From NCBI GenBank assembly GCA_015061465.1, contig SUWN01000001.1, positions 1 through 64,000 of the forward strand: DNA of 64,000 bases. Reading direction: 5' to 3'. Of this stretch, positions 1-64,000 are shown in pieces (position 1 is the first letter of the stretch; the number at the start of each line of letters is the position of its first letter). The DNA comes from Treponema bryantii (GTDB lineage Bacteria; Spirochaetota; Spirochaetia; Treponematales; Treponemataceae). The notes beneath the pieces were generated by a model. The model was not told the origin of the DNA and ran no database searches. It saw only the letters and a program-made list of their open reading frames with translations. The translations under genes and the position numbers were made by a program.

Positions 1-308
1 CAGGTTGATTTTGCATTTCGATATCAAAAATCTTATCTGAGTCTTTTACGTAGACATCAAGACGCACACTTTTCATCTCATAGTAGGCTGTTAACTCTTT
101 TTCAAGTTCTGGATAAATGATGTGGTCGTAGCACGGGTCACCAGTCTCTTTTATACCGATAATGAATAGTACCCGTGCTTCCAGTTTTGTAGTTTCTACA
201 AAACTGGCGGCGCAGGTATATACACATACGGTAGAAAAAAAACGTTCATCTGCGCCAGAACATGAAGTTATCTGCGAGTGTCAATTCATCAATTGGTTTA
301 AATGTCAT
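1..308 (-). pseudogene. Degenerate PD-(D/E)XK nuclease-family transposase fragment (continues beyond window)
   Basis: Reverse strand begins MTFKPIDELTLADNFMFWRR then stop. Further on it reads ...YYEMKSVRLDVYVKDSDKIFDIEMQNQ, the characteristic core of this family. The frame is broken between the two. Confidence 0.6.
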
Positions 309-477
309 TTTTTTTAACCTCTTTTTTTTTATTTTTGAGTTGGGGGATGGTGGGGTAAAAAAAAGAATTCGTTATTATATATATAGGCGAAAATGTTAAA
401 AAAACTGCAATCTGAAAGAGAAAAAAGTGTGAAAATCTTAATTTTTTTATTTTATGACATTTTTGTAAAAAAAAAGA

Positions 478-774
478 ATTGCCACGCGGATTTGTATTTT
501 GCTAACGCAAAATACGAGGGAAAAGAATAATAGCTTTATCATCCTCGGACTTGTTCCGTGGATCTTTACAAATCAATTGACAAGAAAACAAGTGGTGTTA
601 CAATAAAGAGATTGGTAAAAGAGAGTTTTACGTGTATGCTCAATCAATTAAAATAACTTTTGTTACAAAAGTTTGCGTTGCAAACAAAAAATAAAATAAA
701 AAAAGGAAAAGAAAATGAAAAAACAAATTGGTATATTTACAGCAATTTTGTTTGCAGTAAGTACATTAATGGTT
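478..774. repeat. Direct repeat copy 1: upstream region plus signal-peptide start of FGE-like gene 1
   Basis: Near identical by eye to 2463-2761, from ATTGCCACGCGGATTTGTATTTTGC to the signal-peptide codons. Confidence 0.9.
577..604 (+). promoter_or_regulatory. Putative sigma70 promoter of FGE-like gene 1
   Basis: TTGACA (577-582), 16 bp, TACAAT (599-604). Confidence 0.6.
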
Positions 775-2355
775 AGTTGTTCGCCAGAAGTTCACGAACA
801 CACATTTTCAGAAGAATGGAAAACGGATGAAAACTTTCACTGGAAAGAATGTACAGGGTGTAAAGAACAATTAGAAAGTGCAGAACATGAATATGAATGG
901 ACTGTAACAAAAGAGGCAACTTGTACAGAAGAAGGAAGCAAAACTGGTGTTTGTGAAGTATGTAAAAAAGAAGTTACAGAAAAAATTGATGCAAAAGGAC
1001 ATTCTTTTGGTGATTGGATAACAACAAAAGCTGCTACAGAAGAAGAAACAGGAAGTAAAGAAAGAGTTTGTGATGTATGTAAATACAAAGACACAGAAGC
1101 AATTGAAAAACTAGCACATACACATAAGTTTGCAACAGATTGGACAAGTGATGAAACAAACCACTGGCACGCTTCAACTTGTGGACACGAAGTTACAGAA
1201 GGTAAAACAGCCCACACCTTTGGTGATTGGACAATAACAAAAGAACCAACCGAAGAAGCCGAAGGTTCTAGAGAAAAAAGTTGTACAGTATGTGAATATA
1301 CAGTGCCAGAAGTAATTGCAAAATTGGAACATACACATAAATTTGCGTCAGAATGGACAAGTGATGAAACAAACCACTGGAAAGAATGTCGGTGTGGAGA
1401 AAAAATAGAAAGTGCAGAACATACTTATGGCACATGGAAAGTAACAACAGAACCAACAACAAATGCAGAGGGAAAAAATGAAAAAAACTGTAGTAATTGT
1501 GGACATGTATACTCAGTCGTATTACAACCTGCACCAGAAGGCTTTAGGTTTGTAAAAGGCACAACAATAACAGGAACAGAAAGTTGGACTCCAACATCAT
1601 CTGTATTTGTAAGTGAAAGAAAGCTAACAATACCAGATTTAATAGTAAGTGACCATGAAGTAACAAGAGGCGAATACAAAGCCGTGATGGGAAGTGTCCC
1701 AAGTTATGCAGCAAGTGCATACGATAAAGATGGAAACAAATTGACAGGGGATAAAGCATTGAACAACCCAGTAAATTATGTAAACTGGTATGATGCACTT
1801 GTGTATTGTAATAAACTTTCCATAAAAGAAAACCTTACACCATGTTACAGTATAGATGGTTCAACAGATCCAGCTGCTTGGGGAGAAGTGCCAACCGAAT
1901 GGAATGATCCATTGCGTCGTGATACATGGGATGCTGCAACATGTGATTTTGAAGCAAGCGGCTACCGATTACCAACAGAAGCAGAATGGGAATGGTTAGC
2001 TAGAGGCGGAGAAAATTACATATATTTTGCTGGCAGTGATACAGTAGGAAAAGTTGCCTGGTATACAGGAAATACAAATGACACAGGAACAAGAGAAGTA
2101 AAAACAAAAGCACCAAATGGATATGGACTTTATGATATGAGTGGAAATGTATGGGAATGGTGCTGGGACTGGTATGGTAGCATAAGTGATAGCACTGCAG
2201 CAGACGGCGCTGCGCCGGGCGATAGCCGCGTTCTACGCGGTGGTTCTTGGTCTGTCCTCGGCATCGGTTGTCAAGTTTCTTGCCGTGATGACTACGACTA
2301 CCCATACCACCTCTACACCCGCTATGGTTTCCGTGTTGTGCGTAATGCAAAATAA
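715..2355 (+). CDS. Lipoprotein with Cys/His-rich repeats and C-terminal FGE-sulfatase (SUMF1-type) domain; putative DGR variable protein
   Basis: Signal peptide/lipobox MKKQIGIFTAILFAVSTLMVSC; repeats such as HTFGDWTITKEPTEEAEG..C..C; YRLPTEAEWEWLARGG, GLYDMSGNVWEWCWDWY and RVLRGGSW...GFRVVR motifs. Confidence 0.9.
   Translation: MKKQIGIFTAILFAVSTLMVSCSPEVHEHTFSEEWKTDENFHWKECTGCKEQLESAEHEYEWTVTKEATCTEEGSKTGVCEVCKKEVTEKIDAKGHSFGDWITTKAATEEETGSKERVCDVCKYKDTEAIEKLAHTHKFATDWTSDETNHWHASTCGHEVTEGKTAHTFGDWTITKEPTEEAEGSREKSCTVCEYTVPEVIAKLEHTHKFASEWTSDETNHWKECRCGEKIESAEHTYGTWKVTTEPTTNAEGKNEKNCSNCGHVYSVVLQPAPEGFRFVKGTTITGTESWTPTSSVFVSERKLTIPDLIVSDHEVTRGEYKAVMGSVPSYAASAYDKDGNKLTGDKALNNPVNYVNWYDALVYCNKLSIKENLTPCYSIDGSTDPAAWGEVPTEWNDPLRRDTWDAATCDFEASGYRLPTEAEWEWLARGGENYIYFAGSDTVGKVAWYTGNTNDTGTREVKTKAPNGYGLYDMSGNVWEWCWDWYGSISDSTAADGAAPGDSRVLRGGSWSVLGIGCQVSCRDDYDYPYHLYTRYGFRVVRNAK
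2227..2343 (+). other. Putative DGR variable region (VR1)
   Basis: GC-rich 3' end with runs of NNC codons: GTC CTC GGC ATC, GAC TAC GAC TAC, TAC CAC CTC TAC ACC CGC. Confidence 0.65.
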
Positions 2356-2378
2356 TTAAGAGATAATTTTAATACAAG

Positions 2379-2413
2379 CGTGGTAATTTTTAATAATTGC
2401 CACGTTTTTTTTT
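2379..2413 (+). terminator. Rho-independent terminator after FGE-like gene 1
   Basis: CGTGGTAATT / AATTGCCACG stem followed by a T run. Confidence 0.8.
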
Positions 2414-2462
2414 GTTTTTGCATATTATATTGTGAAAAAATGCATTTTGGTATGTACATTGG

Positions 2463-2761
2463 ATTGCCACGCGGATTTGTATTTTGCTAACGCAAAATAC
2501 GAGGGAAAAGAATAATAGCTTTATCATCCTCGGACTTGTTCCGTGGATCTTTACAAATCAATTGACAAGAAAACAAGTGGTGTTACAATAAAGAGATTGG
2601 TAAAAGAGAGTTTTATGTGTATGCTCAATCAATTATAATAACTTTGGTTTACAAAGTTTGCGTTGCAAACAAAAAATAAAATAAAAGGAAAGGAAAAGAA
2701 AATGAAAAAACAAATTGGTATATTTACAGCAATTTTGTTTGCAGTAAGTACATTAATGGTT
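2463..2761. repeat. Direct repeat copy 2: upstream region plus signal-peptide start of FGE-like gene 2
   Basis: Near identical to 478-774. Confidence 0.9.
2562..2589 (+). promoter_or_regulatory. Putative sigma70 promoter of FGE-like gene 2
   Basis: TTGACA (2562-2567), 16 bp, TACAAT (2584-2589). Confidence 0.6.
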
Positions 2762-3811
2762 GGGTGTAAAGCAGAAGTTCATACACACACATTTGCAGAA
2801 GAATGGAGTAGTGATGAAACATACCACTGGCACGCTTCAACTTGTGGACACGAAGTTACAGAAGGCAAAACAGCCCACACCTTTGGTGATTGGGAAACAA
2901 CAAAAGAGCCAACAGAAACAGAAAGTGGTAAAATGGAAAGTGTGTGTGAAGTATGTGGAGAAACTGTAACAAAAGAATTACAACCAGTACCAGAAAGATT
3001 TGTATTTGTGAAAGCCGGAACCTTCAAAATGGGAAGTAATGAAGGTTGGGATGATAACAAACCAGTACACGAAGTTACAATAACAAAATCATTTTACATG
3101 GGAAAATACGAAGTAACTCAAGCAGAATATGAAAAATATTGCAGTTATGGAAGTAGTTATCCAAGTTCACGCTACGGAGATGGAAATAATTATCCAGCAT
3201 ATTATGTAAGTTGGTATGATGCACTTGTTTATTGTAATAAACGCTCTAGGGCAGAAGGACTTACACCATGTTACAGCATAAGTGCCTCAACAGATCCAAA
3301 TGATTGGGGAACAGTGCCAACTTCAAGCGATAGAACATGGAATGCAGTTGAATGTAATTGGAATGCAAACGGTTATCGTTTACCAACAGAAGCAGAATGG
3401 GAATATGCAGCAAGAGCAGGAGACAATACTGTAGATAGTTTAACATATAGTGGAACAAGAGATGTAAATGAATTGGGAGATTATGCATGGTATTATGATG
3501 ATAGTAATTACACAACATATATAGTTGGAACACATAAAGTTGGAACAAAGCTACCAAATGCATATGGCTTATATGATATGAGTGGAAATGTATGGGAATG
3601 GTGCTGGAACTGGTCTACAGACAAGTACGATACAGAAGCAGAAGGTGGAAGCGACCCAACTGGTTCTTCGGCTGGCTCTCACCGCGTCCTCCGCGGTGGT
3701 TGTTGGTGGTTCGATTCGGACTACTGCGCCGTTTCTTGCCGTGGCGGCTTCTACCCGAGCCTCCGCGACTTAGATCGTGGCTTTCGTTTGGTGCGTGCCA
3801 GTTCTAATTAA
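2702..3811 (+). CDS. Lipoprotein, FGE-sulfatase (SUMF1-type) domain; putative DGR variable protein
   Basis: Start moved to ATG 2702 (MKKQIGIF...), matching the paralogues. FKMGSNEGWDDNKPVHEVTI, YRLPTEAEWEYAARAG, GLYDMSGNVWEWCWNW, RVLRGGCW...GFRLVR. Confidence 0.9.
   Translation: MKKQIGIFTAILFAVSTLMVGCKAEVHTHTFAEEWSSDETYHWHASTCGHEVTEGKTAHTFGDWETTKEPTETESGKMESVCEVCGETVTKELQPVPERFVFVKAGTFKMGSNEGWDDNKPVHEVTITKSFYMGKYEVTQAEYEKYCSYGSSYPSSRYGDGNNYPAYYVSWYDALVYCNKRSRAEGLTPCYSISASTDPNDWGTVPTSSDRTWNAVECNWNANGYRLPTEAEWEYAARAGDNTVDSLTYSGTRDVNELGDYAWYYDDSNYTTYIVGTHKVGTKLPNAYGLYDMSGNVWEWCWNWSTDKYDTEAEGGSDPTGSSAGSHRVLRGGCWWFDSDYCAVSCRGGFYPSLRDLDRGFRLVRASSN
3682..3797 (+). other. Putative DGR variable region (VR2)
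   Basis: CGCGTCCTCCGCGGTGGT...GGC GGC TTC TAC CCG AGC CTC CGC GAC...GGCTTTCGTTTGGTGCGT; GC-rich against an AT-rich background. Confidence 0.65.
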
Positions 3812-3816
3812 AAGGG

Positions 3817-3887
3817 CAAAATGCTTTTAAAGCAGCCCTAAAGGCTGCAAAAAAAGCATTTTGTAAAGTTTGCGCCCTTAAGGGCGC
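3817..3887 (+). repeat. Nested hairpins immediately downstream of VR2
   Basis: CAAAATGCTTTT (3817-3828)/AAAAGCATTTTG (3852-3863) enclosing GCAGCC/GGCTGC, then GCGCCCTTAAGGGCGC (3872-3887). Confidence 0.8.
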
Positions 3888-3993
3888 CCAAAATAAATTG
3901 TTTTTTATGAACAAATTATGTTCATAAATATATAAAAGGGAAAGGCAAATAAACAATTCAGAATTATGAATTAAGAGTTATTTTTAATACAAG

Positions 3994-4029
3994 CGTGGTA
4001 ATTTTTTATAATTGCCACGTTTTTTTTTT
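3994..4029 (+). terminator. Rho-independent terminator after FGE-like gene 2
   Basis: CGTGGTAATT...ATAATTGCCACG stem plus T run; same module as 2379-2413. Confidence 0.8.
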
Positions 4030-4160
4030 ACATACCAAATTGAAAAAAATATATTTTTTGTATGTACACACTGGATTGCCACGCCTACTTATCTTTTTAA
4101 TCAATTTGACAACTAAAAAAATAACAGCAATAATATAAAAAATGAGGAAATGGAAATAAA

Positions 4161-5168
4161 ATGAAAAAACAAATTGGTTTATTTGCTACAGTTTTGTTTG
4201 CTGTAAGTACATTAATGTTGGGATGTAAATTACAAATTCATGCACACACATATTCAGAAGAATGGACAAACAATGCAACACACCATTGGCATAAGGCAAC
4301 ATGTGAACACACTGAAAAAATAAATAATTTTGCAGAACATGCATATAAAAATGGTCTATGTGTATGTGGTATGCGAGAAATGGTTTTAATTCCTTCTGGC
4401 ACATTCCAAATGGGAAGTAAGCAAGGTGTAGATTCTAATAAACCTGTTCACGAAGTAACAATTACAAAGTCATTTTACATTGGAAAATACGAAATAACTC
4501 AAGCAGAATATGAAAAATATTGTAGTTATGGAGAAAATAAACCAAGTTCAAGAGATGGAATTGGTAAAAATCATCCTGCATATTATGTAAGTTGGTATGA
4601 TGCACTTGTTTATTGTAACAAACGCTCTATAGCAGAAGGCTTAACTCCTTGTTACAGTATAGATGGTTCAACAAATCCAGATGATTGGGGAGCTGTGCCA
4701 ACATCTAGTGATAGTTCATGGGATGCTGTAGAGTGTGATTGGAATGCAAATGGCTACCGTTTACCAACAGAAGCAGAATGGGAATATGCTGCTAGAGCCG
4801 GGGATAATACTGTAGATTTATTAATATGGAGTGGAACAAGTGATGAATATGATGATTATGTATGGCATGGTGATAATTCATTAAAGACAACAAATGAAGT
4901 TGGGAGAAAAAAAGCAAATAATTTTAACTTATATGATATGTGTGGAAATGTACAGGAATTGTGCTGGAATTGGTATACAAGTACTTATGACACAACATTA
5001 GAAGGTGGAGTGGACCCAATTGGTGCAAACTCGGGGACAAATCGTGTTATTCGTGGTGGTAGTTGGGGAACGTTTATTGCCCAATGTGCAGTTTCTACTC
5101 GTAACAGCATCACCCCATACAACTGTCGAAGTAACATTGGTTTTCGTGTAGTGCGTTCTGCTGCGTGA
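4161..5168 (+). CDS. Lipoprotein, FGE-sulfatase (SUMF1-type) domain; putative DGR variable protein
   Basis: MKKQIGLFATVLFAVSTLMLGC lipobox; FQMGSKQGVDSNKPVHEVTI; YRLPTEAEWEYAARAG; RVIRGGSW...GFRVVR. Confidence 0.9.
   Translation: MKKQIGLFATVLFAVSTLMLGCKLQIHAHTYSEEWTNNATHHWHKATCEHTEKINNFAEHAYKNGLCVCGMREMVLIPSGTFQMGSKQGVDSNKPVHEVTITKSFYIGKYEITQAEYEKYCSYGENKPSSRDGIGKNHPAYYVSWYDALVYCNKRSIAEGLTPCYSIDGSTNPDDWGAVPTSSDSSWDAVECDWNANGYRLPTEAEWEYAARAGDNTVDLLIWSGTSDEYDDYVWHGDNSLKTTNEVGRKKANNFNLYDMCGNVQELCWNWYTSTYDTTLEGGVDPIGANSGTNRVIRGGSWGTFIAQCAVSTRNSITPYNCRSNIGFRVVRSAA
5042..5155 (+). other. Putative DGR variable region (VR3)
   Basis: CGTGTTATTCGTGGTGGTAGTTGG...AAC AGC ATC ACC CCA TAC AAC TGT...AAC ATT GGTTTTCGTGTAGTG. 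Confidence 0.55.
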
Positions 5169-5360
5169 GGGATTGGAGCCACGCCGAAGGCGGCCACCTA
5201 GGGAGCGACGGCTGAAAGCCGACAAAATGCTCCGGTGGAGCATTTTGAGCGAGTCTCCGAGCAGCTGTGCTGCGAAGGCATGCGTAGCATGGGAGGCTGG
5301 AGCGATAGCGAAATGGCGAAAAGCCCGACCCGAAGGCGCAACGCGCCTGAGGGGCACGCC
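5163..5360 (+). repeat. GC-rich modular multi-hairpin repeat element (GCGTGAGGGAT...GGGCACGCC)
   Basis: At least six short inverted repeats with 3-nt spacers, including AAAATGCTCC-ggt-GGAGCATTTT and GGCGC-aac-GCGCC. Ends shared with 41817-41903 on the opposite strand. Confidence 0.75.
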
Positions 5361-5526
5361 CTTAATCCTAAAATCCTCTGAATTCTAAATTTGTATTCTC
5401 TTCACAAAATTTCAAAAAAATGTTATTATTTTCCTATATATTATCTTTTTTGCAAATTAACCCATAACCTGTGTGTTGTGCGGAAAATATATATTTTTAA
5501 GCTGTGTCTTAAAGTAAGGATGTTTT

Positions 5527-7161
5527 ATGGAATTTACTGAATTTAGTCTTGATCCAAGACTTCTAAAGGGGATTGAAGAAGCGGGATATGTTAGTTGTAC
5601 TCCTGTTCAAGAGGAAGTTATTAAGGCTTCAAAAAAAGATGATGAAAACGCAAAGGAACCAGATTTGTATGTTCAGTCGCAAACAGGAACTGGAAAAACT
5701 GCGGCTTATTTGGTTGCTGTAATTAATGCAATGCTTGCAGAAAAAAATGTAGGAAAAAAATGTTTGGTTTTGGTGCCAACTCGCGAACTTGCTGTTCAAG
5801 TTGAAGAAGAAGCTAAAGTTTTGGTTGGAGATTCTGGATTAAAGGCATTTAGCGTTTATGGTGGAGTTGGGTACGAAAAACAGATTGCAAACTTAAAAAA
5901 AGGTGTTGATATTTTAATTGGAACTCCTGGTCGTGTAATTGATTTAATTGAAGGCAAAAATCTTGATTTGTCTACTTCAAATTTTGTTGTAATTGATGAA
6001 GCTGACCGAATGTTTGATATGGGATTTTATCCTGATTTGAGAACTATTTTAAAATGTTTGCCAGAAGCAGAAGTTCGTCAGACTATGCTTTTTAGTGCAA
6101 CTCTTAATTCTTATGTAAAAAATCTTGCATGGGAATATACTCGCGACCCAATTGAAATTACAATTGAAGCTGAAAATATTACTGTTAGCGAAATTCAACA
6201 GGAACTTTTACATGTTTCTAGCGATGAAAAAATGAAGCTTTTGATTGGTGTTTTAAAACATGATAATCCTGAAAGTGTTATTATTTTCTGTAATACAAAG
6301 CGTTCCTGTGAAGTTGTGGCAAAACGCCTTCAAATGAATGATATTAATTGTGATTTTTTAATTGGGGACTTGCCTCAGTCTAAACGTTTGCAAATTTTAA
6401 AACAATTTAAGGCTTCTGAAATTAAAGTTCTTGTTGCAACTGATGTTGCTGCTCGTGGAATTGATGTTGATGATTTGGCTATGGTTATTAACTACGATTT
6501 GCCAGTGGAAGCTGAAAATTATGTTCACAGAATTGGTCGTACTGCTCGTGCTGGAAAATCTGGAAAAGCGTATACTTTCTGTAGCGAACAAGATGTTTAT
6601 AATCTTCCTGCAATTGAACGTTATGTGGAAATGTCAATTCCTTCTAGTGTTGCTTACCCTGAACAAATGGAAGAAGATAAATCTGCTGGAGTTTATATTA
6701 AAACTGAAAATTGGCACGGTGATGACGAAAATGAAAATCGTGGTGGCTACAAAAAAGGTGGAAAATATTCTTCTGGAAAAGGCAACGGAAACTACAAAGG
6801 CGGAAAATCTTATAATCGTGATGATAAAGGGTATAAAAAAGGTGATTATAAGAAAGGTGGCAAAGGCGGAAGTTATAAAAAATATGATGATAAAGGAAAA
6901 GCTGCTTCTTACAGAAAACCTGCCATTGATACAGAAAAACTTGCAAATCTTTCTTATGAAGAACGCATGAAAATGTACAAAGAAACTTACGGAAAATCCT
7001 TTGCTAAAGGTGCCAAAAATAATTCAAATTATAAAAACAAAAGCAAAGGAAATTATAATTCTAAAAATAAGAATTATAATCAAAAACAAAATGTTCAAAA
7101 GAATACCCTTGCTTCAAAAAAATCTTTGTGGCAAAAAATTAAAGAATTCTTTAATAAATAG
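5527..7161 (+). CDS. DEAD/DEAH-box RNA helicase with Gly/Lys/Tyr/Asn-rich C-terminal tail
   Basis: QTGTGKTAAY, VLVPTRELAVQ, VIDEADRMFDMGF, LFSATL, HRIGRTARAG. Confidence 0.95.
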   Translation: MEFTEFSLDPRLLKGIEEAGYVSCTPVQEEVIKASKKDDENAKEPDLYVQSQTGTGKTAAYLVAVINAMLAEKNVGKKCLVLVPTRELAVQVEEEAKVLVGDSGLKAFSVYGGVGYEKQIANLKKGVDILIGTPGRVIDLIEGKNLDLSTSNFVVIDEADRMFDMGFYPDLRTILKCLPEAEVRQTMLFSATLNSYVKNLAWEYTRDPIEITIEAENITVSEIQQELLHVSSDEKMKLLIGVLKHDNPESVIIFCNTKRSCEVVAKRLQMNDINCDFLIGDLPQSKRLQILKQFKASEIKVLVATDVAARGIDVDDLAMVINYDLPVEAENYVHRIGRTARAGKSGKAYTFCSEQDVYNLPAIERYVEMSIPSSVAYPEQMEEDKSAGVYIKTENWHGDDENENRGGYKKGGKYSSGKGNGNYKGGKSYNRDDKGYKKGDYKKGGKGGSYKKYDDKGKAASYRKPAIDTEKLANLSYEERMKMYKETYGKSFAKGAKNNSNYKNKSKGNYNSKNKNYNQKQNVQKNTLASKKSLWQKIKEFFNK

Positions 7162-7171
7162 GAAATAGATT

Positions 7172-8824
7172 ATGATTACAGTTAGTGATGTTAGTTTGTC
7201 GTTTAGTGAAAAACCTCTTTTTAAGGATGTAAACTTAAAATTTAATAAAGGAAACTGTTATGGAATTATTGGTGCCAACGGTGCTGGTAAATCTACATTT
7301 TTAAAATTGCTTGCTGGGGAACTTGAAAAAGATTCTGGTGAAATTTTTATGACTCCTGGCGAACGTATGGCTGTTTTAAAACAGGACCACTTTGCGTTTG
7401 ATGAATATTCTGTAAAAGATACAGTTATGATGGGATTTCCAAAATTGTATGAAGTTTCTAAAGCTCGTGATGAAATTTATGCAAAAGCAGATTTTACAGA
7501 GGAAGATGGAATTAAATCTGCTGAGTTGGAAGCGGAATTTGGTGAACTTGGTGGATACGAAGCAGAAAATCAAATTGAACAAATGCTTTCTGGACTTGGT
7601 TTGGAAGAAGAATATCATGACAAAATGATGAGCGAACTTGACGAAAGCCAAAAAGTGCGTGTTTTGCTTGCTCAGGCAATTTATGGTAATCCAGATGCGT
7701 TGATTCTTGACGAACCTACAAACGGTTTGGACATTGAATCTATTACTTGGCTTGAAAACTTTTTGATGGATTTTGAAAATACTGTTATTGTTGTTTCCCA
7801 TGACCGTCACTTTTTGAATACTGTTTGTACTTACATTTGTGATATTGACTTTGGAAAAATTACTCAATATACAGGAAACTACGATTTCTGGTATCAAATG
7901 AGCCAAATTATGCAACGTCAAGCTCGTGACCAACAAAAGAAAACTGAAGAAAAAATGAAAGATTTACGTGAATTTATTTTGCGCTTTAGTTCAAATGCTT
8001 CAAAGGCAAAACAAGCTACAAGCCGTAAAAAGATTTATGATAAATTGGCTGATGGTCTTGAAGATATTCCTGTTACAACAAGAAAATTCCCTTACGTAAA
8101 TTTTAAGGCAGACAGAGAAATTGGTAACAATGTTCTTGAAATTAAAAATCTTTGCTACAAAGATGTAGAAGGAAACGAATTACTTAAAAATTTCTCTTTA
8201 ACAATTAACAGAACTGATAAAATTGCATTTGTTGGTATTGAACATAACTCTGTTACAGCTTTGTTTGATATTATTAACGGTGTTAAAAAAGCTGATTCTG
8301 GTGAGTTCTTCTGGGGGCAAACTACAAGTCAAACTTATTTGCCTCGTGATAATGCTGAAAGTTTTAATAATGATTACAACATTACAGAATGGCTTAAACA
8401 ATATTCTAAAGAACAAGATGATGCTTATGTTCGCGGATTCTTGGGAAGAATGCTCTTTAGTGGTGATGAATCTTTGAAAAAAGTAAAAGTTTTGTCGGGA
8501 GGTGAAAAGGTTAGATGTATGCTTTCTAAACTTATGCTTTCTGGTGCAAACTGTATTACAATGGACGACCCAACAAATCACCTTGACCTTGAAGCAATTC
8601 AGTCGTTGAACGAAGGTTTAATTGGCTTTAGCGGTGTTTTACTTTTCAGCAGCCACGACCACGAATTTATTCAGTCTATTGCAAACCGTATTGTTGAAAT
8701 TACACCAAACGGAATTATTGACCGCATGATGAGTTTTGACGATTACATTACAGACAAACAAGTTAGCGAACTTAGAGCTGAAATGTATAAAGGAACTGGC
8801 AAAAAAATTAAATATAGAGTTTAA
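7172..8824 (+). CDS. ABC-F family ATP-binding protein
   Basis: Two ABC domains: GANGAGKSTFLKLLAGE...LILDEPTNGLDIES and LSGGEKVRCMLSKLMLSG...DDPTNHLDLEAI. Confidence 0.95.
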   Translation: MITVSDVSLSFSEKPLFKDVNLKFNKGNCYGIIGANGAGKSTFLKLLAGELEKDSGEIFMTPGERMAVLKQDHFAFDEYSVKDTVMMGFPKLYEVSKARDEIYAKADFTEEDGIKSAELEAEFGELGGYEAENQIEQMLSGLGLEEEYHDKMMSELDESQKVRVLLAQAIYGNPDALILDEPTNGLDIESITWLENFLMDFENTVIVVSHDRHFLNTVCTYICDIDFGKITQYTGNYDFWYQMSQIMQRQARDQQKKTEEKMKDLREFILRFSSNASKAKQATSRKKIYDKLADGLEDIPVTTRKFPYVNFKADREIGNNVLEIKNLCYKDVEGNELLKNFSLTINRTDKIAFVGIEHNSVTALFDIINGVKKADSGEFFWGQTTSQTYLPRDNAESFNNDYNITEWLKQYSKEQDDAYVRGFLGRMLFSGDESLKKVKVLSGGEKVRCMLSKLMLSGANCITMDDPTNHLDLEAIQSLNEGLIGFSGVLLFSSHDHEFIQSIANRIVEITPNGIIDRMMSFDDYITDKQVSELRAEMYKGTGKKIKYRV

Positions 8825-10851
8825 TTTTTTTGTTCTTCGTTTAATCTGCTTTTTAATGAAGCTAACATATTTGCAAACATGTCATGGGCCTGCTCTTGAG
8901 TAACCTCTTTTGCAGGCTCGTGATATTTAACAAGATTTGTTGGAATTTCATCCAAAAATCGGCTTGGTTCAACTTCTCTTGTTACTTGCATGTGTCGCCT
9001 TTTTTTGCATGAGGATAAAAATAATTTATTTCTAGCTCTTGTAATTGCTACATAAAAAAGACGTCTTTCTTCTTCAACGTCACCGCCGTTTTCTTCTACG
9101 GAACGAGCATGTGGTATTAATCCTTCTTCTACACCAGCAATAAACACAACAGGAAATTCAAGACCTTTAGAGGCGTGAATTGTCATTAAGTTTACTTTTC
9201 CTTTGTCGTTTTCATCATCGCCATCGTCTCTTGAAATTAAAGTGATTCTGTTTAAGTATGAATACAAATTTGCGTTAAAATTGTCAGGGTCATTTTCCCA
9301 TGCTTCCATTGAAGAAAGTAAATGCTCTATGTTCATTAATTTGAATCGAACCGCTTTTTCACTTTTAGAAAATTCTGTTAGAAGATGATCTTTGTAATTT
9401 ATATCTTCAACTAATTGTCTGACTTTATTTGCAAGACCTCGTCCACTTAATAATTTGCTGCGGTGGTCTTCAATGATTTTTACGAATTCTTCTAAATCTT
9501 CTTTAATTACATCGCTGGCAGGAGAATCGGCTGCTTGAATCAACGACTGAATTGCTGTCCATAATGTGCTTCCTAATTTTTCTGCTTCGGAATTAATTAA
9601 TTGGATTGTTGCTCTTCCAATTCCGCGGCGAGGTGTGTTAATAATTCGTAGTAAGTTTATATCATCATCTTGATTAGAAATGACTCTTAGATAACTTATG
9701 ATGTCCTTAATTTCTTTTCTTTCAAAAAAACTTGTTCCACCGCTCATTGTGTATGGAATATTTGATTGTAAAAGTGCTTCTTCTAAAACACGTCCTTGCG
9801 TATTTGCTCGCATTAAAATGCCAAATTCATCATATTTACGTTTTTCTTCAGCTGCTATTCCCAAAATTGATTCTGCAATAAAATCTGCTTCTGAGGTTTC
9901 ATCTTCTGGCATAAAAATTTCAATTGGTTTTCCGTTACCGTTTCCGCTCCACAATTTTTTGTCTTTTCTGTTTGTGTTGTGCGAAATTACACCGTTTGCA
10001 GCTTCTAAAATTGTTCCTGTGGAGCGATAATTTTGTTCCAAGCGGATTTCTTGTACGCCGGGAAAATCAGTTTCAAAATTTATGATATTTTGGTAATCTG
10101 CTCCGCGCCAACTGTAAATAGACTGGTCGTCGTCTCCTACAACTGCAACGTTTTTATCTGCCAAAAGATGCATTAATTCATATTGTTGATGACTTGTGTC
10201 TTGAAATTCATCAACCATGATATATTTATAGCGTTCTTTATATCTTGCTAAAACTTCTGGATGTTCTTTAAATAATTTGATTGGAAGAACGATTAAATCA
10301 TCAAAATCAACTGCATTATAAAGTTTTAATCCTTCTTGGTAACTTTCGTACAAAGGTTTGTACATATCATTTGCAGTTTCCCAGTTTTTTCTTCCTGTTT
10401 TTATGTTTGAAATTAAGTTTCCGATTGTATAAATATCTAGCGCTTCTTGTGAATATTTTAATTCTCTTCCACATTCTTTGATTAATGCAACGCGGTCAGT
10501 TTCATCATAAATGGAAAAATTTTCTCTGTATCCTAATTTATCAATATCTTGTCGTAGAATTCTAACACCAAATGCATGAAATGTAGAAACTGTAAGATTT
10601 TGCAATTTTTTTTGAGTCAATTCTTTTATACGAGTTTCCATTTCTTTTGCAGCTTTATTTGTGAATGTTAATGCAAGAATCTGACTTTGAGGAATTCCTG
10701 AATCTAACATGTGAGCTATTCTGAATGTGATAACTCTTGTTTTGCCACTTCCAGCTCCTGCAATTATTAAAATGGGCCCGTCGATTGTTGTAACAGCTCT
10801 ATATTGTTGTGGATTTAATTCGTCTTTTAGTGTTAGTAAATCAAGTGACAT
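8821..10851 (-). CDS. UvrD/Rep/PcrA-family ATP-dependent DNA helicase
   Basis: IAGAGSGKTRVITFRIAHML, VDEFQDTSHQQYELMHLLA, VGDDDQSIYSWRGAD, TIHASKGLEFPVVFIAG, LFYVAITRARNKLFLS. Confidence 0.95.
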   Translation of the reverse strand: MSLDLLTLKDELNPQQYRAVTTIDGPILIIAGAGSGKTRVITFRIAHMLDSGIPQSQILALTFTNKAAKEMETRIKELTQKKLQNLTVSTFHAFGVRILRQDIDKLGYRENFSIYDETDRVALIKECGRELKYSQEALDIYTIGNLISNIKTGRKNWETANDMYKPLYESYQEGLKLYNAVDFDDLIVLPIKLFKEHPEVLARYKERYKYIMVDEFQDTSHQQYELMHLLADKNVAVVGDDDQSIYSWRGADYQNIINFETDFPGVQEIRLEQNYRSTGTILEAANGVISHNTNRKDKKLWSGNGNGKPIEIFMPEDETSEADFIAESILGIAAEEKRKYDEFGILMRANTQGRVLEEALLQSNIPYTMSGGTSFFERKEIKDIISYLRVISNQDDDINLLRIINTPRRGIGRATIQLINSEAEKLGSTLWTAIQSLIQAADSPASDVIKEDLEEFVKIIEDHRSKLLSGRGLANKVRQLVEDINYKDHLLTEFSKSEKAVRFKLMNIEHLLSSMEAWENDPDNFNANLYSYLNRITLISRDDGDDENDKGKVNLMTIHASKGLEFPVVFIAGVEEGLIPHARSVEENGGDVEEERRLFYVAITRARNKLFLSSCKKRRHMQVTREVEPSRFLDEIPTNLVKYHEPAKEVTQEQAHDMFANMLASLKSRLNEEQKN

Positions 10852-10931
10852 AGAAGTTTATTATATATCAATTTCTATATATAGAGAATCAATTTGTTGT
10901 AAAATTTGTATTTTTATTTTATACTGTACAT

Positions 10932-12908
10932 ATGGGTGGAATAAAAAAATCGGATGATGCAGTAAAAGCGACTGCTGCAAAAAAATCAACAAGTAAAACT
11001 ACAAGTAAAACAACTGAAAAAACTACTTCAACTGCAAAATCAGCAACAAAAACAAAAGAAAAAGCTCCTGTTGCTTATGACGAAGACAGTATTCTTCACT
11101 TAGAGGGATTAGAGCATATTCGTTTGCGTCCTGGTATGTATATTGGTTCTTTGGGGGACGGAACAAACGAAAATGACGGAATTTATATTCTTTTAAAAGA
11201 AGGAATTGATAACTCAATTGATGAATTTTCACAAGGATTTGGAAAAAGAATTGATATTGATATAAAAGATGGTCGCGTTAGAATTCGTGACTATGGGCGT
11301 GGAATTCCTCTTGGTAAATTGGAAGATTGTGTAAGTAATGTAAATACTGGTGCAAAATATAACAATTCTGTTTTTAAACAATCAATCGGTATGAACGGGG
11401 TTGGTATAAAAGCTACAAACGCACTTTCTTCTTATTTTAGAGCCGCTTCTATTCGTGACGGTCAAATGGCTGTTGTTGAATTTAGTCAAGGAAATAAAAT
11501 AAAAAGTTCAACTGGCGCCGCAAAACCGGGAACAAAAAACGGTACATATCTTGAATTTGAACCTGACAAAGAAATTTTTGGAAAATATTCATTTAATATG
11601 GAAATGGTTCAAAAACGTCTTTGGAATTACGCGTATTTAAATCCGGGGCTCAAAATCGTTTGTAACAAACAAGAATATTTTAGTGAAAACGGAATTCAAG
11701 ATTTGTTGTTAAACGAAATGGGCGGAGAGAAAAAAGCTTTGTATAAATTATTTGATTACAAAGGTGAAAATCTTCAGTTCGTTTTAACACATACGGCGTC
11801 TTTGGATAAAGTTGTTTATTCGTTTGTAAATGGTCAAAGTACAGAAGACGGAGGAACTCACGTTACTGCTTTTTTAGATGGATTTACAAAAGGTGTAAAT
11901 GATTTTTTCAAAAAAGAATATGATATAAAAGATGTTACAAGTGGTTTGTTTGTCGCATTAAAAATTGGACTTGATAATCCAATGTTCACAAGCCAGACAA
12001 AAAATAAACTTGGAAACGTAGAAATAAGAATGCCAATTATTAAAGAAGTTCAGGCGGCTGTTGATGATTGGCTTAGACATAATCCAGATATCGCTGGCGC
12101 AATTGAAGAAAAAATTATTAAAAACCAAAAAGCCAGAGCTGAAATCAATAATGTTACAGAAAAACAAGTGCGTGAAGCTGCAAAATCTGTAGTATTGACA
12201 ATTCCAAAGTTAAAAGATTGTAGATATCATCTTCAAGATGGTGCAAAAGGTGCAAATTCTATGATTTTTATTACGGAAGGTGATTCTGCGACAGGTTCAA
12301 TGGTTGGTTCAAGAGACGTTTCTTATCAAGCGATTTTTAGTTTGAGAGGAAAACCTGAAAATATGTATGGCAGAAAAAAATCTGCTCTTTTTGAAAACGA
12401 AGAATTAAAAAATCTTACTTTCAGTTTAGGAATTCAAAAAGATATCGAAGGTTTACGATACGATAAAATTGTAATTGCAACTGATGCCGATAACGACGGT
12501 TTTCATATTAGAAATTTAGTTATGACATATTTCTTGCTTTTCTTTGAAGAATTGGTTTTGGCAGGACACGTTTATATTCTGGAAACTCCATTGTTCAGAG
12601 TTCGAAATAAGAAAAAAACTGTTTATTGTTATTCGGAAGAAAGTCGTGACAAAGAAATTGCAAAACTTGGTTCAAATGTTGAAGTAACACGCTTTAAAGG
12701 ATTGGGAGAAATTAACCCTAGTGAATTTGGGCAATTTATTCATCCAAGAAAAGAAGGCGAAAGTGAAGATAAAGGAATCCATTTGACACAAGTGAGTATT
12801 CAGTCTTTAAAAAATGTTCCAGAAGTATTAAAATTTTATATGGGGAAAAATACTCCAGAGCGTCGTGACTTTATTGTTCATCATTTGGCTAGCGAAATTG
12901 ACGCATAA
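10932..12908 (+). CDS. parE: DNA topoisomerase IV subunit B / GyrB-type ATPase with TOPRIM
   Basis: LEGLEHIRLRPGMYIGS, IRDYGRGIPLG, ITEGDSATGSMVGSRD, IATDADNDGFHIRNL. Confidence 0.85.
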   Translation: MGGIKKSDDAVKATAAKKSTSKTTSKTTEKTTSTAKSATKTKEKAPVAYDEDSILHLEGLEHIRLRPGMYIGSLGDGTNENDGIYILLKEGIDNSIDEFSQGFGKRIDIDIKDGRVRIRDYGRGIPLGKLEDCVSNVNTGAKYNNSVFKQSIGMNGVGIKATNALSSYFRAASIRDGQMAVVEFSQGNKIKSSTGAAKPGTKNGTYLEFEPDKEIFGKYSFNMEMVQKRLWNYAYLNPGLKIVCNKQEYFSENGIQDLLLNEMGGEKKALYKLFDYKGENLQFVLTHTASLDKVVYSFVNGQSTEDGGTHVTAFLDGFTKGVNDFFKKEYDIKDVTSGLFVALKIGLDNPMFTSQTKNKLGNVEIRMPIIKEVQAAVDDWLRHNPDIAGAIEEKIIKNQKARAEINNVTEKQVREAAKSVVLTIPKLKDCRYHLQDGAKGANSMIFITEGDSATGSMVGSRDVSYQAIFSLRGKPENMYGRKKSALFENEELKNLTFSLGIQKDIEGLRYDKIVIATDADNDGFHIRNLVMTYFLLFFEELVLAGHVYILETPLFRVRNKKKTVYCYSEESRDKEIAKLGSNVEVTRFKGLGEINPSEFGQFIHPRKEGESEDKGIHLTQVSIQSLKNVPEVLKFYMGKNTPERRDFIVHHLASEIDA

Positions 12909-12947
12909 TATGTTACAATAAAATAAATAAATTTAAGGAATAATAAG

Positions 12948-14240
12948 ATGAATAAAACTATAAGTTCTTTTTTAGCTAGACACAACTTTGTAAATCATAT
13001 TGATGTGATGAATGTTGCCCAAGGTTTGTTAGATGACATGCAAAAAGGTCTAGAAGGTGAAATTGCTGACGAAGATATGATTCGTACATTTTGTAATCCA
13101 CCATCAGAATCTGCTTGCGGAAAATCTGTAATTGTAATTGATGCTGGTGGAACAAACTTCCGTTCGTGTTTAGTTACTTTTGATGATAAAGGCGTTCCTG
13201 AAATTTCATTCATGGAAAAAACAAAAATGCCTGGTGTAGAAAAAGAACTTTCTAAAAAAGATTTCTTTGAACAAATTGCATCAAATTTAGACAGATTAAA
13301 AAATAAAGCTGATAGAATTGGTTTTTGTTTTTCATATCCAATGGAAATTCAAGAAAATGGCGACGGAATCTTGTTAGGTTTTTCTAAAGAAGTAAAAGCG
13401 CCAGAAGTTGTTGGATGTAAAGTAGGGGAATGTTTAAAAGAAGCACTTGTTGCTCGAGGTTGGGATTCTATAAAAAGAATTACACTTTGTAATGATACCG
13501 TTGCTGCTTTATTGGCTGGAGCTGCTGTTGCAGAAAACGGAACAAATTATTCTTCATATATCGGAATGATTTTGGGAACTGGATTAAATGCTGCATATAT
13601 TCAACCTGATTGTGATGTTTGTAAAATTAAAAAACAAATTATCGTGTGTGAATCAGGCAAATTTAAAAGTGTAAATCGTTCTGAATTTGATGTGGAATTA
13701 GACGCTCATACTGTAAAACCTGGTTCATTCTACTTGGAAAAACTTTGTTCCGGGGCATATATGGGCTCTGTAGCTCAATATGCGTTGATTGCTGCTACAA
13801 AAGAAAACGTATTTAGCAAAACACTTTGCCAAAATTTAGCAAATCTTACTGATTTTACAACAATAGAAATGAGTTCGTTCTTACAATATCCATATAGTTC
13901 TTCTAATATGATTGGAAATTTGTTGATTGAATCAAAAGCAACAGATGAAGATTATGATAAAATGTTCCAACTTTTGGATGCTATCGCAGAACGTTCTGCT
14001 AGATATGCCGCTGCAATTTTGGTAGCGTGTGTTCTTCAAACTGGCGAAGGCAAAAATGCTTCAAAACCAGTTTGTATTTTGTGTAACGGGTCTACATATT
14101 TTAAAACATATATGATTAATAATCGTGTTCACGGATATTTAGACGAAATTTTAACAAACCAGCATGGAATTTATTGGAAAATAGTTTCATGTGATAACGA
14201 TATTACGTTAGGTGCTGCAATTTCTGGTTTGATAGACTAA
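12948..14240 (+). CDS. Hexokinase
   Basis: VIDAGGTNFRSCLVTF phosphate-1 motif; ILGTGLNAAYI; LCNGSTYFKTY. Confidence 0.85.
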   Translation: MNKTISSFLARHNFVNHIDVMNVAQGLLDDMQKGLEGEIADEDMIRTFCNPPSESACGKSVIVIDAGGTNFRSCLVTFDDKGVPEISFMEKTKMPGVEKELSKKDFFEQIASNLDRLKNKADRIGFCFSYPMEIQENGDGILLGFSKEVKAPEVVGCKVGECLKEALVARGWDSIKRITLCNDTVAALLAGAAVAENGTNYSSYIGMILGTGLNAAYIQPDCDVCKIKKQIIVCESGKFKSVNRSEFDVELDAHTVKPGSFYLEKLCSGAYMGSVAQYALIAATKENVFSKTLCQNLANLTDFTTIEMSSFLQYPYSSSNMIGNLLIESKATDEDYDKMFQLLDAIAERSARYAAAILVACVLQTGEGKNASKPVCILCNGSTYFKTYMINNRVHGYLDEILTNQHGIYWKIVSCDNDITLGAAISGLID

Positions 14241-14274
14241 AAATTGTATGATATAATTTTCTTGAGGTTCTGTT

Positions 14275-14904
14275 GTGTCTTTTAAGAAAAACTTTGGAAA
14301 ATCATTTGTTCTCATTTTGATAATTGTTATTTTAGTTTTGGGTGGATTGCTTTGGTTTGATTATTTGGGAATCATTAAAGCAAAATCATTTTTTTCTCCA
14401 TTGTACAAATTAATGGGAAAAGAACCACAAACTTCTGTTACTGCAACTCAATCAAATCCGTTAGTTGCAAATCTTGACGAAGATAGACTAAAAAAACAAA
14501 GAGAAGCACTTGATATTTTTAAAGAAGAACTTGATAAAAGAGAAGCTGATGTTCAAGCTGCCGAAAAACAAAGTGCACAAATTGCATTAGAACTTGCAGA
14601 ACGTGAAAAAAATCAAGAAGAACGTGAAAAAACATTTAACCAAACAGTAAAAAAATACGATGATAAAAATATAAACGTAGAACAGATTGCCAATAATCTG
14701 AACGGTATGAGACCAGAAGCCGCTGTTGATATTCTTATTGCAATGGACGATCAAACTGTAATTGATGTCTTGCGCAAAGTAGAAGAAATCGCAGTTCGGG
14801 ATGGTTCTGCCTCTATGGGATCTTACTGGTTGTCATTAATGCCATCTGAAAGAGCTGCTGAAATTCAGCGCAAGATGATTAGCAAACCAGAGACCCTAGA
14901 ATAA
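14275..14904 (+). CDS. flbB: Flagellar protein FlbB (periplasmic flagellar collar; MgtE-N-like C-terminus)
   Basis: GTG start; N-terminal TM, coiled coil, MRPEAAVDILIAMDDQTVIDVLRKVEE; lies directly before fliK/flgD/flgE as in spirochaetes. Confidence 0.75.
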   Translation: MSFKKNFGKSFVLILIIVILVLGGLLWFDYLGIIKAKSFFSPLYKLMGKEPQTSVTATQSNPLVANLDEDRLKKQREALDIFKEELDKREADVQAAEKQSAQIALELAEREKNQEEREKTFNQTVKKYDDKNINVEQIANNLNGMRPEAAVDILIAMDDQTVIDVLRKVEEIAVRDGSASMGSYWLSLMPSERAAEIQRKMISKPETLE

Positions 14905-14934
14905 GTCAGATTTCGGCAAATCTACTGTTTATAA

Positions 14935-16323
14935 ATGGAGGATTTGCCGATGCAGGCTATCACAGATATCATCGTAAATGAAAGGGATTTTCCTACCAAT
15001 TTACAAATATCTAACAACATAACAAATTCTCAAAAAACTTCATCTTTTTCTTTTGAAGATGTACTTTCTTTTGTCAAAAATGAAATGCCAAAAACAGAAA
15101 GTGCAGATTCTTCATCTGTTAAAGAAAAAACTGAAAGTGTAAAAACTGAAAAGCAAACTGATATTTCTGAAAAAATTGCAGAGAAACCAGAAGATTCTTC
15201 TAAACAAGTTGAATCAAAAGTGGAAGAAAAAATTGCTTCTGAAGAAGATACACAGAAAGTTGATGAACAGAAAGATAAAAAAATTGTTCTAAAGGATGAA
15301 AATACTGAAAATACTGAAAAATCGGACATAAAAAAATCTTCTGATAAAAAAGTATTGGTAAAATCTGAACAAAAAAATCAAATTGAAGCAGAATTTTCTA
15401 GAATGAACAATTTGGTTCAAAATCAAGAAAAAAATATTTCTGAAATTCATGCAGAAAAAATTTCTACTGAAGAATTAAAAATCAATTTTGATGGAAAAAA
15501 AGCAAAATTTGTTCAGGAAGAAAAAAATGATTCTACAGAAGAAAACATTGTGTTTGCAGAATTACTAAATTCAGATATTTCAGAAAATCAAATTGATTTT
15601 ACAGAACAAAAGTTTTCAAAAGACATAACTGTTAAATCCAAAAAAGTTCAAACTTTGGATAAAGACGGCAAAATTTCTGTAACAGATTTAAGAACAAAAG
15701 AAGCGGAGATAAACGAAGATTTTGCACAAACTCAAAAAGATTTTACTTCTGAAGTGAAATTTGAAGATGATAATTCAGCAACAATCACGATGAATTTGAA
15801 TCAAGAAAATGTTGAAACAAATCTTTTATCAACTTCAAACCAAACAGCTGCAAGTGATGGTTCTAATTTCCAGGCGATGTTGAACAATCAAATTAAAGCA
15901 AACGCACCTGAGTTTGTAAAAACAGGAAGCATAGTTTTACGCGATAATAATCAAGGAACTATTAATTTAATTTTACATCCTGATGAAATTGGTAGCGTAA
16001 AAATTCATCTTTCTCTGGATGGCAAAACTGTTTCTGGGCAAATCACAGTTGCAACAAAAGAAGCAATGGAAGTTTTTAAGAATAATGCAGAGACTTTGAG
16101 AGAAGCTTTTATTCAACAAGGATTTGACGTTGGTGGATTTGATGTTGCTTATTCAGATAATGGTTCATTTAGCAATCAAGAGCAATTTGCACAAGAAAAC
16201 AATGAAAAATTAATGGCAAATTACGCTCAAAATTGTTATGAAAGCGGAACAGACGAAGTTTTTGAAAACTTTGATGAAAATACAAATAAATTTTCAGATT
16301 ATTCAATAAACATTGTTGCGTAA
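14935..16323 (+). CDS. fliK: Flagellar hook-length control protein
   Basis: Long low-complexity N-terminus; C-terminal LILHPDEIGSVKIHLSLDGKTVSGQITVATKEAMEVFKNNAETLREAFIQQGFDV typical of Flg_hook/FliK. Confidence 0.85.
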   Translation: MEDLPMQAITDIIVNERDFPTNLQISNNITNSQKTSSFSFEDVLSFVKNEMPKTESADSSSVKEKTESVKTEKQTDISEKIAEKPEDSSKQVESKVEEKIASEEDTQKVDEQKDKKIVLKDENTENTEKSDIKKSSDKKVLVKSEQKNQIEAEFSRMNNLVQNQEKNISEIHAEKISTEELKINFDGKKAKFVQEEKNDSTEENIVFAELLNSDISENQIDFTEQKFSKDITVKSKKVQTLDKDGKISVTDLRTKEAEINEDFAQTQKDFTSEVKFEDDNSATITMNLNQENVETNLLSTSNQTAASDGSNFQAMLNNQIKANAPEFVKTGSIVLRDNNQGTINLILHPDEIGSVKIHLSLDGKTVSGQITVATKEAMEVFKNNAETLREAFIQQGFDVGGFDVAYSDNGSFSNQEQFAQENNEKLMANYAQNCYESGTDEVFENFDENTNKFSDYSINIVA

Positions 16324-16365
16324 TCTGACGATATAAAATTACAAATAGTTTATGTAGCAGAGGTT

Positions 16366-16821
16366 ATGATGGAAGGACTGAGCATGATTAACACGCAGAT
16401 GAGTGCGTCGGAAAAGTTAGCTGTAGATAATGCAGTTAATCTTTTTAACAAGTCTAATGTTCAAAATGGACGTAAGACATCGAACGAATTGGGAAAAGAT
16501 GATTTTTTGAAGCTTTTAATTACTCAACTTCAAAATCAAGATCCAACAAGTCCAATGGAAAATACTGAGTTTATTTCTCAGATGGCACAATTTTCTTCGT
16601 TGGAACAAATGACAAATATGAGTACATCTTTTACAAAAATGGCTTCGTATATTACTTCATCTGAAGCTACATCAACTTTGGGCAAAACTGTTGAATTGAA
16701 TGTGGGTGATACAACTGTAAAAGGAACTGTGGAAGGAGCTACAAGAGGCGATGCTCCACAAGTTATTGTAAACGGTATGTATTACGATATGGATAAAATT
16801 ACGGCAATTTATAATCAATAA
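16366..16821 (+). CDS. flgD: Flagellar hook assembly scaffolding protein FlgD
   Basis: [41 protein letters not shown]. Confidence 0.95.
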
Positions 16822-16841
16822 GGCAATAGGAGGAAATAGAT

Positions 16842-18233
16842 ATGATGCGATCACTTTATTCTGGTGTATCTGGTATGCAGAATCATCAGACAAGAATGGA
16901 TGTAATTGGAAACAACGTTTCTAACGTAAATACTGTAGGTTTTAAAAGAGCAAGAGTTAACTTTCAGGATATGATTAGCCAGCAAATGTCTGGAGCTGCA
17001 AAACCAACAGATGAATTAGGTGGTGTAAATCCAAAAGAAGTTGGTCTTGGTATGACTGTTGCCGCTATTGATAATATTTTTAATCAAGGAAATCTTCAAA
17101 CAACTGGAGTTTCTACAGACCTTGCAATTCAAGGAAATGGTTTCTTTGTTTTGAAAAGTGGTGAAGAATCATTCTATACAAGAAACGGTGCTTTTGGTCT
17201 TGATAGTGAAGGAACTCTTGTAAATCCTGCAAACGGTATGAGAGTTCAAGGTTGGATGGCAGAAGATGTAAACGGAGAAATGATTGTTTCTACAGCAGCA
17301 ACTCCAACAGATTTAATTATTCCAGTTGGTTCTAAAGACCCTGCAAAAGAAACTACAAATGTAAATTTCTCTTGTAACTTAAATAAAAATACTCCTGAAA
17401 TTTTAGAAAATGCAAGCCTTGAAGATATTAAAAAAGGAACTTGGGGAACTGAACAAAAAATTTATGACAGCTTTGGAAATGAACACCAATTGTCTGTTTC
17501 TTTTAGAAGAGTTGTAGGAAATCCAAATCAGTGGGAAGCTACAGTAAACGTTGATCCAGATAACGCTGATTTTACTCAAACAAGAGTAGGTCTTGGAACA
17601 ACAGACGGAATGGCAAATACATTTATCATCACTTTTGATAACTACGGAATGTTACAATCTGTAACTGATACAGCTGGTAATGTAACAAATCCAACTGGTG
17701 ATGTTGTTCTTCAAACTTCATTTACTGTTCCAGATGCAAACCTAGATGCAGAAGGAAATCCTTATCGCCAAACATTGAACATCAACCTTGGAACAATCGG
17801 TTCTATGTCAAATACAATTACACAATCTGCTTCAAAATCAACAACAAAAGCATTCTATCAAGATGGTTACACATTAGGATATTTGGACAACTTTAAAATT
17901 GATGCAAGCGGAACAATTACAGGTGTATATTCAAACGGAACAAGTAGAACAATTGGTCAAATTGCCCTTGCAACTTTTGCCAACGATAGAGGTCTTGAAA
18001 AAGCTGGTGATAATACATATGTTGAATCAAACAACTCAGGAATGGCTAGAATTGGTGAATCTGGCGTTGCTGGAAAAGGAACATTAATGGCTGGTGCTTT
18101 GGAAATGTCAAACGTTGATTTGTCTGAACAAATGACAGATATGATTGTTACACAACGTGGTTTCCAATCAAACGCTAAAACAATTCAAACAGCAGATACT
18201 TTGCTTGAAACTGTTTTAAGTTTGAAACGCTAA
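16842..18233 (+). CDS. flgE: Flagellar hook protein FlgE
   Basis: [45 protein letters not shown]-terminal [39 protein letters not shown]. Confidence 0.97.
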
Positions 18234-18351
18234 TAGGATAATGAAATAGGGTAGAATCCATCAACTATCCTATTTATTATAAAAGCGGTCAAGTTACACT
18301 TTGTAAAAAATTTGGTCGCTTATTATAGGAGTTGTAATAATTCCTATAAAA

Positions 18352-18389
18352 AAAGGATTTTCGATTTGCCCTCGAAAATCCTTTTTTTT
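18352..18389. terminator. Strong terminator between flgE and the convergent ankyrin gene
   Basis: AAAGGATTTTCGA / TCGAAAATCCTTT stem with T run; A run on the other side makes it potentially bidirectional. Confidence 0.85.
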
Positions 18390-18416
18390 GTTTAAATATG
18401 ATTTTTTATAAAAAAA

Positions 18417-19304
18417 CTATTCTTTGTGAAAAGGTGAAAGAATATCAATTATTTCTTGGTTTTTGAAAAGAACTGCATATTCGTAAGCGGACATTCCCAT
18501 AGAATCTTTTATATCTGGATTTGCTCCTTTTTTTACAAGTAAAGAACAAATATGAGGTTTGTTTTCGCCAACTGCTAAAATGAGATTTGTTTGACCGTCT
18601 TTGTTGATTGTGTTTACATCTGCTCCATGTTCTATAAATATAGAAACATTTTTTTCATTTCCGCGTAGAATTGCATCCATAAGTGCTGTGTAACCGCGGT
18701 CTTTTGAAATTGCATTTATATCAGCGCCTAAATCTAACAATTTATTAATCATTTTTGTACAATTATTTCTAGCTGCAACATTAAGCATTGGAGTTCCATT
18801 TGGGTCAGATGAATTTATATCGATTCCAGCTTTTATAAATCGGTCAAAATCTTTTTGATTTTCTTCTTCAATACATAAAGCAAAACAACTTGGACAAACA
18901 GGAATTCCTTTTTCTAAAAGTTCGTTTTGAGCTTGTAGTTTTTCATCTGCTTGAATTAATTTTTCTTGATTTGTTTCTAAATACTTATTTAGTTCATCAA
19001 CAGATGAAATATGTTCCACCTTTGAATTAGAAAAACTACAATTTAATAAATCAATATTCGAAACAATTTGAATATTTTTTGCTTGCAAAAATCCTGCAAC
19101 AGAAAAAATTTTAAGTAAATCATTTTTTTCTAAATTTTTTTCATCATTTACAAAAATAATACACAGTGGAATATTAGAATTATTTTGTACTTGTTCATAA
19201 AATTTTTTAGACGATAGTTTTAAAAAAATTGAATTAAAATCTTTGTTGATTTTTTCTGTAGATAAAACATCTTCTTGCTCATCTGAAATTATTAATAGAT
19301 TCAT
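18417..19304 (-). CDS. Ankyrin-repeat protein with uncharacterised N-terminal domain
   Basis: Ankyrin motifs DPNGTPMLNVAARNNCTKMINKLLDLGADINAIS, GYTALMDAILRGNEKNVSIFIEHGADVNT. Confidence 0.85.
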   Translation of the reverse strand: MNLLIISDEQEDVLSTEKINKDFNSIFLKLSSKKFYEQVQNNSNIPLCIIFVNDEKNLEKNDLLKIFSVAGFLQAKNIQIVSNIDLLNCSFSNSKVEHISSVDELNKYLETNQEKLIQADEKLQAQNELLEKGIPVCPSCFALCIEEENQKDFDRFIKAGIDINSSDPNGTPMLNVAARNNCTKMINKLLDLGADINAISKDRGYTALMDAILRGNEKNVSIFIEHGADVNTINKDGQTNLILAVGENKPHICSLLVKKGANPDIKDSMGMSAYEYAVLFKNQEIIDILSPFHKE

Positions 19305-19358
19305 ATATTAAAGATTATAAGGTGGTATTTTGTTTTGAGCAAGGATAATTTTTTTTGA

Positions 19359-20690
19359 TTACATCTTAAAACCAATTGAATGATTATTATATTTAAACGA
19401 GTTTCTTATCTTATCAGAAATTGAATTTGTTGTTATTAAATCAATATAAGACTTACCATTGTATTCTTTGTATGTATAGTTTGCAATTTGAGATAAAATA
19501 GCCGGAATATTTCTTGGCTGATTATTGCAACATTCAGAAATTAATTCTCTTGTTGAATCAGGAATATATTCGGGAAGCAAGTCCTTATTAAAATTATTAT
19601 CCTCAATCCATTGTTCATATATATTATCTAGTACAACAGTTTTTATTTCTTTAGGTGTATATTGCCTTATCTTCAATTTGACTGGAAATCTGCTTAATAT
19701 ATAGTCAGGAATTTTTGATATATCATTTGCAATTGCAATATAATTTATATGAGAAGCATCAACTTCCACTGCAAAAAAATTATCTTTGAAGTGTTTCGCG
19801 TTGTTTTTTTCAAGTAATTCTGCAAAAACTCCTGAAAAATCTGAATCTTCTCTGTTTGAAAAATTTGCCTTGTCGATTTCGTCTAAAATAATCAAAGGAT
19901 TCATGATAGGACCTTTACCTCTGGAAAACATAGATTTTATAATACAACCACAATCACTTTTGCTAAAACCTTTGTCATTTCCTGTAAGTGTAAAATTGAC
20001 ACTGCCTGATCCCATTGAATTACGAGAATAAAATTCATAAAGTTCACATAAACTGATAATTAATGATGATTTACCACAACCTGCATCGCCATATATTAAA
20101 ATATTTGGAAAATTAATTGATTTATCCTTTTTTATTGATAATAAGTTTTTTTTAGGTACAATACGTTCTTTTAATGAATCAAAATTTGGATATTTTTCAA
20201 AAAGTTCATTTAATTTATTTATAATTTTTGTGTTGTATTCAATATAAAAAGGCTTACCTTCTAATTTTTCTTTTATTTTATAAATTTTTGAATAATTTTC
20301 ATCTTTTGAATCTAACTTATTATATAAAGTTTCAAAATCACGTTTGTTATATGCTGTAAAAATATTATTATCACTATTATTTTCTTGATTTTTTTTTTGA
20401 ATAATTTCACCAAGCCAAAAGGAAGAAATCTTTTTAGAAAATGAATAAACTTCAGTTAAGTTTTCTATTTCACTTGTTGGTGTGTTATTAATGATTCCAT
20501 TAAAAACTAGTAGAATTATTTCATCTGTATAGTTCAAAATGTTTTTTGGCGAAAGTTTTGGAGAGAGAGAAATCACTGTGTTTTTATAAATTGTATATTT
20601 TACAGTTTCTTCTGATGAAGAACGTTTTTCAATCATTGCAGAATCAGAATCTAATGATAAAAGTGAAAATGCAAATTTTTTTGTTTCCAT
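19359..20690 (-). CDS. Orphan AAA+ ATPase (Lon-like AAA module, no protease domain)
   Basis: Walker A GDAGCGKSSL, Walker B LIILDEIDKA, sensor-1/Arg region YIAIANDISKIPDYILSRFPVKL, sensor-2-like NNQPRNIPAIL. Confidence 0.8.
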   Translation of the reverse strand: METKKFAFSLLSLDSDSAMIEKRSSSEETVKYTIYKNTVISLSPKLSPKNILNYTDEIILLVFNGIINNTPTSEIENLTEVYSFSKKISSFWLGEIIQKKNQENNSDNNIFTAYNKRDFETLYNKLDSKDENYSKIYKIKEKLEGKPFYIEYNTKIINKLNELFEKYPNFDSLKERIVPKKNLLSIKKDKSINFPNILIYGDAGCGKSSLIISLCELYEFYSRNSMGSGSVNFTLTGNDKGFSKSDCGCIIKSMFSRGKGPIMNPLIILDEIDKANFSNREDSDFSGVFAELLEKNNAKHFKDNFFAVEVDASHINYIAIANDISKIPDYILSRFPVKLKIRQYTPKEIKTVVLDNIYEQWIEDNNFNKDLLPEYIPDSTRELISECCNNQPRNIPAILSQIANYTYKEYNGKSYIDLITTNSISDKIRNSFKYNNHSIGFKM

Positions 20691-20703
20691 AAATGACTCC
20701 CTT

Positions 20704-21009
20704 AAAAAGTCAATGAGAAAATTTCAATTTTCGATTTGACTTTTTACGCTGTTTTGCAACAAAGTGAAAAACAGCAATATATATTTAGTTTGCAACGCAA
20801 AATAGTAAAGATAAAAACTGGCGATATTTTTGGCAGTTTTTATCTCATCTCCTATAAAAAAGTCAATGAGTAAAACATCAGTTTTAGGAATTGACTTTTT
20901 ACGCTGTTTTGCAACAAAGTGAAAAACAGCAATATATATTTAGTTTGCAACGCAAACTAGTAAAGGTAAAAACTGGCGATATTTTAGGCAGTTTTTACCT
21001 TATCTCCTT
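20704..21009. repeat. Two tandem copies (period 153 bp) of a multi-hairpin unit upstream of the AAA+ gene
   Basis: Copy A from 20704, copy B from 20857. Stems AAAAAGTCAA/TTGACTTTTT, GCTGTTTT/AAAACAGC, AG(A/G)TAAAAACTG/CAGTTTTTA(T/C)CT. Confidence 0.9.
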
Positions 21010-21021
21010 TTTTACTAATTA

Positions 21022-21035
21022 AATAACGCGTTATT
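21022..21035. promoter_or_regulatory. 14-bp perfect palindrome AATAACGCGTTATT (possible operator/recombinase site)
   Basis: Exact palindrome; AATAACGCGTTA recurs at 21081-21092. Confidence 0.5.
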
Positions 21036-21080
21036 ATTTGTTAAATATACAGTATCTCTAAAATTTTATTTTGTCAATAA

Positions 21081-21095
21081 AATAACGCGTTAATT
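21081..21095. promoter_or_regulatory. Second AATAACGCGTTA site, inside larger TCAATAAAAT...ATTTTATTGA arms
   Basis: 59 bp from the equivalent core at 21022-21035. Confidence 0.5.
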
Positions 21096-21132
21096 TTATT
21101 GATTTTTTATTAAAAGATTATATAATTGAATT

Positions 21133-22227
21133 ATGAATGAAATTTATATAGACAAATTAATTGAAAAAATTTTTAATGATTTCCCAGAACTTTCTTCGAT
21201 AGATGTAAAACAAAAAAATTATTTTTTTGAAAAATTGAATGAAAGGTTTGATTATAAAAAAGAAAATAAATCTCTTTCCGTTGATGAAATCATAAAGAAG
21301 TATGTTAAAAATAAGGTTAAAACTGAATATCAAAAACCAACTGAAATTGTTCTTTTATATTTTAATAACTACTTACAAAAACAAAATTGTAATCTTTTAG
21401 AAATAAACGAAGAAATTGTTCAAAAGTTTATTAAAGAAGAATATGAACGTGGAAAAAAACAAGGTTCGATAAGAGTAAGATTTTCTAGAATAAATCAGTT
21501 TTATAAGTATTTAGAAAATGAAAAATTTATACTTCAAAATCAAAATCCTTTTAATAAAATAAAATTAGCAGAAATTAATAATAATCAAATTACAAAAGCA
21601 ATAATTCCAACGGAAGATGAAATTATTAAAATCTTAAATAATTTATCTCTTAAAGAAAAAACTTTTTTAGCAATTGTTGCTACAAAAGGGTATAATACAA
21701 AAGAATTTTACGAGTTGAGTTTCAATTCAACGTTATTGGAAACTAAAGAAACAAAAGGAAAAATAACTGTTACATATTGTTGGATAAATGATGATTTATG
21801 GAATTATGAATCCAACAGGGATAAAGAAATAATTTATTCAAATGATGGTTTTGCTAATAATAAGAATTTTTATGAATATATTTCAACTCCTAAATGGTAT
21901 AATGAAATTTTGACTGATTTTTGGAACGAATATATAGGGGATAATAAATTCGAATGTGATGATTGTGAAATTCATTATTCAGAACTCTATTATATAAACC
22001 ACCATATAGATTTAGGAGTTTATGAGCAGAAAATAAATGAAACGATAAAAAAAATGTATAAAGAAAAGGAATTGAATTATTTGTACAAAATTAAAGATTT
22101 TCGTTTATATGCTATAAAAAATATTTATAAAAATACAAAGAATATTCGACTTATTCAAAAATTACTAAATCATACAACTTCAAATACAACTCGTCGCTTT
22201 TTACAAAATGCAGGAATAGAGCTTTAA
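21133..22227 (+). CDS. Tyrosine recombinase/integrase-like protein, catalytic residues not fully conserved
   Basis: SAM-like N-terminal fold (EEIVQKFIKEEYERGKKQGSIRVRFSRINQFYKYLE); C-terminal KDFRLYAIKNIYKNTKNIRLIQKLLNHTTSNTTRRFLQ resembles HxxR...LGH...TTxxY. Confidence 0.65.
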   Translation: MNEIYIDKLIEKIFNDFPELSSIDVKQKNYFFEKLNERFDYKKENKSLSVDEIIKKYVKNKVKTEYQKPTEIVLLYFNNYLQKQNCNLLEINEEIVQKFIKEEYERGKKQGSIRVRFSRINQFYKYLENEKFILQNQNPFNKIKLAEINNNQITKAIIPTEDEIIKILNNLSLKEKTFLAIVATKGYNTKEFYELSFNSTLLETKETKGKITVTYCWINDDLWNYESNRDKEIIYSNDGFANNKNFYEYISTPKWYNEILTDFWNEYIGDNKFECDDCEIHYSELYYINHHIDLGVYEQKINETIKKMYKEKELNYLYKIKDFRLYAIKNIYKNTKNIRLIQKLLNHTTSNTTRRFLQNAGIEL

Positions 22228-22272
22228 TGTGAAACAAAAAAAATTGATAGAATTTATAAAAAGTATTTAAAC

Positions 22273-22302
22273 AAAAAAAAGACTTCCGAAACTTCGGAAG
22301 TC
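22273..22302 (-). terminator. Terminator of tRNA-Phe
   Basis: Reverse strand GACTTCCGAA-gt-TTCGGAAGTC followed by TTTTTTTT. Confidence 0.9.
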
Positions 22303-22306
22303 TTCG

Positions 22307-22379
22307 TGCCACAGGTTGGAATCGAACCAACGACATACGGATTTTCAGTCCGGCGCTCTACCAACTGAGCTACTGCGGC
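22307..22379 (-). tRNA. tRNA-Phe (anticodon GAA)
   Basis: Reverse strand GCCGCAGTAGCTCAGTTGGTAGAGCGCCGGACTGAAAATCCGTATGTCGTTGGTTCGATTCCAACCTGTGGCA; cloverleaf pairs, anticodon loop CTGAAAA. Confidence 0.97.
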
Positions 22380-22392
22380 GTTGATGTATTTG

Positions 22393-22421
22393 AATATATA
22401 ACAAATTGTATTTTGTGTCAA
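22393..22421 (-). promoter_or_regulatory. Promoter of tRNA-Phe
   Basis: Reverse strand TTGACA, 17 bp, TATATT upstream of the tRNA. Confidence 0.75.
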
Positions 22422-22457
22422 TAACAAATACATCATTTTTTATAAAATTTATTAATT

Positions 22458-23174
22458 TTATTTTCCTTGCCCGTAATATGCGTTAGGCCCGTGTTTGCGC
22501 AAATAATGTTTGTCTACAATGTAGCTTGGAAGTTCGTTTGCATTTGGATTAAGAGCCAAAGTGTTCAAAGCCATTTTACAAATTTCTTCCATTACAGTTC
22601 CGTTGTAAACAGATTTTGCAGCAGTTTCGCCCCATGCAAAAGGTCCGTGACCACCACACAAAACCATATTAATTTCAGAAGGATTTAATCCCAATTCTTT
22701 AAAATGTTTTACAATCAAAAGACCAGTTTCTTTTTCGTAATCATTTTCTACCGCTTCTTTTGAAAGGTAAGGTGTACATGGAATTGCTTTTTGAATATGG
22801 TCTGCATGAGTTGTTCCAAACAAAGGAACGCTTCTAACAGCTTGTGCCCAACTTACAGCGTAAGAAGAGTGTGTGTGAATAATTCCACCAATTTTTGCGC
22901 CACCGTTTACAACAAATTCTTTGTATAAAACTGCGTGAGTTGGTGTGTCGCTAGAAGGATTCATAGAACCTTCAACTTTGTTTCCTTCAATATCAACAAT
23001 AACCATGCTTTCTACAGTTAAATCTGGGTAAGGAACTCCAGAAGGTTTAATTGCAAAAACACATTTATCTTTATCAAAAGCCGAAACATTTCCCCAAGTA
23101 TACAATGCAAGATTATTTTCTGGGATTTTCATATTTGCTTCATAAGCTTCTTGTCTTAAAGATTCATAATTCAT
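22458..23174 (-). CDS. araD: L-ribulose-5-phosphate 4-epimerase
   Basis: NLALYTWGNVSAFD, IKPSGVPYPDLT, GGIIHTHSSYAVSWAQA, FGTTHADH, GHGPFAWG. Start at ATG 23174 preferred because of the upstream AGAGGAAAA. Confidence 0.9.
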   Translation of the reverse strand: MNYESLRQEAYEANMKIPENNLALYTWGNVSAFDKDKCVFAIKPSGVPYPDLTVESMVIVDIEGNKVEGSMNPSSDTPTHAVLYKEFVVNGGAKIGGIIHTHSSYAVSWAQAVRSVPLFGTTHADHIQKAIPCTPYLSKEAVENDYEKETGLLIVKHFKELGLNPSEINMVLCGGHGPFAWGETAAKSVYNGTVMEEICKMALNTLALNPNANELPSYIVDKHYLRKHGPNAYYGQGK

Positions 23175-23203
23175 TTGTTTTCCTCTCAAAAATATTTTTC
23201 TCA

Positions 23204-23236
23204 GAATTCCGAATTCCGAATTCTGAATTCTGAATT
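23204..23236. repeat. 7-bp short tandem repeat (GAATTCY)n
   Basis: GAATTCC GAATTCC GAATTCT GAATTCT GAATT. Confidence 0.85.
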
Positions 23237-23250
23237 TGAAAAATTAATTT

Positions 23251-24852
23251 CTACGAAATTAATTTTTCAACAGCTGCTTTTTCAATTGCAAGGCAATCCA
23301 TATAACGTTTATAGAAAATATCAAAACTTTCAATAAGTTCTTTTTCTGCATCTGAAGTTGTCTTTTTGCAAGAGCCAAAAACTTTATTGTTTAAGAAATC
23401 TGCAAGTGAATCACTAGAATTTTCTGCTGCATAAGAAGCCAAAATTGCCATTCCCCAAGGTCCACCTTCACCTGCAGTTTCCATTGCACTTACGCTTGTT
23501 TTCATTGCTGCTGCCATATATTTTAATCCTGCTTGAGTTTTAAAATATCCTCCAGCACCAGTCATACTTGCAACTTCAACATTTTCTTTATAAAGAATAT
23601 CCATTCCACAACGCAAAGCTCCAAGAGAACTAAACATCAAAGTGCGCATAAAGTTTGCCAAAGAAAAGTTTGCATTTTCGCTACGAGCAAAAAGAGGACG
23701 TCCAGAAGTAAATCCTGTAATAGTTTCTCCAGAAAGATAGTTGTAAGCAAGCAATCCACCACAATCTTTATCTGCTTCAAGTGATTTTGTAATCAATTTT
23801 TCGTAAAAATCCCCAAGAGGAGCAGAGAATCCCATTGTTTTTACAACTTCATCAAAAAGATTAATCCAGTAGTTGTGTTCTCCAGTACAGTTATTTGCGT
23901 GAACCATCGCCACAGGATATCCATCTGGAGTAGTTACAATATCAATAATTCCAGGATAAACTTTTTGCAAATCTTTTTCCAGAACAACCATGCTAAATAC
24001 AGAAGTTCCTGCACTAATGTTACCTGTTTTTGGTTTTACAGAATTTGTTCCAACCATACCAGTTCCTGCGTCACCTTCTGGGGCACATAAAGGAATACCA
24101 GCTTGTAAGTCGCCAGTTGGATCAAGGAACAACGCACCTTCTTTAGAAAGATTTCCAGCAGCTTTACCTGCATTTACAACTTTTGGGAAAACTTTGTTAA
24201 TTTCAAAACCAAAAGCTTTTACTTCTGGCAAAGCTTCAAATTTTTTGCAATATTCAGGATTATAAATTACATCATCTTTTGAAGAACCAAAACAAACTGG
24301 GAACATTCCCGAAGCATCTCCTGTTCCAATCACTTTTTCTCCAGTTAACTTCCAATGAATGTAAGCAGCCAAAGTTGCCACAAAATCAACATTTTTAATG
24401 TGCTCTTCTTTTTTCAAAATTGCCTGATAAAAGTGCGAAATTGACCAACGTTCAGGAATAGGGTAGTTAAAAAGCCCAGAAAGTTTTTCAGAAGCTTCAC
24501 CAGTAATTGTATTACGCCAAGTTCTAAAAGGAACCAAAAGATTTCCGTCTTTATCAAAAGCCAAATATCCGTGCATCATTGCCGAAACACCAGCACTTTT
24601 GAATTTTGTAAGTTTAATTCCATATTTTTCTTGAACATCTTTTTTCAAATCAGCATAACAAGTCTGAAGTCCTTCATGAATTTGTTCAAGAGGATAAGTC
24701 CAAATCCCATTTTCTAAGGAATTTTCCCAAGTAAAAGAACCGTTTGCAATTGGTTCATATTTGTCGTTAATCAAAACCGCTTTAATGCGAGTAGAGCCAA
24801 ATTCAATACCTAAAACTGCGTTTCCGCTTTCAATAATTTCTTTGTTTTCCAT
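23251..24852 (-). CDS. FGGY-family carbohydrate kinase (probable L-ribulokinase-type)
   Basis: VLGIEFGSTRIKAVLIND, SAGVSAMMHGYLAFD, GNISAGTSVFSMVVLE, MTGAGGYFKTQAGLKYMAAAM; next to araD. Start at ATG 24852. Confidence 0.85.
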   Translation of the reverse strand: MENKEIIESGNAVLGIEFGSTRIKAVLINDKYEPIANGSFTWENSLENGIWTYPLEQIHEGLQTCYADLKKDVQEKYGIKLTKFKSAGVSAMMHGYLAFDKDGNLLVPFRTWRNTITGEASEKLSGLFNYPIPERWSISHFYQAILKKEEHIKNVDFVATLAAYIHWKLTGEKVIGTGDASGMFPVCFGSSKDDVIYNPEYCKKFEALPEVKAFGFEINKVFPKVVNAGKAAGNLSKEGALFLDPTGDLQAGIPLCAPEGDAGTGMVGTNSVKPKTGNISAGTSVFSMVVLEKDLQKVYPGIIDIVTTPDGYPVAMVHANNCTGEHNYWINLFDEVVKTMGFSAPLGDFYEKLITKSLEADKDCGGLLAYNYLSGETITGFTSGRPLFARSENANFSLANFMRTLMFSSLGALRCGMDILYKENVEVASMTGAGGYFKTQAGLKYMAAAMKTSVSAMETAGEGGPWGMAILASYAAENSSDSLADFLNNKVFGSCKKTTSDAEKELIESFDIFYKRYMDCLAIEKAAVEKLIS

Positions 24853-24971
24853 AAAAAACATTATAATACAAGTAAAACGTTTTATAAAGAAATAAATGTA
24901 TAAAAAAATCAAGTAATTTAAGATAAAATTCAACATTGAAAAAAAATCGTAATTGTATTATCACAATAAAT

Positions 24972-26150
24972 ATGAATTACAATAATTTGCAAAATATTCA
25001 GAACGCTCTAAATCTTGGTGTAAAAAATAAAAAGATTGTTGGAGCAAGTTGTTTAGTTTTTCACGATGGAAAAGAAAGAGGATTTTGGCACTCTGGGTTT
25101 GCCGATGTAGAAAACAAAAAGGAATTTTCACGGGATACGATAATTCGTCTTTATTCTATGTCAAAACCAGTTACTTCCGTTGCAGCAATGATTCTAATTG
25201 AACGAGGAATTTTGGATTTTACAGATGAAGTTTCACAATATATTCCAGAATTTGCTGATTTAACAGTTTGTAAAGACGGAAAGATTCAAAAATCATCACG
25301 TCCACTTTTGATTCAAGATTTGTTGAATATGACAAGCGGTTATACTTATGGCGGAAATGAAGATGAAGGGCAAAAACAAACTTCTGCGTTGTTGTCAGAA
25401 TTAAATCAATCAGTTCTTGAAAAAAATGATATTTCTACACTGGAAGTTGCAAAACGTCTTGCAAAAATTCCTGTTTCTTTTGAACCAGGAACTGATTATC
25501 AATACGGACTTTCCGCAGATATTATGGGCGCTGTTATAGAAGTTGCTTCCGGAATGAAGTACAGTGAATTTTTGAAAAAAGAAATTTTTGAACCACTTGG
25601 AATGAATGACACTGGATTTTTTGTTCCTCAAGAAAAACTAAATCGTCTTGCAAAAGTTTATAGTCGCTATGATTTGAGTTTATTTACTTCTTGTAATTTG
25701 GGCATTCAAGATAAAATGAATGTTGAACCTGCCTTTGAATCTGGTGGTGCAGGCTTGGTAAGTACAATTGATGATTATATGAAATTTTGTATAATGCTTG
25801 TTTCAAAAGGTATTTACAACGGAAAAAGAATCTTGCAAGAAAAAACTGTTGAATATTTGAGCCGCGCAAAACTTCGGGATAATTTACAAAAATGTTTTGA
25901 TAACAAGATGGAACATTGGGCTGGTTATTCTTATGCAAATTTTATGAGAGTTTGTGTAGATAGTGGAAAATGCGCTTCTATGGCGGCTCAAAATAATGAA
26001 TTTGGTTGGGATGGATGGCTTGGTCCTTTTATGGCAATTGATTTAGAAAATAAACTTGCATTTGTTTATTTTCAGCAGATGACAGACACAGGATTTTCTT
26101 ATGTAAGTCGTCGTTGCAAAAACATAATTTATTCATCTCTATTGAATTAA
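24972..26150 (+). CDS. Serine hydrolase, beta-lactamase/class C family
   Basis: IIRLYSMSKPVTSVAAMILIERG (SxxK), YQYGLSADIMGAVIEVASG, GWDGWLGP. Confidence 0.9.
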   Translation: MNYNNLQNIQNALNLGVKNKKIVGASCLVFHDGKERGFWHSGFADVENKKEFSRDTIIRLYSMSKPVTSVAAMILIERGILDFTDEVSQYIPEFADLTVCKDGKIQKSSRPLLIQDLLNMTSGYTYGGNEDEGQKQTSALLSELNQSVLEKNDISTLEVAKRLAKIPVSFEPGTDYQYGLSADIMGAVIEVASGMKYSEFLKKEIFEPLGMNDTGFFVPQEKLNRLAKVYSRYDLSLFTSCNLGIQDKMNVEPAFESGGAGLVSTIDDYMKFCIMLVSKGIYNGKRILQEKTVEYLSRAKLRDNLQKCFDNKMEHWAGYSYANFMRVCVDSGKCASMAAQNNEFGWDGWLGPFMAIDLENKLAFVYFQQMTDTGFSYVSRRCKNIIYSSLLN

Positions 26151-26204
26151 AACTTTTTTTTCTATATAATTATGTGATAACTTGGGTTTTGTGGAGGTAA
26201 AAAA

Positions 26205-26402
26205 TTGATTTTTCCATTGGAACAATTAGTAGAATTTAATAGCAATATTTATGAAATTACAGTTGCAGCAAGTCGTCGTGCCTATCAGATGGCAAAAATT
26301 AACGATCCAGAAATTGAAGCAAATTCTGATAAAGTAGTTTGTGTTGCAGCAAAACAACTTTTTAATAAAAAGGTAAATTATCATATTGAACAAAAACAAT
26401 AA
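26205..26402 (+). CDS. rpoZ: DNA-directed RNA polymerase omega subunit
   Basis: MIFPLEQLVEFNSNIYEITVAASRRAYQMAK; small ORF before miaA. Confidence 0.75.
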   Translation: MIFPLEQLVEFNSNIYEITVAASRRAYQMAKINDPEIEANSDKVVCVAAKQLFNKKVNYHIEQKQ

Positions 26403-27366
26403 AAAAGCAAAAATTCCTGTTGTAGTAATTTTTGCTCCCACCGCGTCGGGAAAGACTGCTCTAACTTATGAATTATTTTGTGAGAAGGGCAGTCAATTTT
26501 TTTTAAACGATAAATCTAAAATCTCGTCTGCGCAAATTATAAGTGCGGATTCCATGCAAGTTTACAAAGGAATGGATATTGGAACTGCAAAACCAACTCC
26601 CGAATTTTGTAAAGATATTCCACATCATTTAATTGATTTAGTTTTGCCTGATGTTCAATTCAACGTAAGTGATTTTGTTGATTTGGCAGATAAAAAATGC
26701 AAAGAACTTTGGCAAAAAAATATTTTACCTGTTGTTGTTGGCGGAACTGGTTTTTATATAAGAAATTTTTTGTTTGGAAATCCTAAAACTCCCGAATCAA
26801 ATGAATTAATCAGAAATCAACTAAAAGAAAAATTAGAACGCGTTGGAAATCAAGCGATGTACGCAGAATTGCAGACAATTGATTTAGCAAGCGCAGAAAA
26901 AATCCACGTAAATGATTCATATAGAATTTTAAGAGCATTGGAAGTTTTTTACACGACTGGAAAAAAAAGAAGCGATTTTTCTGTTCATAACGAATTTAGG
27001 GATGAATATGAATTTTTGTTCATTGTTTTGGAACCTCCGCGCGATGTTTTGTACGAAAGGATAAAAAAACGTGTTGATATAATGTTTGACCAAGGTTTAC
27101 AAGATGAAATTCAAACTTTGAAAAAACAAGGTTATACAATCGATACTCCGGGAATGAAAGCGATTGGATATAAAGAGTTTTTTATGGAAGAAAATATTGA
27201 AAAAATCAAATATTCAATAAAACACAACAGTTGCAAATATGCAAAAAAACAATATACATATATAAAAGATATTCCTGGTAGTAAAATCATTGAATATCAA
27301 GCAACTCAAGATGATATTGCTAAAGTAAAAAATGAAATTATAAAGTTCATAGAAAATTCTTTGTAA
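26386..27366 (+). CDS. miaA: tRNA dimethylallyltransferase
   Basis: VIFAPTASGKTALTYEL, SADSMQVYKGMDIGTAKPTPEF, PHHLIDLV, VVGGTGFYIRNFLFG. Confidence 0.95.
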   Translation: MNKNNKKAKIPVVVIFAPTASGKTALTYELFCEKGSQFFLNDKSKISSAQIISADSMQVYKGMDIGTAKPTPEFCKDIPHHLIDLVLPDVQFNVSDFVDLADKKCKELWQKNILPVVVGGTGFYIRNFLFGNPKTPESNELIRNQLKEKLERVGNQAMYAELQTIDLASAEKIHVNDSYRILRALEVFYTTGKKRSDFSVHNEFRDEYEFLFIVLEPPRDVLYERIKKRVDIMFDQGLQDEIQTLKKQGYTIDTPGMKAIGYKEFFMEENIEKIKYSIKHNSCKYAKKQYTYIKDIPGSKIIEYQATQDDIAKVKNEIIKFIENSL

Positions 27367-27444
27367 AAAACTTTTTCTATTGACCTAAATCAATTTTTTT
27401 GAGATAATACTAACACTTTATATAAAGTTTTAAGGAGTGCCATC

Positions 27445-27534
27445 GTGCCTTGTGGAAAGAAAAGAAAACGCCAGAAGATGGCGACACATAAGCGAAAGAA
27501 GATGCTTAGACGTAATCGACATAAGAGCAAGTAA
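27445..27534 (+). CDS. 29-aa basic AURKAIP1/COX24-domain-like small protein, absent from ORF track
   Basis: GTG start after AAGGAG: MPCGKKRKRQKMATHKRKKMLRRNRHKSK. Confidence 0.8.
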   Translation: MPCGKKRKRQKMATHKRKKMLRRNRHKSK

Positions 27535-27564
27535 GCTTTTAGGTTGGACATTTTGTGTCAGATA

Positions 27565-27603
27565 GACCGCGATAGTTTTTTAACTGACGCGGTCTTTTTT
27601 TTT
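27565..27603 (+). terminator. Rho-independent terminator after the 29-aa ORF
   Basis: GACCGCG...CGCGGTC followed by T9. Confidence 0.85.
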
Positions 27604-27685
27604 AGAAGAATAATTTGTTCATTACATTGATTTGTATCCATAATCAGTTTATGATGTTATATAGATAAAAAATAAGGTTTGAATT

Positions 27686-29587
27686 TTGTTAGCTAGAATT
27701 GATTCGCCAGAAGATATAAAAAACTTGTCGCAAAAACAAATAGATGAACTTTCTCAAGAAATCAGAAAAACAATAATTGATGTTGTTGGAAAAAACGGCG
27801 GGCATTTGGCAAGTAATTTAGGTGTTGTAGAATTAACAATCGCTTTACATAGAGTTTTTAATTCACCACAAGATGCAATTATTTGGGACGTTAGTCATCA
27901 GTGTTATGCTCACAAATTATTGACAGGTCGCTATAAAAATTTTTCATCTTTACGCCAAAAAGACGGTATTTCAGGTTTTACAAATCCAAATGAAAATTCT
28001 GCTGATTATTTTATTTCTGGACACGCATCAACTTCAATTTCTTCTGCATTAGGATTATTAGTTGCTCGTAAACTTCAAAATGATGAAGGAAAAGTAATTG
28101 CAGTTATTGGCGATGGTGCGCTTACAGGTGGCTTAGCTTTTGAAGGTTTGTGTCATGCAGGCCAACTTTATAAAAATTTGATTGTAATTTTGAATGATAA
28201 TCAAATGTCTATTGACCATAACGACGGTGTAATTTCTAGATATTTGAGTAGACTTTCAATGTCTCATCAATATCAATTTTTTAGATATTCAATAGATAAA
28301 ATAATTGATAAAATTCCTTTGTTCAGTAAAGGAATAAAGAAATTCATTTTTAGATTTAAACGTTCGCTAAAAGGACTTTTTTTAACAAACAATTTGTTTA
28401 CAGATTTAGGTTTTGAATATGTTGGGCCTCTTGATGGACATGATGAAAAAAGTTTGGAAATTGTTCTTCAAAAAGTAAAAAACTTAAACAGACCTGTTGT
28501 TGTTCATGTTGTTACAAAAAAAGGGAAAGGTTATAGCCCTGCAGAAAATAATCCTGAAGTTTTTCATGGAGTAGGACCTTTTTGTATTAGCGACGGAACA
28601 GTTGAAAAATTTGATACATTAAGTTTTACAGAAGTATTCAGCAATTGTATGATTGATTTAGCTGATAAAAACGAAAAAATTGTCGGAATTACAGCGGCCA
28701 TGGCAAAAGGAACTGGACTTTCGGCTTTTTCTAGAAAATATCCAAATAGATTTTTTGATGTTGGGATAGCAGAAGAACACGCTGTAACTTTTGCTGGCGG
28801 TTTGGCTGTTGGCGGAATGATTCCTGTTGTTTGTATTTATTCCACATTTATTCAGCGCTCAATTGACCAAATAATTCACGATGTAACTTTACAAAATGCT
28901 CACGTTATTTTTATGTTAGACAGAGCGGGTGCAGTTCCTTCTGACGGAGTAACTCATCAAGGAATTTTTGATATTTCTTTATTAAGACCAATTCCAAAAT
29001 TGAATATTTTAAGTGTTGCAAGTGCAGATGATTTAAAATTGTGTTTGGAATGGGCGAGTGAATCTAAATATGCAACTGTTATTCGTTATCCAAAACTTTC
29101 TTGCCCAACAGAGTTACCTCAATTTAAAACTTCGGTAGAAATTGGAAGAGGAATTCTTATTCCATGTTCAGAAATTATTATTGAAAATATTTCGGAAGTT
29201 GAATTGGAAAATCGCAAAAATAAAATTCTTGTTGTTTCAACAGGCGGAATGTTTAACGAAGTTCACACTGCTGTTCGTGCGACTTTGATGGATAACGGAT
29301 ATTCTGACATTTATTTATTACGATTTATAAAACCAATCGATTTAGATTATTTCTGGCAAATTGTACAAAAATATCACGGTGTAGTATTTGTAGAAGATGG
29401 CGTTCAAATTGGTGGAATCAGTGAATATTTAAATAGTTTCTTGCTGGAAAATAATTTTACAAATACAAAAATTTTAGCGTTTGAAGATAAATTTTATGAA
29501 CACGGAAGCCGATTTGATGTTTGTAAATGTGCAAATTTAACTTCGCAGGATATTGCATCTGCCATAAAAGAATTATCTGCAAAATAA
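27686..29587 (+). CDS. dxs: 1-deoxy-D-xylulose-5-phosphate synthase
   Basis: GGHLASNLGVVELTIALHRVF, DVSHQCYAHKLLTGR, GDGALTGGLAFEGL, DVGIAEEHAVTFAGGLA. Confidence 0.97.
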   Translation: MLARIDSPEDIKNLSQKQIDELSQEIRKTIIDVVGKNGGHLASNLGVVELTIALHRVFNSPQDAIIWDVSHQCYAHKLLTGRYKNFSSLRQKDGISGFTNPNENSADYFISGHASTSISSALGLLVARKLQNDEGKVIAVIGDGALTGGLAFEGLCHAGQLYKNLIVILNDNQMSIDHNDGVISRYLSRLSMSHQYQFFRYSIDKIIDKIPLFSKGIKKFIFRFKRSLKGLFLTNNLFTDLGFEYVGPLDGHDEKSLEIVLQKVKNLNRPVVVHVVTKKGKGYSPAENNPEVFHGVGPFCISDGTVEKFDTLSFTEVFSNCMIDLADKNEKIVGITAAMAKGTGLSAFSRKYPNRFFDVGIAEEHAVTFAGGLAVGGMIPVVCIYSTFIQRSIDQIIHDVTLQNAHVIFMLDRAGAVPSDGVTHQGIFDISLLRPIPKLNILSVASADDLKLCLEWASESKYATVIRYPKLSCPTELPQFKTSVEIGRGILIPCSEIIIENISEVELENRKNKILVVSTGGMFNEVHTAVRATLMDNGYSDIYLLRFIKPIDLDYFWQIVQKYHGVVFVEDGVQIGGISEYLNSFLLENNFTNTKILAFEDKFYEHGSRFDVCKCANLTSQDIASAIKELSAK

Positions 29588-29608
29588 ATTTTTATTTGGA
29601 GAAATCAA

Positions 29609-30415
29609 ATGCTTTCATTACAAATTGGAACAAAAAAAATAGCAACTGAACGACCTTCTTTTGTTATGGGAATCTGTAATGCAACTTCTGATTCATTTTA
29701 TAAAAAAAGCCGTGGTGGAATAAAAAAAGCATTTGAATTAATTGAGCAAGGCGCTGATATTATTGATATTGGCGCTGAATCTACTCGCCCGGGATTTTCA
29801 GAAATTTCTAGCGAAGAACAAATAAAAAAAATCATTCCGATTATAAAAGCGATTAGAAAAAAATCCGACATTCCAATTTCTGTTGATACACGAAGTTCTG
29901 TTGTAATGAGCGCTGCAATTAATGAAGGCGCAGATATTTTAAATGATGTTTCATCGTTATCAAGCGACAAAAAAATGATTGATATTCTACAAAATAATGA
30001 AATTTCTGTAATTTTAATGCACGGATTCATGCAGAATGAAGATAAAAAATCATCAGTTGATATTGTAAAAGAAGTTTCTGATTTTTTTTATAAAAAGATT
30101 GAATTTCTAAAAGAAAATGACATCGATTTATCCAAAGTTATTTTAGATCCGGGAATTGGTTTTGGAAAAACTTTTGAAGAAAATATTGAATTAATCAAAA
30201 ATCCTCAAAAAATCTGTAATAATGAATTTCCTGTTTTGATGGCTCTTTCTAGAAAACGATGTATTGGAGCGATGACAAATAAAGAAGTTGAAGACAGGCT
30301 TGTTGGTACAATTTCTGCAAATGTTTTTTCTGTAATAAATGGTGCAAAAATAATTAGAGTTCATGACGTTTGGCAAGCAATAGATTCTATGAATGTTCTG
30401 AAATATATGTTATAA
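29609..30415 (+). CDS. folP: Dihydropteroate synthase
   Basis: VMGICNATSDSFY, IDIGAESTRPG, ISVDTRSS, ILNDVSSL, ILDPGIGFGKTFEENIELI. Confidence 0.95.
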   Translation: MLSLQIGTKKIATERPSFVMGICNATSDSFYKKSRGGIKKAFELIEQGADIIDIGAESTRPGFSEISSEEQIKKIIPIIKAIRKKSDIPISVDTRSSVVMSAAINEGADILNDVSSLSSDKKMIDILQNNEISVILMHGFMQNEDKKSSVDIVKEVSDFFYKKIEFLKENDIDLSKVILDPGIGFGKTFEENIELIKNPQKICNNEFPVLMALSRKRCIGAMTNKEVEDRLVGTISANVFSVINGAKIIRVHDVWQAIDSMNVLKYML

Positions 30416-30425
30416 TATAAAAAGT

Positions 30426-31241
30426 ATGGAAATTTCAAATAAGTTGTCTTACATTTACGGATTTATAAGTCCAATTTTAGACATTTTAATTCTTGCTGTT
30501 TTGATTTACAAAGCATACGATTTTATGTCTAAAACAAATAGTATTCAAATTTTAAAAGCAGCGATTATTGTTTTGATTGCTTATGCAGCTGCTTATTTTT
30601 TAAAATTAAATACAGTTCTTTGGTTGCTAAATATTATTGCTCCAGGATTGATTATTGCTTTTGCAGTTATTTTCCAGCCAGAAATCAGAAAATTGTTCTT
30701 AAAAATTGGGCAAAGTAAATGGTTTGCTTTTGGTAGTCGTTCTAAACATACTTATGTAGATTCCGTACTTGTTGCAGCTGAAATGCTTTCTAAACAAAAA
30801 AGAGGAATGCTTGCTGTATTTATTCGTCACACAAAAGTTGATAACTATATGCAATCGGGAACAAAATTAAATGCCGATTTATCATCAAATCTTCTTGTTA
30901 CAATTTTTGGAATGGATACACCTCTTCACGATGGCGCTTGTTTTATTCAAGGTGGAAAACTTGTTGCCGCAGGTTGTTTTTTGCCATTAAGTGAAGTTTA
31001 TGATATTAAAAAAACATTCGGAACTCGTCACCGTGCTGCATTGGGGCTTTCTGAATTAACTGATGCAGTTGTTCTTGTAGTTTCTGAAGAAACAGGTGCA
31101 ATTAGTTTGGCGTATGATTCCAAACTTCACTATGATTTATCAATGACAGAATTAACAAAAACATTGGAAAATCTTTTGGAAATTACCCCAGAATCTTACA
31201 ATATGGAGGACACAATAGATGAAAGTAAACCAATTGTTTGA
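30426..31241 (+). CDS. cdaA: Diadenylate cyclase (c-di-AMP synthase)
   Basis: Membrane N-terminus; TPLHDGACFIQGGKLVAAGCFLPLS and GTRHRAALGLSELTDAVVLVVSEETGAISLA (DisA_N DGA and RHR motifs). Confidence 0.95.
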   Translation: MEISNKLSYIYGFISPILDILILAVLIYKAYDFMSKTNSIQILKAAIIVLIAYAAAYFLKLNTVLWLLNIIAPGLIIAFAVIFQPEIRKLFLKIGQSKWFAFGSRSKHTYVDSVLVAAEMLSKQKRGMLAVFIRHTKVDNYMQSGTKLNADLSSNLLVTIFGMDTPLHDGACFIQGGKLVAAGCFLPLSEVYDIKKTFGTRHRAALGLSELTDAVVLVVSEETGAISLAYDSKLHYDLSMTELTKTLENLLEITPESYNMEDTIDESKPIV

Positions 31242-32208
31242 AAAACTCATTGATAAATGGCCTATTAAAGTTATCTGTTTAATAATCGCAATTTTTTTGT
31301 ATATTATAAATTTAACTTCAAATGTAGAAAAAAAATCTTTTGTTTTGCCTTTACACATTCAGGCAGAAGGTAATGTTACAAATGTTGGTTTTGTAAATCA
31401 AAAAGTAAAAGTTATTGTAAAAGTTAATGAATCTGATATTGCTAATGTTGCTAGTAGCGACTTTTATGCTTATGTAAATCTAAATTACGTTGAAACAAGT
31501 GGAACTTATAATATTCCTGTTCATGTAAATGTTTCTGATAAAGTAATGGCGATGAATCCTTTGGAAGTAAGAGTTGAACCTGAATATATTTCTATGAAAG
31601 TTGAAGAAAAATCAATGAAATTTGCAGAAATTCAGCCTTTGTTAGTTGGACAAGTTGCATACGGATATAAAATTTCAAATATCCAAGTAGAGCCTCCTTT
31701 TGTAGAAGTCGAAGGGCCAGCTTCAATGATAAAAGAAGTTGATTATATTTACACAGATAATATTGATGTTTCAAATTTACAAAGTGATATTCAGACTGAA
31801 GTATATTACAAACCTTTAAATAAAATTATTTCTGTAAAAAATAAAGGCCCTTATCAAGTAGAATTGACTGTTGAAGAAGAAGAAATGACTCGTGAATTTA
31901 CAAATCTTCCTATTTTCCCAATAAATCTTTCTGATGATTTTGAACTTGATTCAGAACTTCCAAATACTTCTTTGATTTTAACAGGTTCTGTTTTAAATCT
32001 TGAAAATTATCAACTTTCCCCTCGTTCTATCTTTGTGGATTTTTCATTCATCACTGAACCTGGAACTTATGAAATCCCTGTAAATTATTCTGTGCCATCG
32101 GTTTTAAAAATCAAAGAAAAAGGCGTAGAAAAAATTTCGGTAACTGTTACAAAAAAAGTTCAAGAAGAACAAATTCCTGCAGAACAAACTTTGGAAGCAA
32201 CTGAATGA
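31219..32208 (+). CDS. CdaR-like YbbR-domain protein
   Basis: N-terminal TM; YbbR-like repeats (VEVEGPASMIKEVDYIYTDNIDVS); overlaps cdaA. Confidence 0.8.
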   Translation: MKVNQLFEKLIDKWPIKVICLIIAIFLYIINLTSNVEKKSFVLPLHIQAEGNVTNVGFVNQKVKVIVKVNESDIANVASSDFYAYVNLNYVETSGTYNIPVHVNVSDKVMAMNPLEVRVEPEYISMKVEEKSMKFAEIQPLLVGQVAYGYKISNIQVEPPFVEVEGPASMIKEVDYIYTDNIDVSNLQSDIQTEVYYKPLNKIISVKNKGPYQVELTVEEEEMTREFTNLPIFPINLSDDFELDSELPNTSLILTGSVLNLENYQLSPRSIFVDFSFITEPGTYEIPVNYSVPSVLKIKEKGVEKISVTVTKKVQEEQIPAEQTLEATE

Positions 32209-32579
32209 TTTACGGAATAGGCGTTGATATTACAAAAGTTAGTCGCTTTGAAAAATGGTGTCAAAATCCTGATATAATCAGCCGATTTTTTAATAAAGAA
32301 GAAATCTGTTTTTCAAAAGAGCAAGATTCGCTTTGCCAATACTACGCGGCTAGGTTTGCTGCAAAAGAAGCGTTTTCTAAAGCGTTAGGAACTGGTATAA
32401 AGAATTTTTCGCTAAAAGATTTGTATATAAAAAATAATAAAGACGGAAAGCCTGAATTATTTTTTAACGATTCTGTAAAACAAATTTTGCAAAATCGTTG
32501 TGGTGAGTGTGTTGTTCATGTTTCTTTAAGTCACGAAACTGATTACGCAATCGCGTACGTTGTTATAGAAAAAATATAA
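32205..32579 (+). CDS. acpS: Holo-[acyl-carrier-protein] synthase
   Basis: IYGIGVDITKVSRFE, RFAAKEAFSKALGTGI, VHVSLSHETDYAIAYVVIE. Confidence 0.95.
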   Translation: MIYGIGVDITKVSRFEKWCQNPDIISRFFNKEEICFSKEQDSLCQYYAARFAAKEAFSKALGTGIKNFSLKDLYIKNNKDGKPELFFNDSVKQILQNRCGECVVHVSLSHETDYAIAYVVIEKI

Positions 32580-32593
32580 ATTGGAGGATAAGC

Positions 32594-33466
32594 ATGGCGA
32601 CTTCAAATACAAATAAAAAAACTCCGGGAATTTCATATTGGTCTAAAGATAAATGTATCTGTCCTGTATGTAAAAAATCTTTTGAAAAAGAAATTATGCG
32701 TAGTGGAAACGGGCGTATGATTGCCGGTGGATTATCTGATGAATTACACAGAACTTTTGAGCCATCAGCAAAATATGGCGTGATTTATCCTTTAATTTAC
32801 GAAATTGGTGCGTGTCCTCATTGCTATTCTGCATTTTTCTGGAATGATTTTAAAGATATAAAAAGCAACGATGTAATAGACAAATTATTCCGCGAGATTG
32901 ATAAAAGACGTGAAGCTGTAGAAAATATTTTTCCATATTTTGACTTAAAAAACGAACGTAAACTTTTTGATGGTGCCGCAATGTACTATCTTGCACTTTT
33001 AAGTTATGAATGTGTCGGGCCTGAGTTAATTCCAACTCTAAAAAAAGCAATTATTTCTCTTAGACTTGCTTGGCTTTGTACATACATCGATAAAAGATGT
33101 AGCGGTTACAATTACGATTATATTGCACAAGTTTTTTATAGAAAATCTTTGTTCTTCTACCAACAGGCTGTCATTAATGAAACTACACGTACTGAAAAAA
33201 GTTCCACATTGTCTAATATGGGACCTGATATGGATAAAAATTACGGTTGGGACGGTGTTATTTATTTATGCGGTTTGCTTGAATATAAATATGGACAAAG
33301 AGAAGATACCCAACTTAGATTAAAAAAATTAAGTGAATCTAAAACCGCAATTGCGCGTATTTTTGGTTTGGGAAAATCTTCTAAAAATAAACCTGGTCCA
33401 CTTTTGGAACATGCCCGTGAATTGTATGATAATCTTTCTAAAGAACTAAAGGATGATGACTTTTAA
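32594..33466 (+). CDS. DUF2225-domain protein
   Basis: N-terminal CPVCKKSFEKEIMRSG...YGVIYPLIYEIGACPHCYSAFFWNDF. Confidence 0.75.
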   Translation: MATSNTNKKTPGISYWSKDKCICPVCKKSFEKEIMRSGNGRMIAGGLSDELHRTFEPSAKYGVIYPLIYEIGACPHCYSAFFWNDFKDIKSNDVIDKLFREIDKRREAVENIFPYFDLKNERKLFDGAAMYYLALLSYECVGPELIPTLKKAIISLRLAWLCTYIDKRCSGYNYDYIAQVFYRKSLFFYQQAVINETTRTEKSSTLSNMGPDMDKNYGWDGVIYLCGLLEYKYGQREDTQLRLKKLSESKTAIARIFGLGKSSKNKPGPLLEHARELYDNLSKELKDDDF

Positions 33467-33475
33467 TTAAAAATT

Positions 33476-34270
33476 ATGCGTAATATTTTATTAACAATTT
33501 CTTATGACGGAACTGATTTTTGTGGATGGCAACGTCAAGATGATAAATCTGGTGGTCAGGCGGAACGAACTGTACAAGGTGAACTAGAAAAAGCGTTAGA
33601 AAAACTTCATAAACAAAAAATTCTTCTTTACGGTTCTGGTCGTACAGATAGTGGAGTTCACGCGTTAGGACAAGCTGCAAACTTTTTTTCTCCAATCGAC
33701 TCAATTCCAACTTCAAATTATATTCGTGCTTTGAATTGTCTTTTGCCACAAGATATTAGAATTATGAATGCGGAAGAAAAATCCCCAGATTTTAACGCAA
33801 GATTTAGCGCAACAAGTCGCTCTTACAGATATTTTATTAGTTTTTCAGATTCTGTGCCTGCATCTTCTACCCGTTATGTATGGAATGTAAAAAATTATTC
33901 ACCAAATATAGAACGTCTAAATAAATATGCATCTTGTCTTCGCGGTGAAATTGATTGTGCTTCTTTTGCTGCAAGTGGCGATATGAGCCTTTCTACAAAC
34001 AGATTTTTGGATAACGCATATTTTTTTATGCAAAAAGATATTTTTGGAAACGACTTACTTGTTTTTGAAATTGAAGCAAACGCTTTTTTGTGGAAAATGG
34101 TCAGAACAATTACAGGAACTTTAATTAATCTTGATAAAACAAACGCTCCTGAAGATTCCATGCAAAAAATTCTTTTAGCAAAAGATAGAACAAAAGCTGG
34201 TGTTACAGCGCCTTCAACAGGACTTTTTTTATACAAGATAAATTTTGATGGAATTAGAAAACACGTATAA
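33476..34270 (+). CDS. truA: tRNA pseudouridine(38-40) synthase
   Basis: ILLTISYDGTDFCGWQRQ, YGSGRTDSGVHALGQAANF, FLWKMVRTITGTLI. Confidence 0.95.
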   Translation: MRNILLTISYDGTDFCGWQRQDDKSGGQAERTVQGELEKALEKLHKQKILLYGSGRTDSGVHALGQAANFFSPIDSIPTSNYIRALNCLLPQDIRIMNAEEKSPDFNARFSATSRSYRYFISFSDSVPASSTRYVWNVKNYSPNIERLNKYASCLRGEIDCASFAASGDMSLSTNRFLDNAYFFMQKDIFGNDLLVFEIEANAFLWKMVRTITGTLINLDKTNAPEDSMQKILLAKDRTKAGVTAPSTGLFLYKINFDGIRKHV

Positions 34271-34271
34271 T

Positions 34272-36296
34272 TTACAACAAACTTACAGGATCTGTGTCGT
34301 ATTCAATATAAACGTTTTGATTGTGTGTGTATTTTTCCAAAAGATTTCTTGCCATAGATAAAAGTGGAATAACACTTGTTCCTTTTAATAAAATCTGAAC
34401 TCTATAATTTTGAGAAATTTTTTCTATTGGACATTCTGCTGGACCTAAAATTTCTGCATTTTTTGGCGCTCCGTTTTGCAAAATCTTTTTTGCTTCCATT
34501 GCAGTTTCAAAAGCTAGATTTTTATTAAAACTTCTAAAAACAAGTCTAACTAATCTACTAAATGGCGGAAATTCCAAAAATTGTCTTTGTGTTAATTCAT
34601 AATCATAAAATTCTGTGATTTTGGAATTACACGCAAAGAAAATTGGTTCTCTTGCTGGATCGTAAGTTTGAACAATTACTTTTCCGTTTTTTAAATATCT
34701 ACCGGCACGCCCTGCAACTTGTGTAATTAATGCAAAAGTTCTTTCTCCTGCTCTAAAATCTGGCATATGTAAACCAGTGTCTGCTAAAATTACACCAGCT
34801 AATTGTAACTTTGGAAAATTCAAACCTTTTGCAACCATTTGAGTTCCAAGCATGATGTCGTATTTTCCGTTTTTGAATTCTTCTAGTTTTGTAAGTAATT
34901 CATCTTTACTAGAAAGCACATCAGTATCAAGACGAATTATTCTTGCATTTGGAAATTTTGCTTTAGTTTCCGCTTCTATAAATTCAGTTCCAAATCCTGC
35001 CGAACCAATATCTACAGAACCACATTCAGGACAACTTTCTGGTGGAATAATTGACCATCCACAATAATGACAACGCAATCTGTTATCTTTTTTATGATAG
35101 GTGAGTGGAACGGAACAATTTTTACATTTTAATTCAAAACCACATGTGTTACATCTAAAAAAGTGTGAAAATCCACGTCTATTCAAAAATAAAATAACTT
35201 GATGATTTTCTTCCAACGTTTTTTTGATTTCCTCTTCAAGCGGTTTTGAAATACACCCATCCATTTCGTAATGATTTAAATTTATGCAAGAAATTTGGGG
35301 CATTTCGCCACCAGATAATCGTTTGGATAATTTGTGCTGAATAATTGTGTTTTTTGTCATTCCAAACCATGCTTCTACACTTGGAGTCGCACTACCCATT
35401 ACAAGCGGAATTTGTAAAGTTGAACATCTATGCATTGCAACTTGTCTTGCGTGATAACGAGGCGTAGTTCCTGATTTATACGAACCATCGTGTTCTTCAT
35501 CAATAATTACAAGGCCTAAATCTGGAACTGGTGCAAAAATAGCACTTCTTGCTCCTACAATAACTCTTGCTTCTTTATGCATAATTCTGTGCCATTGAGT
35601 TAATCTTTGGCTTGGAGTTAATCCTGAATGAAGAATTGCCGCTGTATTTCCAAATCGTTCTGTAATTGACCTAGCGACTTGTCCAGTTAAACTGATTTCT
35701 GGAACTAAATAAATTACGCCTTTATTCATTGCAAGAGTTTTTTCTGCAAGTTGTAAAAATACTTCTGTTTTACCGCTTCCTGTTGGACCGTATAAATAAT
35801 GATATAAATTATTTTTGTAAGAAAAATTGTTGTTTTTGTCTTTTTGCCAATGTTCAATAATATGGTTTACACAATCCTTTTGCTCATCAGATAAAATTGT
35901 TTTTCCAATTTGTGTTAATTCATTTTCAAAAGAAAAACCACCCGCACTAGTTTCTCGACGTCCCGAAGGAATCATTGCAAAAATCGCTTCGCCCAATGTA
36001 CACAAATAATAGTGAGAAATCCATTTTGCAATTTCAATCAATTCTTTATCGAACAACGGTTCTTTATCAATAATTCGCTTAATCGGCCGGATTTTTGAAC
36101 TATCTACAGGACAACTTGGTGGAATAGAATCCAAAATATCAATGATGAAACCTGATGTTTTTCTGTTTCCAAACATGATTTCTGCACGTTTTCCAATCAT
36201 GGGAATTAATTCTGGTTTTTCATTTTCATCCGGACTATAAGAATATGTGAAAGGTTGGTTTACTGGAAGATTTAAAATGATTTGAAGATATTTCAC
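34272..36296 (-). CDS. priA: Primosomal protein N' (replication restart helicase)
   Basis: YGPTGSGKTEVFLQLAEKTL, VGARSAIFAPVPDLGLVIIDEEHDGSYK, CHYCGWSIIPPESCPECGS zinc motif. Confidence 0.96.
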   Translation of the reverse strand: MKYLQIILNLPVNQPFTYSYSPDENEKPELIPMIGKRAEIMFGNRKTSGFIIDILDSIPPSCPVDSSKIRPIKRIIDKEPLFDKELIEIAKWISHYYLCTLGEAIFAMIPSGRRETSAGGFSFENELTQIGKTILSDEQKDCVNHIIEHWQKDKNNNFSYKNNLYHYLYGPTGSGKTEVFLQLAEKTLAMNKGVIYLVPEISLTGQVARSITERFGNTAAILHSGLTPSQRLTQWHRIMHKEARVIVGARSAIFAPVPDLGLVIIDEEHDGSYKSGTTPRYHARQVAMHRCSTLQIPLVMGSATPSVEAWFGMTKNTIIQHKLSKRLSGGEMPQISCINLNHYEMDGCISKPLEEEIKKTLEENHQVILFLNRRGFSHFFRCNTCGFELKCKNCSVPLTYHKKDNRLRCHYCGWSIIPPESCPECGSVDIGSAGFGTEFIEAETKAKFPNARIIRLDTDVLSSKDELLTKLEEFKNGKYDIMLGTQMVAKGLNFPKLQLAGVILADTGLHMPDFRAGERTFALITQVAGRAGRYLKNGKVIVQTYDPAREPIFFACNSKITEFYDYELTQRQFLEFPPFSRLVRLVFRSFNKNLAFETAMEAKKILQNGAPKNAEILGPAECPIEKISQNYRVQILLKGTSVIPLLSMARNLLEKYTHNQNVYIEYDTDPVSLL

Positions 36297-36311
36297 AGCA
36301 ACTTCCTCAAA

Positions 36312-37067
36312 TTAAAGCGGATTTTTAAAATTTGTAGCGTAATCTGGCGCCAATTCCAAAAGTTTTGTTTTGAATAACTTTAAATCTTCCCAAGCTGGAC
36401 GTTTTAATTCTTCATTTCTTAAAAGCGCACTTGGATGGTAAGTTACCATAAGCGGAATGTCGTTATATTCAAAAAAGTTTCCGCGTAATTTTCCAAGAGC
36501 TTCTTCTGTATTCAATAATTTATGCGAAGAAATTCGCCCCAAACACAAAATCATTTTTGGTTTTAAACAATGAATTTGAGCATCTAAAAAAGAAATACAA
36601 GCCGCTTGTTCGTCAGGATAAGGATCTCTATTTTGTGGAGGGCGACATTTTACAATATTTGCAATAAAACAATTTGTGTTTCTTTCTAATTGAATTGCAG
36701 CAAGCATCCTGTCAAGTAAAATTCCTGCTTTTCCAACAAACGGTTTGCCTTGCGCATCTTCTTCAGCTCCCGGACCTTCGCCAATTACCATAACGTAAGG
36801 ATTTTTTACGCCCATTCCAGGAACTACATTTGTTCGGGTTCTAGCCAATCCGCATCTAGTACAACGCGAAATCTTGGAAGCAATTTCTTCGATAGATATA
36901 CCTTTTTTTTCAGCAGTTTGAATATCAGAAATTACTTTTTGTTCTTCTGCCACATCATCTGTAAAAACAGGTTCTTCTCCCTTAAAAAATTCGGGGGTGT
37001 AACCATTTATATATTGAGAAGATGTTTTAATTAAATTGTAAAGAATCTTTTTTTCTTCTGCTTTCAT
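36312..37067 (-). CDS. Uracil-DNA glycosylase (type 4/5-like)
   Basis: CTRCGLARTRTNVVPGMG, VMVIGEGPGAEEDAQGKPFVGKAGILLDRML, VTYHPSALLRN. Confidence 0.9.
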   Translation of the reverse strand: MKAEEKKILYNLIKTSSQYINGYTPEFFKGEEPVFTDDVAEEQKVISDIQTAEKKGISIEEIASKISRCTRCGLARTRTNVVPGMGVKNPYVMVIGEGPGAEEDAQGKPFVGKAGILLDRMLAAIQLERNTNCFIANIVKCRPPQNRDPYPDEQAACISFLDAQIHCLKPKMILCLGRISSHKLLNTEEALGKLRGNFFEYNDIPLMVTYHPSALLRNEELKRPAWEDLKLFKTKLLELAPDYATNFKNPL

Positions 37068-37068
37068 T

Positions 37069-38244
37069 TTATTCCGAAATTTGTTCTACAGTTCCATCAA
37101 AATTGAATTTCTTAATCACCCTGTTTTTATAAGATTCTGTGATTAATTCATCAACTTGCATATTTTTGTAAATTTCTTCTGCATCACTAACTTTTCCGCG
37201 TAAAATTGGATGTTTTGGCGAGAACAAAACACAACAATCTTCGTAAGGCAAAATTGAAGTTTCATAAGTATCAATGAAATTTGCTGTTTGAATAATTTCT
37301 TCTTTATCTAATCCGCAAAGAGGACGCAAAAGTGGATATTCTGCAAAATGTTCTGTTACGCTCATATTTTCAATTGTTTGGCTTGCAACTTGTCCCAAAC
37401 TTTCGCCCGTAATAATACAACTTGCATGAACTCTGTGAGCCATCATATTTGCAACTTTCATCATACAAACTCTGAGCATTAAAGTAGACCACGCTTCAGG
37501 TGCTTTTTCTTTAATAACCATTTGAACATCTGTAAAAGGAATAATATTCAAATATGTTGAAATTCCGTAATAAGCCAATTTTTGTGCCAAATCTTCAACT
37601 TTCTTTTGTGCTTCTTCAGAAGTGTATGGATATGAGTGGAAATAACAACATTCAATTTTCATTCCGCGACGTAACATTCTGTATCCAGCAACAGGAGAAT
37701 CTAACCCGCCAGAAAGCAATAACAAACCTTTTCCGCTACAACCAACAGGCAAACCTCTACAACCGGTTTGTGAATCGCAATATACAAATGCCCGTTCTCT
37801 TACTTCGACAGTAATAATGCAATCTGGATTATGAACATCAACTTTCATTAAATCTTCAACAACACCAGCTGTTTCGCAACAAATTTCGTATGAATTAAGT
37901 GGAAATTGTTTAAACGACCGTCTTGCTTCAATCTTAAAAGTTTTGCATCCTTTTTCTGCTTGAATTTTTGCTTCTTCCAAAACCGCTTGTTTTATACTTT
38001 CAATTTCTCTTTCACAAACTCTTGTTTTTGCCCAACCTGTAATTCCCAAAAGATGATTTAATGTAAATTCAACAATTTCAAAATCTTCTTCTTTACAATC
38101 AATATACATTCTTCCTGCGTGAAGAGTAACTTGAACATCTTTGTCTTTTAAACAATCTTTTGTATTTTTTACCAACAATCTTTCAAATTCATGAAGATTT
38201 GAGCCTTTTAAAGTAAGTTCACCTAATTTTGCTAAATAAGTCAT
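37069..38244 (-). CDS. thiI: tRNA 4-thiouridine synthase ThiI
   Basis: GSNLHEFERLLVKNTK, LLLLSGGLDSPVAGYRMLRRG, TGESLGQVASQTIENM. Confidence 0.93.
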   Translation of the reverse strand: MTYLAKLGELTLKGSNLHEFERLLVKNTKDCLKDKDVQVTLHAGRMYIDCKEEDFEIVEFTLNHLLGITGWAKTRVCEREIESIKQAVLEEAKIQAEKGCKTFKIEARRSFKQFPLNSYEICCETAGVVEDLMKVDVHNPDCIITVEVRERAFVYCDSQTGCRGLPVGCSGKGLLLLSGGLDSPVAGYRMLRRGMKIECCYFHSYPYTSEEAQKKVEDLAQKLAYYGISTYLNIIPFTDVQMVIKEKAPEAWSTLMLRVCMMKVANMMAHRVHASCIITGESLGQVASQTIENMSVTEHFAEYPLLRPLCGLDKEEIIQTANFIDTYETSILPYEDCCVLFSPKHPILRGKVSDAEEIYKNMQVDELITESYKNRVIKKFNFDGTVEQISE

Positions 38245-38308
38245 ATTTTTATTTTAATGGATTTTTTTTATTCACTCAATATAACTTTTAGACGATATTA
38301 TTAATGAG

Positions 38309-39223
38309 GTGAAAAAAAATCTTTTTAAATTTTTAATATTTATTTTCTCAATTAATTTTTTGTGGTCGCAAGAAAAAATTCCTTTATCATTGCAAGGTGT
38401 GTGGGAAGCAAAAGATAGATTTGTTGTTTTTTACCAGCAAGATGAAGCTTCAAAGCCAGAAATTATAATTGTTTTAAAAGATTTTTATGGCTGGTATTAT
38501 GACCGCGCTTGTGAACCTGAAAATTTATCAAAAGAATTTAAAAAATCAATCAACTGTGCAACGCCACCTAAAAGTGAACATGTTTTTTACGACGTAAAAC
38601 AATCTACACAAAATCCTCAAACTTATTTACTTGAAATTGAATATTCTAAAAGCCAAAAAAATTACGTTCCATTTTGCGTGATTGATGAAAATTTGTATTT
38701 ACAATTTTGGACAAAAGTTCAGGAACAAAATCTTGAAAATGAAGAATTAATTCAAAAAACAAAAAATGGATTTTGGCAAGGAAACGTAATTTCACAAGGA
38801 ATTACAATTTGTCCACAAGAAACTCAGGAAAAATTAATAAGTTTTTACATCGATGAAAATAATTTATTTAAAATCAATTATTGGATTTGTGATATGGATT
38901 TTGATTCCAACAAAACAAGTTTTAATTTTCAAAATAAAGAATATTATGTTTCTAAACACATAATTTCTGCAAATAACATTTATACTTGTGCAGCAGGAAG
39001 AAGACGATTTGTCAGAAATATGCAAAAACCAGTAGAAGTTGATTTAGAAGATTTGTTATTTAATGAAGATTTTACAATTTGCGTAAAAGGGGAGCCTTAC
39101 CTAAAGCGAATTTTGGATAAAAGTGATGTTGAATATTTAATGAATCTTGTAAATAAAGAAAATTCCAAGAAAAGACCTAATCCGCCACCACTTTTTCCAG
39201 TAAAAGATTTAGTTATTGATTAA
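38309..39223 (+). CDS. Hypothetical secreted protein
   Basis: GTG start, N-terminal hydrophobic signal FLIFIFSINFLWSQ; no recognised domain. Confidence 0.6.
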   Translation: MKKNLFKFLIFIFSINFLWSQEKIPLSLQGVWEAKDRFVVFYQQDEASKPEIIIVLKDFYGWYYDRACEPENLSKEFKKSINCATPPKSEHVFYDVKQSTQNPQTYLLEIEYSKSQKNYVPFCVIDENLYLQFWTKVQEQNLENEELIQKTKNGFWQGNVISQGITICPQETQEKLISFYIDENNLFKINYWICDMDFDSNKTSFNFQNKEYYVSKHIISANNIYTCAAGRRRFVRNMQKPVEVDLEDLLFNEDFTICVKGEPYLKRILDKSDVEYLMNLVNKENSKKRPNPPPLFPVKDLVID

Positions 39224-39809
39224 TTCTTTTTTCTTTTTTTTCCAAAATATCTCTTAATTTATGAAGTCTGTACAAATTGTATCTTAAAATCATTAAAGGC
39301 AAAATATTTAAAATTGCGTTTATAATACAAATTGGCATTCCAATTGACATTACCATAGGATAAGAAAAAGGCATGTAACACAAAAGAAGCAAAAATCCAA
39401 AAATTGCATCAGCAAGATGAATTACAGCTCCGTAGTTACATTCCAAAATAAAACGTTCTATATATTCACGGTTTTGAGGATCTTCAACTTTCTTTTTGCT
39501 AAAACTAGTGAACATCCCAAGTTCAAGAATTTTATCTTTCCATGCTTTTATAAAAAGCTTTTCGTAAAAAATTGTTTCTTTTTTAGAAACTTTATGAAAA
39601 TCAACTTTGTAATCATACCATTTATTTGGCATACACCAACGAATTAGAGTTGCAAAAACTCCGTCAATTGCAATTACACCGATTGTGCCAATAACACTAG
39701 CTGCCAAAATCCACCAGAAAGACAAATCTGCAAGATTTGCATTAAAAAAATAATTAAGCAAAATGATTGCAATATTACCGCCAAAAATAGAAACCATGTA
39801 AATTGTCAT
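39213..39809 (-). CDS. Hypothetical multi-spanning membrane protein
   Basis: Hydrophobic segments (VSIFGGNIAIILLNYFF, WWILAASVIGTIGVIAI, FGFLLLLCYMPFSYPMVMSIG). Confidence 0.6.
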   Translation of the reverse strand: MTIYMVSIFGGNIAIILLNYFFNANLADLSFWWILAASVIGTIGVIAIDGVFATLIRWCMPNKWYDYKVDFHKVSKKETIFYEKLFIKAWKDKILELGMFTSFSKKKVEDPQNREYIERFILECNYGAVIHLADAIFGFLLLLCYMPFSYPMVMSIGMPICIINAILNILPLMILRYNLYRLHKLRDILEKKEKRINQ

Positions 39810-39839
39810 TTTTTCTTAAACCTCTATATATTTTTTTAT

Positions 39840-40691
39840 TTATTTTGATTCTGGCAAATATTCAAGTGGAATCCCGTATGTTTTTTCATAAACTTCTTTC
39901 CACATTTCGTAGTTTTTATTTTTAAGCATTTCAATGTTGTCTTTTTTGTTTAAGTTGCTGTCTGGATAAATTGCTGGTAAAAAATGTAATGTGTATTCTT
40001 GAATATTAAATCCATCAGATCCAACAAATTCAGAATCATTCATTGTAATAAAAAGAGGAAGAATTGGAACATTATTTTCAACTGCAAATCTAAATGCTCC
40101 CGGAGTTAATGGACGAGGTTTTCTATAATTCCACCACATTCCTTGTTCAGCATAAATTAAAACTTTTTCGCCTCGTTTAAGCAAAACAGAAAGCGCGTGC
40201 ATAAATTTTTTCATTGTAGAAAAATTATGACTTAAAGGAAGAGTGTTACAATGTCTAAAGAAAAGTCCGTACAATCCCGGAAAAGAAGTAAAGTTTCCTT
40301 CACGAATTACTTTGTAAAGTTCAGTTTTGTGTGATAAAAGAAAATCTTCCAAAACTTTATGAATTGCAAAATTATCAAAAGCGTTAAAGTGATTACAAGT
40401 TAAAATTACGCCAGTTTCTTGAACTTTTTCAAAATTTTCGTAACCATTAACGCCTTTTATAATTAATTGATTATTTTCTATTAAGTTATCAATAAATCTT
40501 CTTGCTTTTGCATTTACAAATTTTGTAAGAATCTTGTTGATGAGTTTTTCGTTCAAATAATCAACTTGATTTGGCAGAAGAGGCTTTGTTGGAGGATCAT
40601 TTTCTACATCCTTAGAAAACCATCTTTTTCGTTCATATTCATCAATTCGTTCTAGAACTTCCAATCGGTCTTTTGCTTTTTCCACTGCCAT
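39840..40691 (-). CDS. 1-acyl-sn-glycerol-3-phosphate acyltransferase (PlsC-like)
   Basis: GVILTCNHFNAFDNFAIH (NHxxxxD); VLIYAEQGMWWNYRKPRPLTPGAFRFAVENNVPILPLFIT. Confidence 0.85.
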   Translation of the reverse strand: MAVEKAKDRLEVLERIDEYERKRWFSKDVENDPPTKPLLPNQVDYLNEKLINKILTKFVNAKARRFIDNLIENNQLIIKGVNGYENFEKVQETGVILTCNHFNAFDNFAIHKVLEDFLLSHKTELYKVIREGNFTSFPGLYGLFFRHCNTLPLSHNFSTMKKFMHALSVLLKRGEKVLIYAEQGMWWNYRKPRPLTPGAFRFAVENNVPILPLFITMNDSEFVGSDGFNIQEYTLHFLPAIYPDSNLNKKDNIEMLKNKNYEMWKEVYEKTYGIPLEYLPESK

Positions 40692-40711
40692 AAAGTTGTC
40701 CTTAATTTGTT

Positions 40712-41656
40712 TTATTTTGAATTCAACCTATCCATCGAATTTTTATAATTGTTTGGATCGTTTGAATCTTTTATAGCTAAATCAAGCATTTTTTGATACA
40801 TGATTTCATCGCGTTTCTTTTCTTCATCAGAATAAGAAGCAAGCATTTCTTTTAATAAATTATGGAAACCTGTTTTTTCAGCATACTTCCAGAACTGTTC
40901 TTCGTATTTTATTCCAGTGTAATGCCAAGGTTTGTGATGAATCTTGTAGTGAATAATTTTTAATTCATCAGTAAAAGCAGGATTTTCAAAAGAAGTTTTG
41001 TTCCATCCTAAATCAAGATATTTGATATTGTTTTTACAAATAACATTTAAATAATCTTGGTCTTGAGTAAGAGCAAAAACGTATTCTTTACTCAAATCAA
41101 CAAATTGTTGTTCTATATTGTTTTCTCTGAATTTTTTAGCATTAATCAAAAGAATTCCAGCGTTAAAATATTTGTCTCTTTGAATATCAAGAGTTTTTTC
41201 TACATATTCACCAAAAGTATTTACAACCGCCATAACTTCTTCTGGAGCTGCGGCAACATATTTGTCCGAAATATCAGTGTTATAAAGTTTTGAAACATCA
41301 CCTAAAACAATAATATCACAATCTAAATAAAGAATTTTTTCGTATTGAGGGAAAAGTCTTGCAATAAAAAATCTATAATAAGTTTCTTTAGAATAATAAT
41401 CTCTCAAGTGGAAGATTTCTGACATTTTGTCTAATTCATCTTTCAAAGAAACAAATTCAATGCTAGAATTTTCTGTTTTTTCAATTAAAATCTGTTTTTT
41501 AAGTTTTTCATCTAAATCAGTTGTCAAAACAAAAATTTTGTAAAAATATTCCTTTGATGCATTGTCAAGCATCGAATTAATTGCAACTGCTAAAAAAGGC
41601 GCATAATTGTCATCTGTTGCAAAAAAAATCGGTATTTCTCTTTTTGTACTACACAT
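40712..41656 (-). CDS. Glycosyltransferase family 8
   Basis: IPIFFATDDNYAPFLAVAINSML, FPQYEKILYLDCDIIVLGDVSKLY (DxD), YFNAGILLINAKKFRE, HYKIHHKPWHYTG. Confidence 0.9.
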   Translation of the reverse strand: MCSTKREIPIFFATDDNYAPFLAVAINSMLDNASKEYFYKIFVLTTDLDEKLKKQILIEKTENSSIEFVSLKDELDKMSEIFHLRDYYSKETYYRFFIARLFPQYEKILYLDCDIIVLGDVSKLYNTDISDKYVAAAPEEVMAVVNTFGEYVEKTLDIQRDKYFNAGILLINAKKFRENNIEQQFVDLSKEYVFALTQDQDYLNVICKNNIKYLDLGWNKTSFENPAFTDELKIIHYKIHHKPWHYTGIKYEEQFWKYAEKTGFHNLLKEMLASYSDEEKKRDEIMYQKMLDLAIKDSNDPNNYKNSMDRLNSK

Positions 41657-41816
41657 AATTTAATAAGTTTAAAAAAAAAGAATATAAAAGTCAATATCAA
41701 CAATTTTGTCAAAATAAATAATAAGAAAATCACCTTATCTAAATAATTTTACTTGAAAGAAATGTATAGAACAAACTTAAAAAAAATGTTAAAATATAAT
41801 TTAGTTTAGAATTTTG

Positions 41817-41903
41817 GCGTGCCCTGTCTAAAGACAGGTCGGGCTCTTGCTACAAGTCCTCGCCATACGGCTGTGGGCTTTTCACAACGATCCCTCACGC
41901 GGA
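41817..41903 (-). repeat. Second, shorter modular repeat, 5' of ileS
   Basis: Reverse strand reads GCGTGAGGGATCG...GAAAAGCCCACAGCC...GAGCCCGACCTGTCTTTAGACAGGGCACGCC; ends and AAAAGCCC shared with 5163-5360. Confidence 0.7.
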
Positions 41904-41931
41904 ATTCATATAAAAATTAGAGGAATTATAA

Positions 41932-44900
41932 ATGAGTTTTAAACCAGTTAATCCAAAAGTTGATTTTCCAAAACAAGAAGAAGAAGTATTAAAATTTTGG
42001 GAAGATAACAAGATTTTTGAAAAATCATTGAGTCAGAGAGAAGGGGCAGAAGATTTTGTTTTTTATGATGGCCCTCCATTTGCTACAGGTTTACCACACT
42101 TTGGTCACTTAATTCCATCAACAATTAAAGATATTATTCCACGTTACCAAACAATGAAAGGCAAAAAAGTTGAACGTCGCTTTGGTTGGGACTGTCACGG
42201 ACTTCCTGTAGAAAACTTAATTGAAAAAGAATTAGGCTTAAATTCAAAACACGAAATTGAAGAATACGGAATTGCAAAATTCAACGATGCTTGTCGTGCT
42301 TCAGTTTTAAGATACACAGCTGAATGGGAAAAAACAGTTTCTCGCATGGGTCGTTGGGTAGACTTCAAAAATGACTACAAAACAATGAACCCAGAATTCA
42401 TGGAAAGTATTTGGTGGGTTGCAAAATCACTTTGGGACAAAGGTTTAATCTACGAAGGTCAATACATTCTTCCATATTGTCCACGCTGTTCTACAGTTTT
42501 GTCTACACACGAACTTGCACAAGGATACAAAGACGTAAACGACCCAGCAATTACAATTCGTTTTAAAATCACAAGAGCTCCAGCAAAAATAGATGATCCA
42601 GATATGGCAAATGGAAAAACATATTTCCTTGCTTGGACAACAACTCCATGGACTCTTCCTTCAAACTTAGGTCTTTGTATGGGGCCAGAAATTGATTATG
42701 TAAAAATCTTAGACAAAGCTAGTGGCGATTATTACATTTTAGCTCAAGCTCGTCTTTCAGCTTATTACAAATCAGAAGATGAATATGAAATTATTTACAC
42801 ACGCAAAGGTGCAGATTTTATTGGTGCAAAATACGAACCATTATTCCCATACTTTGCAGAATTAACAACAAATGAAGATGGTTCTGACGGTGCATTCCGT
42901 TTGTTCAATGCAGATTACGTTTCTACAGAAGATGGTACAGGTGTTGTTCACATTGCTCCAGCTTTTGGTGAAGACGATAGCAAAGTAATGAAAGATACAG
43001 GCGTTCCTTTTGTTCAACCAATTGACGCTGAATGTAAATATACAGCAGCAGTTTCTGATTACACAGGTCGTTTTGTAAAAGATTGTGATAAAGATATTAT
43101 GGACCGCCTTAAAAAAGAAGGAAAACTTGTAAAACGTGATCAAGTTTTACACTCTTATCCACATTGTTGGCGTTGTTCATCTCCATTAATTTATCGTGGT
43201 GTTGGTTCTTGGTTTGTAAAAGTTGCAGACCATCACGACAGACTTTTGCGTGCAAACAGCAAAATCAACTGGCAACCAAGTCACATTAAAGAAGGACGCT
43301 TTGGTAAGTGGCTTGCTGGAAGTAGAGACTGGGCAGTAAGCCGTAATCGCTACTGGGGAAACCCAATTCCAATTTGGCGCTGTGATAATCCAGACTGTAA
43401 AGACACAATTTGTGTAGGAAGTCGTCAAGAATTGGCAGATTTAAGTGGAACTTACCCAGAAGATTTACACAAACAATATGTAGACCAAATTACTTTCCCA
43501 TGTAAAAAATGTAACGGAACAATGAAACGTATTCCAGAAGTTTTTGACTGTTGGTTTGAAAGTGGTTCTATGCCTTATGCACAACAACATTATCCTTTTG
43601 AAAATAAAGAATATTTTGAAAAACACTTCCCAGCAAAATTCATTTCCGAAGGTTTGGACCAAACTCGTGGTTGGTTCTACACATTAACAGTTTTGGCAGC
43701 ACACTTGTTCGATAAACCTGCATTTGAAAACTGTGTTGTAAACGGAATTGTTTTGGCATCAGACGGAAGAAAAATGTCTAAATCATTACGCAACTACACA
43801 GACCCTGTAGAAGCAATTGATAGATTTGGTGCAGACGCAATTCGTCTTTTCTTAATGTATTCAACAGTTGTAAAAGCTGACGAAATTCGTTATTCAGACG
43901 AAGGTGTAAGAGACATCTTAAAATCAATTTTAATTCCTTTGTGGAACAGTTATTCATTCTTTGTAACTTACGCAAATATTGATAACGTTACACCAACAGG
44001 AAAACTTTTTGATAACGCTTTGCCTTCAAATCCACTTGATGCATGGCTTTTATCAATTTCTCAAAAACTCATTAAAGATGTTTCAGAAGCATTAGACGCT
44101 TACGATTTAAACAGTTCAATTGACCCAATTGTTAAATTTATTGACCAATTAAATAACTGGTACATTCGTCGTTCTCGCCGCCGTTTCTGGAAATCTGAAA
44201 ACGATTCTGACAAAACAGAAGCTTACGAAGCTCTTTACATTGCATTAAAAACTCTTTGTAAAGTTGCTGCTCCATTTGTTCCTTTTATTACAGAAGAAAT
44301 GTATCAAAACTTAAAAACTTCTGAAGATAAAGAATCTGTTCACTTGTGTGATTATCCAGAAGTAAACGAAAAATGGCTTAATCAAGAACTTGAATTCAAA
44401 ATGGCAACTGTTCAAAAAGCAGTTTCTATGGGACACAGTTTAAGAAATACATTCAACTTAAAAAATCGTCAGCCATTGGCAAGTGTTGCGTTAGTTACAA
44501 GAAACGCAGAAGAAAAACGCGTTCTTTCAGAAATGGAAGATTGTATTCGTGAAGAATTAAATGTTAAAAAAGTAATTTTCCACGAAAGAGAAGACGAACT
44601 TGTTGAATACAAAGCAAAAGCAAACTTCAAAGTGCTTGGAAAAGAACTTGGTCCTTTAATGAAAAAAGCTGCCGGAATTATTGCAGAACTTACTTCTGAA
44701 CAAATTGTTGCAATTTTGGAAGGAAACAAACTTTCTGTAGAAATTGAAGGAAAATCAGTTGAATTAGATTCAGAAAAAGTTCTTGTTGATCGCTTTGAAA
44801 AAGATGATTTGAAAGTTCTAAACGAAGGAACTCTTACAGTTGGACTTGATTCAAAAGTAACTGATGATTTGAAAAAAGAAGGTTATGTTCGCGATTTGAT

Positions 44901-45126
44901 TCGTGGTATTCAAAACCAACGTAAAGAAAGTGGTCTTAATGTAACAGATAGAATTAAATTAACAGTTGCAGGTGATGAAAAATTAAAATCTGCTTACTTG
45001 ATGTTTGTTGATTTTATTTGTAACGAGACACTTACTAGCGAAATTAATTGGGCAGATTCTTTACCAAATGCAGTAAAAGTTGATGCCGACGATAAAGAAT
45101 GGGGTATCGTTATTGAAAAAGCATAA
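41932..45126 (+). CDS. ileS: Isoleucyl-tRNA synthetase
   Basis: FYDGPPFATGLPHFGHL (HIGH-type), RFGWDCHGLPVE, DGRKMSKSLRNY (KMSKS). Confidence 0.97.
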   Translation: MSFKPVNPKVDFPKQEEEVLKFWEDNKIFEKSLSQREGAEDFVFYDGPPFATGLPHFGHLIPSTIKDIIPRYQTMKGKKVERRFGWDCHGLPVENLIEKELGLNSKHEIEEYGIAKFNDACRASVLRYTAEWEKTVSRMGRWVDFKNDYKTMNPEFMESIWWVAKSLWDKGLIYEGQYILPYCPRCSTVLSTHELAQGYKDVNDPAITIRFKITRAPAKIDDPDMANGKTYFLAWTTTPWTLPSNLGLCMGPEIDYVKILDKASGDYYILAQARLSAYYKSEDEYEIIYTRKGADFIGAKYEPLFPYFAELTTNEDGSDGAFRLFNADYVSTEDGTGVVHIAPAFGEDDSKVMKDTGVPFVQPIDAECKYTAAVSDYTGRFVKDCDKDIMDRLKKEGKLVKRDQVLHSYPHCWRCSSPLIYRGVGSWFVKVADHHDRLLRANSKINWQPSHIKEGRFGKWLAGSRDWAVSRNRYWGNPIPIWRCDNPDCKDTICVGSRQELADLSGTYPEDLHKQYVDQITFPCKKCNGTMKRIPEVFDCWFESGSMPYAQQHYPFENKEYFEKHFPAKFISEGLDQTRGWFYTLTVLAAHLFDKPAFENCVVNGIVLASDGRKMSKSLRNYTDPVEAIDRFGADAIRLFLMYSTVVKADEIRYSDEGVRDILKSILIPLWNSYSFFVTYANIDNVTPTGKLFDNALPSNPLDAWLLSISQKLIKDVSEALDAYDLNSSIDPIVKFIDQLNNWYIRRSRRRFWKSENDSDKTEAYEALYIALKTLCKVAAPFVPFITEEMYQNLKTSEDKESVHLCDYPEVNEKWLNQELEFKMATVQKAVSMGHSLRNTFNLKNRQPLASVALVTRNAEEKRVLSEMEDCIREELNVKKVIFHEREDELVEYKAKANFKVLGKELGPLMKKAAGIIAELTSEQIVAILEGNKLSVEIEGKSVELDSEKVLVDRFEKDDLKVLNEGTLTVGLDSKVTDDLKKEGYVRDLIRGIQNQRKESGLNVTDRIKLTVAGDEKLKSAYLMFVDFICNETLTSEINWADSLPNAVKVDADDKEWGIVIEKA

Positions 45127-46009
45127 TTTAATTTTTGTTTTTTCTTTATTTCTCATTACAACAGTTGTTTGTAGTTGTAAATCAACTCCAACTTCTGTTG
45201 TTGTGAATCCTCTTGATTTGCTTGACGAAAACAGTGCTTTTTATATTGCAGTTCCTTCTCAAGCAGATCCTGAGTTGGGGATTCGCGTAATTCAAAATAA
45301 TATTCCAAATCTAACTGAACAAGATGCAAAAAAGATTTTTGAAAGAATAAATAAAATCTATGCGGGAATAACTAGAACAAAACGAACAACTGAAATTCAA
45401 GCAGTTGCAGACGGAAATATTCCTGTAAAATATATGCCAAAAATTCTTTCTAGCAAAAATGGTTGGAAAAACGTTACCTATTCACCAAATAATTCTTCTG
45501 ATGAATATAAAGTTTATATGTACAATCAAATGGATTTGGCTTTTCCTTCAAATAATATTGCATGTTTTGGCAGAGATATTTATTCAGTTATCGATAAATA
45601 CGATTATATAAAAAAATCATCAAATTCTTTGGAAGAACAAACTTCTTTACAAAATTATTCTTCATTGCCACAACATTTGTATTCTTGGCTAGAAGGTGCA
45701 GAAAATGAAATCCGTTTTTATGCTGTAAAACCTCAATCTTTTTTGACAATTCTTACAGGTTCAAATCTAGATTTAAAATTATTTGATGTGCAAGGCGCAT
45801 TTTTTACAGATGTGAATTTTCCTTCTCAATATATTTTGGATATAACATTCAATTTTAAAAATTCCAAATATCTAAAAGCTGGAAAAACTTTATTGACGCT
45901 TGCATTTGGATTAACTGATTCACAAAGTATTACAATAAATGATAATTCTTTGGAAATAAAAGGCATAAAAATTAGCAAAGAGCAATTATATAAACTTTTA
46001 ATTTTATAA
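45113..46009 (+). CDS. Hypothetical lipoprotein
   Basis: Proposed TTG start 45113 giving [22 protein letters not shown] lipobox, overlapping the ileS end; the ORF-track upstream start lies inside ileS. Confidence 0.65.
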
Positions 46010-46011
46010 AC

Positions 46012-47058
46012 ATGGAGATTCCTATGGCAAATGACAAAATTATCTTAAAAGCAGAAGATTTGGACGGTTATCTTACAAACGAAGATTTGAATGATTTAAA
46101 ACACATGGATGAATTGTTCAAAGAAACTATGAAATCTTTTGAACCAAAAAATGAAGAAAAAATCATTCAAGGTTATGATTTGATGGGCCACGAAATGCAA
46201 AAGATTTGCGAAAAACATCCAAACATAAAAGTATATTCTTTTGTTACAGAAGAAACTGCTCATGCTGAAGCGAGTAGAGTAATTGCAAAATTAAGAGACA
46301 TAAACACAGACCATCAGGAATTTTTGTATTACAGCCAACGTGCATACGAAATGCTTTTTAGAATGGCTTATATAAACCAACATACAGATAAAAAAGGGCA
46401 TTTAGTTGTTCAAACTCCTGTTACATTCCCTATACAAAATTACGCAGTTCACAAAATTCCAGATATTGACCACAAAATTGAAAATACAGTTATGTGTGTT
46501 ATGCTTCGTGGTGCTCTTTTGCCAAGTATGATTATGTCAAAAGAAATTGAAGAATATTCTTCTCATGCTTATAAAACTCCATTTGCATTATTTAAAATCA
46601 GTAGAAACGATTCTAAAAACGAAAATGATATGGAATATATTTTGGACTTAAAAAAATCTTTCTTTAACTTACAAGAACTTGACGGAAAAGATTTGATTTT
46701 TGCAGATCCAATGAATGCAACTGGTGGTTCTTTAGTTACTGTTGTAAAATATTTGCAAGAACAAGGAATTAATCCAAAATCTATAGCATTCTTTAATACA
46801 ATCTCTACATTAAAAGGAAGTATTCGTGTAACAAGAGCGTTAAAAAATTGTACATGTTATACACTTTGGCTTGACCCTGTAATGAACGAAAAAGCATATA
46901 TTATGCCAGGTCTAGGTGATGCAGGTGACAGATTAAATGGTTGTGATACAAAAGAAACTCCAAGAAATATTATTCAACTTATTGCAGATTATGGTCATAA
47001 TATTTCTGGACTTTATAAATCACAATTAAACGAAATTGAACGAATTGTTTTAGGATAA
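46012..47058 (+). CDS. Uracil phosphoribosyltransferase-like protein with N-terminal extension
   Basis: C-terminal [25 protein letters not shown] (PRPP loop) and [26 protein letters not shown] (UPRT signature). Confidence 0.85.
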
Positions 47059-47069
47059 TTTGATTTTTT

Positions 47070-47711
47070 ATGAAAAAAGTTTTTGTATTGATTTCAGTGT
47101 TTTTTCTATTTTTCTCGTGTACTTCCAAAAATATTATTCCGGGAGCAAAGCAACTAGAAATAGATAATATTTATAACGAATATATCAACATTGCAGATAC
47201 ATATTTTTCTTTGGAAAAATTTGATAAAGCGGCGGAATATTACAAACTTGGTTTGCCAAAAGCTGATTCATATTGGACTGTTTATTATAAACTTGCAAAA
47301 TGCTACGCTTTGCAATCTAAGTGGTCCGACGCTTTACCAATGTTCCAAGAATTATTGGAACGAGATGAAGAAAATTTATCACTAAAATCTTCTGTTGCAT
47401 ACATTTACGCTATGAGCGGAAATTCTGAAAAAGCAAAACAAATATATTCTGAATTAATTGAAATTAATCCTGAAAATTCATCATTTTTAGAAAATTATAT
47501 TGCTGTTCTCTTGCTAGAAGAAAATATTGACGAATCGACTGCTCAATTAGAAAAATTAAAGGAACAATTTCCTGAGAACTCAAATATAGATAAGATTCAA
47601 AAACATATTGATTCGTTGTTAAAGAAACAAAATGAAGGCAAAGAATCAGAAGCTTCAATTATAAGTGAAGATAAACAAACTGAAGACGAATCAATAAAAC
47701 CTGAAAATTAA
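47070..47711 (+). CDS. TPR-repeat lipoprotein
   Basis: VFVLISVFFLFFSC lipobox; TPR-like KFDKAAEYYKLGLPKADSYWTVYYKLAKCYALQSKWSDALPMFQELLERD. Confidence 0.8.
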   Translation: MKKVFVLISVFFLFFSCTSKNIIPGAKQLEIDNIYNEYINIADTYFSLEKFDKAAEYYKLGLPKADSYWTVYYKLAKCYALQSKWSDALPMFQELLERDEENLSLKSSVAYIYAMSGNSEKAKQIYSELIEINPENSSFLENYIAVLLLEENIDESTAQLEKLKEQFPENSNIDKIQKHIDSLLKKQNEGKESEASIISEDKQTEDESIKPEN

Positions 47712-48925
47712 TTAGTTTCAATAAATTTTCTGTATTTTGTATTATCAACCCTAAATGCAATAATTGGCGATGATTCATCAGCTTCCGCACGTTTTAGAGC
47801 TTCATCTGCTTCTTTTAAAAGTCGTTGAGCTCCAACCATTCTTACCGAGCGGGAAGTGATTCCTATAGAACATTTTCCGCCTGCATTTTTTATTTTAGAT
47901 GATAAATCAACATGAATTTTGTCTGCAAAAGCAAGGGCTTCATCTACGTTCATGCTAAGTTTTATACACAAAATACAATCATCCTTATATTCAAAAAGCA
48001 AATCTTTGAATTGAAATAAAATCGAAAGATAATCACATAAATCTCGGAATAACTCGTCTGAGCGTGAAATATTTTGTAATTTTATTATAAAAACAGATAA
48101 ATCGATTTCTGATGAAATTGCACGTTTTAATTCATTTTCCAATCTTGTATTTATATACGATTCCCAACCCAAGCCTGTATTTGGCGAAAATAATCCCATT
48201 GGATTTTCTGTTTCTGGAACATTAATTTCCATAGGTTTTTCGTCTTGATTTGGAAGAGGAAGTTCTTCTTCAAGTTCAAATTTTTCTTCTTCAAAGTCTA
48301 AATTTTCATCCGAAATATTTAGTTCTTCAGTGGAATTTTCCTCAAAAGATTCTGATTCTTCAATAGAAAAAGATAAATCAATATCATCTATAGATTTTAA
48401 ATCATCATCGCTCGAATCCATTTTTTCGTCAGAATCTTTTGAATCTTTATTAGAAATGGAAATTATTAAAATGATTGTTATTAGTGTTGCAATCAAAATA
48501 ATTAAAAATGAAACTTTTGCGGCATTAAAAATTTGAATAGGCCTGATTATATATAGATTTCCAATTATGTAATAAAAATTTTCATCGATTCTAAATGATT
48601 CTGAAAAATTTTTAAGAAGTTTTGAAGTAGAAGTTTCAGGTGTAATTCCATCTGGATATGAAAAAATTATTTTGCCATTCACTTTTATTTGAAGCGTAGA
48701 AAAATCATTTAAGTCACCAATTGCTTTTGTCATTTTTTGCGAAAAATCTTTTGGATTTTCCTGCACAATTTTTTTTACAGAAGAAGTCATGAAATCAATT
48801 CTGCGTTGTGTTCTTGCTTTTCCAATAGAATATTCTGAAAACAAATTGATGCCGAACAAAGAAAGTGCAACTAAAAAAACAAAAGAAATAAAAATAGAAT
48901 AACCTAAAACAAATTTATTTTTCAT
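47708..48925 (-). CDS. Membrane protein with degenerate GGDEF-like C-terminal domain
   Basis: Two TM segments flanking an extracytoplasmic region; C-terminal NAGGKCSIGITSRSVRMVGAQRLLKEADEALKRAE; no GG[DE]EF motif. Confidence 0.6.
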   Translation of the reverse strand: MKNKFVLGYSIFISFVFLVALSLFGINLFSEYSIGKARTQRRIDFMTSSVKKIVQENPKDFSQKMTKAIGDLNDFSTLQIKVNGKIIFSYPDGITPETSTSKLLKNFSESFRIDENFYYIIGNLYIIRPIQIFNAAKVSFLIILIATLITIILIISISNKDSKDSDEKMDSSDDDLKSIDDIDLSFSIEESESFEENSTEELNISDENLDFEEEKFELEEELPLPNQDEKPMEINVPETENPMGLFSPNTGLGWESYINTRLENELKRAISSEIDLSVFIIKLQNISRSDELFRDLCDYLSILFQFKDLLFEYKDDCILCIKLSMNVDEALAFADKIHVDLSSKIKNAGGKCSIGITSRSVRMVGAQRLLKEADEALKRAEADESSPIIAFRVDNTKYRKFIETN

Positions 48926-50424
48926 ACTTTATTATTATATCTTACAATTGATGAGAGCGCAAGTTTTTGTAATTTTTCAAAATCATTTATATTTGTATTT
49001 TTTCGAAGCCAAGCAATGTATGGCAAAAAAATTAATTGTTCGTTCTCTAAAAAAAACTTTTTTTCTAACAAATCATTCATAAAAAAATCAAAATTTACAT
49101 TGTTTTCTATATTTTCAATTTTTATTTTCGGTGAATTTGTGTTTTTTACAAAATAAACATCGTTTTTCAAATTAAAAGTTGTTTTTTCATTTATTAAATA
49201 TTCTTCCATAGATGATTTGTACGATTCTAAAACTTCAGTTGTGTATTTTTTTTGTGAAATCTTTTTTAATTCTGTACGGAACATTAAAGAAACGAATTTT
49301 TTTTCTGAAGAATTAATTTTGTTTTGAATTTTACCAAATTCTTTATCTAAATAAGTTCCTTTTGTGTATGGTTTTCCATTTGTATAAGAGAAATCTGCTC
49401 CATAAATTTGAATATTTTGAAAACCTAGTTTTATAGCAAAATCTAAAGCTGCAATTGTTACAGTTCCGCTGCCAGTTTGTAAAGAAATGAATGATGAAGG
49501 AAAAAAGGATTTTATATATTCGCAAAGTGGGTGAGCAGAAACTGAAAAAAGAATTTTTTTAGAAATTTCATAAACTTTTTTTACAGCTGAAGAATTTGCG
49601 CATAAATCAAAAATAAAAATAGAATCTTTTAATAAATCTTTGTTTTTTAACAAAAAATGTGTTGAAGAAACTAATTGCCCGTCAATCGAAAAAATCGCAT
49701 CTGGTATAATTCCGCATTTTATTAAAGAAGACATTGCTGTATCCGTTGAAATTACAAAATACAAATTTCTATTATTTAAAAGTTCATTTTTTGTTTTATC
49801 CAAAGATGGACCTGCCGCAACAATAACAGCAGTTTTATCTAAAGGAATTTTTATATCAGAAAAATCATTTTTATTTTGTGAAAATAATTTTAGGTTTGTA
49901 AATATATTGTGTTGCCAAATTTTTCCAAAATGACTTTGCACAGAAAAATCCGCAGAAATTTTCTTTAGAGCAAGTGATAAATCATTTTTGATTTGTAAAA
50001 TATCTTCTTTATTTTCTTGAATCCAGGCTCTTTGTTCAATAATTCGTAAATCCCCGTGAACAGAAGGAATATAAGAATTTAACAATACTTGAATTAATTT
50101 TTCTGAGGAAAAAAATAAACAGTTTGAACTTTGTTTTAATTCTTGAAAAATTTTTAATTGGCTTAAAAAATTTAAATCACATTCTTTTTTTTCCATCGCT
50201 AAGATTTTTGCATCTGGAAATTTTTCGTTTAATTTTTTTATTAGAATGCCACTTCCAATTCCTAAAACTAAAAAAATTTTATAAGTATTTGAAATTTCTG
50301 CAATAATTTTTTCTGCTTCTCTTTCTGGAAAATATCTTGAATCAACAGAACGACCGCTTTTAAAAAGAGGAACTTGAATATTTGATTTACTTAAAATTAT
50401 TGATTCATAAATTGAATTATTCAT
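48922..50424 (-). CDS. DUF115 / motility-associated (Maf-like) glycosyltransferase family protein, copy 2
   Basis: TAVIVAAGPSLDKTKNELL...FVISTDTAMSSLIKCGIIPDAIFSIDGQ, core of the 6-HMPK/DUF115-like family. Confidence 0.75.
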   Translation of the reverse strand: MNNSIYESIILSKSNIQVPLFKSGRSVDSRYFPEREAEKIIAEISNTYKIFLVLGIGSGILIKKLNEKFPDAKILAMEKKECDLNFLSQLKIFQELKQSSNCLFFSSEKLIQVLLNSYIPSVHGDLRIIEQRAWIQENKEDILQIKNDLSLALKKISADFSVQSHFGKIWQHNIFTNLKLFSQNKNDFSDIKIPLDKTAVIVAAGPSLDKTKNELLNNRNLYFVISTDTAMSSLIKCGIIPDAIFSIDGQLVSSTHFLLKNKDLLKDSIFIFDLCANSSAVKKVYEISKKILFSVSAHPLCEYIKSFFPSSFISLQTGSGTVTIAALDFAIKLGFQNIQIYGADFSYTNGKPYTKGTYLDKEFGKIQNKINSSEKKFVSLMFRTELKKISQKKYTTEVLESYKSSMEEYLINEKTTFNLKNDVYFVKNTNSPKIKIENIENNVNFDFFMNDLLEKKFFLENEQLIFLPYIAWLRKNTNINDFEKLQKLALSSIVRYNNKV

Positions 50425-51898
50425 TAAATATTTTTTCCATTTTGTAAGTTAGATTTTTTAATTTATCGTTAATTTTTTTGTAAACTTCAGTTTTTTCTTC
50501 GCTAGTTACTGCGTGATTTAATAAAACAAAATCCATTGGAAATAATTGTTTTTGAACTTCCGATTTTTCTAATTCATTTAACAAAAATTCTTTTGCTTTA
50601 CATAAATTATTGCTTTGTTTTTCATTTATTAAAGTGAATTGAGTTTCTTTTTGAATTGGTAAAAAATCAATTTTCATAAATTCATTACTAGTTATGTCTG
50701 TAATTTCTCCCAAAGATTTATTTTCTTTTGAGTCCATAATTCTAAAAATTTTATTTTTGCATTTGTATGAATTAAACCATTGTCTGTAAATTTCTAAAGC
50801 TTGTGAAGAATGTTCACTTTTTGCAATTCTAAGCTCTTTTGGTTTTATTCTGTTGTCAAATAATGAATTGTTTATTTCTAAAATATTTGGCTGAATGTGC
50901 TGGAATCCTTTTGTTGATTGTAAATCAAGTCCAGCAAAATAAATTGATGAACTAAAATGTTCTTCCGCAAATTCTAAAGCTGTTCCACTTACAGTTCCAT
51001 TTCGTTTTGCTAAAACTACAGGATAATTTATGTGATTCAGAAGTTTTGTACAAATTCCATCGCTATAAATTAAAGGAATTATTTTTTGTGATTTTAAAAT
51101 TTTTTTGCTACAAAATCCTTCTACTGAAATTGCAAGATTAATTTTTTCTTTGTAAATCTGTAATGGTTTTAAATGTTCGCCAGCCCAAAATCCTCCGTCT
51201 GTAGAAAAACACAAATCAGGAATTATTTGATTTTTTAATAAAACATTTATCGCAGACGAGAGGGCAATTATAAAAAAATTATTTTGATTTGTTTTTATAA
51301 ATTCCAAAATATTTTTAAGACTAGGACCTGAAGCAATAATTAAAACTGGCAATTTGGGATTTAGGTTTGTTGAATAAATATTTTTCGCATATTTTATAAA
51401 ATTACATGTATTTATAAGCCATTTTTTTTCAAAAACTTGTCTTGTAATCAACAAAGTTTTGCTTTTTTCCAAAATATTCTTAAAAATTTTCCAACAATTA
51501 TTTATTTGTTCACCAAAGATTTTGTTTATTGAATTCCATTCTAAAAGTAGGGTAGAAAGTAATTTTTCTTCGCCTAAATAATTGAACAAAAGATTTTCCA
51601 AATTATTTTCATTTTCTTCATAATTTATTACAAAATCCCAACCTTCGTTATAAGCAAAAAAAGAATTACAAAATCTGATACAAATCAATTTTGAATTTGG
51701 AAATCTTTTTTTTAAGAAAGGCAAAATATACGAAAGGCCAGGTTCCAAAATAATCAATGCTTCTAGTTCAAAAGAAACATTGATATTTTGAACAAATCGT
51801 TCCGCTTCTTTTATTGGCGAGTAAGTTGAATGAATAAACTGATTTTGAATTGATACAGTTTTGTTTCCGTCTTTTGAATCAGCAAAACAAACTGTCAA
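50417..51898 (-). CDS. DUF115 / motility-associated (Maf-like) glycosyltransferase family protein, copy 1
   Basis: LPVLIIASGPSLKNILEFIKTNQNNFFIIALSSAINVLLKNQIIPDLCFSTDGG; tandem paralogue of 48922-50424. Confidence 0.75.
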   Translation of the reverse strand: MTVCFADSKDGNKTVSIQNQFIHSTYSPIKEAERFVQNINVSFELEALIILEPGLSYILPFLKKRFPNSKLICIRFCNSFFAYNEGWDFVINYEENENNLENLLFNYLGEEKLLSTLLLEWNSINKIFGEQINNCWKIFKNILEKSKTLLITRQVFEKKWLINTCNFIKYAKNIYSTNLNPKLPVLIIASGPSLKNILEFIKTNQNNFFIIALSSAINVLLKNQIIPDLCFSTDGGFWAGEHLKPLQIYKEKINLAISVEGFCSKKILKSQKIIPLIYSDGICTKLLNHINYPVVLAKRNGTVSGTALEFAEEHFSSSIYFAGLDLQSTKGFQHIQPNILEINNSLFDNRIKPKELRIAKSEHSSQALEIYRQWFNSYKCKNKIFRIMDSKENKSLGEITDITSNEFMKIDFLPIQKETQFTLINEKQSNNLCKAKEFLLNELEKSEVQKQLFPMDFVLLNHAVTSEEKTEVYKKINDKLKNLTYKMEKIFNE

Positions 51899-51899
51899 A

Positions 51900-52742
51900 T
51901 TAGTCCACCTTCAAAAATGACGATGCATCAGAAAATGATTTTGAAATTCCTTCAGAAGAAATTTCCATATATTCAGAAAAATTTTCTATTACATTTTCAA
52001 TATTTAAAAGCAAATGTGTTTTTAATAACTCTAAATTTATTTCTTTTTTAGATGCAACTAAAACTTTTACATTAGAATTATCATCCATAAGAACAATATT
52101 TGGATAAGAAAAATATTGTTGTAATCTACCAAAAAGTTCAGAAATTAAAGATGATTTTAAAAGTGAAATAAATGAAGTGTTATCAACATTTTTTTCAATA
52201 TACATTGAAATTGGTTTTAAAATATCTATTTTGTATTTAAAAAATGAAAGTTTGTAATCATTATCTAATAAAGATAAATCAAATTTTGCAGAATATTCAC
52301 ACAAAGTAGGTAAGTCATTTGAAATTGAAGTCAATTCAGTTTGTTCAAATTTATGAACAGAAGGAATCATTAAAATTTGATTTTGAGAATACCAAACATA
52401 CAAATAATCAAAAGAATCTTTTAGTTCAAAAGAAAAAAATTGATAGAATTGTTTAATTTTTGCATCTTTTTTATCAAAGAAATGCCAACCTTCTTTTTCA
52501 ATTGAGCCTGCCCAAAAACTTTGTGTTGACACAGAATTGATAATTGATTTTCCATCAAATCCAATACTTTTAGAAATGTAAAACAAATTTTCATATTTCA
52601 AAAAAATTGCACAGAATTTTAGAGAATATTTTTTTGTAAATTCAAAAAAATCCAACTCAGTTTTTTTATTTAAAATTGACAGTGTCTTTTTTAATAAACC
52701 TTCTGGGTTGGATTTTTGAAAACTACCAATAGGTGATTCCAT
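51900..52742 (-). CDS. Hypothetical protein in the DUF115 operon
   Basis: Complete ORF, 1-bp overlap with upstream gene; no recognised domain. Confidence 0.65.
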   Translation of the reverse strand: MESPIGSFQKSNPEGLLKKTLSILNKKTELDFFEFTKKYSLKFCAIFLKYENLFYISKSIGFDGKSIINSVSTQSFWAGSIEKEGWHFFDKKDAKIKQFYQFFSFELKDSFDYLYVWYSQNQILMIPSVHKFEQTELTSISNDLPTLCEYSAKFDLSLLDNDYKLSFFKYKIDILKPISMYIEKNVDNTSFISLLKSSLISELFGRLQQYFSYPNIVLMDDNSNVKVLVASKKEINLELLKTHLLLNIENVIENFSEYMEISSEGISKSFSDASSFLKVD

Positions 52743-55700
52743 TAAGATAGTCCTAATTCATTAAATAATTTTTTATATGTTGCAAATTCGTCTGATTGAG
52801 CAAATTCCATAATTTTGTCTTCAGGAAGATTTTCTAATAATTGATCCATATACAAAAGAACAGATTTGATATCGCGTTTTAATTCAGAATTCATTTCTGG
52901 TTCTGCAGGAACTGTTTCTGTGTTTTCTGCAAAATCATCGCTTGTATCAACAATTTGTTCTTCAAAATTGATTGAATCTTCAATAATTTCTTCATTTTCA
53001 GCAATTTCTGTTTCATCGAATGTAAATGGTTCTTCTGGAACAATTGGTTGTGTAACAACTTCATCATTTTGTTCTTCAACTTCTGGTTCAGAAACAAAAT
53101 TTTCTGTAATTCCGAATGAGTCATCTATATCTTCTGTTCCTAAGTCAGTTTCTGTAATAAAACTATCTGCAATATTAAATGAATCATCGATTTCTTCAGA
53201 AACAATTTCATCTTCACTTTCTGAATTTTCTTCAATTTTAGGTTCTTCTTCAAAAGTTTCTGCTATATCAAATGAATCATTTATTTCTTCTTGAATTATT
53301 TCTTCTTCAAAAACTTCATTTTGTGTAACTTCGTCTTCAGATGATGTAAAATCAATATTTTCTTCAATTTCTTCAGATTCGCTAGAAACAGAAGTTCCAA
53401 AATCATCTACATCTCCGAAAGAATCAACTGAATCAAAATTATCTTCTGTTTCTTCTGTGATTGTAACATCGTCTTCATTTTCTGTTCCGATTGTTCCAAA
53501 ATCATCTTTTAATTCTTCTTCAAAAATATCAAATGATTCATCAGATAATGAATTATCTTCATCAACAGTATTAATTGTATCTTCAATGTTGAAATCATCG
53601 AATACTTCACTTTCATCAACAGCAGTTTCTGCCATAAAACCATCTGTAATAGGTTCTGAAATTACGTCATCAACTGTAATAATTCCGTCATCTTCTTCTT
53701 TTGGAATTGAGATTTCATCTGGTAAATCAGATTCTTCTGTTTCTTCTGTAAAATCTTCAAAATCATTTTCAGAAAGATTCAAACTGTCATCAAAACTATC
53801 TTCTGTAATTGTTTTATCATCTTCAAAAGTAGGTTCATCAGTGATGATATCTTCTTCAATGTTGATTTCGTCAGAAACGATTTCTTCTTCGAAAGTTGGT
53901 TCGTCAGAAGCGATTTCTTCTTCAATGTTGATTTCATCAGAAGCGATTTCATCTTCAAAAGTTGGTTCGTCAGAAGCGATTTCATCTTCAAAAGTTGGTT
54001 CGTCAGAAGCGATTTCTTCTTCGAAAGTTGGTTCATCAGAAGCGATTTCTTCTTCAATGTTGATTTCATCAGAAACGATTTCATTTTCAAAAGTTGGTTC
54101 GTCAGAAGCGATTTCTTCTTCAATGTTGATTTCATCAGAAACGATTTCATTTTCAAAAGTTGGTTCGTCAGAAGCGATTTCTTCTTCAATGTTGATTTCA
54201 TCAGAAACGATTTCTCCTTCGATGTTGATTTCATCAGAAACGATTTCTTCTTCAATGTTGATTTCATCAGAAACGATTTCATCTTCAAAAGTTGGTTCGT
54301 CAGAAGCGATTTCTTCTTCGATGTTGATTTCATCAGAAGCGATTTCTTCTTCAATGTTGATTTCATCAGAAATGATTTCATTTTCAAAAGTTGGTTCGTC
54401 AGAGATGATTTCTTCTTCAGGTGAATTTTCAAAACTTTGTGTTTCTCCGTCAGTTTCGCTAAATTCTGCTGTGTTTAAGATATTGTCTAACTCATTTCCT
54501 GAAAGTGCAATTGTGTCATCTCCGTCATCAGAAGAGAAGAAACCTGTATTTTCTTCTTCACTAGGAATATCAATGTTCATTTCTTGGTTTTCAACAAATT
54601 GCTCAGAATCTGTTGATTTAATTGCTGCGAGATTTGATTTAAGTTGATTAATTTCATCTCTTAAACCTGACAAATCATCAATAATCTTTTGTAATAACGA
54701 AGAATCTACTGTTGCCATATTTTCATCATCCTCTTCTTCTAGGTCTAAAATTTCATCATCTGCAATGTTATTGCTATCAGTTTTGATTTCATTAACAATA
54801 GGTGCAGATGTCATGTTTTCATTGCCAACTGACAAATCATAATCTATAACTTTTTCTTTATTTTTTGCTTCTTCAACGTCTTGTGTTACAGGAGTTTCTT
54901 CTGCATCAGCATCAATTCCAAAGTCTGAAAGATCAATGTCTTCTGTATCACCAAATTCTGCTTTATTTACAGAGGAATCCGTAATAACTGGTTCTGGCAA
55001 ATCTTCACTTAATGACACTCCCATTTCGTATTCATCGTCCATATCATCAAGTACATCTGTATCAACTTCTGTGTTATCTTCTGTTTCAACTGAATCTGCT
55101 GAATCATCGAAAGATATTTCCATTTCAAGAGGTTTTTCTTCCATAAAGATTTCTTCTTCTTTTTTTGGAGCTGTTTCCATTCCAAAATCAAATACGTCTT
55201 CACCAAAGAAATCGTCTAAAGAAACTTCTTCAGAACCTTGATTATTCATTTCTGCAGGATTTTTTCCTGGTTCAAAACCATTGTTTCCGGCAGCAACTGA
55301 AACGTCAGAAAATCCGTCGTCCATAAAATCATCAAGAGAAATTTCTTCTTCTCCGTCTGAATCAAACGAAACATCTTCAAAACTATCGAATGAAACTTCT
55401 TCTGTTTCTGTAGGTTGTTCTGCTGTAAAACTGTCTGAAGAAATTTCATTGTCGTTTGTTTCAAAATTATCTGTAAAATCCGCAAAATCACTTGCTTCTA
55501 ATGATTGTTCTGAAATATCAGTAGGAATTTCAATTTCTGGAGTTTCTATTTCTTGTGTATCAAAATCTTCAAGTTTTTTTTCTGATGTGAATTGAGAGTC
55601 ATCTTTGAACATATCAGAAAAATCTGTGTCATCAAAAGTATCCGTATCTGGAAAATCAGGTAAATCAAGTGAATCTAAAGAATCTGTCAAATCATTTTCG

Positions 55701-55789
55701 TCTTTTGCAGAATGTTTTACCCAAACGCCATAATTTTCTAAATCATTTGTGTTATCAATAGAATCGTCCATAAAATTCCTCTTGTTCAA
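52742..55789 (-). CDS. Very acidic low-complexity protein (1015 aa) with internal 11-aa repeats
   Basis: Asp/Glu/Ser-rich throughout; ordered C-terminus SVLLYMDQLLENLPEDKIMEFAQSDEFATYKKLFNELGLS. Confidence 0.8.
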   Translation of the reverse strand: MNKRNFMDDSIDNTNDLENYGVWVKHSAKDENDLTDSLDSLDLPDFPDTDTFDDTDFSDMFKDDSQFTSEKKLEDFDTQEIETPEIEIPTDISEQSLEASDFADFTDNFETNDNEISSDSFTAEQPTETEEVSFDSFEDVSFDSDGEEEISLDDFMDDGFSDVSVAAGNNGFEPGKNPAEMNNQGSEEVSLDDFFGEDVFDFGMETAPKKEEEIFMEEKPLEMEISFDDSADSVETEDNTEVDTDVLDDMDDEYEMGVSLSEDLPEPVITDSSVNKAEFGDTEDIDLSDFGIDADAEETPVTQDVEEAKNKEKVIDYDLSVGNENMTSAPIVNEIKTDSNNIADDEILDLEEEDDENMATVDSSLLQKIIDDLSGLRDEINQLKSNLAAIKSTDSEQFVENQEMNIDIPSEEENTGFFSSDDGDDTIALSGNELDNILNTAEFSETDGETQSFENSPEEEIISDEPTFENEIISDEINIEEEIASDEINIEEEIASDEPTFEDEIVSDEINIEEEIVSDEINIEGEIVSDEINIEEEIASDEPTFENEIVSDEINIEEEIASDEPTFENEIVSDEINIEEEIASDEPTFEEEIASDEPTFEDEIASDEPTFEDEIASDEINIEEEIASDEPTFEEEIVSDEINIEEDIITDEPTFEDDKTITEDSFDDSLNLSENDFEDFTEETEESDLPDEISIPKEEDDGIITVDDVISEPITDGFMAETAVDESEVFDDFNIEDTINTVDEDNSLSDESFDIFEEELKDDFGTIGTENEDDVTITEETEDNFDSVDSFGDVDDFGTSVSSESEEIEENIDFTSSEDEVTQNEVFEEEIIQEEINDSFDIAETFEEEPKIEENSESEDEIVSEEIDDSFNIADSFITETDLGTEDIDDSFGITENFVSEPEVEEQNDEVVTQPIVPEEPFTFDETEIAENEEIIEDSINFEEQIVDTSDDFAENTETVPAEPEMNSELKRDIKSVLLYMDQLLENLPEDKIMEFAQSDEFATYKKLFNELGLS
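53819..54412 (-). repeat. 18 tandem 33-bp units, two alternating types (EIxSDEINIEE and EIxSDEPTFEx)
   Basis: Units counted in the translation; 18 x 33 = 594 bp, matching the nucleotide boundaries. Confidence 0.9.
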
Positions 55790-55923
55790 TATTGTAGTAT
55801 ACTTTCTATATTATCGGTACAAATTCTTAAAAAAAACAGACCTTAAATTACAAATTTTTTTTATTATAACACATATTTTAAATTAAAGAAAATAAAAATA
55901 ATTAACCGATACTAAATATAATT

Positions 55924-56421
55924 ATGAATCGTGCTAAGTATTTGTTAGTTTTTTTAAGTGGAATCATTCTTTATATTGGACTTTCTCTTTTTTGGGGTGA
56001 AAATAGTTTTAAAAATTATTCATCGTTAGTTGAACAAAAAAAAGCGATTGTAAAACATAAAGTGGATTTAGAAGATATTTATACAGAATTGTCTCTTGAA
56101 GTTTCGGCATTATATAATGATAAAGCGATTATTGCTGCCTATGCTAGAAAATTAGATTATGTTGCAGATGGTGAAAAAATTATTAAAATAAATGGACTCA
56201 AACCTTACCAAAGAACTTTGTATGACACAGGTTCTGTTGTTAGATATGTTGCTGATGATTTTTTATCAGAAAAGATTATAAAAATTTGTTCTATCATTTT
56301 TTCTTTCTGTGTTTTTCTTCTTTTTTTCATTTGGGATATTAAAAATCACAATATTACTTTTGGAAAAAAAGAAGAAACTTTTGTTACAGGAATTCCTTTG
56401 TATGAAGTGCCTCAAATCTGA
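55924..56421 (+). CDS. FtsB/DivIC-like septum formation initiator family protein
   Basis: Short N-terminal TM, coiled-coil-like region, YNDKAIIAAYARKLDYVADGEKIIKI. Confidence 0.65.
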   Translation: MNRAKYLLVFLSGIILYIGLSLFWGENSFKNYSSLVEQKKAIVKHKVDLEDIYTELSLEVSALYNDKAIIAAYARKLDYVADGEKIIKINGLKPYQRTLYDTGSVVRYVADDFLSEKIIKICSIIFSFCVFLLFFIWDIKNHNITFGKKEETFVTGIPLYEVPQI

Positions 56422-56965
56422 TTTTGATTCAATAAAAAAATGCGCTGATTCATTAAAAAACGCACAAGTTGTAATAATTCCTACAGATACAGTTTACGGA
56501 TTTTCGGCAATTGTTGATGATGACTCAAAAACTAAGGAAAAAATTCAAAAAATAAAGGGTAGAGGTGATGAAAAACCTTTTATTCAACTTATTTCTAGCC
56601 CGGAAGATATAAAAAAATACACAGATGATGAAATTCCGTCCAATTTGCTTGATTATTGGCCAGGACCTTTGACAATTATTGTAAACGATAAACGAATTAA
56701 TTCTACAACCGCTTTTAGATGTCCGGCAGATGAATGGCTCAGAAAAATCATAAAAGAATGTAATGCACCAATTTATTCTACAAGTGTGAACAGAAGCGGA
56801 AATCCAATTTTAGAAACTGAAAATGAAATTTTAGCTGAATTTAATGATGAAGTTGATTTATTTGTGTTAGATGGAGACAAAATTAATGCTTTGCCTTCTA
56901 CAATTGTTTCTGTTTGTGATGGAAATTTTAAAATAATTAGACAAGGTTGTTTAAAAATTAATTAA
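56402..56965 (+). CDS. Sua5/YciO/YrdC family (L-threonylcarbamoyladenylate synthase-like)
   Basis: VVIIPTDTVYGFSAIVDD, KIKGRGDEKPFIQLI, WPGPLTIIV, TAFRCPADEWLR. ATG 56402 start preferred. Confidence 0.88.
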   Translation: MKCLKSDFDSIKKCADSLKNAQVVIIPTDTVYGFSAIVDDDSKTKEKIQKIKGRGDEKPFIQLISSPEDIKKYTDDEIPSNLLDYWPGPLTIIVNDKRINSTTAFRCPADEWLRKIIKECNAPIYSTSVNRSGNPILETENEILAEFNDEVDLFVLDGDKINALPSTIVSVCDGNFKIIRQGCLKIN

Positions 56966-57810
56966 GAGCGTCTGTGCCAAGTTACGTCAATAATTCCTGG
57001 AATTGCGTCTTCGTTTGCAGATATTAAAGTTGATTTTTTACCTTTTAGAGTATTATCATCCAATAATTCAAAATTCCATTCAATTGGATTTGCGTTTACC
57101 GCAACTTTTAATGCGACTTGTCTTGGTAAATCTGGATAGAACGAAGCATTCGAACGTCCATTTTGTTTTATTTTTATCGCTTTTTTAGAAGCGTTTGATA
57201 ATTCTACAGAAATATTCATTGATGCACCGTTATTAAAAATTACAAAACCACGTCCTCCTCGCATAATTACGATTTTATCAATATTGTTTTCGCCATACCA
57301 AGTTCCTGATAAAAACTCTGTAGAAATTTGAGGAAGATTAATTGTTGGTTGTTCAGATTCTTCTTCTGTTGAAACAACTGTTTTTTGCAAAACTAAATCT
57401 TTTAAAGAAGCTTGCAAAATATCTTTTGGTTCCATCAAAATTTTATAAAATGAATCAAATTCTTTTTTTACAGAATGATTAAGATTTTTGTTTTTTATTG
57501 TAAGATTTGAAATCCATTTTGCATTTTCTTTTGTAATAATTGAATAAAACGAAAAATTACTAGAATCAATTGAATCATTTGAAGGGATTGTTTTTAAACA
57601 ATCTTGAGTGCGTTTGTCTGTTACATTGAATGATGAAATTTCTTGAAATTGTGTGTAATACAAATCACTCAACATTTTTGCCATGTTGTCATCAATTTCA
57701 GAAGAAACAATTCCGTAGTAATCAATATTGTAAGGCTGACAGATTGCACTTTGCAATGAAAAAAAGAGAACTGCTAAAATTGTAAAAAATTTTGTTATTC
57801 TTTTCTTCAA
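56962..57810 (-). CDS. Hypothetical secreted protein
   Basis: Signal peptide FFTILAVLFFSLQSAICQ; no recognised domain. Confidence 0.6.
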   Translation of the reverse strand: MKKRITKFFTILAVLFFSLQSAICQPYNIDYYGIVSSEIDDNMAKMLSDLYYTQFQEISSFNVTDKRTQDCLKTIPSNDSIDSSNFSFYSIITKENAKWISNLTIKNKNLNHSVKKEFDSFYKILMEPKDILQASLKDLVLQKTVVSTEEESEQPTINLPQISTEFLSGTWYGENNIDKIVIMRGGRGFVIFNNGASMNISVELSNASKKAIKIKQNGRSNASFYPDLPRQVALKVAVNANPIEWNFELLDDNTLKGKKSTLISANEDAIPGIIDVTWHRRS

Positions 57811-57811
57811 T

Positions 57812-58276
57812 TTATCCTCTTAAGTTTTTTGAAAACTCCCTTTGTATATCACGTTCGATATCACGATTTTTTATAGTCGCTCTTTTATCAAACATTTTTT
57901 TACCTTTACAAACTCCTAATGTTAATTTAACACGTCCGTTCTTTAAATAAAAGTTAATTGGAATCAAAGTGTTACCTTTTTCTTCAACTTTTCTTGTTAT
58001 TTTTTTTATTTCTTCTCTGTGTAGTAATAATTTTTTAGGTCTGTCAGGATTATGATTAAAAATTGACGAATATGCGTATTCAGAAATATGAAAATTTTTG
58101 AGCCAAACTTCACCGTTTATAATTTCAGCAAAACTGTCAGGAAAAGAAATGTTTCCATTTTTTACAGATTTTACTTCTGTTCCTTGCAGCACAATTCCAC
58201 ATTCATAAGTTTCTTCGATTGAGTAATCAAAACGAGCTTTTCTATTTTCTGCAATTATTTTTCTTCCTTCACTCAT
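57812..58276 (-). CDS. smpB: SsrA-binding protein
   Basis: IIAENRKARFDYSIEETYECGIVLQGTEVKSVKNGNISFPDSF...GVCKGKKMFDKRATIKNRD. Confidence 0.96.
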   Translation of the reverse strand: MSEGRKIIAENRKARFDYSIEETYECGIVLQGTEVKSVKNGNISFPDSFAEIINGEVWLKNFHISEYAYSSIFNHNPDRPKKLLLHREEIKKITRKVEEKGNTLIPINFYLKNGRVKLTLGVCKGKKMFDKRATIKNRDIERDIQREFSKNLRG

Positions 58277-58398
58277 TCTTATATTATAAGATATTGAAGA
58301 ATTGCTTTCAAGTTTATAAAAAATGGATTTTTGTATTTGTACTATGTCTTTTTTTATGTATAATGTTTATGTATTTTATTTTGAGGTTGATTTAATTT

Positions 58399-59097
58399 AT
58401 GAATAATAAAGTTTATGAATATTCTTACGCATTAAAAAAAGAAAAACAAAAAAAAGTTTTCTTTGTGTTTTTGTATATATTTTTGTTTTCTGTTTGTGTT
58501 AATTTGATTATGCACTTTTTTTTGTTTCCTGTAAGACAAGTTTCAACTTCTATGATTCCTGATATTCCTGAAAATTCTTTTGTAATGGTTAGTCCAATTG
58601 TAAATAAAGTTGAACGTGGTGATGTTGTTTTGTTGGAATCTAAAAATACACAAGAATTTTCTAAAGGAATTATTTTTTTAGATTCACTTTGTAGATTTTT
58701 TACAGCACAACAAATTTCTTATTTAGAAAATTCGGATTTTCCAAACAAAAATAATCAATTGCGTCGTGTAATTGGAATGCCAGGCGATATTATTTACATG
58801 AGAGATTATGTTCTTTATGTAAAACCAGCCGGTGAAAAACATTTTTTAACAGAATTTGAAGTTATAGAAAAAAAATATAATGCAACTTTTTTTGCAACAC
58901 CAGCAGGTTGGGATAGTTCTTTGGCTGTGACAGGTTCGTTTGAAGAAATCAAATTAGGAAATGACGAATATTTTGTTTTGGGTGATAACAGAAAATCTTG
59001 TTCTGATTCTAGATTGTGGGGATGTATTTCTAAAAATGATATAAAAGCAAAATCTTTGTTCTGTTATTTTCCATTCAATAAGATGAAGGTTTATTAA
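58399..59097 (+). CDS. lepB: Signal peptidase I
   Basis: STSMIPDIPENSFVMVSP, NNQLRRVIGMPGDIIYMRDYVLYV, YFVLGDNRKSCSDSRLWGCI. Confidence 0.92.
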   Translation: MNNKVYEYSYALKKEKQKKVFFVFLYIFLFSVCVNLIMHFFLFPVRQVSTSMIPDIPENSFVMVSPIVNKVERGDVVLLESKNTQEFSKGIIFLDSLCRFFTAQQISYLENSDFPNKNNQLRRVIGMPGDIIYMRDYVLYVKPAGEKHFLTEFEVIEKKYNATFFATPAGWDSSLAVTGSFEEIKLGNDEYFVLGDNRKSCSDSRLWGCISKNDIKAKSLFCYFPFNKMKVY

Positions 59098-59102
59098 TTT
59101 TT

Positions 59103-60275
59103 ATGAAAACTTCACTTTATATTCATATTCCGTATTGTTTGTCCAAATGTGAATATTGTGATTTTTTTAGCGTAAAATGCAATCAAATTGATGATTTTTA
59201 TGTTCGCTCTTTGTGCAATGAAATTGAATCAAAAGCAAAATTTTTTAATGTTACTCAATGGAATTCAATTTACATTGGTGGCGGAACTCCAAGTTTGCTC
59301 AACAAAGAACAATTAAAACAAATCTTTAATTCAATTTATAAATTTGTTCCTCAATCAAAAAAATCTGAAATTACAATAGAAGTAAATCCTGACGATGTTA
59401 CAGAAGATTTACTTCAGACTTTTGAAGAATGTGGAATAAATCGGCTTTCGTGTGGAATTCAGTCGTTGAATCAAAACTCTCTATCTTTTACAAAAAGACG
59501 TGCTTCTTTGGAACAAAATTTAAACGCGTTGGCTTTAATTCAAAAAAAATGGAGCGGAATTTTTTCTGTAGATTTGATTTGTGGGCTTCCTTACGAAACT
59601 GAAAAATCTTTTTTAGATGCGCTAGGACAAATTGTTTTGTTTAATCCTCATCATATTTCCATGTATTCCTTAGTTGTGGAAGAAGAAACTCCGTTGGGAC
59701 AAAAAATCCTTAATGAAAAAATTCCCTACGATTATGATTTTGCAGATAATTTGTGGCTTAATGCACGCGAATTTTTACAAAAAAATGGATTTATTCAATA
59801 TGAAGTTTCAAATTTTTGTAAAAAAGGATTCGAATGTTCTCACAATTTAGTTTATTGGAATCATCAAGATTATATTGGCTGTGGTTGTGGCGCGGTTGGA
59901 ACAATTTACGATTCTGACGGAAGTGGAAAAAGATTTTTTAATCTTTGGAATATAGATGAATACAAAAAATATTGGATAGAACATTCTCAATATGATTTAA
60001 GCAAAAAGGATATAGAAGAAATTGAACTAATCGATAAAGAAACTTCGCAATTTGAATTTTTTATGATGGGATTACGAAAACTCATCGGAATAAATTCTTG
60101 TGATTATAAAAAAATATTTTCCAAAGAAATTCCTACAACTGTAAAAAATCAATTTGTAAAATGGCAAAAAAACGGTTTTGCAAAAATTACAAAACAAGGT
60201 GAAAATGAAAATTATTCATTGACGCAAGAAGGTATTTTATTTTTAAACAAATTTATGGAAGAATTGGAATTGTGA
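59103..60275 (+). CDS. hemW: HemW-like radical SAM protein
   Basis: LYIHIPYCLSKCEYCDFFS (CxxxCxxC), YIGGGTPSLL, NRLSCGIQSLNQNSL, GCGCGAVGT. Confidence 0.9.
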   Translation: MKTSLYIHIPYCLSKCEYCDFFSVKCNQIDDFYVRSLCNEIESKAKFFNVTQWNSIYIGGGTPSLLNKEQLKQIFNSIYKFVPQSKKSEITIEVNPDDVTEDLLQTFEECGINRLSCGIQSLNQNSLSFTKRRASLEQNLNALALIQKKWSGIFSVDLICGLPYETEKSFLDALGQIVLFNPHHISMYSLVVEEETPLGQKILNEKIPYDYDFADNLWLNAREFLQKNGFIQYEVSNFCKKGFECSHNLVYWNHQDYIGCGCGAVGTIYDSDGSGKRFFNLWNIDEYKKYWIEHSQYDLSKKDIEEIELIDKETSQFEFFMMGLRKLIGINSCDYKKIFSKEIPTTVKNQFVKWQKNGFAKITKQGENENYSLTQEGILFLNKFMEELEL

Positions 60276-61617
60276 TTGTAAATGAAGTTCCTTTGTCTTT
60301 TTCTGATTCTACGTTGATTTTCCATCCGTGAATATCAATAATATTTTTTACAACAGAAAGTCCAATTCCCATTCCTTCTTCTCGTCTAGACGCTGAACTT
60401 CTGTAAAATAAATCAAAAATACTTGAAAGTTCATCTTTGTTTATGCCACAACCTGTGTCTGAAATTACAAAATATGCATTTTGTTTATCATTAAATGCTT
60501 TTATTTCTATTGTATCATCTTCTTTTGTGTATCTAAGTGCGTTGCTGTAAAGATTTTCAAACGCTCTTGAAACAAGTTGTGAATTCATTTTTATTTTTAT
60601 AGAATCATCAATTTTTATATCAGTAATAACCTTTCGTTTAAAAACAGTTCCCGTGATTTCTGCGTCTTTTACAAAAGCGTTAATAATTCCTGCAAGTTGA
60701 ATTTCGCTAATGTTGTCAATTATATTTGCGTTATCAAGTTTTGTAAAATTAATCAGTGTATCAATCATTGTTTCTAATTGATTTGTTTTACTTTTTATTA
60801 AATCAAGGGCTTGTGTTGTATCTGCAGGTTCGCTGATAATTCCATCAGTCAAAGCTTCTGTGTAACCTTTTATAATAGCAACGGGCGTTCTTAAATCATG
60901 ACTTATTCCCATAATGAATTTGTTTTTTCTTTTTTGAACTTCGAGCAAAGCAAGTCTCATTTTTTCTATACTTTTTGAAATTGAAATAATTTCATTTGAA
61001 GAATTTTCTTTTAGAATGTTGTCTATTTTGTAATTTAAATCTCCGTTTGCAATTTCTTGAGTTCCGTTTTCAATTACTTTTATAGATTTAAAAATTGTTT
61101 TTGAAAGATGAATAATAATAAAAACACAAATTAAAACTACAAAGAATAGAAAGAAAATAAGTGATTTAATTAAATTGTTTCTAAAAAAGTTTCCGCGCTT
61201 TTCTCTATGAATATTTGTGATTCTTGTCATTAATAATGTTTTTGTTTTTTCTAGAGACGGAGTAGTGAACTGATAAAAATATTTGTCAGATGAATCATTT
61301 ATAATTTGCATGAGTTTTTGCGATTCAATTTTTTCACCTAATTTAAAATCTGGGATAGAAGATAATAAAATTTCGTTTTCTTCAGAAAATAAAACAGTTT
61401 CTACATTTGGAGGAAGATTTGACAAAATTCGTTTTAGGGTTTCAACATCGCTTTTAGAAAAATACGAATCTTGAATTTCGTTAAATTCTTTTGTTCCATT
61501 TATTAAAAGTCTGTTTGGTGAACGTAAATAATTATGAACCAAAATGAATAAAATTGACAAAAGAGGAATTGCAATAATCGTTGTTGATAATAATAAAAAA
61601 TTTTTTTTAATTGTCAT
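60253..61617 (-). CDS. Sensor histidine kinase (HAMP, HisKA, HATPase)
   Basis: FIMGISHDLRTPVAIIKGYTEAL (H-box), NLYSNALRYTKEDD (N-box), ISDTGCGINKDEL, GMGIGLSVVKNI. Confidence 0.95.
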   Translation of the reverse strand: MTIKKNFLLLSTTIIAIPLLSILFILVHNYLRSPNRLLINGTKEFNEIQDSYFSKSDVETLKRILSNLPPNVETVLFSEENEILLSSIPDFKLGEKIESQKLMQIINDSSDKYFYQFTTPSLEKTKTLLMTRITNIHREKRGNFFRNNLIKSLIFFLFFVVLICVFIIIHLSKTIFKSIKVIENGTQEIANGDLNYKIDNILKENSSNEIISISKSIEKMRLALLEVQKRKNKFIMGISHDLRTPVAIIKGYTEALTDGIISEPADTTQALDLIKSKTNQLETMIDTLINFTKLDNANIIDNISEIQLAGIINAFVKDAEITGTVFKRKVITDIKIDDSIKIKMNSQLVSRAFENLYSNALRYTKEDDTIEIKAFNDKQNAYFVISDTGCGINKDELSSIFDLFYRSSASRREEGMGIGLSVVKNIIDIHGWKINVESEKDKGTSFTITIPILP

Positions 61618-62344
61618 ATTGATTTTTTTTTATGCTTTCTTTATCAAAAATATAACCTTGTCCAAATTCTGTTTTTATAAACTTTGGATTAGTTGGATCC
61701 TTTTCTAGTTTTTTTCTTAAACGTTGAATATAAACAGCGACCGCAGTCACATCTCCGTATTGAACACGCCAAACATCAATATAAATTTTTTCTGGAGAAA
61801 GAATTTGTCCTGCGTGTTTTAATAAATATTCCAAAACTTCATATTCTTTTGTGGAAAGAGGAATTTTATTGTTTCCTTTTTTTAAGACGCAACTATTTAA
61901 TAATAAAGTGTAGTCTGCAAAGGAAATTGATTCTTCTGCTTTTGCCGAAGCTGAAAATTGTCTTCTAAGATTTGCTTTTACTCTTGCCACAAGAACGCTT
62001 GGGGAAAACGGTTTTGTAACAAATTCATCAGCCCCAAAGCCTAAACCTTGAATTATATCTTCATCAGCGTCTCGTGCAGAAACTATCATCACTGGAATAG
62101 AAGAATTTTGTTCTTTTTTTAATTTTCCCAAAAAATCAAAGCCGTTCATTTTAGGTAAATTTAAGTCCAAAATGATTAAATCAGGCCTTTTATCAGCTTT
62201 TAATGAATCTAAAGCGTCTTCTGCGTTAGAAAAAATAGCAGAAGTCATACCAGATTTTGATAAATATAAAGAAATTAACTTAGAAATTGCTTCTTCATCT
62301 TCGATAATGTAAATGTATGGATTTAAATTATTATTTTCCTGCAT
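61607..62344 (-). CDS. OmpR-family response regulator
   Basis: YIIEDEEAISKLISLYL, LIILDLNLPKMNGFDFL, C-terminal winged helix LSTKEYEVLEYLLKHAGQ. ATG 62344 start. Confidence 0.95.
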   Translation of the reverse strand: MQENNNLNPYIYIIEDEEAISKLISLYLSKSGMTSAIFSNAEDALDSLKADKRPDLIILDLNLPKMNGFDFLGKLKKEQNSSIPVMIVSARDADEDIIQGLGFGADEFVTKPFSPSVLVARVKANLRRQFSASAKAEESISFADYTLLLNSCVLKKGNNKIPLSTKEYEVLEYLLKHAGQILSPEKIYIDVWRVQYGDVTAVAVYIQRLRKKLEKDPTNPKFIKTEFGQGYIFDKESIKKNQYDN

Positions 62345-62457
62345 AAGTCTATCTCGTGTTTTTATTATAAACTTGATATTAAAAAAAGGTAATAAAAATA
62401 ACATAAATAACGGAAAATTATAGATATTTATTGAAATAATTAGAAAATAGGTTATAA

Positions 62458-62670
62458 TTGATTACGGAAATGATAGATGTAATGCGGTTAGATGGGAAAA
62501 TTTATTGGGTGAATCCGCACATGATCGAAAGTATGGAATGTACGCCAGATTTAACGTTAACAATGTTATCTGGAAAAAAGCTCATTGTTCGAAATTCCCC
62601 CGAAGAATTAATCCAGAAAATAATTGAATATAGACAAAAAATTGGTATAGATAAACAAGAGGTCTTGTAA
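62458..62670 (+). CDS. flbD: FlbD-family flagellar protein
   Basis: VMRLDGKIYWVNPHMIESMECTPDLTLTMLSGKKLIVRNSPEELIQKIIEYR; immediately before motA. ORF-track start is ATG 62470-equivalent or upstream; start not certain. Confidence 0.88.
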   Translation: MITEMIDVMRLDGKIYWVNPHMIESMECTPDLTLTMLSGKKLIVRNSPEELIQKIIEYRQKIGIDKQEVL

Positions 62671-63452
62671 TGGATTTAGCGACTATAATTGGTTTTGTTG
62701 GTGGTGCTGCCTGTATCGTAATGTCAGTTTTGACATCAGGTGGTTCAATGAAGAATATCATTGATATTCCATCTGTTTTCATGACTATTGGTGGATCTTT
62801 GTGTGCAATCTTTATTTTGGCACCATTAAAAAAAGTTTTTGGAATGTTTAAAATTATGGGACGTGCTTTTAAGGTTCCTGATTTTGGAGAAAGAAATATT
62901 GTAATTACAATGAAAACTCTTTCTGAAAAAGCTCGTCGTGAAGGTATTCTTGCTTTGGAAGATGGGCTTGAAGATTTGGAAGACCCATTTATGAAAACAG
63001 GACTTCGTCTTGTAGTTGATGGTTCAGACGGAAACGTAATTCGTTCAATCATGGAAAACGAAATGAATCAATGTGAAGCTCGTCACATGGAATGGATAAA
63101 TCTTTTGAACCAATGGGCAGGATTCGGACCTGGTTTTGGTATGATGGGTACTGTATTAGGTCTTATTGGTATGTTGAATAACCTTGAAGATAAATCATCA
63201 CTTGGTCCAAATATGGCTGTTGCGTTAGTTACAACTTTGTACGGTTCTATGCTTGCAAACTGGCTTATTGCACCTTTGGCACAAAAATTGTTGTATCATA
63301 ACTCAATGGAAATGAAAACAAAAGAAATGATTATCGAAGGTGTTCTTGCTATTCAAGCTGGTGAAAACCCTCGAATGATGGCTCAAAAACTTCTAACTTA
63401 TCTTGATCCAGAAACAAGAAAAGTAATTGAAGCTGATGTATTAAAAGACTAA
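62670..63452 (+). CDS. motA: Flagellar motor stator protein MotA
   Basis: MDLATIIGFVGGAACIVMSVLTSGGSMKNIIDIPSVFMTIGGSLCAIF...WAGFGPGFGMMGTVLGLIGML. Confidence 0.96.
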   Translation: MDLATIIGFVGGAACIVMSVLTSGGSMKNIIDIPSVFMTIGGSLCAIFILAPLKKVFGMFKIMGRAFKVPDFGERNIVITMKTLSEKARREGILALEDGLEDLEDPFMKTGLRLVVDGSDGNVIRSIMENEMNQCEARHMEWINLLNQWAGFGPGFGMMGTVLGLIGMLNNLEDKSSLGPNMAVALVTTLYGSMLANWLIAPLAQKLLYHNSMEMKTKEMIIEGVLAIQAGENPRMMAQKLLTYLDPETRKVIEADVLKD

Positions 63453-63474
63453 AAGTAAAAGGTAATATTTTTTT

Positions 63475-64000
63475 ATGGCAAGAGAAAAAAAGGAAACACA
63501 AAAACCTTCGAAAGCATGGCTGGACACCTATGGTGATATGATTACTCTTATGTTGTGTTTCTTCGTAATGCTTTACAATCCATCGGAGGTTGATGTTACA
63601 CAACTTGCTACAATCACACAGTCTCTTCAAATGACAGAAACTGAAAATACATCTGGTGGTTTGTCATTGTCTGCGGGGCGTCTTTCTGATTTAGGAAATA
63701 ATATAAATTCTTTGCCATCTTTGGAAAAAGGAAAATCTTTGGGATTGGCAAAAAAGAAAGCTGTTAGTCTTTTTGCACCTGATGTAAAATCTAATAGAAT
63801 TACAATCACAAGTGATGAACGCGGTTTGATAATTACACTTTTGTCTGATAATTTTTTTGAACAGGGAAGTGCAGAACTTAATATAAATGAAACAAGAGAA
63901 ACTTTATTAAGATTGGCAGATTTTTTCAAATCAGCGGAGATGAAAAATAGACGTTTTAGAATTGAAGGACATACAGATAATGCTCCAGTTGCAGAAAATT
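63475..64000 (+). CDS. motB: Flagellar motor protein MotB (truncated by window end)
   Basis: MAREKKETQKPSKAWLDTYGDMITLMLCFFVMLY...FRIEGHTDNAPVAEN (OmpA-like). Confidence 0.93.
   Translation, partial: MAREKKETQKPSKAWLDTYGDMITLMLCFFVMLYNPSEVDVTQLATITQSLQMTETENTSGGLSLSAGRLSDLGNNINSLPSLEKGKSLGLAKKKAVSLFAPDVKSNRITITSDERGLIITLLSDNFFEQGSAELNINETRETLLRLADFFKSAEMKNRRFRIEGHTDNAPVAEN

Follow-up and report, generated by a model that had tools for sequence, protein, structure and literature searches.

An array of palindromic repeats before an AAA+ ATPase gene of Treponema bryantii probably belongs to a mobile DNA element that lands on Shine-Dalgarno-like purine runs

The window analyzed here, that is, the whole stretch of 64,000 nucleotides at positions 1 to 64,000 of Treponema bryantii contig SUWN01000001.1, contains at 20697-21008 on the minus strand an array of two tandem units of 153-155 bp each, with four hairpins (H1 to H4) per unit, followed by an AAA+ ATPase gene. 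In the order of the minus strand, the parts are:

21004..21008, minus strand: upstream copy of the Shine-Dalgarno-like target AGGAG, directly 5' of the array, the presumed original target (the element-free genome G086 has AAAGAAAGGAGACACAAAAATG here)
20963..21001, minus strand: H1 of unit 1, AAGGTAAAAACTG ... CAGTTTTTACCTT
20941..20959, minus strand: H2 of unit 1, TAGTTTGC-GTT-GCAAACTA
20903..20930, minus strand: H3 of unit 1, GCTGTTTT ... AAAACAGC
20857..20900, minus strand: H4 of unit 1, AAAAAGTCAA ... TTGACTTTTT, with the inner stem TAAAAC-TGAT-GTTTTA
20849..20853, minus strand: AGGAG separating unit 1 and unit 2
20809..20845, minus strand: H1 of unit 2, AGATAAAAACTG ... CAGTTTTTATCT
20787..20803, minus strand: H2 of unit 2
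20748..20775, minus strand: H3 of unit 2
20704..20745, minus strand: H4 of unit 2
20697..20701, minus strand: GGGAG closing the 3' end of the array, used as Shine-Dalgarno sequence by the AAA+ gene (distance to the ATG, 6 bases)
19359..20690, minus strand: AAA+ ATPase gene, the downstream host gene, outside the element

Each unit thus runs from an AGGAG target copy through H1 (a long stem with a loop resembling CTGCCTAAAATATCGCCAG), H2, an A/T-rich linker, H3 and H4 (with a nested stem) to a Shine-Dalgarno sequence. The preliminary description had reported two tandem copies of about 153 bp, and every stem that it quoted was located letter for letter: AAAAAGTCAA at 20704 and 20857, TTGACTTTTT at 20736 and 20891, GCTGTTTT at 20748 and 20903, AAAACAGC at 20768 and 20923, the stem arms AGATAAAAACTG/CAGTTTTTATCT at 20809/20834 and AGGTAAAAACTG/CAGTTTTTACCT at 20964/20989, GAAAATTTCAATTTTC at 20717 and TAAAACATCAGTTTTA at 20871. 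The hairpin AGTTTGC-GTT-GCAAACT, our H2, was absent from that description. The spacing from unit to unit is 153 bp in the first part and 155 bp in the remainder, and the units are 94% identical across a 126-nt stretch. The GC content is 29-30% in the window units, at a length of about 153 bp, and 25-46% across all units.

AAGGGAG at the end of unit 2 stands six bases ahead of the AAA+ ATG. With the likely AAA+ promoter on one side and the start codon on the other, the element would belong to the AAA+ leader. The AAA+ gene and a divergent tyrosine recombinase gene (together 19359-22379) adjoin a tRNA-Phe gene; the pair is a rare accessory module, and neither protein has a PADLOC match. Downstream of the AAA+ gene, an ankyrin-repeat protein is encoded at 18417-19304, the ankyrin part of which alone is covered by the PADLOC match PDC-M72A. 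Two AATAACGCGTTA palindromes (21021-21035 and 21081-21095) flank the likely AAA+/recombinase promoter, with the same layout in G086, and look like a putative operator. The H2 hairpin occurs alone (TTTGCGTTGCAAA or one mismatch) at 672-684 and 2657-2669 of the window and at the loci L022, L024, L031 and L038, in leaders lacking the other element parts, facing the gene and sometimes directly after promoter-like sequence; such solitary copies may be either relics or an independent element.

A BLAST search of the same genome yielded 16 matches of the element, comprising full units, tandem pairs and internally deleted relics. All of these copies have the same direction relative to the following gene, towards its start, and the element precedes many unrelated genes. 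Short, non-coding, mostly A+T-rich and dispersed in intergenic regions, it has these traits in common with elements of the MITE type. In G000 the similarity of the units is genome-specific, 72% within the genome and 56% between genomes. At L117, L119 and L133-L136 the H2 loop is enlarged by about 75 nt, which marks a subfamily. A search of phage and plasmid collections with the window element gave no match in either, which rules against a phage or plasmid origin.

Both window units match the Rfam family TD-1 over its full length (model positions 1-120, E 4e-7 and 2e-6), and the opposite strand of their H3-H2-H1 part matches the family TD-2:

20851..20971, minus strand: TD-1 (RF03155) match, unit 1, 48.7 bits (gathering score 64.5)
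20698..20814, minus strand: TD-1 (RF03155) match, unit 2, 45.7 bits (gathering score 64.5)
20908..21003, plus strand: TD-2 (RF03162) match, opposite strand of H3-H2-H1 of unit 1, 33.9 bits (gathering score 48.7)
20753..20848, plus strand: TD-2 (RF03162) match, opposite strand of H3-H2-H1 of unit 2, 27.8 bits (gathering score 48.7)

All four matches stay below the gathering scores, and none of the copies in the own genome exceeds the TD-1 cut-off. A model made from own-type units also finds loci above that cut-off, which links the window-type units to them; the window element is a divergent form of TD-1 on the minus strand. Like it, TD-1 has the H2-H3-H4 fold with a Shine-Dalgarno sequence directly after H4, but the Rfam model covers little of H1 and lacks the 5' target copy, unlike the element as delimited here. 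The preliminary description had suggested a covariance-model search in Treponema genomes; TD-1 matches were found in 42 of the 118 genomes of the genus and in 101 of the 275 genomes of the family (12 of 21 genera), with none in 14 control genomes.

Of the TD-1 loci in other genera, the ten with the best scores all carry a TD-2 match at the same place on the opposite strand, in nine cases above the cut-off. Therefore TD-1, typed as cis-regulatory, and TD-2, typed as an sRNA, overlap in one element. The three hairpins of TD-2 are the reverse complement of H3-H2-H1, while typical high scorers of TD-2 are separate, shorter, three-hairpin repeats, unlike the window element. High-scoring TD-2 copies (L224-L231), which are sometimes tandem, number 60-72 per genome in the genus g16 and 147 to at least 150 in each of two genomes of g15; the high copy numbers of standard TD-2 cover six genomes of these two other genera. 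Such a copy number (60 to at least 150) is that of a repeat, unlike an sRNA gene. We tentatively consider a broader interpretation, which is possible rather than probable: TD-1 and TD-2 would represent the two strands of elements in a large superfamily of hairpin DNA, and not RNA families, spread among Treponema-type spirochetes by an enzyme that reads folded hairpins and landing on ribosome-binding sites, and an insertion would add a structured leader while leaving the gene intact.

One reading offered in the preliminary description was a leader RNA of the AAA+ gene. In its extended form, it takes the array for a tandem cis-regulatory RNA acting on the AAA+ gene and on a regulon of unrelated genes, at the level of either translation or transcription. 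It agrees with the sense orientation, with the Shine-Dalgarno sequence directly after H4 in most copies, with the strong conservation of the structure and of loop sequences, and with the Rfam type of TD-1. The position of the array within the likely AAA+ leader also fits it, but comparison of genomes and the occurrence of the same element before many unrelated genes do not. The divergent AAA+/recombinase pair is conserved in two genomes, G086 and G102, the AAA+ leaders of which are short and without the element (a search of these loci with model R1 found none); a recombinase homolog also occurs in G026. G086 has a TTGACA box and a pair of AACGCGTTA palindromes at the same places, after which the leader continues directly with AAAGAAAGGAGACACAAAAATG, while in the window the two units sit between AAAAAAGGAG and AAGGGAGTCATTTATG. 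With the same gene pair occurring elsewhere without it, the element does not qualify as a conserved AAA+ leader. Similarly, one unit precedes mraY in the own genome and none precedes the other 29 orthologues read (1/30).

Gain or loss of units between close genomes argues in the same direction, and the cis-regulatory type of TD-1 is a poor match to such a pattern. At several places whole units distinguish G049 from G109, two genomes whose flanks there are mostly identical at 90-98% (83% at the lowest). Two locus pairs, L116/L182 and L111/L179 (G049/G109 here and below), show a clean absence with the target present once; at L117/L183 there is one unit fewer, the unit lying beside an older H4 remnant; and at L107/L178, L112/L180 and L114/L181 the size of the array has changed (contraction), L107/L178 being counted only in this class because G109 keeps at least one unit there. 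The existence of element-free sites in relatives is another trait of MITE-type elements, although absences in single relatives can be losses, and some could result from deletion between flanking direct repeats. An extra stretch of 1.5 kb at L174 of G109 was considered as an autonomous version of the element and rejected; one of its frames resembles, as judged by eye, a lipoprotein of the formylglycine-generating-enzyme type.

Shuffled sequences are predicted to fold far less well than the element (z = -8.8 for the element as DNA and -7.0 as RNA; none of 100 shuffles was as good). The preliminary description had noted paired changes between the two copies, and these proved to be part of a general pattern: in alignment A2, comprising 21 units from the own and other genomes, compensatory double changes occur at 31 of 44 pairs. 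Pairing is kept in these further homologs, with 95.2% of the pair cells paired versus 78.6% in shuffled alignments and at most 54.5% with slid partners, the percentage being somewhat favourable since the alignment is model-fitted and leans towards structure. The covariation score is 0.454, versus 0.152 for shuffled alignments and 0.07-0.10 for slid partners.

An RNA kept on one strand is expected to tolerate G-U pairs far more than A-C mismatches. Among 3055 pair cells of 71 units, 2871 are Watson-Crick, 48 are G-U (1.6%) and 30 are A-C (1.0%), a comparison that gains nothing from the model-fitted alignment, as the model counts G-U as a pair. Control tRNAs from the same loci have 8.6% G-U, in a small set (10) where the program's brackets may omit A-C mismatches by design. 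The almost purely Watson-Crick covariation suggests that DNA hairpins are constrained more than the sense-strand RNA, and DNA hairpins, or template-switching correction of imperfect palindromes, fit the pair counts better than an RNA of one strand. H3 alone shows some preference for G-U (12 G-U versus 3 A-C), which leaves room for a role at the RNA level. Thus the selection on structure proposed earlier, or an active maintenance of base pairing, is strongly supported by the covariation and the low G-U count, while the near-absence of G-U argues against a constraint acting purely on a leader or other non-coding RNA.

The flanks of the arrays carry a repeat. In 81 arrays the 20-base flanks share longer identical stretches than shuffled pairs do (5.91 vs 4.72, 0/2000), and the same holds for mixed genomes (6.19 vs 4.73, 0/3000), for G049 (5.14 vs 4.29, 4/3000) and for G109 (5.11 vs 4.36, 34/3000). 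In the mixed set and G049 the bases beyond the purine core also match between the flanks, so that more than a Shine-Dalgarno sequence is shared. Long repeats are found at L053 (AAGGAGCGAAAATG), L055 (TTAGGAGGAG) and L123 (TTTAATGAACG), and a clean target-site duplication, again as in MITE-type elements, is the AGGAGG of L116/L182; the repeats vary in length from 3 to 14, and many copies have none. Between the genomes G152 and G153 (L222/L223) the sequence that ends in the Shine-Dalgarno motif has changed jointly in its left and its right copy (GTTTTTATCGGAG vs GGTTTTATTGGAG), which resembles concerted evolution. At the ends of the element no inverted repeats beyond composition were seen, the similarity of the ends being 6.27 of 14 versus 6.29 for ends of other elements and 6.38 for shuffled letters.

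For fifty six of the 81 arrays an ORF begins no more than 35 nt further on, mostly at a distance of 10-16 nt, and eight of these arrays have a gene start on both sides; two lead only in the opposite way, and 23 have no nearby gene start on either side. The latter two groups indicate that position and direction of the element may depend on the target motif instead of the gene. The arrays without a gene start, the target repeated at both ends and the scarcity of G-U pairs add to the case against a cis-regulatory RNA, which we regard as unlikely, bearing in mind that mobility does not preclude the use of an element as a leader.

Cruciform protein-binding sites, the other proposal of the preliminary description, come closer to the evidence as far as hairpin or cruciform DNA is concerned; binding by the AAA+ protein or the recombinase is unsupported, close homologs of these proteins being rare and the repeat widespread. 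That the array serves as binding sites or cruciforms for one of these adjacent proteins could be argued from the adjoining recombinase gene, the DNA-type covariation and the precedent of integron attC, a hairpin recombination site of other tyrosine recombinases. It is nevertheless very improbable, given that recombinase homologs occur in 4 of the 118 genus genomes, as opposed to 42 with TD-1, that G086 and G102 have the gene pair with no element there, and that the attC core motifs GTTRRRY and RYYYAAC are absent from both strands of both units, which excludes an integron attC site.

As mobilisers, too, the neighbouring recombinase and the AAA+ protein were rejected as too rare. Another candidate was an element of the REP/RAYT type, mobilised by a Y1 transposase similar to those of IS200/IS605, which would cut beside the tetranucleotide GGAG. 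The hairpins do adjoin a GGAG-like motif, always with the same orientation of one strand relative to it, and form tandem arrays, but Y1_Tnp (PF01797), found in 25 of the 118 genomes, is absent from G000, and the genomes with a match do not include G042, G044, G049, G088, G108 or G109, which are rich in TD-1 copies. A RAYT/Y1 transposase was therefore rejected as the mobiliser, since it is lacking where copies are most numerous and does not follow copy number; with bases beyond the core repeated at both ends, unlike in IS200/IS605 insertion, this origin also seems highly improbable. No mobilising enzyme was found among the candidates considered, namely the one transposase family searched (Y1_Tnp profile), the recombinase and the AAA+ protein.

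We consider it probable that the array belongs to a mobile, array-forming palindromic DNA repeat that lands on Shine-Dalgarno-like purine runs, and prefer this to a conserved RNA switch. Each unit would be a copy of a non-coding palindromic repeat of about 150-165 bp of Treponema-type spirochetes that moves, or once moved, as DNA, presumably by active transposition rather than by gain and loss through recombination. It would insert at purine runs such as AGGAG, GGAGG and GGAAG, probably by a staggered cut, leaving a short target copy at both ends, so that the gene behind would keep its ribosome-binding site. Further units may be gained or lost at the repeated motif, yielding tandem arrays such as the pair in the window. 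The four hairpins would be kept as DNA hairpins, probably because the mobilising factor recognises them, the most likely mechanism being a protein that recognises the folded or extruded form. The added structured leader of 150-310 nt may alter AAA+ expression as a side effect.

Among described repeats, YPAL (RU-2) of Yersinia appears closest in behaviour, and BOX in extending leaders. YPAL, an intergenic repeat of about 168 bp, carries its inverted repeats internally instead of at the ends and has variable target duplications, 3-26 bp long (PMC2229807). The Treponema element resembles it in size, in the lack of terminal inverted repeats and in variable target duplications, a likeness in behaviour; A+T-richness is not a feature of YPAL, which inserts in regions of dyad symmetry, whereas the Treponema element targets purine runs at ribosome-binding sites. 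The BOX, RUP and SPRITE repeats of pneumococcus are likewise small interspersed repeats, strongly folded, by which the leaders of operons are lengthened, and BOX is modular, but BOX and RUP have, besides target duplications, terminal inverted repeats (PMC3049150), none of which were detected here.

If our interpretation is true, two curated RNA families, TD-1 and TD-2, need re-annotation as parts of one mobile repeat. More generally, reading perfect covariation as proof of a structured RNA is a trap, since hairpin DNA elements give the same signal if the hairpins matter as DNA or stay perfect through template switching; the ratio of G-U to A-C can help to separate a constraint on RNA from one on DNA hairpins. 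For the spirochetes, an element that lands on a Shine-Dalgarno sequence and leaves it working would be a simple way to rewire the translation of many genes.
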